This document shows positions 1 through 34,797 of a stretch of 34,797 nt of DNA, in pieces (the stretch's first letter is position 1; each line of letters starts with the position of its first letter). Under the pieces are notes generated by a model, which worked only from the letters and a program-made list of their open reading frames with translations, was not told the DNA's origin and searched no databases. Origin of the DNA: a virus. The DNA is taken from IMG/VR virus record IMGVR_UViG_3300042563_002205, positions 1-34,797 of that record, one strand, 5' to 3'. Made by a program: the position numbers and the translations under genes.

Positions 1-108
1 TAATTTAAGAGCATTTCTTAGTGAGTACATATAAGTACAATCTTTAGTGTCAATAGTTACAATTGCACTTTGTCTTTCCTCGTTTGTTCTGTCAATGATA
101 ATTTTCAT
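1..108 (-). CDS. Small unknown protein, 3' part missing
   Basis: A minus-strand reading frame starts with ATG at 108-106 and runs open through all 36 codons to the window edge, so the C-terminus is missing. The protein begins MKIIIDRTNEERQSAIV and I recognise no family. It follows the 69-aa gene ending at 115 by 6 bp, as expected in the same operon. The start is favoured because the sequence just before it is nearly identical to the one before the gene starting at 34673. Function unknown. Confidence 0.55.
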   Translation of the reverse strand, partial: MKIIIDRTNEERQSAIVTIDTKDCTYMYSLRNALKL

Positions 109-126
109 AGTTATTTAGTTTTTAGT
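106..126 (-). repeat. Near-identical gene-junction repeat, left copy
   Basis: The 21 bp covering the end of one gene and the ATG of the next match 34671-34691 with a single mismatch (C/T in the middle of the A-rich stretch before the stop). Both upstream genes end in the codons for T-K-N and a TAA stop, and the next ATG follows. It may reflect a shared duplication/recombination history or a selected initiation signal. Confidence 0.5.
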
Positions 127-324
127 TGCGTAATCCATTATTTCTCTCATTTTGAGAATTAGAAGTTCCATTTCTTCTTTGTTGAGATACAACCTTGGGC
201 TATATGTCTTATCATTCAATTCCTTTGTTTGTATAATAATGCCATCAAACCCTTCTGTTGGGAAGATTTCAACATTTTGTTCTTCGGTTGTAATAACCGA
301 TTTGTACCACACTTTCTTTTCCAT
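115..324 (-). CDS. Hypothetical protein, 69 aa
   Basis: The ATG at 324 gives a 69-aa protein starting MEKKVWYKS. A longer frame would need a TTG at 336 inside the upstream gene, so ATG is preferred. It reads as a short beta-rich half followed by a helical C-terminus rich in Glu, Leu and Met. No family is recognised. It sits 8 bp after the 109-aa gene and 6 bp before the next one, so it is probably co-transcribed from the promoter at 891-921. Confidence 0.6.
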   Translation of the reverse strand: MEKKVWYKSVITTEEQNVEIFPTEGFDGIIIQTKELNDKTYSPRLYLNKEEMELLILKMREIMDYATKN

Positions 325-332
325 AGTACAAA

Positions 333-662
333 TCAATAGAAGTAACCTTGAAACTCACAATCTTTTGGCCCTTCTTGCGTATAGTACCATTTATTGACGT
401 TCTCAACCAAGTTAGGAGACTTGAACTTTTTACCACTGAATGCTAACGTAATTCCTTCCGACCTGTCTGATTCTAGACCATTCATTTCTGCCAGTAACTC
501 ATAGAAGTCTTTACCTCCAAAATCACCATAGCCATTGTAACTAGGTTCAAACCATTTATTGCCTTTATCATCGAGCATCCATACTCCAAAGGTTGGCATA
601 TCAGAATGACAATTTGCAATTGATCTACCTGTGTCTTGTGTTTTCCAACTAAAAAATCCCAT
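333..662 (-). CDS. Conserved phage hypothetical protein, 109 aa (starts MGFFSWKTQDT)
   Basis: The N-terminus MGFFSWKTQDTGRSI followed by a PTFGVWMLDDKGNKW segment and a YGDFGGKDFYELLAEMN motif is a pattern I associate with small uncharacterised proteins carried by diverse phages and mobile elements; no activity is known to me. The start is clear: ATG at 662 is preceded by a run of ten A residues and GTT, the same leader found at 1828, 7458, 7602 and 12823. It lies in a run of small genes downstream of the promoter at 891-921. Confidence 0.75.
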   Translation of the reverse strand: MGFFSWKTQDTGRSIANCHSDMPTFGVWMLDDKGNKWFEPSYNGYGDFGGKDFYELLAEMNGLESDRSEGITLAFSGKKFKSPNLVENVNKWYYTQEGPKDCEFQGYFY

Positions 663-673
663 AACTTTTTTTT

Positions 674-865
674 TTAGATTTGACTATTGATACATTCTTG
701 CATTTGCACTTTGTACATTTTGATTACAGTCTCGTTGCGAGTTCTCTGCTCATCACTGATATTGACATCAGTTAAACTACTTTCGATAATAGCAATAAGT
801 TGTGCTAGTTTTTCTGCCTGTTTCTTGTAGAACAGGTTGAATTTTGCTTTTTCTAAATCATTCAT
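674..865 (-). CDS. Hypothetical helical protein, 63 aa
   Basis: This is a 63-aa, mostly helical, charged protein (MNDLEKAKFNLF onwards) with no recognised family. It is the first gene after the promoter at 891-921, and its leader is a run of AACAAAACAAA repeats, as at other promoter-proximal genes here. A coiled-coil or DNA-binding helper role is possible, but nothing in the sequence decides it. Confidence 0.6.
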   Translation of the reverse strand: MNDLEKAKFNLFYKKQAEKLAQLIAIIESSLTDVNISDEQRTRNETVIKMYKVQMQECINSQI

Positions 866-890
866 TCTTTGTTTTGTTTTGATTACCTAG

Positions 891-921
891 TGAAGATACG
901 ACATTGATTTGGATATACAAA
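891..921 (-). promoter_or_regulatory. Promoter of the leftmost small-gene operon
   Basis: On the minus strand TTTG (921-918) is followed after exactly 19 bp by TATCTTCA (898-891), matching the Bacteroidota -33/-7 pattern TTTG-N19-TAnnTTTG in spacing and roughly in the -7 box. The spacer keeps the TCG immediately before the -7 box seen in five sister promoters. It sits in the 77-bp gap before the gene starting at 865. Confidence 0.6.
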
Positions 922-942
922 ATAATTTTGTATTTATTTTCG

Positions 943-1656
943 TCAAATATCAAAGTTTTTTTTCCTTCTACGAACTGTTCTAAACACTTCTGCCGATGTA
1001 AAACCTACATCAATACCATTAGCCATTGCAGTAATTCTAATATGCTCTTCTCTTCTCATGCCAGTATACTCAACTTTGTAACATTTCATTGCTGACACTT
1101 TTGCTGCTATCTCTTCTTCTATCAATTCTACATACATATCTGGTACAAAACGAACAGAGTTATGATTACTACTGCTCAATACAGGAAATTCATAAAGTGC
1201 ATCAACAAATGTATTCGGTTGCATTCTACACGCTACTCTTACACACTTACTGACAATTTCATGATCCTTATTGATATCATGTTCAAAATGAGTAAACACA
1301 ACTTGTGGCCGAAATTTTTCTAGATGCAGTTCGATTTTCTTTGTGATATCAATTTCTGTGTACTCATCTAATCTCTGATCAGCAAACTTTTCCTTGAATA
1401 CTCCCCAGTAGCCAAAACTTTGACTATCTTCTTTTGGTCCCGCACCAAGATGAACTGATGCATCATAACTCTGCTTCATCAATTGGGTGAAGTCGGGGAT
1501 TTCTCCCCTCTCCATTGTTCCAAGTGTCATAATCAATACACCTACATCCCAACCTTCTGATCTCATTTTCTTAATTGTGCCTCCACAACCAAGTACTTCA
1601 TCATCATTGTGTGCAACTATTACTAGTGCCTTTTTTTTATTTTCCATACAATTCAT
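943..1656 (-). CDS. PIG-L family N-acetylglucosamine deacetylase
   Basis: The protein (237 aa) shows the two signatures of the PIG-L/LmbE zinc deacetylases: AHNDDE at residues 15-20 (family consensus AHPDDE) near the N-terminus and H-F-E-H-D-(3)-D-H at 123-132. These supply the metal ligands and catalytic Asp. Known members remove acetyl from N-acetylglucosamine on lipids, mycothiol precursors and antibiotics; some phage members occur in DNA-hypermodification clusters. Here it lies downstream of a glycosyltransferase and methyltransferase, so deacetylation of a transferred sugar is a reasonable inference. An internal ATG at 1647 would give a more typical N-terminus (MENKKKALVIVAH); both starts overlap the upstream gene. 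The Pro to Asn change in AHPDDE is a mild oddity. Confidence 0.85.
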   Translation of the reverse strand: MNCMENKKKALVIVAHNDDEVLGCGGTIKKMRSEGWDVGVLIMTLGTMERGEIPDFTQLMKQSYDASVHLGAGPKEDSQSFGYWGVFKEKFADQRLDEYTEIDITKKIELHLEKFRPQVVFTHFEHDINKDHEIVSKCVRVACRMQPNTFVDALYEFPVLSSSNHNSVRFVPDMYVELIEEEIAAKVSAMKCYKVEYTGMRREEHIRITAMANGIDVGFTSAEVFRTVRRRKKNFDI

Positions 1657-1828
1657 TATACTTTAGTACTAATTCTGTCTCTCCTAGATCATCAGTCCAT
1701 AATTCATGAACTTGTTTCTGATCGATTAACTGAATTACTTTTAACATTCCAGATCCGAATGCTATTTCATTCGAATTTCCACAAGCAATTAACTCCTGTG
1801 CTTCTTCTCTCAATTCTTTGATTGTCAT
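1637..1828 (-). CDS. Hypothetical protein, 63 aa
   Basis: The frame begins at ATG 1828 (MTIKELREEAQELIACG), directly after nine A residues and GGT, matching the A-run leader of other genes; an upstream TTG at 1852 is less likely. It overlaps the end of the RarA-like gene region closely and its stop lies inside the start of the PIG-L gene, so the three are probably translated together. Helical with no recognised family. Confidence 0.65.
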   Translation of the reverse strand: MTIKELREEAQELIACGNSNEIAFGSGMLKVIQLIDQKQVHELWTDDLGETELVLKYNELYGK

Positions 1829-1838
1829 ACCTTTTTTT

Positions 1839-2453
1839 TTATTCTTGATCAAACAAACTTTTATTTGGATTGTGTAAAGATACCTTTTTCTTCTCTTTTT
1901 TCCATTGGTACATCTCTTCCATCTCCTTGTGAAGTTTCATTTCTTCATCAAACATATCAGCCGGAATGTTATTGAGTTTGGCAGATTCATCAAAGAAGAA
2001 TTGATCTCCTCGACCTAACTTTTTACCAACATCTGTAAATTGGTCGTAACAATAATCATGTATTGTTACAGGGTGAATCATGTGCCTTAAATCTACATAC
2101 TTACAAAATAGATTGTCAATTACTCTTGACTTTGGACTTCGTACTAACAAGATTAGTGCATGGCAAAAAACGAGATGTGAAGCACCTTCTCGCTTATCTT
2201 TTTGGAAATCAGTGAAAGTTTGATACAATGCATTGACTTGAACACATGCTAGTGGATTAGCAAGACCTACATCTTCCGAAGCAATGACTCGCATTCGATA
2301 CCACGCATACTTATGAAATCCCGAAATCAGCATTTCGGTTCCCATATACATTGCTTCATGTTCCATGCCTCTACGGACATACTTTTGAAAGGCACTGACT
2401 ACATGATAAAGATTGTAGCCACCCTTCGTTGTTGGTGTAAAATTTTCACTCAT
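1839..2453 (-). CDS. RarA/MgsA C-terminal domain-like protein without the ATPase
   Basis: This 204-aa protein resembles the C-terminal part of the AAA+ protein RarA/MgsA/WRNIP1: the segment HKYAWYRMRVIASEDVGLANP (about residues 45-65) matches the family pattern in which an Arg-rich helix leads into A-S-E-D-(I/V)-G-(L/N)-A. No Walker A or B motif is present, so the ATPase core is absent. In RarA this region forms the tetramer and contacts single-stranded DNA-binding protein at stalled forks. A stand-alone phage copy could act at replication forks or interfere with the host protein; that is inference. The ATG at 2453 is chosen over 2474 because it follows the promoter-linked AACAAAACAAG leader. 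Its promoter is at 2476-2507. Confidence 0.65.
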   Translation of the reverse strand: MSENFTPTTKGGYNLYHVVSAFQKYVRRGMEHEAMYMGTEMLISGFHKYAWYRMRVIASEDVGLANPLACVQVNALYQTFTDFQKDKREGASHLVFCHALILLVRSPKSRVIDNLFCKYVDLRHMIHPVTIHDYCYDQFTDVGKKLGRGDQFFFDESAKLNNIPADMFDEEMKLHKEMEEMYQWKKEKKKVSLHNPNKSLFDQE

Positions 2454-2475
2454 ATTACTTGTTTTGTTATACAAG

Positions 2476-2507
2476 TAAATATACGGAATAATTGTGTTTA
2501 TACCAAA
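2476..2507 (-). promoter_or_regulatory. Promoter upstream of the RarA-like gene
   Basis: TTTG (2507-2504) and TATATTTA (2483-2476) are 20 bp apart on the minus strand, with CCG just before the -7 box, like the TCG of the other early promoters. The -33 box touches the stop codon of the methyltransferase gene, so it separates that operon from the RarA-like/PIG-L genes. Confidence 0.65.
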
Positions 2508-3155
2508 TTATTTTTTCATTATTTTCAGAAAAAATTCAAACCTGTTACAATCTGGCCGACTGATCAACTCCAACTTATTGTAACCCATATTGCTAATATC
2601 TTCTAATAATCTAGGCAGATTGAAATAAAACTGTTCCTTATCCTTGAAGTCTACATTATCTTGGAAGGCATTAAATATCAACCCCCGATTTGCCATTTCA
2701 AGCATGCTCTTAATACTCTCCAGTGCTTCTTGATAATACTCCTCCGGATCCGCATCTAACTTCAAATAATACACTCCTATGCAAGTTGCATAATCAAATT
2801 GGTAAAATCTTTTGAAATCTTCTTCATTCTTCCATTTTTCTGCAAATGACTGGATACTTTCATTCACTACACGACAACTAGAATAATTCCTTAATCTTAA
2901 TTGCAATCTTTCGAAAAAAAATGACATTGGTTCTATTCCAATGTAGCGGTTCTTATTGAAGCCGAAAAAATTATGACAATTGATTCCATTTCCAGCACCA
3001 AACTCTGCAATGATTATCTCTTTGTCTTGCAACAAACTACTTGTAATCTCATATCTTGTTTCACAGGCTTCTTCATTTTCCCAAGCACAACCTAATACTG
3101 ATTCGCCATGCTCTTCATTTTTTTCCTCATAGAACTTCTTTAGAGACTTTTTCAT
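2508..3155 (-). CDS. Class I SAM-dependent methyltransferase
   Basis: The protein (215 aa) has the glycine-rich SAM-binding motif EFGAGNG at residues 51-57, an acidic residue at the end of strand 2 (GIEP, about 73-76), and a motif-IV-like FDYATCIGVYY. There is no DPPY or Pro-Cys motif of ordinary DNA adenine or C5-cytosine methylases, so methylation of a sugar, amino group or small molecule is more likely than classical base methylation. ATG at 3155 overlaps the glycosyltransferase stop (TGATG), implying translational coupling and a shared pathway. The true substrate cannot be read from sequence. Confidence 0.8.
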   Translation of the reverse strand: MKKSLKKFYEEKNEEHGESVLGCAWENEEACETRYEITSSLLQDKEIIIAEFGAGNGINCHNFFGFNKNRYIGIEPMSFFFERLQLRLRNYSSCRVVNESIQSFAEKWKNEEDFKRFYQFDYATCIGVYYLKLDADPEEYYQEALESIKSMLEMANRGLIFNAFQDNVDFKDKEQFYFNLPRLLEDISNMGYNKLELISRPDCNRFEFFLKIMKK

Positions 3156-3895
3156 CAAAACGGGATTTTTAGTGTTCTTTCATACTGGTGCTGCAATGTT
3201 CGTAATGCAGTAGACTTCTTTAATTCAATTGCATCACCAAACTTTGCTTTTAATTCCAACAAATCTTTCTTTTCTGATTCCAGATCCCTAATGTCTGCCA
3301 TGCCTCCTTCACTCTTGAAGGTACCTCCTTTGCTACAAAAGGCAAATCTTTGGTCAATATATGTCATTCTATTGTAGTGGGCATTTAACGCACTCAAAAA
3401 ATAATCTGTGGATCCTATTACTTCATCAGGCATTTCATCCATCTGAAATCCTTCAAGAAATCCCATTTGTCCTCCAATTACAAATCCAGTCAGTTCCAGT
3501 GGTCTCAATCCTTTGTACATCAATGGCTTATTCATCTTACCAAACCCAAAATATTTTACTCCAAGTTGTTTTGCTACATCTGCATTACTTTGGATTAAAT
3601 AGTAAATGTCCAACGGATCCACGTGAGTTTTCTTTTCTTCATCATACAAATTCAACAAGTAATCCATATCATCATCCAACATAAATACATTCGGATAATG
3701 CTTGTATATCCATTTTACTTTTGCTGCATAACCTATAACAGTGTCCGGATGCGAAATAATTTCACAATCAACATATTGCTTATATTCCTCGACTTGACTT
3801 TCTGGAACACAAACTGCACAATTTGCAACTGTCTTATGAGTAACAATTGTCTTTGCTCTCTTATGACTTAAAATTATCAATTTACAAATTTCCAT
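3155..3895 (-). CDS. GT-A type glycosyltransferase, TET-associated (TAGT)-like
   Basis: The 246-aa protein begins with a beta strand and basic loop (IILSHKR, 8-13), has a nucleotide-binding beta-alpha region and the acidic DxD-like motif LDDDMD (73-78) expected to hold a metal and UDP-sugar. The layout, and the C-terminal R-T-L-K-I-P-F ending, resemble the TET-associated glycosyltransferases that decorate hydroxymethyl-cytosine in phage DNA. No TET/JBP dioxygenase or hydroxymethylase is in the window, so the acceptor is uncertain. ATG at 3895 is used (an upstream GTG exists); it overlaps the ParB-like gene by 14 bp and the methyltransferase by 1 bp. A surface-glycan role is the alternative. 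Confidence 0.7.
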   Translation of the reverse strand: MEICKLIILSHKRAKTIVTHKTVANCAVCVPESQVEEYKQYVDCEIISHPDTVIGYAAKVKWIYKHYPNVFMLDDDMDYLLNLYDEEKKTHVDPLDIYYLIQSNADVAKQLGVKYFGFGKMNKPLMYKGLRPLELTGFVIGGQMGFLEGFQMDEMPDEVIGSTDYFLSALNAHYNRMTYIDQRFAFCSKGGTFKSEGGMADIRDLESEKKDLLELKAKFGDAIELKKSTALRTLQHQYERTLKIPF

Positions 3896-4523
3896 CACCT
3901 TCTACGAATTTAGACATGAACTCTTTGTAAGGCACTACATAACCTTTTCCTATCTTATCTTTCTCGTTCTTGTAGTTCTTGTAGGACTTTAACTTATCCA
4001 CTCCCAGTGTAGTTCGTAATCGCAAATTATCCATATCATTTTCGCAAACTATCAACATGTAATCATACTTCTCGTTGAACTTTGGTACAATCGGATACTC
4101 GCAGTTATTATTGTCAAACTGCTTCAATGATCTTTCAAATTCACCTTCAATTTTTTCCAGTTCTGATCTATTGAATCCTATCTCCTCTAATTTTTCTTTT
4201 GAGAACATTACACCTAACTTCTCGAAGTCAAACATACCAGCACTTCGATTCATTCTGATATTTAATTCTTTCTCATCTTCCTCTGACAGATTCAATTCAA
4301 TTACTGGTACTGATTCATGTCCAAGTTCTTTCCACGCTCTCATTCTCTGATGCCCACTAATGATTATATTTTCCCTTCCGGTAAACGTGTTAACTAATAC
4401 AGGATCCAAGAAGCCATATTTTTTCAAACTGTCTCTCAATCCTTTGTAGTCTTTCATATTCAACTTTCTAGGATTGTAATCTGCTCCTTTTAGTTCGGAG
4501 ATACTTCTTTCTTTGATGTTCAT
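3882..4523 (-). CDS. ParB/Srx-type N-terminal domain protein
   Basis: About 213 aa. Residues 1-85 carry the ParB-like fold: ISELKGADYNPRK, a helix KGLRDSLKKYGFLDPVLVN, and the signature GHQRMRAWKELG followed by VPVIELNLSEEDEKELNIRMN. There is no clear central helix-turn-helix for parS binding, so this is not a partition protein; such ParB-domain proteins commonly accompany phage DNA methylases and the IbrB family, and the fold has CTPase or nuclease-like activity in some members. ATG at 4523 overlaps the previous stop as ATGA; a longer frame from 4607 would add a low-complexity Asn/Ser stretch and overlap the membrane gene more. It is translationally coupled to the glycosyltransferase. Its link with a PAPS-reductase protein (33543-34394) mirrors the IbrA/IbrB pair. 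Confidence 0.8.
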   Translation of the reverse strand: MNIKERSISELKGADYNPRKLNMKDYKGLRDSLKKYGFLDPVLVNTFTGRENIIISGHQRMRAWKELGHESVPVIELNLSEEDEKELNIRMNRSAGMFDFEKLGVMFSKEKLEEIGFNRSELEKIEGEFERSLKQFDNNNCEYPIVPKFNEKYDYMLIVCENDMDNLRLRTTLGVDKLKSYKNYKNEKDKIGKGYVVPYKEFMSKFVEGDGNL

Positions 4524-4741
4524 AGTAGCATCCATATTACTGCTAAAATTATTGTTATTACTGTTACTCTTAAAAAACCTAGCAATCCAAAATTTGGCTG
4601 ACACCACATCGGAAATGCAGGATGAGCATAATGCGGTGCAATCAATCCAGATGCTATTCGATCCAACAAATACACCGCAAATACCAACGGCAAAAAAGTC
4701 AATCCTATTACCAATCTAACTACTTTCATTGTCTTATTCAT
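4520..4741 (-). CDS. Small membrane protein, 73 aa, two predicted segments
   Basis: From ATG 4741 the product starts MNKTMKVVRLVIGLTFLPLVFAVYLLDRIASG, a basic N-terminus and one membrane helix, and ends with a second helix (FLRVTVITIILAVIWMLL). The middle is Pro/His/Trp-rich (HYAHPAFPMWCQP). No family is recognised. It heads the ParB/glycosyltransferase operon and overlaps the ParB-like start by an ATGA, so it could tether the pathway to the membrane or be unrelated. The frame is open further upstream to ATG 4804, but that would place a terminator hairpin inside the gene. Confidence 0.6.
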   Translation of the reverse strand: MNKTMKVVRLVIGLTFLPLVFAVYLLDRIASGLIAPHYAHPAFPMWCQPNFGLLGFLRVTVITIILAVIWMLL

Positions 4742-4753
4742 AATTTTTAATCT

Positions 4754-4790
4754 AAAAAAAACAAGGTGATATACATAGTACACCACCTTG
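4754..4790 (-). terminator. Strong intrinsic terminator before the ParB/glycosyltransferase operon
   Basis: Positions 4762-4790 fold on the minus strand into a 13-bp hairpin without mismatch (two G-U pairs) and a 3-nt loop, beginning CAAGGTG and ending CACCTTG, followed by eight T residues (4761-4754). It ends only 13 bp before the ATG at 4741. Confidence 0.8.
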
Positions 4791-4826
4791 CTCAAACAAA
4801 ACATAGCACATGAATGAAATGGCTAT
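4754..4826 (-). ncRNA. Candidate short RNA or attenuated leader (about 70 nt)
   Basis: A consensus promoter (4831-4861) would start a transcript near 4825, and a strong terminator hairpin with eight T residues lies at 4754-4790, giving a predicted RNA of about 70 nt. Either this is an independent small RNA or it is a leader whose terminator is sometimes read through into the membrane protein/ParB/glycosyltransferase operon starting at 4741. A 19-codon frame (ATG 4811, stop 4752-4754; three Cys) runs right through the hairpin, as in leader-peptide attenuators. Inference from sequence only. Confidence 0.4.
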
Positions 4827-4830
4827 TCCA

Positions 4831-4861
4831 CAAATATATACATCATTACTGACATGACAAA
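4831..4861 (-). promoter_or_regulatory. Best-consensus Bacteroidota promoter in the window
   Basis: Minus-strand TTTG (4861-4858), 19 bp, then TATATTTG (4838-4831): an exact fit to the Bacteroidota -33/-7 consensus. The -33 box overlaps the T-run of the upstream terminator (4859-4886). Unlike the six early promoters, it lacks the TTCG before the -7 box, so it is probably controlled differently. Confidence 0.75.
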
Positions 4862-4886
4862 AAAATAGGCCATTGCGACCTATTTT
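4859..4886 (-). terminator. Intrinsic terminator after the 96-aa gene
   Basis: Positions 4862-4886 form a minus-strand hairpin: AAAATAGG pairs with CCTATTTT and the stem continues with weaker pairs around a CAA loop, followed by seven T residues. It lies 13 bp past the stop of the gene at 4900-5190. Confidence 0.75.
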
Positions 4887-4899
4887 CCATGATTGTTTC

Positions 4900-5190
4900 T
4901 TACTTACTAAATACATCTGATTGCAATGCTTCTTCATAATCATTATAGAACAATTCTTCTCCATCTTCAAAATTAGTAACGAGATATTCTACTTCTCTTC
5001 CTAACATCGAACAAATTGAGATTCCGTTCTCCAATGCTATGTAAACATAACCACTGTTGTGATTGAAGCCAACTTCCATAATGTCCTCTCTCGAACAGTT
5101 ATCAGCATAAGCCTTCCAAACATTACTTAATCCCTTTGCTTCACAAAAAGCAGGATTATTCAAATTGTGCATTTCTAGATTTTTATTCAT
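4900..5190 (-). CDS. Hypothetical protein, 96 aa
   Basis: The product starts MNKNLEMHNLNNPAFCEAKGLSN and has a beta-rich middle (GYVYIALENGISICSMLG) with an acidic C-terminus. I recognise no family. It forms its own transcription unit: the repeated early promoter lies at 5213-5246, the leader is AACAAAACAAAACAAAAC before ATG, and a terminator follows at 4859-4886. Being alone with a dedicated early promoter suggests an early accessory, perhaps host-directed, protein; that is inference. Confidence 0.65.
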   Translation of the reverse strand: MNKNLEMHNLNNPAFCEAKGLSNVWKAYADNCSREDIMEVGFNHNSGYVYIALENGISICSMLGREVEYLVTNFEDGEELFYNDYEEALQSDVFSK

Positions 5191-5212
5191 GTTTTGTTTT
5201 GTTTTGTTCCTG

Positions 5213-5246
5213 TAAATATACGAAGTAATTAGATATACCGAACAAG
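5213..5246 (-). promoter_or_regulatory. Early promoter module for the 96-aa gene
   Basis: The -7 box TATATTTA (5220-5213) is preceded by ATTACTTCG, as in the promoters at 8089 and 13091. The -33 box is weak: GTTC at the standard 19-bp spacing, or CTTG at 22 bp. The core 5217-5237 matches the half-site TATACGAAGTAATT of the palindromic element. Confidence 0.6.
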
Positions 5247-5253
5247 AAAAGCG

Positions 5254-5280
5254 AAAAAAAGTAAGGTTTTTACACCTTAC
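5254..5280 (-). terminator. Intrinsic terminator overlapping the end of the HTH gene
   Basis: GTAAGG (5280-5275) pairs with CCTTAC (5266-5261) around an 8-nt A-rich loop on the minus strand, followed by seven T residues. The stop codon of the HTH gene (5272-5270) lies in the loop. It closes the recombination operon. Confidence 0.7.
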
Positions 5281-5488
5281 TCTCCTTCATCTTTTTTCCT
5301 ATTCTTTCGATAGTGTCAATGTGCATACCTCTTTCTCTTCTTAAAAAACCTAACAATTGCAAGGGGTGAACACCTACTTTGTTTGCGAATCCAGTAGGAG
5401 ACTGTCCTGTCTTTGCCAAGTGCTTTTCAATTACTGCAACAACATCGTCTGCAATTGTACTCAAATCTGATACATCTTTAATTTTCAT
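5270..5488 (-). CDS. Small helix-turn-helix DNA-binding protein, 72 aa
   Basis: Residues about 17-65 fit an XRE/lambda-repressor-like HTH: a helix VVAVIEKHLAKTG, SPTGFANKVGVHPLQLLGFLRRERG as the HTH pair, then HIDTIERIGKKMKE. The protein is little more than the DNA-binding domain, typical of Cro-like regulators. It is the last gene of the SSB/exonuclease/ERF operon. It is a plausible binder of the palindromic element in the early promoters, but that is a guess based on position and size. Confidence 0.65.
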   Translation of the reverse strand: MKIKDVSDLSTIADDVVAVIEKHLAKTGQSPTGFANKVGVHPLQLLGFLRRERGMHIDTIERIGKKMKESKV

Positions 5489-5498
5489 ATTCTAGTTA

Positions 5499-5879
5499 TT
5501 AAAATGCTAATGGTTCATCTTGATCTTCCTCCATTTGTCGGATTGCATCCTCTTGGAAGGATTCTTCAATATTTCCTAATTTACTACTTCCTGGTGCAGA
5601 ATCTTTCAATGAAATTGACCACGCTTCCAGTGTAACAAAATACTTTGTCTCCAATGTATTCGGATTCTGCCATGCTCTTCCTTTGATATTGACATTTACA
5701 TCAACAATTGATCCTACATTGTAGAACTTGATTACATCAACTTTATCCTGTACCAACTGTATTGCATACACTTGCGGATACTGTTCCTGTGTTTCAATAA
5801 CAAACTCCAATTTTTGGAACTTTTCTGAAACCTTTTTTACTTCACCTATTTCTAGGATTTTCCCTGTTACTTTTGTCAT
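5499..5879 (-). CDS. DUF3127-like single-stranded DNA-binding protein
   Basis: The 126-aa protein has the OB-like pattern of DUF3127: VTGKILEIGEVKKVSEKFQKLEFVIETQEQYPQVYAIQL, then a DVNVNIKGRAWQNPNT strand and a VTLEAWSISL strand, and ends in an acidic tail EEDQDEPLAF like the protein-binding tail of bacterial SSB (typically D-D-D-I-P-F). DUF3127 proteins replace canonical SSB in Bacteroidota and their phages. It is directly followed by the HTH gene and preceded by the exonuclease and ERF genes, giving a complete single-strand-annealing recombination set. Confidence 0.8.
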   Translation of the reverse strand: MTKVTGKILEIGEVKKVSEKFQKLEFVIETQEQYPQVYAIQLVQDKVDVIKFYNVGSIVDVNVNIKGRAWQNPNTLETKYFVTLEAWSISLKDSAPGSSKLGNIEESFQEDAIRQMEEDQDEPLAF

Positions 5880-5880
5880 T

Positions 5881-6534
5881 TTACTTTATATTAAATTGTG
5901 ATTTTAAGTTCTCCCATTCTATTCTCGCTAACTCGATTCTATCGATTATCTGACTTTCCAACATGTAGTCTCGATCATATCTTAATGTCGTAACTCGCAT
6001 ATTTAATGGCAATTCATTTACCTTATGCATGTCCAATGGCTCCCAAGCAGGTATCAATGCCGGATTCGTTTGTATCAAACAGTAATCCAAGAAGGCATAT
6101 TCTCTGTCATATAACATCATGTATGCTCTCAACTGCCATTCATATAACGAACTACCTGCATCTTCTTTGAAAAGTGGAAATGTCTTTTTGGACCAAGACA
6201 ATTTTACGTCTCGAATGTATTCATCTGCCAGTATATCACAAGTTCCTCGTATAAGATCCGATTCCATTGTAATCATGTTCTTCTTATACTGTTTCTCGTA
6301 AACAAGATTCAATAACTCAATACCTTCATCTTCCTGCGTGATTCCTTTTTCTATTTCTTTGCCAGACAGATCATCTTCATATCCGAGATACACCTTCTTA
6401 AACAATCCTTTGATATAGGTCTTGCCTCCTGCCGATAATTCTCCTTTAGTCTTACCATTTGCCATGATATTGCCTATTGCACTAGGCCGCAATCTTAATT
6501 GCCCTTCTTCATTAAGATACCTGTTCTTGCTCAT
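5881..6534 (-). CDS. YqaJ-like PD-(D/E)XK exonuclease
   Basis: A 217-aa protein with the restriction-endonuclease-like core of phage recombination exonucleases: a helix with EDEGIELL (68-75), GTCD at 97-100, and D-V-K at 109-111 giving the D...DxK metal site, followed by LYEWQLRAYMMLY, matching the Q-x-x-x-Y motif of YqaJ/RecB-like nucleases. Its job is to make 3' single strands for annealing by the neighbouring ERF protein. It overlaps the ERF gene by 23 bp and is 1 bp from the SSB gene. The precise subfamily is inferred. Confidence 0.75.
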   Translation of the reverse strand: MSKNRYLNEEGQLRLRPSAIGNIMANGKTKGELSAGGKTYIKGLFKKVYLGYEDDLSGKEIEKGITQEDEGIELLNLVYEKQYKKNMITMESDLIRGTCDILADEYIRDVKLSWSKKTFPLFKEDAGSSLYEWQLRAYMMLYDREYAFLDYCLIQTNPALIPAWEPLDMHKVNELPLNMRVTTLRYDRDYMLESQIIDRIELARIEWENLKSQFNIK

Positions 6535-7177
6535 CTTTGCTAGTTATTTTGCGGTTATTTAATTTTTCCTGTTGCTCTCCAGTTAGTTCAAAAGTGGCTA
6601 ACAATGCTTTTTCAGTGTACTCACCTGCATCAATCAATTCAATTGCTTTAGTAAATCTTTCATCTGCAATTATTGACTTCTTTTTGACTGCCTTTTCTGG
6701 TGCTTTTTGCTTTGTCTGTGGCATTGCTATTTCTTCCGAATGAGTTGTGTCTGCATCATCTATTTTTCCTGTTGGAACCATAAACATATACAGTAACGCA
6801 TACTTTAATGCATAAGTGGTTGCTTTTCCTGCTCCCTTGTCCTGTGAATCTACTCCATGTCCATATCCACATATTTGCATGCTCTCACCACTTGTGTGAA
6901 GCAACAAATACTTTGTTTTTACCTCTGTGAACACAGTCTGTCTCCGCTTAACTCCATACTGCGAAGTTTCCTCCCATTCACTTGTTCGAACATTTGGCTC
7001 GATTTCAATAGGCAACATTACTAGTCCATGCTTTTGCATTGCTTGACCAATTACCTTTTTTACTGCTTGATCCGCAACTCCTTTATAGGACATTGCTCCA
7101 GATCCGACAACTAAACTTTTGTCAATTCCCTTGACTTCATTCATTACCGCAATTACGGCTTTTGCTAGGTTCTCCAT
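6512..7177 (-). CDS. erf: ERF-family single-strand annealing protein
   Basis: The 221-aa protein matches the ERF superfamily: the N-terminal repeat of short strands around YKGVADQAVKKVIGQAMQKHGLVMLP, the KTKYLLLHTSGESM strands, and the signature G-x-G-x-D-S-Q-D-K-G-A-G-K-A-x-T-Y-A-L-K-Y-A-L (103-127). The C-terminal third is Lys/Glu-rich and low complexity, as usual. ERF anneals complementary single strands in phage recombination and genome circularisation. Partner genes follow: exonuclease and SSB. Confidence 0.88.
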   Translation of the reverse strand: MENLAKAVIAVMNEVKGIDKSLVVGSGAMSYKGVADQAVKKVIGQAMQKHGLVMLPIEIEPNVRTSEWEETSQYGVKRRQTVFTEVKTKYLLLHTSGESMQICGYGHGVDSQDKGAGKATTYALKYALLYMFMVPTGKIDDADTTHSEEIAMPQTKQKAPEKAVKKKSIIADERFTKAIELIDAGEYTEKALLATFELTGEQQEKLNNRKITSKDEQEQVS

Positions 7178-7185
7178 GTTTTGTT

Positions 7186-7458
7186 TTATTTGGTGATACT
7201 TAATTTATACTGATTCATAATTTCCTCATACTGCAATAAACAATCTTTTGCAGTTCTTCCTTTGAGTCCATAATACTTCTTAATGTCAGTGAACTTAATT
7301 CCCTTGCAGGTCATTCCTTTTGACATCAACTTCAAATTGAAGTGATGAACTGCTAACTGATAACTGAAATAGTCTATTGAACCTGCTGCAGTGCTTACTG
7401 ATGGCGTTTGCAAAGATCCTTGTCTTACTTCTTCTTGTGCGATTTCAAACTGTGTCAT
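7186..7458 (-). CDS. Hypothetical protein, 90 aa
   Basis: Starts MTQFEIAQEEVRQGSLQTPS after the A8-GTT leader at 7458, confirming the start. The C-terminal half (MTCKGIKFTDIKKYYGLKGRTAKDCLLQYEEIM) looks like a small helical DNA- or protein-binding domain. No family recognised. It lies between RadC-like and ERF genes, so a role in recombination is possible. Confidence 0.65.
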   Translation of the reverse strand: MTQFEIAQEEVRQGSLQTPSVSTAAGSIDYFSYQLAVHHFNLKLMSKGMTCKGIKFTDIKKYYGLKGRTAKDCLLQYEEIMNQYKLSITK

Positions 7459-7467
7459 AACTTTTTT

Positions 7468-7602
7468 TTATATTCCGGTCATTCTTAAATGCATACTGTA
7501 TACATAATCCTCACAACTTGATACATCACCTTCAAGCAGTACTTGTCCAGTTGACAATCTGATAACTTGCCAGATGTCATTACCTATTTCGATTATATCC
7601 AT
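7468..7602 (-). CDS. Tiny protein, 44 aa
   Basis: A frame from ATG 7602 to TAA 7470-7468 encodes 44 aa (MDIIEIGNDIWQVIRLSTGQ...) filling the gap between two genes exactly, with 9 bp to each. It has the A8-GTC leader seen at other genuine starts. The sequence resembles a small beta-hairpin domain ending in MHLRMTGI. No family recognised; function unknown. Confidence 0.6.
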   Translation of the reverse strand: MDIIEIGNDIWQVIRLSTGQVLLEGDVSSCEDYVYSMHLRMTGI

Positions 7603-7611
7603 GACTTTTTT

Positions 7612-8055
7612 TTAGATTAGTCCTTCATCTGCGAATGACAAGTAACCTTCTTCTGTTACAATTATGTGATCGAGCAATGTAATTTCTAACAACTTACCTC
7701 CTGCTTTGATTTTTTCAGTTACATCTTTGTCTGATTGACTTGGTTGCAAATTTCCGCTAGGGTGGTTGTGTGCCAAGATTATCGAAGATGCTCCACAATT
7801 GAGTGCTACTGTAAACACTACTTTTGGATCCATAATAGTGCCTGACACTCCTCCACTTGATAACTTGTAGAAGCCGATTACTTTGTTTGCTCGATTTAGG
7901 CAAAGAACTATTGCTTCCTCTGTCCAAGCAAATGTGTCAGCGTTGAATATCTGTCTTAATGCAGCACAACCTTGTGCACTGCTTTCAACTTTGTACAATT
8001 CCGATGGCTTAACCTTGTCCATCTTAAAACTGATTTTGATTTCGGGAACTTTCAT
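7612..8055 (-). CDS. radC: RadC-like JAB/MPN domain protein
   Basis: The 147-aa protein is the RadC-type JAMM domain: conserved Glu47, then HNHPSG at 96-101 and P-S-x-x-D ending at D109, the zinc-binding H-x-H...D set, followed by ITLLDHIIVTEEGYLSFADEG. The N-terminal helix-hairpin-helix of chromosomal RadC is missing, as in plasmid and phage copies. Its biochemical role is unsettled; mobile-element copies are often linked with anti-restriction genes. ATG 8055 is chosen because it follows the promoter-linked AAAACAAAACAAAACAC leader; an upstream start at 8118 would include the promoter. Confidence 0.85.
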   Translation of the reverse strand: MKVPEIKISFKMDKVKPSELYKVESSAQGCAALRQIFNADTFAWTEEAIVLCLNRANKVIGFYKLSSGGVSGTIMDPKVVFTVALNCGASSIILAHNHPSGNLQPSQSDKDVTEKIKAGGKLLEITLLDHIIVTEEGYLSFADEGLI

Positions 8056-8088
8056 GTGTTTTGTTTTGTTTTGTTTTTTATTACGTTG

Positions 8089-8119
8089 TAAATATACGAA
8101 GTAATTTTGTATATGCAAG
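8089..8119 (-). promoter_or_regulatory. Early promoter module for the recombination operon
   Basis: Minus-strand CTTG (8119-8116), 19 bp, TATATTTA (8096-8089). The core 8093-8113 is a 21-bp imperfect palindrome identical to 13095-13115. The long A/C-rich leader reaches the RadC-like start at 8055. Confidence 0.75.
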
Positions 8120-8147
8120 TTTTTTTTCGATTATTTTCGATTATTTT

Positions 8148-8234
8148 TTACATTCTCGACAACATGCTGACCAACATAACAGTTACTATTGCTGATCCCA
8201 CAAACAAAACTCCGGTCCAATTTATTTTTTTCAT
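8148..8234 (-). CDS. Tiny single-span membrane peptide, 28 aa
   Basis: ATG 8234 to TAA 8150-8148 encodes MKKINWTGVLFVGSAIVTVM followed by LVSMLSRM: two Lys, a hydrophobic helix of about 18 residues and a basic end. It starts 3 bp after the stop of the 141-aa gene, so it would be co-translated. Such peptides are common in phages as lysis or membrane-protein modulators. It is small enough to be chance; the basic-hydrophobic-basic design supports it. Confidence 0.45.
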   Translation of the reverse strand: MKKINWTGVLFVGSAIVTVMLVSMLSRM

Positions 8235-8237
8235 ATT

Positions 8238-8663
8238 CTAGGTATACTGGTTACTATTCTCTCTTTCTTTTTTCAATGTACTAATGTGCTGCATCATTGT
8301 ATTATTTACTTCCTGTGTAGCATCAATCATAAACTTCAACAAGTGATAATAAGATTCTGCAACTGTTTCCGCTTCTAGTGCTAGTAAACTATCTGCTCTT
8401 GCATAGGCATCTGCCTTGCCTACTGCTAAACCTTCTTCCAGAAGATCCTTCATTGTATTTCTGCGAACTGATTCAGTGGTAAACTCACATTCCTTCCATT
8501 GTTGTCTTGTCTTTCCCAGTTCTACTGATAACATGAACATATTTCCACACAATACTTTTCTTGCATACATTAAATCTTCAATGTTGCTATAATCTTTTGG
8601 CAATTTCTTATACCAATTAACTAATGTCGTTACTTCATTAATTACTTTTTCAGTGTCTTGCAT
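8238..8663 (-). CDS. Hypothetical helical protein, 141 aa
   Basis: Almost entirely helical, starting MQDTEKVINEVTTLVNWYKKLP and containing VGKADAYARADSLLALEAETVAESYYHLLKFM, an Ala-rich helical hairpin. No family recognised. It overlaps the NinG gene by 22 bp and belongs to the replication operon. Confidence 0.65.
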   Translation of the reverse strand: MQDTEKVINEVTTLVNWYKKLPKDYSNIEDLMYARKVLCGNMFMLSVELGKTRQQWKECEFTTESVRRNTMKDLLEEGLAVGKADAYARADSLLALEAETVAESYYHLLKFMIDATQEVNNTMMQHISTLKKERENSNQYT

Positions 8664-9187
8664 TTTTCTTTGTATTCTTTAATTAACTCTTCTAGTTCTT
8701 CTTTGGTCCATTTTTTTGTTTGGTATGCCAATATGCTTAAATCTTCAAACTCTTCCATTCCTATTTTCTGGATCAAGTTCTCTCTATACCTAATCAAATT
8801 ACCACTTAAATATGTATTGCAATGTTCACACTGCAGATGTACATTTCTTTCATCATATCTAACACTTCCATGCCCACCTTGACTGAAAAAATGACCTGCA
8901 TTCTCTTTTAATGGCTTTCTTCCACAAGAGATACACATTCTTCCAGTATCTCGAAGCCGAATGTATGCATTGAAAACCTGTTGGACCATTTTCATATAGT
9001 CTGATGCAGTAAGCAACGATTTCTTGATCTGTGCTTTTTTTTTCGACCATTCCAGTTGCTCCTTTTTTCTATTCTTATCTACAAATTGCATTGCTTCAAT
9101 AGTTTTGCAACTTGGATTCCAACAATACTTTTCCAGTGAACTGAACTTTGGCTTGAACTCTTCTCTACAATTTTTACACTTCTTCAT
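8642..9187 (-). CDS. ninG: NinG/Rap recombination protein
   Basis: The 181-aa protein begins with a zinc-ribbon-like CKNCREEFKP...CWNPSCK and contains CISCGRKPLKENAGHFFSQGG and RYDERNVHLQCEHCNTYLSGN, the NinG (lambda Rap) pattern of Cys pairs with an HNH-like His. Lambda Rap is a structure-specific nuclease acting on recombination intermediates. It overlaps the helicase stop by 1 bp (TAATG), so it is co-translated with replication genes. Confidence 0.88.
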   Translation of the reverse strand: MKKCKNCREEFKPKFSSLEKYCWNPSCKTIEAMQFVDKNRKKEQLEWSKKKAQIKKSLLTASDYMKMVQQVFNAYIRLRDTGRMCISCGRKPLKENAGHFFSQGGHGSVRYDERNVHLQCEHCNTYLSGNLIRYRENLIQKIGMEEFEDLSILAYQTKKWTKEELEELIKEYKEKCKTLKK

Positions 9188-10554
9188 TAGAAAGGATTAT
9201 CTTCATGGAAACCTTTATACACCGGAACCTGTTGAAACTGATGTCTTTGATCTCCATCTTCTGACCATCGACTTGTTTTCAGATCTACATTGAATTTCAA
9301 AATTGGAGTATCTCCTTCTCGATTCTTTGCAATAATAAACTCTGCCTTACCTTCTGTGCTTTGTCCATTTTCATCAGTATCATTTCCATAATATTCCGGT
9401 CTATGTAGGAAGGCAACAATACTAGCATCTTGTTCTATCTCACCAGAATCTCGAAGATCCGGCAGTATTGGTCTACTACCACTTTTACCTGCATCTCTTC
9501 CTAACTGTGCTAGTGCAATACAAGGTATCTTCATATTTTGAGTTATGTACTTGATTCCATTACTTGCTTCCGTTACTTGCTCATATCTACTTCTTCCTCT
9601 TTCTGGTGTAACTTTCTGTAAATAATCTACAATGAATACCTCTACTTTATCCGAATGCTTTAACTCGGTCAACTTCATTTTCATTTGTTGGATTGTCTGA
9701 CTACCTTCATACAAAGTAATGTTCTTCATTTCCGGTAACGATATTGCCCGATGAATCAGCATCAATTCTTCGGGATTACATTGTCCATACTTTATCTTGT
9801 TGGAATCTATTCCTGTCAAGTTTGCAATAATTCGCCTCATGATCTGATTATTGCTCATTTCTAGATTGAAGTAAGCAACCTTTCGATTTTCTCGAATTGC
9901 TAATTGACAAAGTGTTGCTACTCCAAACGAAGTCTTACCCATTGCCGGTCTTGCTCCAACAACCATCATATCAACTGGCTCCAAGATTACATCTTTGTTC
10001 ATGTTCTTGAAACCTAGTAATATGCCTCCTAAATCTCCAGTTTTTGCTCGATCATGCCGGTCTAGGACATCTCGAATAACATCTGTCAATCCATTTTCTA
10101 CAACATATACTTCTCTGTTGAAATTGACTATTGCTTGATTCAAAGTATCTATGTACTGATCGAAATCAATATCATCTGCTGAAACAATTCTATTTATCTC
10201 TGACAATGATTCTTTTGCACCTTTGCTAACATAATTGTACCTAATCATTTCTACAACATGCCCTACATTGTGATAATCAATCCCAGTAGGCAAACTTGTC
10301 AATTTTGAAGCATAGATTGTAATTTTCTTACCTCCTTCCTTCTTCATTGAACAAACACCGACAGTTAGTATATTTACTTCCTCTCCAGTGTCGAACAACT
10401 CTGACATTATCTCATACAACTTAATCTGATCATCTGTTTCTAACCATTCCGGTTTTATGATCCGATACAATTTTGCCGATTCCTCTTTCCTTGTTGACAT
10501 GATTATACCAAACAACAATTCTAACGGCTTACTCGATATTTTCTCGAAACTCAT
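9187..10554 (-). CDS. dnaB: Replicative DnaB-type DNA helicase
   Basis: The 455-aa protein has the DnaB N-terminal helical domain (EKISSKPLELLFGIIMS...) and a RecA-like motor: Walker A GARPAMGKTS at 200-209, Walker B FIVDYLQ near 294-300, and the DnaB-specific IALAQLGRDAG and DLRDSGEIEQDASIVAFLHRPEYYG segments. It is the ring helicase of phage replication. Length is typical for the family. It overlaps the helicase-loader-like gene by 4 bp (ATGA). No primase gene or primase motif appears in the window, so host primase may be recruited. Confidence 0.95.
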   Translation of the reverse strand: MSFEKISSKPLELLFGIIMSTRKEESAKLYRIIKPEWLETDDQIKLYEIMSELFDTGEEVNILTVGVCSMKKEGGKKITIYASKLTSLPTGIDYHNVGHVVEMIRYNYVSKGAKESLSEINRIVSADDIDFDQYIDTLNQAIVNFNREVYVVENGLTDVIRDVLDRHDRAKTGDLGGILLGFKNMNKDVILEPVDMMVVGARPAMGKTSFGVATLCQLAIRENRKVAYFNLEMSNNQIMRRIIANLTGIDSNKIKYGQCNPEELMLIHRAISLPEMKNITLYEGSQTIQQMKMKLTELKHSDKVEVFIVDYLQKVTPERGRSRYEQVTEASNGIKYITQNMKIPCIALAQLGRDAGKSGSRPILPDLRDSGEIEQDASIVAFLHRPEYYGNDTDENGQSTEGKAEFIIAKNREGDTPILKFNVDLKTSRWSEDGDQRHQFQQVPVYKGFHEDNPF

Positions 10555-11276
10555 CTTGGTACATATTTTTTAGGTTGAACTTCATTTTTCTGGCCGTAAG
10601 TGTCTAGTGTTTTTGACCTACTGAAATACGAGATTGTAGCATACTTGAAGTCATTTTCTTTGTGAAAATCATCTAACTTCACATTGTCCATAGCATATCT
10701 GATATTATCCTTTGTGTATCCTTCTTTGATTCGTGCGTTAAACGATCTTTTTGCGTTATCTGGCACTACTGTACACTTTTTATCATAGACTGAATTGAAG
10801 TACTCTAATAAGCCGAGAAAATTGATTGATTCGACCTTGGTCGATATGTCTTCTATTATATTCTCTTCTCTTACTTCTTCTATTCTCTTCTCTTCTCTTA
10901 TTGTTGAAGGGTGGTTTAAGGGTGGTTGAAGGGCGGTTTCTTCTTTCATCATAGCCTTGATTCCCGCACCCTTTTTACCTGCATCAGATAACTTCTTTTT
11001 GCGGACAAAGAACTCGTCTTTTTGTTCATCTAGGAAACGAATGCAAACCATATTTTCGTCAATCTCTAAAACACCTGCACCTGCCAAGTCCCAGATCTTA
11101 CTTTCGACAACTCGTAATTTTTTGCATGCTTGATCAATAGTCAAATCACAGTCTCTATGCCAGTAAAACGCACAAAGATTAACAAATATGCCTTGCAATT
11201 CGTAATCTTCTAAAACTATGTCTCCATTTAACCACTCGCCTGTAAAAAACTTGAAATAAGGCAAATCTCTACTCAT
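10551..11276 (-). CDS. Replication initiation / helicase-loader-like protein
   Basis: The 241-aa protein starts PYFKFFTGEWLNGDIVLEDYELQGIFVNLC, a DUF1376/DnaD-like winged-helix module common in phage replisome organisers, then a charged linker, and ends with FNSVYDKKCTVVPDNAKRSFNARIKEGYTKDNIRYAMDNV and a YATISYFSRSKTLDTYG motif, the conserved C-terminal domain of such proteins. The gene immediately precedes dnaB with an ATGA overlap, as expected for a loader or origin-binding protein. If so, an origin may lie in or near this gene; I saw no clear iterons. Confidence 0.75.
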   Translation of the reverse strand: MSRDLPYFKFFTGEWLNGDIVLEDYELQGIFVNLCAFYWHRDCDLTIDQACKKLRVVESKIWDLAGAGVLEIDENMVCIRFLDEQKDEFFVRKKKLSDAGKKGAGIKAMMKEETALQPPLNHPSTIREEKRIEEVREENIIEDISTKVESINFLGLLEYFNSVYDKKCTVVPDNAKRSFNARIKEGYTKDNIRYAMDNVKLDDFHKENDFKYATISYFSRSKTLDTYGQKNEVQPKKYVPR

Positions 11277-11523
11277 TCTTATTCATTTTTGATTGATACA
11301 CCTTGCATAACACTCCATCAATGTCTTTTTCTTGAAACGCTGCATAATCTTCAAATAAGTAATGCCAATCAAAAGACACATCACCTATACTACCAGTGTC
11401 ATGATTAGTCTTGCCGGACATTATCTGTTTTCGAATTTCTTCAAAACCACGAATGAACTCAATCTCGTCAATGTACCTAATTCGTACTGTCAAGTACTTT
11501 GTTTTCTGTTTCATAGTACTCAT
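11269..11523 (-). CDS. Hypothetical protein, 84 aa
   Basis: Starts MSTMKQKTKYLTVRIRYIDEIEFIRG; a possible alternative ATG is at 11514. The sequence looks like an alpha/beta domain ending in DGVLCKVYQSKMNKNE. No family recognised. It overlaps the loader-like gene by 8 bp and is in the replication operon. Confidence 0.6.
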   Translation of the reverse strand: MSTMKQKTKYLTVRIRYIDEIEFIRGFEEIRKQIMSGKTNHDTGSIGDVSFDWHYLFEDYAAFQEKDIDGVLCKVYQSKMNKNE

Positions 11524-11527
11524 TTTA

Positions 11528-11776
11528 CTAATCTTTAAGGTGGCTAAAATATGCTTCGGGATCTCGATTCTCTAAAATCCCTAACAATTCTATTATCTTG
11601 TACTTGTCAAGTATTACTGTTAGTTCTCCATCTCCATTACACTCTTCACAAGTTCCAGTATCATAACAACCACCACAACATTCGGAAGGTGGCTTAAAAC
11701 AAGTTGGTCCAATTTCAATTTGTCCATTGTCGCAATGCGGACAATCTACTGTAATTTCTAGTGCTATTTTACTCAT
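11528..11776 (-). CDS. Zinc-ribbon (DnaJ-like Cys-rich) protein, 82 aa
   Basis: From ATG 11776 the protein has C-P-H-C at 12-15 and a cluster C33 C34 G-G-C37, C43-E-E-C46-N-G-D-G, the CxxCxGxG-like pattern of DnaJ central zinc fingers. The last 35 residues form a helix (YKIIELLGILENRDPEAYFSHL). Likely binds one or two zinc ions; partner unknown. The start overlaps the upstream stop as ATGA; a longer frame to 11809 would lie within the upstream gene. Confidence 0.7.
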   Translation of the reverse strand: MSKIALEITVDCPHCDNGQIEIGPTCFKPPSECCGGCYDTGTCEECNGDGELTVILDKYKIIELLGILENRDPEAYFSHLKD

Positions 11777-12015
11777 ATTGCAGGACTTAATTGAAATCCA
11801 TATGCCCAATGATCATTATCTAATGTAACTGTTACTGATCTGTCAGTTAATTGATACCAATCAATCTCATCCACCATAGTGCAATGATCACCGATTTCGA
11901 TGTTAGTTACTTTTGCTTGTTGTGGCAAATCTCTTCCCCAACTGCCTCTCCAGATGACAATATCACCTAGTTTTAACGTGCTAGAATGCACATTCTTGAT
12001 AACTGATTTTTCCAT
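11773..12015 (-). CDS. Hypothetical beta-barrel protein, 80 aa
   Basis: An all-beta sequence (LKLGDIVIWRGSWGRDLPQQAKVTNIEIGD...VTVTLDNDHWAYGFQLSPAI) resembling SH3-like or KOW-type small barrels. It is the first gene behind the promoter at 12039-12069, with a leader rich in AAAACAAAACAT. No specific function can be read. Confidence 0.65.
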   Translation of the reverse strand: MEKSVIKNVHSSTLKLGDIVIWRGSWGRDLPQQAKVTNIEIGDHCTMVDEIDWYQLTDRSVTVTLDNDHWAYGFQLSPAI

Positions 12016-12038
12016 GTTTTATGTTTTGTTTTATACTG

Positions 12039-12069
12039 TGAATATACGAAATTATTTTGTATGCCGAAC
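12039..12069 (-). promoter_or_regulatory. Early promoter module for the replication operon
   Basis: TATATTCA (12046-12039) is preceded by ATAATTTCG, with a weak GTTC at the -33 position (12069-12066) and 19-bp spacing. Core 12043-12063 differs from the 8093-8113 palindrome at three of 21 positions, two of them internal. Confidence 0.65.
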
Positions 12070-12083
12070 TTGAATGTCAAATT

Positions 12084-12536
12084 TTATTCGTTAAATAATG
12101 TCAATTGAATTGGTTCTGACAACGACTGTCTATTGATTTTATCATAGTTTTCATACAATACCTTGCTGACAATTGGAGTACAAAAATGTTCGTAATCTTC
12201 AATTCCTTTTTTAAGCCATGCTAGTACTTTTTCTCGCTCTCTGTAATTCTGCAACTTTGTTCTTTCAAATGGATCCGAAACAAATTGATACACCGAGTAG
12301 AAATTTTCATTTTCTACATTCTGGTGCATTCCCACAACTTGAATAACACCGGAGTCATTTAAGCCCGAAAGCACACCAGTTAGTGTCTGATGTGCTATTC
12401 CTAGTTTGCTTCTCATTTCGTCTGTGCTGATACCTTTTTGACCATTCCGAATGATACAATCTAGTATTCTTTCTGTCTTGCTACGGATATTTCCATTTTC
12501 AATATTCCGCAACCATGTCTCGATTCTTGCTTTCAT
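12084..12536 (-). CDS. Winged-helix DNA-binding protein with sliding-clamp-binding tail
   Basis: The 150-aa protein has a winged helix at about 18-75: KTERILDCIIRNGQKGISTDEMRSKLGIAHQTLTGVLSGLNDSGVIQVVG, followed by a beta wing. The extreme C-terminus EPIQLTLFNE contains Q-L-T-L-F (144-148), matching the bacterial beta-clamp-binding motif Q-L-(S/D/T)-L-F. This suggests a DNA-binding factor recruited to the host clamp at replication forks, or a regulator coupled to replication. The ATG at 12536 overlaps the upstream stop. Confidence 0.65.
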   Translation of the reverse strand: MKARIETWLRNIENGNIRSKTERILDCIIRNGQKGISTDEMRSKLGIAHQTLTGVLSGLNDSGVIQVVGMHQNVENENFYSVYQFVSDPFERTKLQNYREREKVLAWLKKGIEDYEHFCTPIVSKVLYENYDKINRQSLSEPIQLTLFNE

Positions 12537-12823
12537 ATGTTTACAATTAGTGGTTCAATATAAAGTCTTTCATAAACCTCAAACGAGTCCCAAGTAACAT
12601 CATACTTGTTATCAAATGTGATATCCATTTCTTCTTTTTCAACAGGTGGCAAATTGTGAAATTGCTCAATTGTCAGATTGAAGGTAATATGCAACCACAC
12701 TCCGAAGTGGTCTTTAAGCCATTGGTCAAAAACAAACTGTGCATCTTGTTCATTTTTGAAAACTTGAATTTCAGATTCACTTGTGTAACCTGTTACATGT
12801 ACTACTGCAAATACTTTTTCCAT
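12533..12823 (-). CDS. Hypothetical protein, 96 aa
   Basis: Starts MEKVFAVVHVTGYTSESEIQVFKNEQDAQFVFDQWLKDHFG, an alpha/beta pattern, with an acidic middle. The A8-GTT leader before ATG 12823 settles the start. No family recognised. Second gene of the operon from the promoter at 13091-13121. Confidence 0.65.
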   Translation of the reverse strand: MEKVFAVVHVTGYTSESEIQVFKNEQDAQFVFDQWLKDHFGVWLHITFNLTIEQFHNLPPVEKEEMDITFDNKYDVTWDSFEVYERLYIEPLIVNI

Positions 12824-12832
12824 AACTTTTTT

Positions 12833-13063
12833 TTAGTTTGTTAACGTGATTTGAATGTTCTTGCTAATCTTGAATCTTAAAAATCCTCTGGCTGATATAT
12901 CCGGACAATAGCCTACCAGTTTACTTGCAATTTTTTCCGAGTAATTGCCTTGCAGTTGAATTGCATATTGTATGCTAACTGCATAAAAGTCATTGACGGA
13001 CAAACCTTTGTTTGTCAAAAAGATTGACATCAATCTCAATCTTGCTTGGTTTCTTTCATTCAT
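12833..13063 (-). CDS. Hypothetical protein, 76 aa
   Basis: ATG 13063 (MNERNQARLRLMSIFLTNKGLSVNDFYAVSIQYAIQL) is used; an upstream ATG at 13132 would cross the promoter. Helical N-terminus with short strands at the end. No family recognised. First gene behind the best early promoter. Confidence 0.6.
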   Translation of the reverse strand: MNERNQARLRLMSIFLTNKGLSVNDFYAVSIQYAIQLQGNYSEKIASKLVGYCPDISARGFLRFKISKNIQITLTN

Positions 13064-13090
13064 TTTGTGTATTGTTTTATGTTTACCTAG

Positions 13091-13121
13091 TGAATATACG
13101 AAGTAATTTTGTATACACAAA
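13091..13121 (-). promoter_or_regulatory. Early promoter module, strongest copy
   Basis: TTTG (13121-13118), 19 bp, TATATTCA (13098-13091). The 21-bp core 13095-13115 is identical to 8093-8113. It lies between the late-operon terminator (13151-13179) and the first early gene. Confidence 0.75.
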
Positions 13122-13150
13122 GAAAATTTCATTTATTTTCGAGAAAAGTG

Positions 13151-13179
13151 AAAAAAAAATCCCACACTTACGTGCAGGA
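13151..13179 (-). terminator. Strong terminator ending the late operon
   Basis: Positions 13160-13179 form an 8-bp hairpin with a GTAA tetraloop on the minus strand (TCC...GGA ends, two G-U pairs), followed by nine T residues (13159-13151). It lies 24 bp past the endolysin stop and separates late from early genes. Confidence 0.85.
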
Positions 13180-13202
13180 TCCTTGCTTTTTGGCCATCGA
13201 AC

Positions 13203-13784
13203 TTAAAATTCCTGTAATAAACAATAGGATACGAGTTCGTTGCGTTCGTGTACCATAGCAATAACTTTGAGATATTGAGCAGGTACATCACAAACTTGAC
13301 AACCAGCCGACCAATCATTAATAAATTGCTTCTTTACAGTAGACTTGAAATCATACGTGTTCAAGTGAAAATTGATACCAAACCATCCTTTTACTGGTAA
13401 ACCATTCTCTTCTGATTTTTCATCTTTATCTCCATCTCTGAATACAGTGATTCGACTACCTAATTGCAATAATGCAGGCATCTTGCCTTTATGCAATCCG
13501 TACTTCCATACATTGTAATACCATTCATCTGCCTTTACAATTGCTGCACCTTTTTCATTGTACTTGAAATAATTTTTCAATACAGACACACCAGGATTCG
13601 TGGTGCCGGACAAAGCAATTACAAACTTTTCTCCATCAAACAGGTAAAACTTATCATCAAATACATTTGGAACATCTTCTTGCGAACGAACTCCAATGAT
13701 CCATAATCCATTTGGTATTGCAACAAAACTAGGTAAAGATTTTACTCTTTCTAGTAACTGCTCATCTGTGTACTTCTTAACCAT
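13203..13784 (-). CDS. Probable endolysin with YkuD-like H...SxGC motif
   Basis: The 193-aa protein contains G-I-N-F-H at 136-140 and W-S-A-G-C-Q-V at 158-164, the spacing and residues of the L,D-transpeptidase (YkuD) active site H...(S/T)-x-G-C, a pattern I also associate with lysis-gene products of Bacteroidota phages. It follows two small membrane genes and ends the late operon, the usual place of an endolysin. Expected to act on peptidoglycan peptide cross-links. There is no signal peptide or separate wall-binding domain. The motif is visible; that it cuts rather than links peptidoglycan is inference. Confidence 0.65.
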   Translation of the reverse strand: MVKKYTDEQLLERVKSLPSFVAIPNGLWIIGVRSQEDVPNVFDDKFYLFDGEKFVIALSGTTNPGVSVLKNYFKYNEKGAAIVKADEWYYNVWKYGLHKGKMPALLQLGSRITVFRDGDKDEKSEENGLPVKGWFGINFHLNTYDFKSTVKKQFINDWSAGCQVCDVPAQYLKVIAMVHERNELVSYCLLQEF

Positions 13785-14007
13785 TTTCTTCTTCGTTTAA
13801 TTTGTTATTATCTACTTTCTGTGCGTGGTACACTGCTCCACAACCTGACAAACTCGCACCTGCAATCAATACAAGATAACCTACTCGATTAAATTCCATT
13901 CCAGAACTTAACATAGCAGTACAAACTACCGCAATTACAGTAAGCACTTGTCCTAAATCTTTGTTCTCCGGTGGTGTCGGAGCCTTAATTCGCTTTACTA
14001 TTTTCAT
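13777..14007 (-). CDS. Holin-like membrane protein, 76 aa
   Basis: Two hydrophobic segments (QVLTVIAVVCTAMLSSGMEF and VGYLVLIAGASLSGCGAVYH) follow a basic N-terminus (MKIVKRIKAPTPPENK) and precede a charged tail NKLNEEENG, the usual design of a class II holin. It overlaps the endolysin gene by 8 bp and the next membrane gene by 4 bp, a typical lysis cassette. No recognised family, so the call rests on topology and position. Confidence 0.6.
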   Translation of the reverse strand: MKIVKRIKAPTPPENKDLGQVLTVIAVVCTAMLSSGMEFNRVGYLVLIAGASLSGCGAVYHAQKVDNNKLNEEENG

Positions 14008-14294
14008 ATTCTTTGGTCTAACAATTTTGTAATTACTTCTGTGAGTTTATGCACATCTTTGGAAATCTGATCTAACTTTAACTGCGTAATTTGCTCGATT
14101 CGACTGATGTCATTACTCGCCTGTTGCTGAACCATTTCAATTTTGCCCTTCAACTTACCAAGATCCTCTGACAATCTCAATTCTTTCTCTTCTGCTTTTA
14201 CTCTGTGGTACTTAAAAGATACATGAATATCTCGCAAGAAATATCCAATGATCCCTATCAAACTAACTAATATCCATTGCATAACCTCGTTCAT
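14004..14294 (-). CDS. N-terminally anchored coiled-coil protein (holin/spanin-like), 96 aa
   Basis: One membrane helix (VMQWILVSLIGIIGYFLRD) is followed by a long coiled coil (residues about 32-90, rich in Lys, Glu and Gln). This architecture fits inner-membrane spanins or XhlA-like lysis accessory proteins. It lies between the tail-tip and holin-like genes. Which lysis role it has cannot be told from sequence. Confidence 0.6.
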   Translation of the reverse strand: MNEVMQWILVSLIGIIGYFLRDIHVSFKYHRVKAEEKELRLSEDLGKLKGKIEMVQQQASNDISRIEQITQLKLDQISKDVHKLTEVITKLLDQRI

Positions 14295-14295
14295 A

Positions 14296-16074
14296 TCAAT
14301 AATAAGTTCTCTTGTTCTTAAACTTATCTCCTACTTTACATTTTACAACTGCCTTTCTGGAGAACGGATCGGGATAATCCAACGAAGGACTATCTTCTAC
14401 AATTACTGCCAAATCTTGGTACCTATACGAATGATTGTGGGCATTGTAATCAGAGATAAACAACTCGTTCTCCGATAACAAATATAACTCAATCATCTGC
14501 TTCGTAATACATTCATCTACAGGATCAGTGATAATTTCATAAACATTCAAATTCTCACGCATATTGCGTTTCATTTGCCTATCTCCATAAATGACATTAT
14601 CAATTTCAAAGTTCGGTTGTCTAAAACCAATGAAGCCATAAAACCTTAAAGTACTGGGAACTTGCGAACCACTAAAATCAATTCCTTCCATTTCATGATA
14701 ACCATCAAATACAGCACTAATACGTGCAGTATGCAATGCCCAATTTACAGTGTATTCCTTCAAATCATATTCTCCCCATTCAAAAGAACTTCCAATGCCG
14801 GAAATCAAATAATTTATTACAATCTTGTAACAACCAGGTCCATCATTATCTAGAATTGCCTTCCAAGGAACTGTTGCATAAAATGCATTTGGTTCATTTA
14901 CAAACTCAACTAATGCAGGTTGCCAGTTAGCCAAGACATTGCCTTCTTTGTAAACTTCAATACTACAACTATCACCTATATCTGATAACTTAATCCATGC
15001 AGATGTAACATCATTTGACCATGAATTTTTACCTCCTGCAAGAACTAATTCTTTACAACAACAATCTTTGATTCCACGATTTTCCTCTGCGAAAGATATA
15101 GGTAACTTAATACTGTTGTACTCCTTAAATATTCTATCTTCATTGCGACAACCACAAGAAACTCCTACACTACTTTGAACATCATAGAACTGACCATGAT
15201 TATACGTGAAATCTGCCCAATTGTAATTTCCGTTTATATCTTGATTTATAGGACAACAAATACCTACTGGCTGATACATCGTAGTAAGCGTATCACCTGC
15301 TTCTTCAAGCAAAATATCACCTTCTGTTACGAACCAATTGTATTCTCCATCATACCACATTGACAACAACTGGCCATCAAGAGTATATTGATAAGCAAAC
15401 TGTCCATTTATTTCACCTACATTATTCCAAATCCAAGTTTCTCCGACTTCATCTACTTCAACACCCCAAGAAATACCACAATCACAAGTTCCGGCAACTG
15501 CACAAGATTCAATAGCAGTTTCGAAACTATTTCCTACCAATCCAATTTTAGTCCAAAATCCATCAGGTAGTCCTGAAGTATTCTCGTACAAGATCGTAAC
15601 ATAAATTCCCAATGGAGTAAACACCCACGTTCCTGCTCCATCATAACTAATTTCAAAAGTACTCGGTGCAACATCAAAAACATATGTCGGCAATTCATTA
15701 CGGGTGCCAACAGGATATAACAAACCTGTAAAAATACCATCTTTATTTTTGTAGGTGTAATTTATGCCACATTCGTATGGCAAACTAGATTCAACAATGT
15801 CAAATTGCAAAAGAGTAAAAGCAGGTGCAACTTGATTCCAATCGGAAAGTGTACTAACAGGACAATCAGTATTGATATTACTGTTATATAGTACAAGACC
15901 TGCAAGAGTTCTTAAATTCCATTGACCACCAACCCATTCAATTACAAATGTTTGATTCCAATAAAAAAATTGAAAAGTTGGTCTAGCACCATTGTAACCA
16001 TTATATGGAACATAAATAGATGAAGTAGGCCCACCAGTAGCGGACATTGTTATTCTTATTGTATTACAACTCAT
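14296..16074 (-). CDS. Probable receptor-binding/tail-tip protein with three repeated modules
   Basis: The 592-aa, Cys- and Trp-rich protein has three diverged copies of one module at about 22-80, 118-176 and 213-272: each has aromatic strands, an I-x-(W/Y)-x-G-x-x-W core (VIEWVGGQW, EISYDGAGTW, SMWYDGEYNW) and a following Leu-Tyr/Met-Tyr strand, like small carbohydrate-binding beta domains. Then comes a Cys cluster (CCPINQ, CGCRNED, CCCKE) and a C-terminal half that looks like a conserved baseplate domain. As the last structural gene before lysis genes it is a good receptor-binding candidate, probably binding surface glycans. No enzymatic motif was seen. Confidence 0.6.
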   Translation of the reverse strand: MSCNTIRITMSATGGPTSSIYVPYNGYNGARPTFQFFYWNQTFVIEWVGGQWNLRTLAGLVLYNSNINTDCPVSTLSDWNQVAPAFTLLQFDIVESSLPYECGINYTYKNKDGIFTGLLYPVGTRNELPTYVFDVAPSTFEISYDGAGTWVFTPLGIYVTILYENTSGLPDGFWTKIGLVGNSFETAIESCAVAGTCDCGISWGVEVDEVGETWIWNNVGEINGQFAYQYTLDGQLLSMWYDGEYNWFVTEGDILLEEAGDTLTTMYQPVGICCPINQDINGNYNWADFTYNHGQFYDVQSSVGVSCGCRNEDRIFKEYNSIKLPISFAEENRGIKDCCCKELVLAGGKNSWSNDVTSAWIKLSDIGDSCSIEVYKEGNVLANWQPALVEFVNEPNAFYATVPWKAILDNDGPGCYKIVINYLISGIGSSFEWGEYDLKEYTVNWALHTARISAVFDGYHEMEGIDFSGSQVPSTLRFYGFIGFRQPNFEIDNVIYGDRQMKRNMRENLNVYEIITDPVDECITKQMIELYLLSENELFISDYNAHNHSYRYQDLAVIVEDSPSLDYPDPFSRKAVVKCKVGDKFKNKRTYY

Positions 16075-16089
16075 ATTTTCATCTGATTT

Positions 16090-18279
16090 TTATTCGGCAG
16101 GTTGAAAACAACCCTTAATCTTTGTGGTGAATTTAACACCATTTGTCAAATCTATTTTATCGGGATCAAAATTACATCTCATTACTGCTATTTCTGGTGC
16201 CGGAAACGTTAATTCACATAACAAACTGCCTGCAAATGGAGTTAACGGATTGCTTGAATCATTATCATAAGGCACAACAGTAGAACAAATACTTCTAGGT
16301 GCTGACTGCTTCGGTTCAACTGTAATCATTCCCCAAACTGTTGCCTGATCCCAAACCTCACCAGTAGTTACTGTATGAGTTGCTTCTACTTCCATTTGCA
16401 AACCTTCGGTTACGACTTGTACATTTGCACCATTCAAATACAACTGAATATCTTGATCAATTTTATTGTCAGAATCATAATTCTTCATGATTATATCATC
16501 ATTGAAATTGTAAGTCAAACCATCAATATCTGATGTCATTCTATACCTTAAATTCCAATCGTTTAATCCAGTGTCATACGGATACCAATTCTTTGTCTGA
16601 TTAGGAAAAAAGTCTCCACTAGCATTTAACTGTTGTAACCAATACTCCCATCTCAAAAAGAAAGGAAACAAAATTCTGATACCATATTCGGAACTAGTAT
16701 CAAACGAATCATCACGAAATAATTTAGCAATTAATTTCATGCTTGTATTAGGCAATGTCATGATTACAGGAATCTCCAAGTTTACTGGATACATACCGGA
16801 CTGCAACGGAATGCCTGTGAAATCAAAAGTTACAGATCCAAGAACAAATGAATCTTCTGTATCTCCATTGTAACATTCAATATTAGCCACTACATTGTCT
16901 ATTACACTACCAACGGGGACCAACCACATACCACTGAATGCAATATCATCTTCAATATTTGCTTCACATTCTTCAATAGTAATATCGGAAGCATCAACAT
17001 TCTGATTGTGGTACAAAAATCTATTCTGCTTCATATCCAAAGGACCACCAACAGGGAGTGCCTTAATCAATTGCTCTTCGTAGATAACATGATTTACATT
17101 ATCTGCTTTCAACCATAGAATAAATTTACGATCTCCATCTTCTCTTGAATCCATAAACGAAGTCAAGGTAGTAAATGTCAAATCAATATCTATCTGAAAT
17201 TGTTGGCTTCCTAGATCTACAATATCAGTAATTTCATAACTCCAATATGCACCATCGGGATTGCTATAACTATCACCAATATCACCAATATTAATCAAAC
17301 TTGTCTGCCTTACGATTGACAACGAATTTTGCGAAGCAGTTTGGTTTTTGTAATACTGATCATCGGTTGGCAGATAAGATCCACCGACTCCGAGAATATC
17401 ATTACCGCCATTAATTAGTTCAACAACAACACTAACTGAATTTACAGAAGTATAATCTAACGGATTACTAATTCCTTGTACTAAAACTGACCTAGGAACT
17501 TCTGAATTATATGGCTGATTAAACCAACCCGTATCCGCATCTGCATTATACGTTTGAATAGTGTTATTCGAAGGCTCATACAACAACGTCTGCCAACGAA
17601 ATTTTACAAACAACTTAATGCAGTTGCTCGTTGCAAATAATGAAGGAGTATCTATTCCAGAGTTAACAAAATCTATACTTAATCTGTATTCTCTATACTC
17701 TAAATTATCTTCAAGAGTGTCTAGACTTGCTTCGATTACATACTGACCACTTTGATTACCAATTGCAACACCGGAAACAGTTCCGGTACTATTAAATATG
17801 TCAAACGTAAATCTTGTTACTTCATTATCAATTACGGAGTATTCACTACCAGTTTGACCATTAGAAACGTGATTTACATCAATTACAAGTCCTTCACGTT
17901 TGCGTAAAGCAACAATTCTAATAATCTGGCCATTAGTTGCATCTATCCATGTTTGGATATCTGACAAATCTAATTGATCTCCATTGACAGATATAATATC
18001 AGCGTTCCAAGCAAACAAAACATTGCCATTACTATCATACTTTATACATGCTACCTCATCACCAACACGAAAGCCTTCTAATGCCCAATCTCCTCCAGTC
18101 CAAGTTACTATATTGTCAATTGGATTTCTTGTCAAATAAGCACTACTGCCTGACACAACTTCTATACTTTCCTTAATCTGAAAGCGTACAGAGTTTTGAT
18201 CTCCTGCATTTGACTTGTAAAAGGCTGCAGTATAACCAAAACTATTACTGAATACATTATTGATTATTGTGATCGGCAT
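16090..18279 (-). CDS. Large tail/baseplate protein, 729 aa
   Basis: All-beta throughout (for instance IVTWTGGDWALEGFRVGDEVACIKYDSNGNVLFAW near the N-terminus), Asp/Asn/Thr-rich, with no recognised catalytic motif or coiled coil. Its size and its place between a distal-tail-like protein and the receptor-binding candidate indicate a structural part of the tail tip. The start at 18279 overlaps the 72-aa gene by 23 bp. Confidence 0.65.
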   Translation of the reverse strand: MPITIINNVFSNSFGYTAAFYKSNAGDQNSVRFQIKESIEVVSGSSAYLTRNPIDNIVTWTGGDWALEGFRVGDEVACIKYDSNGNVLFAWNADIISVNGDQLDLSDIQTWIDATNGQIIRIVALRKREGLVIDVNHVSNGQTGSEYSVIDNEVTRFTFDIFNSTGTVSGVAIGNQSGQYVIEASLDTLEDNLEYREYRLSIDFVNSGIDTPSLFATSNCIKLFVKFRWQTLLYEPSNNTIQTYNADADTGWFNQPYNSEVPRSVLVQGISNPLDYTSVNSVSVVVELINGGNDILGVGGSYLPTDDQYYKNQTASQNSLSIVRQTSLINIGDIGDSYSNPDGAYWSYEITDIVDLGSQQFQIDIDLTFTTLTSFMDSREDGDRKFILWLKADNVNHVIYEEQLIKALPVGGPLDMKQNRFLYHNQNVDASDITIEECEANIEDDIAFSGMWLVPVGSVIDNVVANIECYNGDTEDSFVLGSVTFDFTGIPLQSGMYPVNLEIPVIMTLPNTSMKLIAKLFRDDSFDTSSEYGIRILFPFFLRWEYWLQQLNASGDFFPNQTKNWYPYDTGLNDWNLRYRMTSDIDGLTYNFNDDIIMKNYDSDNKIDQDIQLYLNGANVQVVTEGLQMEVEATHTVTTGEVWDQATVWGMITVEPKQSAPRSICSTVVPYDNDSSNPLTPFAGSLLCELTFPAPEIAVMRCNFDPDKIDLTNGVKFTTKIKGCFQPAE

Positions 18280-18475
18280 ATCTTTGTTGTATTACATTCA
18301 ATTTATTCAAGTCGCCAGTTTTTACAGACTTCATTATTTCTTTGATGTCTTTTGTAATTTGCTCCTTTTGATTTCCATACTCAACAGGAAGGTTTTCAAG
18401 TGCCTTTACTTGAAGTTCAACCAATTGAGCAAAGTTCTTCTTTAATTCTTGTGCTATATTTTCAATGTTCATCAT
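18257..18475 (-). CDS. Small coiled-coil protein of the tail region, 72 aa
   Basis: Starts MMNIENIAQELKKNFAQLVELQVKALENLP; helical, heptad-like, hydrophilic. The start overlaps the upstream stop as ATGA and the end overlaps the 729-aa gene, so it is a coupled real gene. Possibly a tail assembly chaperone or tail-tip component. Confidence 0.65.
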   Translation of the reverse strand: MMNIENIAQELKKNFAQLVELQVKALENLPVEYGNQKEQITKDIKEIMKSVKTGDLNKLNVIQQRYADHNNQ

Positions 18476-20190
18476 TCGTTTATTGTAAGTGTATATACTT
18501 TTCCATTAGCATAACTGTCGGGTGTTCTGTAAGTTATTTTTGCATCACTCTTCTCATCATACCATTCGCAATTTAGCACCTCACTTAACTCTCCATTAAT
18601 TTCTACCCAATTATTATCTAACAAATTTACAAATTCATTTGCCTTTAATCTGATTCTTACATTACTTTTTATTTTCCAAGCATTTAACTGTATTTCATTA
18701 ATCTTATGGTACTGATCCCAGAGAGCCTTTGCACCAATAAAATTCATGTAATATGCAGGTTGCTTTCCATTAATTGCATACAACAGTTTAGTTGTACTCC
18801 AATACATTTGAGATACCTGCATGCAGTCTTTTCTTTCACCAATCTGATTAGCATAAGATGTTCCACCCCCAAATAGACCTGTTACTGCATCAACTAATGT
18901 GAACAATCCTTTTGCCAGTAATTCTAACCAATTTAATTTTTCCTTTCTTCTAGCCAATGAAAACGGAATTGCTACATCATTCAATCCTTTAATTGTAACC
19001 AAATCTTCATTAACATAAGATACTGGTTCTGTCGAATATTCTGCATCCATATAGTCATACAACTTGTCATATGTATTCAAATCAGCAGGATCTAGTGCAT
19101 AGTGAATATAATATCTCTTCCAGATTTCATCTGTATTGTAACTAAATGAATCATCTCTTTCGGACTGCAAACTCATTGCAGGTATAAATTGATTACTAGA
19201 CTGCATCATCCACCAATCTGATCTCTCTAATCTTACTACTCCATTGTGAATTTTTATACTTGCGTTAAACGTGATTTTCAAAGATTCCAATAAAGATCCG
19301 AGCGTTGGTGTCGTATCCGAAGCACTAGGTACTCCTTTATTAAAGGGTGCATTAAGTTCTTCCGGTAAAAATTCGAAAATAGATTTTCTGTTCTTTAGAA
19401 GCGGTACTGGTAACAATGTCAATTGCGGAATTGCATTTAATAAATTCGATTCGAAAGTATAACCTAAATACTGACATCCTTTTTCTATTAAATTCTTAAC
19501 CTTACAAGCCTTCAACTTATACTTCGGTGGATATATCAACGTAAATAACTTTGCTGCCAAGTTCAAAAGAGCAACAAGTATTGCTGCAAAATATATCAAT
19601 CTTGCAACTGCCTTTAACGATGCTGCAATAATATCACCAGTGTCCACCGAAGGCGGTACTCCAATGTTTGGAGTGGCTGCTTGAATAACTTCTGCTATTG
19701 AAGTTGCTAATTCCTTTCCTGCTTCTGCTATTTCTTTCGACATAATATAAACAGTCAACGAAACAGTTATTGCCTGTTCTAATTGATTATCTTTTATGAC
19801 AAAATACGGAACTTCAAAAATGTCAAATTGCACCTCTTTAGCCAACAAAAGTTCAAACGAAGTGCCATTTGCATTGTCCCAAAACGAATCATATCCTTTC
19901 CTTTTCTTGATTTTTACTTCTACATCGTGCTGACGAACAACTGTTTGCTCTGTCAAATCAACATAATACTCCAAATTAACCCCTCCTGCCAACTCAATTC
20001 GATACGGAATACCCTCGAATACACCTACGTTGCTAATATGCGTTCTAATGATCTCGTAGGCCTCTCTAGGAAGCACTATATTGTCTGTGCTAATTCTTAA
20101 TACTTCGGGATTGTCTGTGTAATCAGAAACAATACCTATTTCTTGCCTATTTCTAGGACTAATTTCTACATCATTCAAAAAATGTCTCAT
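18472..20190 (-). CDS. Distal tail-like protein, 572 aa
   Basis: The gene directly follows the tape measure with an ATGA overlap, the usual place of distal tail (Dit) or Tal proteins. N-terminal residues 1-120 are beta-rich; a hydrophobic segment ARLIYFAAILVALLNLAAKLFTLIY (about 205-230) may cross or contact the host membrane during DNA entry; the C-terminal half is mixed beta with conserved WYDEKSDAKITYRTPDSYANGKVYTL at the end. No enzymatic motif. The family is inferred from position. Confidence 0.6.
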   Translation of the reverse strand: MRHFLNDVEISPRNRQEIGIVSDYTDNPEVLRISTDNIVLPREAYEIIRTHISNVGVFEGIPYRIELAGGVNLEYYVDLTEQTVVRQHDVEVKIKKRKGYDSFWDNANGTSFELLLAKEVQFDIFEVPYFVIKDNQLEQAITVSLTVYIMSKEIAEAGKELATSIAEVIQAATPNIGVPPSVDTGDIIAASLKAVARLIYFAAILVALLNLAAKLFTLIYPPKYKLKACKVKNLIEKGCQYLGYTFESNLLNAIPQLTLLPVPLLKNRKSIFEFLPEELNAPFNKGVPSASDTTPTLGSLLESLKITFNASIKIHNGVVRLERSDWWMMQSSNQFIPAMSLQSERDDSFSYNTDEIWKRYYIHYALDPADLNTYDKLYDYMDAEYSTEPVSYVNEDLVTIKGLNDVAIPFSLARRKEKLNWLELLAKGLFTLVDAVTGLFGGGTSYANQIGERKDCMQVSQMYWSTTKLLYAINGKQPAYYMNFIGAKALWDQYHKINEIQLNAWKIKSNVRIRLKANEFVNLLDNNWVEINGELSEVLNCEWYDEKSDAKITYRTPDSYANGKVYTLTINE

Positions 20191-23100
20191 TTTCTTACTC
20201 GATAACGATTATATACTGTAGTGTTGCCTTTCTTGTGCTTATCAACAAACTCGATCATTGTGCTAGTAATTTTTCCTACATCATACGAATGCTCCGGCTT
20301 GTTTTGAATAGTTTCATTCAATTGATCCAGTTTGTTCAACATCAATCCAAATTCCATCGGAGATGCCACTGCATTTGCCTGACCTTTTCTTACCAGTACT
20401 CCATTGTTGTATTCGATTGCCATTTTAGTCAAATCCTCGTTACTGATACCACCAATTTGCTCATTCAAATTTTTAGGCAGAACTCTTTCGTTAGGATGCA
20501 AGATAGCATGAAATCCACCTTTGCCATCAACTCCTTGCCCAGACTTACCAGTATCCTCCGTTCCTTCAAAGAATGTAGGCAATGTCTTGATAAACTGCAT
20601 CAACAACGAAGTGTCTTTGATTGTATCAACCAGTGGTGTCTTACTTCCTGCTTCAACCTTTGATTGATAAGTACTGAATACAGTATTCGCCATTTCTAGC
20701 ATCTGTTGTCTCCGTTGCTCAATTGACTTTTTCTTATTTGCTTCTGCAATGATCCGTTGTTGCTCGGCTAATGACTGTTGTGCATTGATATTACCTTGAT
20801 TAGCCAACTCTTGCAAAGTGTCAAACTGATTTTGTGCTGCTTCTATTTCCTTATCAATTAACTCAACTTTTTTCTCCGAACGAGATTTTAGTATTTCGAA
20901 AGACTGGTCTACAATTTCTTTAACTGCGTCTTGATGCTCTTTCAATTTTGCTAATTCATCGTCTTTTGCTTGCTTATCTAGATCTGCTATTTCCTTTGCT
21001 TGTTTATCTTCTAATGCTTTAATATTTAACTGTGCTACTTTGGTGTCATTTGCATATTTTTTATTGTAGTCTTTAGCACTTGTAATTAACAAAGTGTACT
21101 TCTTGATAATAGCATCTTTCGAATTTTGATAATCACTATTTACTGCTTCTTTATACTGGGCAAGAAATTCATCTTCCGCATCTTTGATTTTTTTATTAGT
21201 TTCCTTAACAAGTTCTTCTGCCTTTAATGAATACTTTAGTCTAATAGCAAGTATTTCTTTTTCCTGTGCTTCTGTCAAAGTAGTAGTTTCAATCAAATTT
21301 TCCAAATACTTGTTATTTCCAGTTTTCTCTGCAAGTTCATTTTGCTTTTTGTTGTATGCTTCTGCCTGTGTAATCAATTCAAAATATTTTTCTCGAATTG
21401 CTTCTTCTTCTTTTTGTTGTTCAGTTTTGTTCCGGTCATAGTATTCATTTTCTGCAATTTCAATTTTCAAAAGCAATTCAGCCCGAAAATCTGCAACATC
21501 TTGTAATCTTTTTTTCTCTTCAGAAATTTTAGCATCTTCCTTTTTCTTTTTATCATCATCACGTTTTTTATTTCTTGCTAATCTATCCTTCTCTTTTTGT
21601 TCCTGTGCTTTATCAAATGCTAAATCTGCTTCGGTTTTTATTCCATTTGCTTTATCTAATTCCGTTGCTTGTAACATTAATGCTGCTGCTTGCTCTTGGT
21701 ATATTTTGGCTCTTTTTTCTGATTCTGCTTTAAGTGCATTAGTATTTTTTGCTTGATTAAGGACCATATCGGTTACTGCTGATGCACCACCTTCGGCTTG
21801 TCCTTTGAAAATTCCAACTATACCACCTTTGGCTACAGAAAAAGCATCTTCATACCATGCAGTCTGATCTTCCATTGAAGCAGTCAATCCTTTTGCAGTT
21901 TCTTCTGCACTTAATTGATACAAATAATTTGCCTGTGCTCTCAATCCAACCGCCTTAATATAGGCAGATGTCTTATCATTAAATAACTGTTCAGCAGTAT
22001 TCAAATCTGTTGCTCTTCCAAATGTATCTCCAAGAGTTTCATTATACTCATACAATGCCTGTTCTTTAGAAATTACACCATCTTTTGCAAGATCAAAAGT
22101 CGTTTTCATTTTATTAGTCTCTTCAATTGCACCTGCTAATGCAGTTCTAGTATCCTCTGCACTACCTGCTAGTGCCTCAAATGCTATTGCCGAATCACTT
22201 GTGTCATTTGCCATTTTATACAAGACATAACCAAGGGCAGTGATTGCTGCTAATATTGCTATAATAGGAAGCGACATCATTGCAATTCTTAATGCTTTAG
22301 TGGAATTAGTTGCAGTATTGGTTGCTACAGTTTGTGTTGTGGTTGCAACTGTTTCTGCTTCTGTTACTACAACATCTCTTGTTTTTGCAGCAATTAAAGC
22401 ACCTAGTTTACTTGCTGCTGCCTTAAACGCTGCACCTATTTCAGTAATCTTATCTCCAAGTCCTCCTAGTTTTTCTAATGCATCGGCAAGACCAGCAAGT
22501 GCCTGTAACCTTACCATAGTTTCCATGAGTGCTTCACTTTCAACACCCATTAACACCATTGAACTCTGTATTCCTTGAAAAGCAGCAACACCAATTGTTG
22601 CCACTCCAGTAAGTCCTTTTGCAAGATTTTCCATGCCAGTACCGGCAGTAGCCTTGATAACTGCTTCTGTATCTTGAATCTTATCCTTTAATTCACCTGC
22701 TCTTTGTGCCATTTGCTGGAACTTCGGATCAGATTCATCCATCTGTGCCAATTGTTTAGCCAAGTTTCTCAACTCTTCCTTCAAATTGACTGTTGCAGAT
22801 TCGTAGTTACCTACATTTCTTTGATTATCTCCAACTGCCTTATCAATGTTTTTTAACTCTCTGTCAAGACGAGCCGCTTCTTTAGTAGTTTCTGCATATT
22901 GCTTTTGCATTTCATCGAATGCAGTGGATCCTTTTTGTCCTGACTGTTCCATTTGCAACAACTGGGCACCGAGTTCCTTTGAAGCATTCTTCATATCACG
23001 TGCAGATGCAGACAATTGCTTGTAAGCATTTGACTCATCTTGTGCTGCCTTTTGCTTTTGTTGACTTCTCTTTAATTCATCTTGATCCGCCTTCTTTAAC

Positions 23101-23453
23101 ATTTCAGCAGTGCGAATCTTCTGTTGCTCGGTTTTTTCTCTTTCCTGTGCAATCTTTTCTAATTGTTGCTCTGCTAGTGCATGTTGCTTTAATGCCTCTG
23201 CTTTTGCCTTATCAATTTTTATAGATTCTTCCGTCATGGTACTGGCCTTACCAGTAACCTTAATTAAATTCTCAATTTCAGCCGATGTAGACAAAGTACT
23301 CGCACTGATGGACTTTTTCATCTCCTCTGCTGACTTTTTCATTTCCGCAGATAACTTATCGAATATCTCGATTGTCTTTATCGCACTATCTCGCAATCCT
23401 TTGAAGAGATCTTCCTCTTCAAATATATCACTTGCTTTTATTTGCTTTGCCAT
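20187..23453 (-). CDS. Tape measure protein, 1088 aa
   Basis: The longest gene. It is largely helical with long Lys/Glu/Gln coiled coils (residues about 1-260 and 600-900), a central hydrophobic region including MMSLPIIAILAAITALGYVLYKM (about 392-414) and a Gly/Ala-rich stretch before it, and a C-terminal domain with HAILHPNERVLPK. This is the typical tape measure design: it sets tail length and helps DNA enter the cell. By the usual rule of about 0.15 nm per residue the tail would be about 160 nm. It overlaps the 137-aa gene by 26 bp and the distal tail gene by 4 bp. Confidence 0.92.
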   Translation of the reverse strand: MAKQIKASDIFEEEDLFKGLRDSAIKTIEIFDKLSAEMKKSAEEMKKSISASTLSTSAEIENLIKVTGKASTMTEESIKIDKAKAEALKQHALAEQQLEKIAQEREKTEQQKIRTAEMLKKADQDELKRSQQKQKAAQDESNAYKQLSASARDMKNASKELGAQLLQMEQSGQKGSTAFDEMQKQYAETTKEAARLDRELKNIDKAVGDNQRNVGNYESATVNLKEELRNLAKQLAQMDESDPKFQQMAQRAGELKDKIQDTEAVIKATAGTGMENLAKGLTGVATIGVAAFQGIQSSMVLMGVESEALMETMVRLQALAGLADALEKLGGLGDKITEIGAAFKAAASKLGALIAAKTRDVVVTEAETVATTTQTVATNTATNSTKALRIAMMSLPIIAILAAITALGYVLYKMANDTSDSAIAFEALAGSAEDTRTALAGAIEETNKMKTTFDLAKDGVISKEQALYEYNETLGDTFGRATDLNTAEQLFNDKTSAYIKAVGLRAQANYLYQLSAEETAKGLTASMEDQTAWYEDAFSVAKGGIVGIFKGQAEGGASAVTDMVLNQAKNTNALKAESEKRAKIYQEQAAALMLQATELDKANGIKTEADLAFDKAQEQKEKDRLARNKKRDDDKKKKEDAKISEEKKRLQDVADFRAELLLKIEIAENEYYDRNKTEQQKEEEAIREKYFELITQAEAYNKKQNELAEKTGNNKYLENLIETTTLTEAQEKEILAIRLKYSLKAEELVKETNKKIKDAEDEFLAQYKEAVNSDYQNSKDAIIKKYTLLITSAKDYNKKYANDTKVAQLNIKALEDKQAKEIADLDKQAKDDELAKLKEHQDAVKEIVDQSFEILKSRSEKKVELIDKEIEAAQNQFDTLQELANQGNINAQQSLAEQQRIIAEANKKKSIEQRRQQMLEMANTVFSTYQSKVEAGSKTPLVDTIKDTSLLMQFIKTLPTFFEGTEDTGKSGQGVDGKGGFHAILHPNERVLPKNLNEQIGGISNEDLTKMAIEYNNGVLVRKGQANAVASPMEFGLMLNKLDQLNETIQNKPEHSYDVGKITSTMIEFVDKHKKGNTTVYNRYRVRK

Positions 23454-23841
23454 ATTCTTCTATCAAATTAAAGTATTGTCTAACTGTTATATTCTTCGAA
23501 TCTAAAAATGTTCCCATCCATTTCGACAAATGTATCATTGTCTGATCAATAGTTACATTAACTCCATTATTTTGCAACATAGTATGCATTCTCGCCACCT
23601 TTACCTCTGCATCCGTTAACTTTCTTTTGTCAAGCGTAATAACAAACTCTAGTCTAATCAATGCAATCTCCTTCATTAATTTCATTGCCTTTGCATGAAG
23701 TCCTGTCAATCCATATTCTTTTAAGTACGAATCATATATTATCTCCCATGCCATTGTATCCTGTCTAGAAGTGCCTTTATCTTCGATTCTAGCGTAGTTT
23801 AACTCACCGCCTTGACACTTTATCCAATTATACAATTTCAT
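23428..23841 (-). CDS. Hypothetical tail-region protein, 137 aa
   Basis: ATG 23841 (MKLYNWIKCQGGELNYARIEDKG) starts 4 bp after the preceding stop. A mostly helical protein with VDQTMIHLSKWMG-like C-terminus (VTIDQTMIHLSKWMGTFLDSKN). Its place just upstream of the tape measure gene suggests a tail assembly chaperone. The frame stays open upstream to 23961, inside the 159-aa gene, but in a +1 relation without a recognisable slippery site. Confidence 0.65.
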   Translation of the reverse strand: MKLYNWIKCQGGELNYARIEDKGTSRQDTMAWEIIYDSYLKEYGLTGLHAKAMKLMKEIALIRLEFVITLDKRKLTDAEVKVARMHTMLQNNGVNVTIDQTMIHLSKWMGTFLDSKNITVRQYFNLIEEYGKANKSK

Positions 23842-23845
23842 GTCG

Positions 23846-24322
23846 TCAATGCCATTGTAATAACCTTCTAACTTGTTCGTAGCATTTTTCGAGTACTTCT
23901 TCACGAAGTTTCTCTTTACTCTCATCAGCAAGTCCAATAATGCCTTCACCATACTTTTCAAATAAATTTGTTCTTTTGCCTGTTTTGTCTGTTTTCAACG
24001 GATCTGCATCAATAGTCAATTCTAGATCCCCAAGAGTTGCTTCCATTGATCGATAGAATGCTCCGGTATCTTTTAAGGTATAAGGAGTACCTTCAACCTT
24101 TTCGGGATTGTACATATTTTCAGTTGTCCACGAATAGTATCCAATAACATCCCCAGTTTCATCAATACCTTTTTCAAACAACTGATGTATCCGTATCAAA
24201 TCTAATACAAATTGCTGAAATTCAGTCTCACTGAATATACTTCGCCATACTTCTCTGGTCTCGAACTGGGACACCCTTCGAAGTAGATTCATAACTGTTG
24301 TATTTTCAAATAAACTACTCAT
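23846..24322 (-). CDS. Hypothetical tail-region protein, 158 aa
   Basis: ATG 24322 (MSSLFENTTVMNLLRRVSQFETREVWRSIFSETEF) is used; an earlier frame to 24358 would run through a terminator. A TAAATTTG -7-like box (24336-24329) lies 6 bp before ATG, so transcripts here might be leaderless, but no good -33 box is present. Helical N-terminus, then a DTGAFYRSMEATLGDLELTIDADP segment of the kind seen in phage virion proteins. Probably head-tail joining or tail completion; unresolved. Confidence 0.65.
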   Translation of the reverse strand: MSSLFENTTVMNLLRRVSQFETREVWRSIFSETEFQQFVLDLIRIHQLFEKGIDETGDVIGYYSWTTENMYNPEKVEGTPYTLKDTGAFYRSMEATLGDLELTIDADPLKTDKTGKRTNLFEKYGEGIIGLADESKEKLREEVLEKCYEQVRRLLQWH

Positions 24323-24340
24323 TGCAAACAAATTTACGCT

Positions 24341-24373
24341 AAAAAAAGAAAGGGACACATAAGCATCCCTTTC
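24341..24373 (-). terminator. Internal terminator between tail tube and tape measure genes
   Basis: GAAAGGGA (24373-24366) pairs with TCCCTTTC (24355-24348) around a 10-nt loop on the minus strand, followed by seven T residues. It lies 20 bp after the 125-aa gene, so head/tail-tube transcripts may end here. Confidence 0.75.
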
Positions 24374-24393
24374 AAATTAAATAATTGTCAATT

Positions 24394-24771
24394 CTAAACA
24401 GTTGGTTCTGTCGGAAGTGCAACTTCAGATGCCTTCACTACAGGAACAGGTTGCCATGACTGAATTAAGACATTAACTTTTGCAAGAATCAAATCCCTTT
24501 GTCTCTCATTACGAATAACGTTTCTTTTTCCAAGGAATTCTACAAATGCTTTATCATCAAATACTCCTCTTACATAATACTTGGCTAAATTGACACTCGT
24601 CTTTCCTACGCTATAAGAGTAAGTTTCGTTGTACAATTTTACCACAGATGCTTCAGGAATCTTTTGTCCTTTTGCAAAGTATACAACTGCTGCTTGTAAC
24701 TTATTGAAAGTTCTAATTCCTTCCGGTGTAAAAGGAACTACATCTTTTGAAGGTGCGATTTTTTTAGCCAT
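24394..24771 (-). CDS. Hypothetical protein, 125 aa, next to tail tube
   Basis: Basic and mainly helical (MAKKIAPSKDVVPFTPEGIRTFNKLQAAVVYFAKGQK...), with a Pro/Val-rich tail. Overlaps the tail tube stop by 1 bp. Could be a tail chaperone or a virion protein; no family recognised. Confidence 0.65.
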   Translation of the reverse strand: MAKKIAPSKDVVPFTPEGIRTFNKLQAAVVYFAKGQKIPEASVVKLYNETYSYSVGKTSVNLAKYYVRGVFDDKAFVEFLGKRNVIRNERQRDLILAKVNVLIQSWQPVPVVKASEVALPTEPTV

Positions 24772-25685
24772 TAGTCGTTTCCTTCAAAGGTTACTGATCC
24801 AGTGTAGCCATCACGAATTACTTTAATAATATAATTCGTTCCACTATTGAAAGTTGCACCATCAAGGCCCAATTCGTAGAATCCAGGATTTGCAGGATTT
24901 TCATCAACATAGTCGATATCTTCGTAGAAATCACCATTGATATTGTACACTTGGAAATCTGCTAACTGTCCACCTTTGAACAAGATAGGATTTATTGCAG
25001 TACCATAATCCAACACCAAACTAAACAATACTACTGATGCTGAATCTTGTTCTAAATCAATAAAATTCACATCAATCAAACCTTCAAGTGTGTTGAAGTC
25101 TATTGCTTCTGTTGGAGTAATCATGTACAATGTTCCTTCATCGAATAAACGATCAAAGTCGAATGCAACCATTATTTTCTGTGTTGTTGAATCAGTTGCA
25201 AACATCAACTTCGGGTCGAATGATGCGTTATCAATTTTGATAGGGTACAAAGCATCTCCTACTTTTGAACCAATCAAATTACCATTGATATCAACGATGT
25301 ACACTCCAAATTCAACACAACGATTGTTTTGCAATTTGCTCAACAAAGTAGGTGAACTATCATCTGCCCACAACTCTCCAGAGAAACTACGCTTTCCTTG
25401 ACGAAGGAAAACCATGCGACCACTGTTTGCTTCTTCAAATTTAGAATCCGCTTTTGGCAATTCTACATTTTCAAAAACTGGCAATGGAAACCAACGAAAA
25501 CTTTCGTCTTGACTATTTACTAACTCAGTAAAGTTAGGCAACGGACTTGTCAAATCAATGAAGTTTAACTCGCCATCACTATTACTTAAAGGCACCATAA
25601 TCAATTTGCTTGTTACAGATTGAATAGGCACACAATTTGGGCGACCAGTGTTGGACAACCCCATATTACAATTACATCCTGCCAT
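24771..25685 (-). CDS. Major tail tube protein, 304 aa
   Basis: The N-terminus MAGCNCNMGLSNTGRPNCVPIQSVTSKLIMVPLS resembles a tail-tube-like family I associate with Bacteroidota phages. The middle is an all-beta core (SGRMVFLRQGKRSFSGELWADDSSPTLLSKLQ, KIMVAFDFDRLFDEGTLYMITP) and the last 90 residues look like a separate Ig-like domain (GGQLADFQVYNINGDFYEDIDY...). Its size and position before the tape measure region fit a major tail protein. The three Cys within 18 residues are unusual for a phage of a cytoplasmic assembly pathway and could bind metal. Confidence 0.7.
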   Translation of the reverse strand: MAGCNCNMGLSNTGRPNCVPIQSVTSKLIMVPLSNSDGELNFIDLTSPLPNFTELVNSQDESFRWFPLPVFENVELPKADSKFEEANSGRMVFLRQGKRSFSGELWADDSSPTLLSKLQNNRCVEFGVYIVDINGNLIGSKVGDALYPIKIDNASFDPKLMFATDSTTQKIMVAFDFDRLFDEGTLYMITPTEAIDFNTLEGLIDVNFIDLEQDSASVVLFSLVLDYGTAINPILFKGGQLADFQVYNINGDFYEDIDYVDENPANPGFYELGLDGATFNSGTNYIIKVIRDGYTGSVTFEGND

Positions 25686-25706
25686 TTTTTCTATTATTTT
25701 TATTGT

Positions 25707-26384
25707 TTAACATTTACAATTTTCTTTATACTTTTTGAGAACAATTCTCAATTCTACTCCCGATAAATTAGCATCCAGTATGTTCTGGAACATTCCTTGA
25801 TCCTTTTCAACACCAAATCTACTAAAAGAATACACATCATAAGTATCAATTCGTACAAATTTTCTGTCTTTGTTGATTACTTTAATTATCTCATCTACTA
25901 GATTCTCCATTGGCAATACCACTTGCTCTCTATGATCCGCGACATAAAAGTCAGTTGCATTGGTTTCATCTAATACGAATATTCGTAATTCAGACTCCCA
26001 ATCTAATGAACTTTCCTTTCCAAATGCCTTGTACTTAATCAATTCAAGAAGCCAAACAATAGGAGTTTTGTTGAGCAAATCATTATCCGCAATAGTCCAT
26101 TCTCGGTTTGCTGATATTTTCGTACCAGTCAACCAGTATGGCTCTGCTAATGTGATTTCTCCCTCCAATTGACCTTCTTCTCCGACACCAACAATGTACT
26201 GATCATCTACAACTTGCGTAATTGTCCATTCTTTATTCTGACTATCTATGCAAGTTTTGCCTATTCTTGCCCATTTTGTATTACAACAATAAGTTCTTCC
26301 GGTCAATAAATCGAAAGTGCCAACAATTACATTGTCAACATTACTAACGATATTCTGAACTATTGAAGATACTTCTTTTGTCAT
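25707..26384 (-). CDS. Hypothetical head-tail connector region protein, 225 aa
   Basis: ATG 26384 overlaps the upstream stop as ATGA; the earlier in-frame TTG at 26390 is unlikely. N-terminal two thirds are beta strands (WARIGKTCIDSQNKEWTITQVVDDQYIVG), then a helical segment and strands, and a C-terminus K-E-N-C-K-C. Position between the head completion protein and tail tube suggests a tail terminator or connector. Family not recognised. Confidence 0.65.
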   Translation of the reverse strand: MTKEVSSIVQNIVSNVDNVIVGTFDLLTGRTYCCNTKWARIGKTCIDSQNKEWTITQVVDDQYIVGVGEEGQLEGEITLAEPYWLTGTKISANREWTIADNDLLNKTPIVWLLELIKYKAFGKESSLDWESELRIFVLDETNATDFYVADHREQVVLPMENLVDEIIKVINKDRKFVRIDTYDVYSFSRFGVEKDQGMFQNILDANLSGVELRIVLKKYKENCKC

Positions 26385-27382
26385 AACCAATAACAGTATT
26401 CTAGGTTTCTACCTCTAAACTTTCGATAATCACCAATACCAACTTTCAACACTTCCAAGATTGCATTTGTAACCTCTTCATCATCAGCATTTAGTTCAAG
26501 CAAATCTCCGACTGTGTAGTTTATTCCTTGCTTGATATTTGTCAGCATAGAAACATTACCAGAGCCGATTGCATTTAAGGAAATAGTAGCACCATTATCA
26601 CCTCCATTTATTGTCAGCACATCACCAACTGTGTAGTTTTCACCACTAGAAGTTACACTGATACTGGTTACTTCACCACTGTCTACAAATGGAACTACTA
26701 TACCTCCATTACCGGAACCTCCTGTTACTGTACTAGCAACAGGATTGTATCCAGATCCACCAGTCAATACTGTTACATCGTAAGTAATTCCACCAAGGAG
26801 AGACATTTTTACATCGCAGATAAAACCTGTTCCAGGTCCATCATATGTCCATTCAACTTGATAATAATTTTCAGTATATCCTTGACCAATGTTTGGAAAC
26901 CAAAACGATAAGACTTGACCAACGGGTGCTCCTTGATTGTATAACACGTATGCCTGTATAGCACGAAATGTTTTTACAGATTCGTTGTACCGAGTGTACA
27001 TCAAGTTGTTCAAAGTAGATACATTCTGACTATTCTCACTTGTTGGCATTACTTGTCCAAAAGGTGTCATCTGATTATACAAATCTTTGGCATATTCGAA
27101 ATAAATAAACCCTTTTAACATATCCAAGATTCCTTCTGACTGGGCAATATCATTCAACATTAACTGCTCAATGAACGGATTGAATATAAATGCCAAGTTA
27201 GGCGACTCGGGGACATTACCTATCCCCAAATCACTTATTAACTCGTTATATAACTCAACTCCGAGCAATTGAACAAGATACTTTTTCTCGTACCGTTCAA
27301 TGTACGTTTCAATCTTTGCGATATCATACATACCACGATGCAATTGAAACTTGCCTACGAAATCACTTGGTATTAAAAACAT
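26381..27382 (-). CDS. Head completion protein (DUF6712-like) with an inserted beta-repeat region
   Basis: Residues 1-145 (MFLIPSDFVGKFQLHRGMYDIAKIETYIERYEKKYLVQLLG, then YNESVKTFRAIQAYV) and the last 25 residues (GIGDYRKFRGRNLEYCYWL) read as one helical head-tail connector domain of the DUF6712 type. Between them, about 170-310, lie Gly/Thr/Val-rich repeats built on SG-x-x-Y-(T/N)-V-G-D-V/L-L and TGGSG motifs, like the decoration repeats found in many phage virion proteins. So a surface-exposed beta module seems to have been placed within the connector. It ends 1 bp from the next gene on the far side. Confidence 0.65.
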   Translation of the reverse strand: MFLIPSDFVGKFQLHRGMYDIAKIETYIERYEKKYLVQLLGVELYNELISDLGIGNVPESPNLAFIFNPFIEQLMLNDIAQSEGILDMLKGFIYFEYAKDLYNQMTPFGQVMPTSENSQNVSTLNNLMYTRYNESVKTFRAIQAYVLYNQGAPVGQVLSFWFPNIGQGYTENYYQVEWTYDGPGTGFICDVKMSLLGGITYDVTVLTGGSGYNPVASTVTGGSGNGGIVVPFVDSGEVTSISVTSSGENYTVGDVLTINGGDNGATISLNAIGSGNVSMLTNIKQGINYTVGDLLELNADDEEVTNAILEVLKVGIGDYRKFRGRNLEYCYWL

Positions 27383-27383
27383 A

Positions 27384-27683
27384 TTACTTCTTCAATTTAC
27401 CTAAACCTTGTTTCAAAAAGATTTTCACAAACTCACCAGTAACCTTCCAGATCCCTTTTGGCAAAGTGTCTGCATTTCCGTTTGACTCGAATTCGTATTC
27501 TTTACTTTCATCGATGTCAACATTGATATGCAATCCTTTTGAATCCTTCGTTACTTCAACATCTACCTTTGGTGTGTCAAGGGTGGCTTTAAGGTTGCCT
27601 TCGCCATCCGTAACCAATGTTGCATCCACATTTTTGGTATCTACCTTAATGTTTAGCGGTTTTCTTTTTCTATCGGTTGCCAT
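27384..27683 (-). CDS. Hypothetical virion-region protein, 99 aa
   Basis: Lys/Asp/Val-rich with alternating strand pattern (ATLVTDGEGNLKATLDTPKVDVEVTKDSKGLHINVDID) and a helical Lys-rich end. Between the capsid and head completion genes; could be a decoration or minor head protein, but no family is recognised. Confidence 0.6.
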   Translation of the reverse strand: MATDRKRKPLNIKVDTKNVDATLVTDGEGNLKATLDTPKVDVEVTKDSKGLHINVDIDESKEYEFESNGNADTLPKGIWKVTGEFVKIFLKQGLGKLKK

Positions 27684-27709
27684 GTTGTGCTAATTTAATC
27701 GGTTGCTAA

Positions 27710-28915
27710 TTAGGGCTTGTTAATTGCAGTAATACAAGTTGCAATTACACCTTTGCAGAATGCATTCACATCATTTGCTTTCACATAGTGTACCAAACGT
27801 GCTTCTGCAAGAATTGATACCATGTTGCGATGGAAGTCATCGTTTGCATAGCCAACAGAGATATTCATATCCTCACGCATACGAATGTTAGACTTTGTGA
27901 AATCACCTACCAAGAAACTACCTGCTGCCTGCCATGTTGTAGATACAACAGTTAATTCAGCAACCTTTGGCTCTCCGGTCAAGTTATCAACGTAGAAAAT
28001 CGGATATGTATATTCACCAACAGTTGTTTTAGTCAATTGCATTTTAGCAACATCAACTGGGTTCAATACAACATGCGTAGGCATAAATTTAGCGGCTTGA
28101 ATGTTAGCCACTGCAACACGAATAACATCAGCGATGTTTGCTTGTGGAACAGTCAATGCAAAAGTACCTGCTGCAAAAGTAGGTGCAATTGTATTCAATC
28201 CTTCCAAGTTAGCACCAACACCAGTACCATTCAAGATACCATTTTCAATCTGATCTTCAAGTGTAGCCATAAGGTCTACATTGATTTCATTGCGAACAAA
28301 GTTCAAATCTTCAAGCATTTCTTTTGAAACCTTAATGATACCTGCTACTTTTTTCACTTCTTTTGAAACCTCTGTGTACTTCAACTCACCTTCTAACTTT
28401 GTACCTGCTTCTCCAATAAAAGATGCAGATGATTGCAAAGTTTGCTGAATGTAAGTAACAAATTTGCTGATCGTGGTGCCAACATTTGCAATTTGACGAA
28501 GTTTTGGTACTTGACGAGCAATGCGGTTAACACCTACTTCAAGTGTAGACAAAGCAATATTGCCTGTGTAGTCAGAAGTAATTGTAGTGTCTGCTTTTAC
28601 TACTAACTCAACTGACTTACCATTTTTCAATGAGTCCAATTGGCTTTCATATCCTTTTACAATTTGCTCTCCCAGAGATCCTAATCTCTTTGGATTGCTT
28701 GATTTTGACTTCTCTGCAAGTGCCTCTAACTTTGCTTCGAATCCTGCAACTGCAGTCTCGATTGTTTGGCTCTTTTCAGATAATCCTTTTAGAGATTCGA
28801 TATCTCCTTTGATAGATACAATGTCCGATTTGGTTACCATTGTGTCCATTTTCTCGTTGAACTTCTTTTCGATTTGCTCAACTACTTGCTCGGGTGTCAT
28901 TTTATTTTCTGACAT
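27710..28915 (-). CDS. HK97-fold major capsid protein with N-terminal scaffold
   Basis: 401 aa. Residues 1-85 form a coiled coil (EQVVEQIEKKFNEKMDTMV...LEALAEKSK), the delta domain that is normally removed by the protease encoded next. The rest follows the HK97 capsid pattern: helical start LGSLGEQIVKGYESQLDSL, E-loop/spine and P-domain segments (VPKLRQIANVGTTISKFVTYIQQ, LEDQIENGILNGTGVGANLEG, PTHVVLNPVDVAKMQLTK) and GDFTKSNIRMREDMNISVGYAND at the C-terminus. Immediately downstream of the prohead protease. Confidence 0.9.
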   Translation of the reverse strand: MSENKMTPEQVVEQIEKKFNEKMDTMVTKSDIVSIKGDIESLKGLSEKSQTIETAVAGFEAKLEALAEKSKSSNPKRLGSLGEQIVKGYESQLDSLKNGKSVELVVKADTTITSDYTGNIALSTLEVGVNRIARQVPKLRQIANVGTTISKFVTYIQQTLQSSASFIGEAGTKLEGELKYTEVSKEVKKVAGIIKVSKEMLEDLNFVRNEINVDLMATLEDQIENGILNGTGVGANLEGLNTIAPTFAAGTFALTVPQANIADVIRVAVANIQAAKFMPTHVVLNPVDVAKMQLTKTTVGEYTYPIFYVDNLTGEPKVAELTVVSTTWQAAGSFLVGDFTKSNIRMREDMNISVGYANDDFHRNMVSILAEARLVHYVKANDVNAFCKGVIATCITAINKP

Positions 28916-28919
28916 TTTT

Positions 28920-29681
28920 TTACATTTTTAAGTTACTAATTACTTTACTCCAATCAAATGAATTTTCAATAGCAGTTGGCTCGACAATACCGGAATGCTT
29001 GATACCAAGCGGTTCTGTCTGTGCAAGTAACAACAATTGACTATTCAAATACTTTAATTTCATTTCTAGTTCATACAATCTTTCATCTGTGCCTTGTCCT
29101 CTTGTAATTGCTCTTGCAACATGATCAATATCACTGGACAATTTCTGGGCATAAGAAATTCTATCTTCTGATTTCATTACATCTACAACAGGTGTCATGT
29201 CATTTGCACCAAAAAGCACTGCTGATCCCTCATACAATTTTACTTCGGTAATCAAATAATATCCACCGCTTTCAATAGTCATATCTTCTACCCATTTAAT
29301 CTTATCTGCAACATATTGAAAACCAATACTATGCTCTCTGATTATTCCATCTTGATAGTCATTCCACGCATCTTCTCCTTTGGTACTTTTACCTAGTTGT
29401 GCTACTGCAAACAAACCAAAATCATCTTCTTGCAAAGATGTAAATTTTCCTATCTGATGCTCCCAATCATGATAACGAAGGAAGGCTATCTTTCTATTGG
29501 ACTCACTTTCTGGCCCTCTTTCCGTAATACTTTTTGTGAATGCTCCCTTTTGGATTACATCAGAATCACTATCGATATTGCCAAACTTGGACAAGTATAT
29601 TGCTACCTCTCTTTGATCAGTAGACATATCTTTTATCTCACCAGTTGACTTAATTGAATACTTACCAATTTCCTTTTTCAT
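28920..29681 (-). CDS. Prohead protease (S78, HK97 family)
   Basis: From ATG 29681 (253 aa) the domain shows the HK97 protease pattern: VAIYLSKFGNIDSDSDVIQKGAF, catalytic His in FLRYHDWEHQIGK (H71 or H75) and catalytic Ser in REHSIGF (S118), with LYEGSAVLFGAN further on. The C-terminal part is helical. It cleaves the delta domain of the capsid protein encoded 4 bp downstream. A TTG start at 29687 is possible but less likely. Confidence 0.9.
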   Translation of the reverse strand: MKKEIGKYSIKSTGEIKDMSTDQREVAIYLSKFGNIDSDSDVIQKGAFTKSITERGPESESNRKIAFLRYHDWEHQIGKFTSLQEDDFGLFAVAQLGKSTKGEDAWNDYQDGIIREHSIGFQYVADKIKWVEDMTIESGGYYLITEVKLYEGSAVLFGANDMTPVVDVMKSEDRISYAQKLSSDIDHVARAITRGQGTDERLYELEMKLKYLNSQLLLLAQTEPLGIKHSGIVEPTAIENSFDWSKVISNLKM

Positions 29682-29694
29682 GTTCAAATATACA

Positions 29695-30912
29695 TTAAAT
29701 ATTCATCATACTACGAATTTCTTCCTCTGTCAAAGGTACTCCCATGTTGATAATCTTTTGCAACGTGTCTGCCTTTGTGCTTTGTACTCGTGCCATTCTC
29801 TCCTCATCTTCCTGTAATACCTTCAAGTGTCCAAAATCTGCTTCTAGGTAGTAACCTTGATCAGACAAACCCCACTGCTGACAGATAGCATCGTACATCT
29901 GTTGTGTCTCCGGTATAATTGTGTCAGTGTACACCATTCGAATACTATCTCGAACATTGGTAAAAGTACTACCTTGCTCACTAGAAAACAAATTACTATT
30001 CAGACCATAAGCATCAATGATTGCTAGTTTGTCAGCAGTCATTTCCTCAAACAACATCAAATCTCTTGTCGGAAAAGACATTGGCTTCCAGTCTACTTGT
30101 GCTTCTGTGATTATCAATTCATCTTTGCTTCTACGATACCAGTCCATCTGTATGTTCTTCTTCTCCTGTGGATCCATTGGCATTGCTCCTGCCATATCAG
30201 TTTTCTGTGCTGATAAGATACCTATGGCTCCTAGATTTTCTAACAATACATTTCTCTTGTTGTATGCTGCTTTAATGTTTGACAAAGGGTACTTCAAAGT
30301 TGCAATCTTTGACGAAGGGTTAATGATATTCATTCCATCAGTAGTACACAAGTACAACACCTCTTCCACTGCTAAATTTTCATACAATTCATCATCATAA
30401 GAAAACTTATATCCATCAATCAGTCCTTCAAGATCCATTTGCTTCAATGTCTTTCCGGACAACTTAATCTGCATCTTATGACTGGGTAACGGAACAATCA
30501 AGTTCCTTACACCTAATGTTCTAGGTGGTGCGTATGCAAATGAATTCGAATACAATGCATCATTAACAGACATGCAATAAATTACATCACTCCAAGACTG
30601 TGTAGCATTGGGCTTTGCAATCAAATCATAGATCCAATGCTTCTCTACTTTATCTCCATTCTTATCATAAAGACAAGGCATTGCAGCAGCCATCATTGAT
30701 GCTCTCTTGTCAATTACTGCACGTAATTCCGGTATATCCAAGTAATGGCGGTATGCATGATTAGTATCAATCCATACTGCCTGTTTTACACCCCATATCT
30801 GATTCTGATACGGCAAGTACTGATTGAACTGTTCAATGTACCTGCGATTTCTATTGGAATTAAAGCCCAACAGATTCTCCAAAAAGTTCCAATTATTCGA
30901 GTTCTCTAACAT
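29695..30912 (-). CDS. Portal protein, HK97-like
   Basis: 405 aa. The region RHYLDIPELRAVIDKRASMMAAAMPCLYDKNGD...HWIYDLIAKPNATQSWSDVIYCM and the later MQMYDAICQQWGLSDQGYYLEADFGHL-like segment fit portal proteins of HK97-type phages, as does its place between large terminase and prohead protease. It forms the dodecameric DNA gate. A TAAATTTG box (30940-30933) lies 20 bp upstream but lacks a -33 partner. Confidence 0.85.
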   Translation of the reverse strand: MLENSNNWNFLENLLGFNSNRNRRYIEQFNQYLPYQNQIWGVKQAVWIDTNHAYRHYLDIPELRAVIDKRASMMAAAMPCLYDKNGDKVEKHWIYDLIAKPNATQSWSDVIYCMSVNDALYSNSFAYAPPRTLGVRNLIVPLPSHKMQIKLSGKTLKQMDLEGLIDGYKFSYDDELYENLAVEEVLYLCTTDGMNIINPSSKIATLKYPLSNIKAAYNKRNVLLENLGAIGILSAQKTDMAGAMPMDPQEKKNIQMDWYRRSKDELIITEAQVDWKPMSFPTRDLMLFEEMTADKLAIIDAYGLNSNLFSSEQGSTFTNVRDSIRMVYTDTIIPETQQMYDAICQQWGLSDQGYYLEADFGHLKVLQEDEERMARVQSTKADTLQKIINMGVPLTEEEIRSMMNI

Positions 30913-30937
30913 TTCATATCATCATTTACTTGCAAAT

Positions 30938-32320
30938 TTATACTAAATTCCTAAACATGGACTGAACAAATATAGATAATCCTGCTAAACAGTCAGGTGC
31001 ATCATCATGTTTATTTTTTCCTTCCTTACTGAAACTCACCACATTCTGCATGAATTGTTCACTATCTGCGTTATCATTCTTCACAAAATTCATATTGTTC
31101 ATAATATATCCTGCATTCATAATGATCCGAGTAATCTTGTTCGTGCTATTGTAGACCTGCAATACTTTCGTTGGTGTCATTGTCTGCAATTGTCTAGCAA
31201 ACATGGCTCCCATTGAATTACTTTCCACTCTGACATAAGATACATTCCATTTCAGTAACTTCTCCGCACACATCGGAATTGTTATATCCGTATTGTCTCG
31301 GTTGAACAAGTAATCTACAATGTACAATTGCTTTTCTATTACCACTGCTACTGCCATTGAAGTAAAGTCTTTACCCATATCAGACACGTCAATGTATGCT
31401 ACTGCTCCCTCGATTCTGGACACTTCATTACCAGCAACATCAGTAGTTTTGCTAATTATTGCAAACTCTTCCTTGCTAACATATTTCAGTTCTCTAAACA
31501 AACGACCTTGAACATCAATTGGTTGCTGCATATACTCGGCTAACCATATAGAATTTTCTGTTCTCTTCTTCTTTTCTAGATACTCATCTGTTGTCATTAC
31601 TGATTCACAGAAGGTTTCTCCATGCTCATCTAATGCAGGAACAATGATACTTTGATCATAGATACCATCATCAATTTGCTTACCAATTACATCTCTTATG
31701 GACCATCTAGTTCCTATGTCAATTCTAGCACAACCAGTTTCAAAACGTGAATCATGTGTTGCTTCTTTCCATTGCAAGATCCTATCATTCTGTGTATCAG
31801 AGAGTGCATCTTCCATACCTCGATACAAATCATCCGTAATAGCCACATTACTCGCACCAAAACCAATAATTGTTCCTCCAACACCTGCTCCAAAGTATCC
31901 TACCATCTTCGAATGATTAGTATTCCAACCTTGCAAGTTTGCCTTATCATCTGACAATCTTACATTAGGAAACACTTGTCCATACCGGTCATTCTTTAAG
32001 ATTGCACGTACATCATAACTGAACTTGATATACAAGGTTGCAGTACAAGTGTTTCTCATTACTGACTTATCTGGATTTCTTCCCAGTGTCCACGCACAAA
32101 ACAATGAAGTTATGTAAGACTTACCTGCTCTTGGTGGCATACTCACAGACAATGACTTGATTGTCTTTTCTTCAACCTTTTGGAAGGCATCGGCAATTTC
32201 TTTAAGGAACTCTCTCGTTTCGAAAAACTCTCTGTCCATATACAAACAAAACCGCCAAAAGTCTCTTCTAGCGATTTCTTGTCTTAAGTATTGCTTGACT
32301 GCTTCTGTCCTATTACTCAT
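30938..32320 (-). CDS. terL: Terminase large subunit
   Basis: 460 aa with both domains: ATPase with Walker A P-P-R-A-G-K-S (62-68) and Walker B VAITDDLY (159-166); nuclease of RNase H type with D311 (AYIDVSDMGKD), E366 (RVESNSMGA) and D439/D440 (HDDAPDCLAGLS). It packages DNA into the prohead. Overlaps the small subunit gene by 8 bp. Confidence 0.96.
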   Translation of the reverse strand: MSNRTEAVKQYLRQEIARRDFWRFCLYMDREFFETREFLKEIADAFQKVEEKTIKSLSVSMPPRAGKSYITSLFCAWTLGRNPDKSVMRNTCTATLYIKFSYDVRAILKNDRYGQVFPNVRLSDDKANLQGWNTNHSKMVGYFGAGVGGTIIGFGASNVAITDDLYRGMEDALSDTQNDRILQWKEATHDSRFETGCARIDIGTRWSIRDVIGKQIDDGIYDQSIIVPALDEHGETFCESVMTTDEYLEKKKRTENSIWLAEYMQQPIDVQGRLFRELKYVSKEEFAIISKTTDVAGNEVSRIEGAVAYIDVSDMGKDFTSMAVAVVIEKQLYIVDYLFNRDNTDITIPMCAEKLLKWNVSYVRVESNSMGAMFARQLQTMTPTKVLQVYNSTNKITRIIMNAGYIMNNMNFVKNDNADSEQFMQNVVSFSKEGKNKHDDAPDCLAGLSIFVQSMFRNLV

Positions 32321-32693
32321 CCTCTTTCAACAACTCTAGCATTTCTTGTGTAGATAATCCACTCAAATCAGGCATATCTTTCTTGATTTCCACTTCTTGT
32401 TTCTCAACATATCCTCTGTGCTTGGCTTTGGTCTTTAAGAAAAAGATTATCTCTGCAGTCTTGCCTTCTTGAATGTTGGACATTAACTTGGTCTCAACTA
32501 GGTCAATGATAGCCTCCTGTTGCTCTTCACATACCTTGTCAAAGTCCTTATCATCCTTTCTCCACTCATAGTAAGTGTTTCTGCTTATGCCTACCTTTTT
32601 ACAAGCATGACTAATGTTCCCTGCTGAATTTAACAGTGCTTCTGCAAACACATCTTGCAGTTGTTTCCTTTTTTTAGGTGTCATATTTGTCAT
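32313..32693 (-). CDS. terS: Terminase small subunit
   Basis: 126 aa. N-terminal helix-turn-helix (KQLQDVFAEALLNSAGNISHACKKVGISRNTYYEWRKDDKDF, about 10-52), then oligomerisation helices and a C-terminal tail LSTQEMLELLKEDE. It recognises the packaging site and hands DNA to the large subunit encoded next. ATG 32693 overlaps the upstream stop (ATGA); a second ATG at 32684 is possible. Confidence 0.85.
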   Translation of the reverse strand: MTNMTPKKRKQLQDVFAEALLNSAGNISHACKKVGISRNTYYEWRKDDKDFDKVCEEQQEAIIDLVETKLMSNIQEGKTAEIIFFLKTKAKHRGYVEKQEVEIKKDMPDLSGLSTQEMLELLKEDE

Positions 32694-32875
32694 TTTGTGC
32701 GTAACAGTCTAACGAACTCCTCTGCAAAGGAAGTCCTAAACAACGATCTACGGAAGTTCCTGTTCTGTTGCGATTCCATTATAGTCATGGATCCTATGTG
32801 CATCATGATTCTCTCATGCTTATTGAGTACAATTCTATACTTGTACTTTAGCCAAATTCTCTTGATTTTTTTCAT
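32690..32875 (-). CDS. Small basic protein before terminase, 61 aa
   Basis: Very basic (MKKIKRIWLKYKYRIVLNKHERIMMH...QQNRNFRRSLFRTSF), helical. It starts 1 bp after the WbqC-like stop and overlaps the terminase small subunit by ATGA, so it is a coupled gene. A nucleic-acid-binding packaging helper is plausible from charge and position only. Confidence 0.6.
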   Translation of the reverse strand: MKKIKRIWLKYKYRIVLNKHERIMMHIGSMTIMESQQNRNFRRSLFRTSFAEEFVRLLRTK

Positions 32876-32876
32876 A

Positions 32877-33500
32877 TTACTTCATTAAACTGTCTATTAT
32901 GCTATATCTAATGTCCATATTGCACATGTGCTTGTATTTCTCTACTTCATGTGTAAACGTAATCATTTTTAGTTCAACTCCAATTTCTTGCAGGTATTCG
33001 GGTGTTACTCCGTAGTTTAGGCAGTTACTTCCGGTCAGATATTCTGTTGCCTTACAAATTTGCAGTATTTCTTTGATCTCTTCCTTTCCGGTTACTGGGT
33101 TGCTGGTCAAATCTGATCTCTTGACTATCTTTATATCCTTTCCCAAGTACTTAACCATTGCCTTGTAGTGTTCTACCATAAACTGGGCATAACTGGGTCC
33201 TTCGTACTCGCATAACCAATCGTAAAATGCAAACTCCTTTCCGTAGTACTGCTTGATTTTGTTCTTGTGGTCTTGCTTAAACTCTCCAGTGATTTCTGTT
33301 TCTGCAATTGATTTTCCTTTGGTTACAGGTATTGTCAGCCACTTATCCACTCCATTGCACCTCAATTTTGTTCTGTTTTCGTAATCTCGTGTGTTTATTA
33401 CAGTCTGATCTAACAAAACTACTAGATCTACATTACTCATTCTGATCAAATGCTCCATGTTGGGCAAGTATCTTGGTTGCGTAATCATTACTCTTGTCAT
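32877..33500 (-). CDS. WbqC-like family protein
   Basis: 207 aa with the WbqC pattern: Q-P-R-Y-L-P (8-13), LLDQTVINTRDYENRTKL (29-46, the D...NR core), WLTIPV, a middle YYGKEF helix, YLTGSNCLNYG (the Y-L-S-G...Y motif), and a C-terminal YSIIDSLM like the family's L-S-I-I-D. WbqC proteins are found in O-antigen and other glycan clusters; their reaction is not established to my knowledge. In this phage the gene is the first of the late operon, coupled to terminase, which is unexpected for a host-type glycan enzyme. Could add a group to a sugar-modified substrate; inference. Confidence 0.85.
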   Translation of the reverse strand: MTRVMITQPRYLPNMEHLIRMSNVDLVVLLDQTVINTRDYENRTKLRCNGVDKWLTIPVTKGKSIAETEITGEFKQDHKNKIKQYYGKEFAFYDWLCEYEGPSYAQFMVEHYKAMVKYLGKDIKIVKRSDLTSNPVTGKEEIKEILQICKATEYLTGSNCLNYGVTPEYLQEIGVELKMITFTHEVEKYKHMCNMDIRYSIIDSLMK

Positions 33501-33519
33501 GTCATTTACATATTTTGGT

Positions 33520-33549
33520 CAAAACTACTAAACAAATTTTTTTTACAAG
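33520..33549 (-). promoter_or_regulatory. Probable late-operon promoter
   Basis: CTTG (33549-33546), 18 bp, TAGTTTTG (33527-33520) on the minus strand, about 20 bp before the WbqC-like start. It lies in the only gap upstream of the terminase genes. It lacks the TTCG early-promoter motif. Confidence 0.5.
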
Positions 33550-34394
33550 CCACAATGCCCACTATCACATTCATCAAAGTCCTCCAATGCTAGTTCTATT
33601 TGCATTTTGTGGTTCTTGATCTTATCATATGTGATATGCTTCTTCCATGTGCCTTTACCTTCTCCTCCTTGATTATTCTCTTGCTTTCTAAACCACTCCA
33701 TTTTATTCGGATGCAGTTCAAACATCTTGTTTAACAATATCTCATTTCTGTGAAAACAACCTACACAATTATTCATGTAGGCAAATCTAACAGGCTTACC
33801 ATTCCAAAATTTTACAATATGATCCTTGTATATCTGATCATTTATCAATGGAAATGCGGGCTTTTGCCACGCAAACTCTTGCCATTTATTCTTTCCACTA
33901 TCATGTTTACTGACAGTTGCTTTTATCACAGATAGTCCTTCTTCATTTGTTTTGGCTACCATTCTATCTGCTCTATTCAATTCATTTGCTCTAAATCCTA
34001 TTCTTGTCTCTACTGGTTCGCGTACATTTTCATACCACCATTCGAACATTGGTACTAACTTCATATTAGTTGTGCAATATCTTGACATCAAGTTTGGAAG
34101 CCATCCACCTTTATCTCTGATCAAATCTTCAAATGACTTCCCAGTAACCCAAGTAATTTCGGATCCAATAAACTGTTCAAGGTCAAACATTGTGTGAATG
34201 ATTATATCATCTTCCAGTGTTCCGATAAATTCAGTTCCTATTTTGTCTGACACCATCTGTCTTAATTTAGCATCGGGAAACATACAACTTGTGTCATTTG
34301 TACGAACCAACGAAAAAAGGTTAACATCTGCCTTATAGTTTGCGGCTATATAAGCAGATGTCTGACCTCCGGATATGCTATTTACTGTTTTCAC
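33543..34394 (-). CDS. PAPS-reductase-family PP-loop protein (DndC/IbrA-like)
   Basis: 283 aa with the ATP-pyrophosphatase PP-loop S-I-S-G-G-Q-T-S (6-13), a SRYCTTNMKL segment (104-113) and a pair C210-V-G-C213 (NNCVGCFHRNE), with two more Cys in the last eight residues. This resembles the sulfotransferase-like PAPS reductase families that include DndC (DNA phosphorothioation) and IbrA. The start is GTG at 34394: no ATG is available before the PP-loop. An in-frame stop lies just upstream. A ParB-domain protein at 3882-4523 would be the IbrB-like partner. Substrate unknown. Confidence 0.8.
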   Translation of the reverse strand: MKTVNSISGGQTSAYIAANYKADVNLFSLVRTNDTSCMFPDAKLRQMVSDKIGTEFIGTLEDDIIIHTMFDLEQFIGSEITWVTGKSFEDLIRDKGGWLPNLMSRYCTTNMKLVPMFEWWYENVREPVETRIGFRANELNRADRMVAKTNEEGLSVIKATVSKHDSGKNKWQEFAWQKPAFPLINDQIYKDHIVKFWNGKPVRFAYMNNCVGCFHRNEILLNKMFELHPNKMEWFRKQENNQGGEGKGTWKKHITYDKIKNHKMQIELALEDFDECDSGHCGL

Positions 34395-34403
34395 TAATTG
34401 ACT

Positions 34404-34673
34404 TTATTGCTTACTACTTTGTCCATAAGTTTCTTTGTAGTATTGCTCCCCTCCTTTTTGAGTCCAAAAGTCAACACCTTGTTTGCAACCTTGAAAGGTT
34501 TTAACACCATGAGCCTCTATAATCTGCTCCTTCTCCATTTGCCTGGCTTGGTTTTCAATTTCTATTTTTCTTTTGTCGAACTCTAATATGCTTATTCCTT
34601 CAACATCATACTCATATTCAAGTTTATCGAGTTGTTCAATGAACCATTCAACCGCAGTTTGTTTCTTTTCCAT
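34404..34673 (-). CDS. Small hypothetical protein, 89 aa, paralogue of the next gene
   Basis: Starts MEKKQTAVEWFIEQLDKLEYEYDVEG, with a helix and the C-terminal EQYYKETYGQ. Similar short proteins (K-Q-T-A-V-E-W-x-E... and ending E-Q-Y-Y-x-E-T/S-F/Y) are frequent in Bacteroidota phages and mobile elements. It is followed by PAPS-reductase and preceded by a second copy of the same family. Confidence 0.7.
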   Translation of the reverse strand: MEKKQTAVEWFIEQLDKLEYEYDVEGISILEFDKRKIEIENQARQMEKEQIIEAHGVKTFQGCKQGVDFWTQKGGEQYYKETYGQSSKQ

Positions 34674-34691
34674 AGTTATTTAATTTTTAGT
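34671..34691 (-). repeat. Near-identical gene-junction repeat, right copy
   Basis: Second copy of the 106-126 junction repeat, 20 of 21 positions identical. It spans the stop of the edge-truncated paralogue and the ATG at 34673 of the 89-aa gene. Confidence 0.5.
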
Positions 34692-34797
34692 TTTTCCGTA
34701 AGTTTCGTTGTAGTATTGTTCTGCATTTGTAGACTCACCATATATGCTATGACCTTCAATGTAAGAATCCGTAATATGCTCCTTCTCCATTGCTTTG
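34680..34797 (-). CDS. Paralogue of the 89-aa protein, 5' part missing
   Basis: The frame from the right edge reads MEKEHITDSYIEG...AEQYYNETYG and stops at 34682-34680, closely matching the C-terminus of the 89-aa protein (MEKEQIIEAHG...GEQYYKETYG). The start lies outside the window. Tandem duplicate, separated by 6 bp. Confidence 0.6.
   Translation of the reverse strand, partial: KAMEKEHITDSYIEGHSIYGESTNAEQYYNETYGKTKN

Follow-up and report, generated by a model that had tools for sequence, protein, structure and literature searches.

We found that a viral stretch of 34,797 nucleotides (hereafter the window) carries a gene cassette whose function, on balance, we take to be phage-encoded, post-replicative DNA glycosylation with optional amino-sugar tailoring. 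Probably an amino sugar is attached to the phage's own DNA and then edited, hiding the phage from bacterial defences. The minus-strand cluster at 943–4523 contains genes for a ParB-fold protein, a TAGT-family glycosyltransferase (GT), a SAM methyltransferase (MT) and a PIG-L deacetylase, and profile scores and motifs confirmed all four at the positions given in the preliminary description. The set is larger than described there, with a stand-alone RarA/MgsA C-terminal domain (RarA_C, 1839–2453) and a WbqC-family protein (32877–33500) having been missed.

All cassette genes lie on the minus strand. Translation of the ParB-fold protein (ORF 3882–4607) was assigned to the ATG at 4523, giving a gene at 3882–4523 which overlaps the GT gene (3155–3895) by 14 bases, counting from the GT ATG. 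The GT stop and the start of the MT gene (2508–3155) share one base (TGATG), so the mutual overlap previously claimed for these three genes was correct. Directly upstream of parB, a small ORF (4520–4804) encodes a membrane-protein-like product with no Pfam family, conserved in the related contig L003; its stop and the ParB start overlap in ATGA, and it is possibly the first gene of the operon. Downstream of the MT gene follow the RarA_C gene, a small ORF (1637–1852) with a similar counterpart in the relative L002, and the PIG-L gene (943–1656). The WbqC gene is situated at the opposite end of the record, next to the genes for the small and large terminase subunits (30938–32693, minus strand), a boundary found just downstream of the cassette here and in unrelated phages. 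Since in L002 and L003 PIG-L is followed by a few intervening genes and then WbqC, the record represents a circular permutation and, judging by this synteny, its two ends are near each other, with the order ParB-GT-MT-RarA_C-PIG-L-...-WbqC-TerS-TerL. The record is a near-whole permuted genome, possibly incomplete, and the DNA-level similarity search against phages gave no useful match.

The GT falls in a DNA-acting family. It scored 42.1 bits against the TAGT family PF20691 (cut-off 27.5), a cut-off also exceeded by the GTs of L003 and the divergent L030, and its best PHROG was phrog_842, the beta-glucosyl-HMC-alpha-glucosyltransferase. The LDDDMD motif reported earlier was confirmed in this GT-A-like protein, and in the alignment D74-D75-D76 were invariant with T6 ggt and the GTs of L119 and L030. 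Identity to T6 ggt is 23–25%, with the DDD motif and flanking residues conserved; T6 ggt itself belongs to PF20691 and is believed to attach the second glucose to T6-type DNA (PMC13390438). The predicted GT structure was poor (pLDDT 53), and its comparison with BFVD gave three matches with E < 0.001, headed by a beta-glucosyl-HMC-alpha-glucosyltransferase (T6-type alpha-GT) and followed, at weaker E, by named TAGTs. The fold search of the PDB returned nothing below E 0.001 and no decisive match among those listed. No relative of the GT or the MT was found by tblastn in 50,697 phage records, and no useful match was obtained for the GT in genome contigs or, together with WbqC and a PAPS-reductase-like protein, among PDB sequences. 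Altogether, Pfam, PHROGs, T6 ggt homology and the structural model support a TAGT-type enzyme, as first proposed, with predicted transfer to DNA. The refuting outcome named in the preliminary description, a better match of 3155–3895 to surface-glycan enzymes, did not arise in the structure search and family scans, and the PF20691 score and BFVD matches do not support a surface-glycan assignment of the GT.

The partners of the GT also point to DNA. The ParB_N profile scored 39.6 bits (cut-off 26.3), the C-terminal region (YPIV..F.EK) is conserved among the TAGT lineages, and the ParB–GT gene overlap recurs in three of them (this phage and the divergent L030 and L119). The RarA_C ORF matched PF12002 (MgsA_C/RarA C-terminal) with 40.5 bits (cut-off 27), and no AAA+ match was detected in its 211 amino acids. 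Its profile matches the type found in phage KarBoss (probability 98). PIG-L is present in 6 of the 8 phage records with KarBoss-type RarA_C versus 26 PIG-L records in all 50,697, a count which ignores phylogenetic relatedness and starts from KarBoss, chosen for its PIG-L. By conserved linkage, we infer a core composed of the ParB-fold protein, the overlapping GT and the stand-alone RarA_C; RarA_C looks like a core member, and MT and PIG-L look optional.

Comparison between phages is the strongest line of evidence. The core arrangement recurs upstream of the terminase genes in three viral lineages: that of this phage, that of L030, L029 and L117 (GT identity 37–40%) and that of L119 (44%). A fourth lineage, L028, likewise has the TAGT and RarA_C genes, and its contig begins inside the GT gene. 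Among cultured phages, some infecting Vibrio, Stenotrophomonas, Rhodobacter and Rhizobium bring these helper families together with another type of GT. In the Vibrio phages VH2_2019 and V-YDF132 the run consists of PIG-L, two WbqC genes, MT, GT, ParB, TerS and TerL, in KarBoss of RarA_C, PIG-L, epimerase, aminotransferase, MT, GT and ParB, and RcZahn, DLP3 and RHph_Y1_11 also pair cassette helper families with other GTs. A 283-aa gene of VH2_2019 was rejected as a PAPS-reductase relative; its alignment with RarA_C (hhalign probability 28) is at most suggestive of a relationship. DLP3 DNA resisted 15 of 15 restriction enzymes (PMC7326821).

Among the tailoring enzymes, PIG-L scored 78.5 bits against PF02585 (cut-off 28.2), and its metal motifs (AHNDDE ... 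DH) are intact, as previously noted, with H16, D18, D19 and H132 invariant across eight phage homologues. Its best equivalog was BshB1 (TIGR04001), at 46.5 bits far under the cut-off of 182.5. WbqC (PF08889, 84.5 bits, cut-off 21.3) is kept in synteny in L002, L003 and L028 and, within cassettes, was seen only where PIG-L is also present. In Foldseek its model matched BshC best (E 0.014, probability 0.89); the VIA comparison (Z 7.8, rmsd 4.4, 186 residues aligned) was near noise (Z about 8), pantothenate synthetases were similar, and no sequence link between WbqC and BshC was found. These weak fold matches make WbqC a candidate HUP/Rossmann-like, ATP-using ligase. Records L009–L011, labelled "phage" and of human-faecal origin, contain PIG-L or WbqC within bacterial-type gene sets and serve only as context.

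The MT has a class-I SAM motif (EFGAGNG) and lacks, as the preliminary description had recognized, a classical DNA-methylase motif: neither PC nor (D/N/S)PP(Y/F/W) occurs in its sequence. All its profile matches were sub-threshold (generic Methyltransf_12/23 and, weakly, CmoB with E 0.006). It is conserved in L003 and L028 and was not detected in L030 and L119; used as single-sequence queries of viral contigs, MT and PIG-L gave no useful match. The MT probably acts on the sugar or a sugar substituent. The PAPS-reductase-like gene (33543–34394) lying between WbqC and PIG-L was considered for thiolation or base activation and rejected as a cassette member: L028 keeps the cassette without it, and of the 80 loci retained from its scan, 3 are contigs of this phage's lineage, while the remaining 77 include some with a ParB match and none with TAGT, RarA_C, PIG-L or WbqC. 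The gene is probably unrelated to the cassette.

For the DNA substrate, the sugar, the order of the steps and the WbqC reaction, we infer the following scheme. ParB and RarA_C would tether the GT to newly synthesized phage DNA, and the terminase-adjacent placement would fit modification prior to packaging. The sugar transferred by the GT would be an N-acetylhexosamine, in the simplest case GlcNAc taken from host UDP-GlcNAc, and PIG-L would then strip the acetyl group. In an ATP-driven step following BshA-BshB-BshC logic, WbqC could ligate the amine thus exposed to a small carboxylic acid or an amino acid, and the MT would cap the final product. The order proposed earlier, GlcNAc addition, deacetylation and then methylation or other elaboration, is a plausible hypothesis; that interpretation is partly supported, by the TAGT-type GT and by the clustering of PIG-L, MT, GT and ParB in other phages, one of them with restriction-resistant DNA.

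Known phage DNA glycosylation generally needs a hydroxyl made first by a hydroxymethylase or TET. Perhaps a host enzyme or an unrecognized TET or hydroxymethylase makes a hydroxymethyl-pyrimidine that the TAGT modifies, as in T-even and TET phages; we consider this route possible, though not probable, and as a sub-case of DNA glycosylation it shares probability with the favoured explanation. The TAGT family of the GT and the position of T6 ggt adjoining a dCMP hydroxymethylase gene speak for it. Tet_JBP, the oxygenase family whose linkage gave TAGTs their name, matched in no record, but the control was equally silent and T6, a PF20691 member, also gave no match, hence the absence of TET is not established. 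Conversely, PF00303 (thymidylate-synthase-type hydroxymethylase) was found neither in this possibly incomplete record, which bears out the earlier remark that no hydroxymethylase is visible, nor in any of seven complete genomes that carry related cassettes, with T6 and IME392 matching as positive controls, and no oxygenase family appeared among the window ORFs scanned. The suggestion of an acceptor made outside the window is thereby weakened. A bolder, tentative reading is that a widespread undescribed module (ParB, GT and RarA_C beside the terminase, with interchangeable GT folds) sugars standard DNA without hydroxymethylase or TET, and that here a bacillithiol-like PIG-L/WbqC relay deacetylates and conjugates the product. 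If such cassettes modify DNA, they would represent an unrecognized route of sugar attachment and a new kind of protection from restriction and CRISPR. From the module, testable functions can also be proposed for two poorly understood families, WbqC and the stand-alone RarA C-terminal domain, along with a reason for the unexplained restriction resistance of DLP3 DNA.

Conversion of the host surface, with GT, PIG-L, WbqC and MT altering O-antigen or capsule and excluding other phages, seems unlikely. WbqC and PIG-L do occur in bacterial surface-glycan and polysaccharide clusters, and PF08889 takes its name from an O-antigen-locus protein; in the DLP3 paper, LPS modification was the role suggested for that phage's GT (PMC7326821). 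Against this, the GT belongs to a DNA-acting rather than a surface-enzyme family, ParB and RarA_C are tightly linked to it beside the terminase across unrelated phages, no flippase or acyltransferase family was found among the window ORFs scanned, and DLP3 DNA itself is restriction-resistant. Decoration of capsid or tail proteins would suit the adjoining late genes and is very improbable, given no protein-glycosyltransferase family match and the DNA-linked ParB and RarA_C. Least probable is a bacillithiol-like thiol or amino-sugar small molecule for host takeover: the BshB1 and BshC resemblances favour it, but PIG-L falls far short of the equivalog cut-off, the GT has no BshA-type match, and ParB and RarA_C would be left unexplained.

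Compared with known systems, the proposed DNA glycosylation cassette shares with T6 ggt the PF20691 family, the DDD motif and the phage origin; T6 pairs ggt with the dCMP hydroxymethylase gp42, not found in this record, whereas here the GT is linked to ParB, RarA_C, PIG-L, MT and WbqC. The Stenotrophomonas phages DLP3/DLP5 and KarBoss of Vibrio have PIG-L, MT, GT, ParB and a RarA_C-like gene clustered at the terminase, but their GT is not a TAGT and an epimerase and aminotransferase replace WbqC. VH2_2019/V-YDF132 resemble it in the single run of genes and differ in the GT-B enzyme (Glycos_transf_1), the paired WbqC genes and the only suggestive RarA_C relation. The bacillithiol pathway, with GlcNAc transfer, PIG-L deacetylation and ligation on the amine (PMC4360819), offers the proposed logic, with another GT family and malate instead of DNA as the acceptor. 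Finally, the CmoA/CmoX carboxymethylcytosine phages share post-replicative base modification (proposed here) with ParB neighbours, which adjoin CmoX-type cytosine modification genes (PMC12783734); unlike in those phages, no C5-methyltransferase match was obtained here, and the MT bears only a weak resemblance to CmoB.

The ParB (3882-4523), TAGT-family glycosyltransferase (GT, 3155-3895), SAM methyltransferase (MT, 2508-3155) and PIG-L deacetylase (943-1656) genes of the preliminary description were recovered at these positions on the minus strand. The GT scored 42.1 bits against the TAGT profile (PF20691; cut-off 27.5), PIG-L 78.5 bits (cut-off 28.2) and the ParB_N match within ParB 39.6 bits (cut-off 26.3). 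MT carried the SAM loop EFGAGNG, with all family matches sub-threshold. ParB overlaps GT by 14 bases, counting from the ATG of GT, and a single base is common to the stop codon of GT and the start codon of MT (TGATG). PIG-L kept its metal ligands, its best NCBIfam equivalog being the bacillithiol deacetylase BshB1 at a score far under cut-off. The ParB C-terminal region (3885-4100, minus strand; YPIV..F.EK...SYKN), outside the Pfam ParB_N match, is common to TAGT-linked ParBs. The stop of a small membrane-protein-like ORF (4520-4804, minus strand), an odd partner in a DNA-modification operon, overlaps the ParB start (ATGA); this ORF is kept in the related viral contigs L002 and L003.

The four-gene set proved incomplete, further members lying elsewhere in the record. 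In L002 and L003, whose GT is 95% identical to that of the window, the order ParB-GT-MT-RarA_C-small gene-PIG-L-DUF-PAPSR-WbqC-TerS-TerL is unbroken, and the last genes of this run sit at 30.9-34.4 kb in the window. Such a gene order suggests that the window record represents a circularly permuted phage genome of about 35 kb. RarA_C, a stand-alone RarA C-terminal domain, lies at 1839-2453 and WbqC at 32877-33500. Between PIG-L and WbqC a conserved short protein (333-662, minus strand; MGFFSWKTQDT...) is kept in L003 and L028 and matched no Pfam family above cut-off. The replication and recombination genes were ordinary (DnaB-type helicase, ERF, RadC, NinG), and no polymerase or nucleotide-metabolism families were found among the window ORFs scanned.

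The PP-loop/PAPS-reductase-like protein PAPSR (33543-34394, minus strand; SGGxTS and C-terminal CDSGxC) probably does not belong to the cassette. Searching viral contigs with an alignment of four PAPSR sequences gave 409 relatives, most of them lacking a modification cassette, and 80 loci were kept. Three of these belonged to the window's own lineage; TAGT, RarA_C, PIG-L and WbqC were absent from the other 77, several of which had a ParB match. The 5.3-kb contig L028 kept TAGT-MT-RarA_C-PIG-L-WbqC-TerS-TerL without PAPSR.

ParB-TAGT-RarA_C recurred in L029, L030 and L117 (GT 37-40% identical to the window), directly followed by terminase genes in the first two, and in L119 (GT 44% identical), with terminase a few genes on. 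PIG-L was not found in the 42.9-kb record of L119. ParB overlaps GT in the L030 and L119 lineages as well. Given this recurrence and the PIG-L-less L119, the core seems to consist of ParB, GT and RarA_C, with PIG-L, MT and WbqC as apparent additions. The TAGT profile also scored over cut-off in a bacterial control genome, Bacteroides ihuae, possibly from a prophage with a related cassette.

The same helpers accompany other glycosyltransferases. Vibrio phage VH2_2019 has PIG-L-WbqC-(283 aa)-MT-WbqC-GT-ParB-TerS-TerL, with a GT of the GT-B fold (Pfam Glycos_transf_1), and V-YDF132 has an identical layout. KarBoss carries RarA_C-PIG-L-epimerase-aminotransferase-MT-GT-ParB and then terminase-like genes; RcZahn shows the same run up to GT, with a ParB-domain gene nearby. 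DLP3 has PIG-L-WcaG-WecE-MT-...-GT-ParB-...-TerL and, about 6 kb upstream, a gene resembling RarA_C, RHph_Y1_11 RarA_C-epimerase-aminotransferase-GT-ParB-...-TerL without PIG-L, and Kitkat RarA_C, with GT and ParB further on. TAGT was not found in any of these seven cultured genomes. The window-type and KarBoss-type RarA_C profiles matched (prob 98, E 3e-13); the 283-aa gene of VH2_2019 matched RarA_C weakly (prob 28). PIG-L was present in 6 of 8 phage records with KarBoss-type RarA_C and in 26 of 50,697 records overall, a hypergeometric value of 3e-19 that ignores relatedness, counts DLP5 twice and includes KarBoss, chosen via PIG-L; leaving out KarBoss, 4 of 6 distinct RarA_C phages had PIG-L. 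WbqC was seen in related cassettes only alongside PIG-L. A DLP3 gene annotated 'Erm' (9638-10318) inside the sugar cluster might methylate a DNA-linked sugar, instead of or besides rRNA.

The GT model was poor (mean pLDDT 53), its N-terminal half being fair. Its top BFVD match was a Klebsiella phage beta-glucosyl-HMC-alpha-glucosyltransferase (E 3.9e-6), one of only three below E 0.001, the other two being unnamed in the tables; a named TAGT came next (E 0.003). A PDB search gave no match below 0.001, and a second PDB listing gave GT-A and nucleotidyltransferase folds within background range (Z up to 7.4, 116 residues, rmsd 4.0). Of the earlier interpretation, the TAGT type of the GT stands by profile and BFVD match; the interpretation as a whole is partly supported and has been extended.

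T6 ggt, itself of the TAGT family, probably places the second glucose on DNA of the T6 type (PMC13390438), and ParB-domain genes often lie near another phage cytosine-modification system (PMC12783734). DLP3 DNA resisted 15 of 15 restriction enzymes, from which its authors inferred modified DNA; this concerns one phage, with the resistance assigned to no gene (PMC7326821).

No hydroxymethylase was detected: the thymidylate-synthase-superfamily profile found no gene in the window record, in L003 and L030 (both partial), or in the seven complete genomes that carry related cassettes (KarBoss, DLP3, VH2_2019, RcZahn, V-YDF132, Kitkat, RHph_Y1_11), whereas it did score in T6 and IME392. The TET profile matched no record, its controls being equally silent. 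In E. coli phage IME392 (8998-14630), PIG-L has a thymidylate-synthase-like gene in its vicinity, so pathways built on a hydroxymethylase may use PIG-L too.

We read the cassette as a probable variant of phage DNA hypermodification; if the DNA is glycosylated without hydroxymethylase or TET, the novelty would be greater than that of a hypermodification variant. The WbqC model (pLDDT 73) had BshC as its top Foldseek match, near background (E 0.014, prob 0.89; VIA Z 7.8, rmsd 4.4, 186 aligned), as were its similarities to enzymes of the HUP fold, chiefly pantothenate synthetase (Z 7.5-8.6, 105-125 residues); no sequence link between WbqC and BshC was seen. In bacillithiol synthesis GlcNAc is transferred by a glycosyltransferase and deacetylated by BshB, after which BshC probably couples cysteine to the amine (PMC4360819). 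By analogy, GT would attach GlcNAc to DNA, PIG-L would deacetylate it as BshB does, WbqC might perform a BshC-like addition to the freed amine and MT could cap the product, the proposed order of steps being that of the bacillithiol relay, here on DNA-bound GlcNAc.
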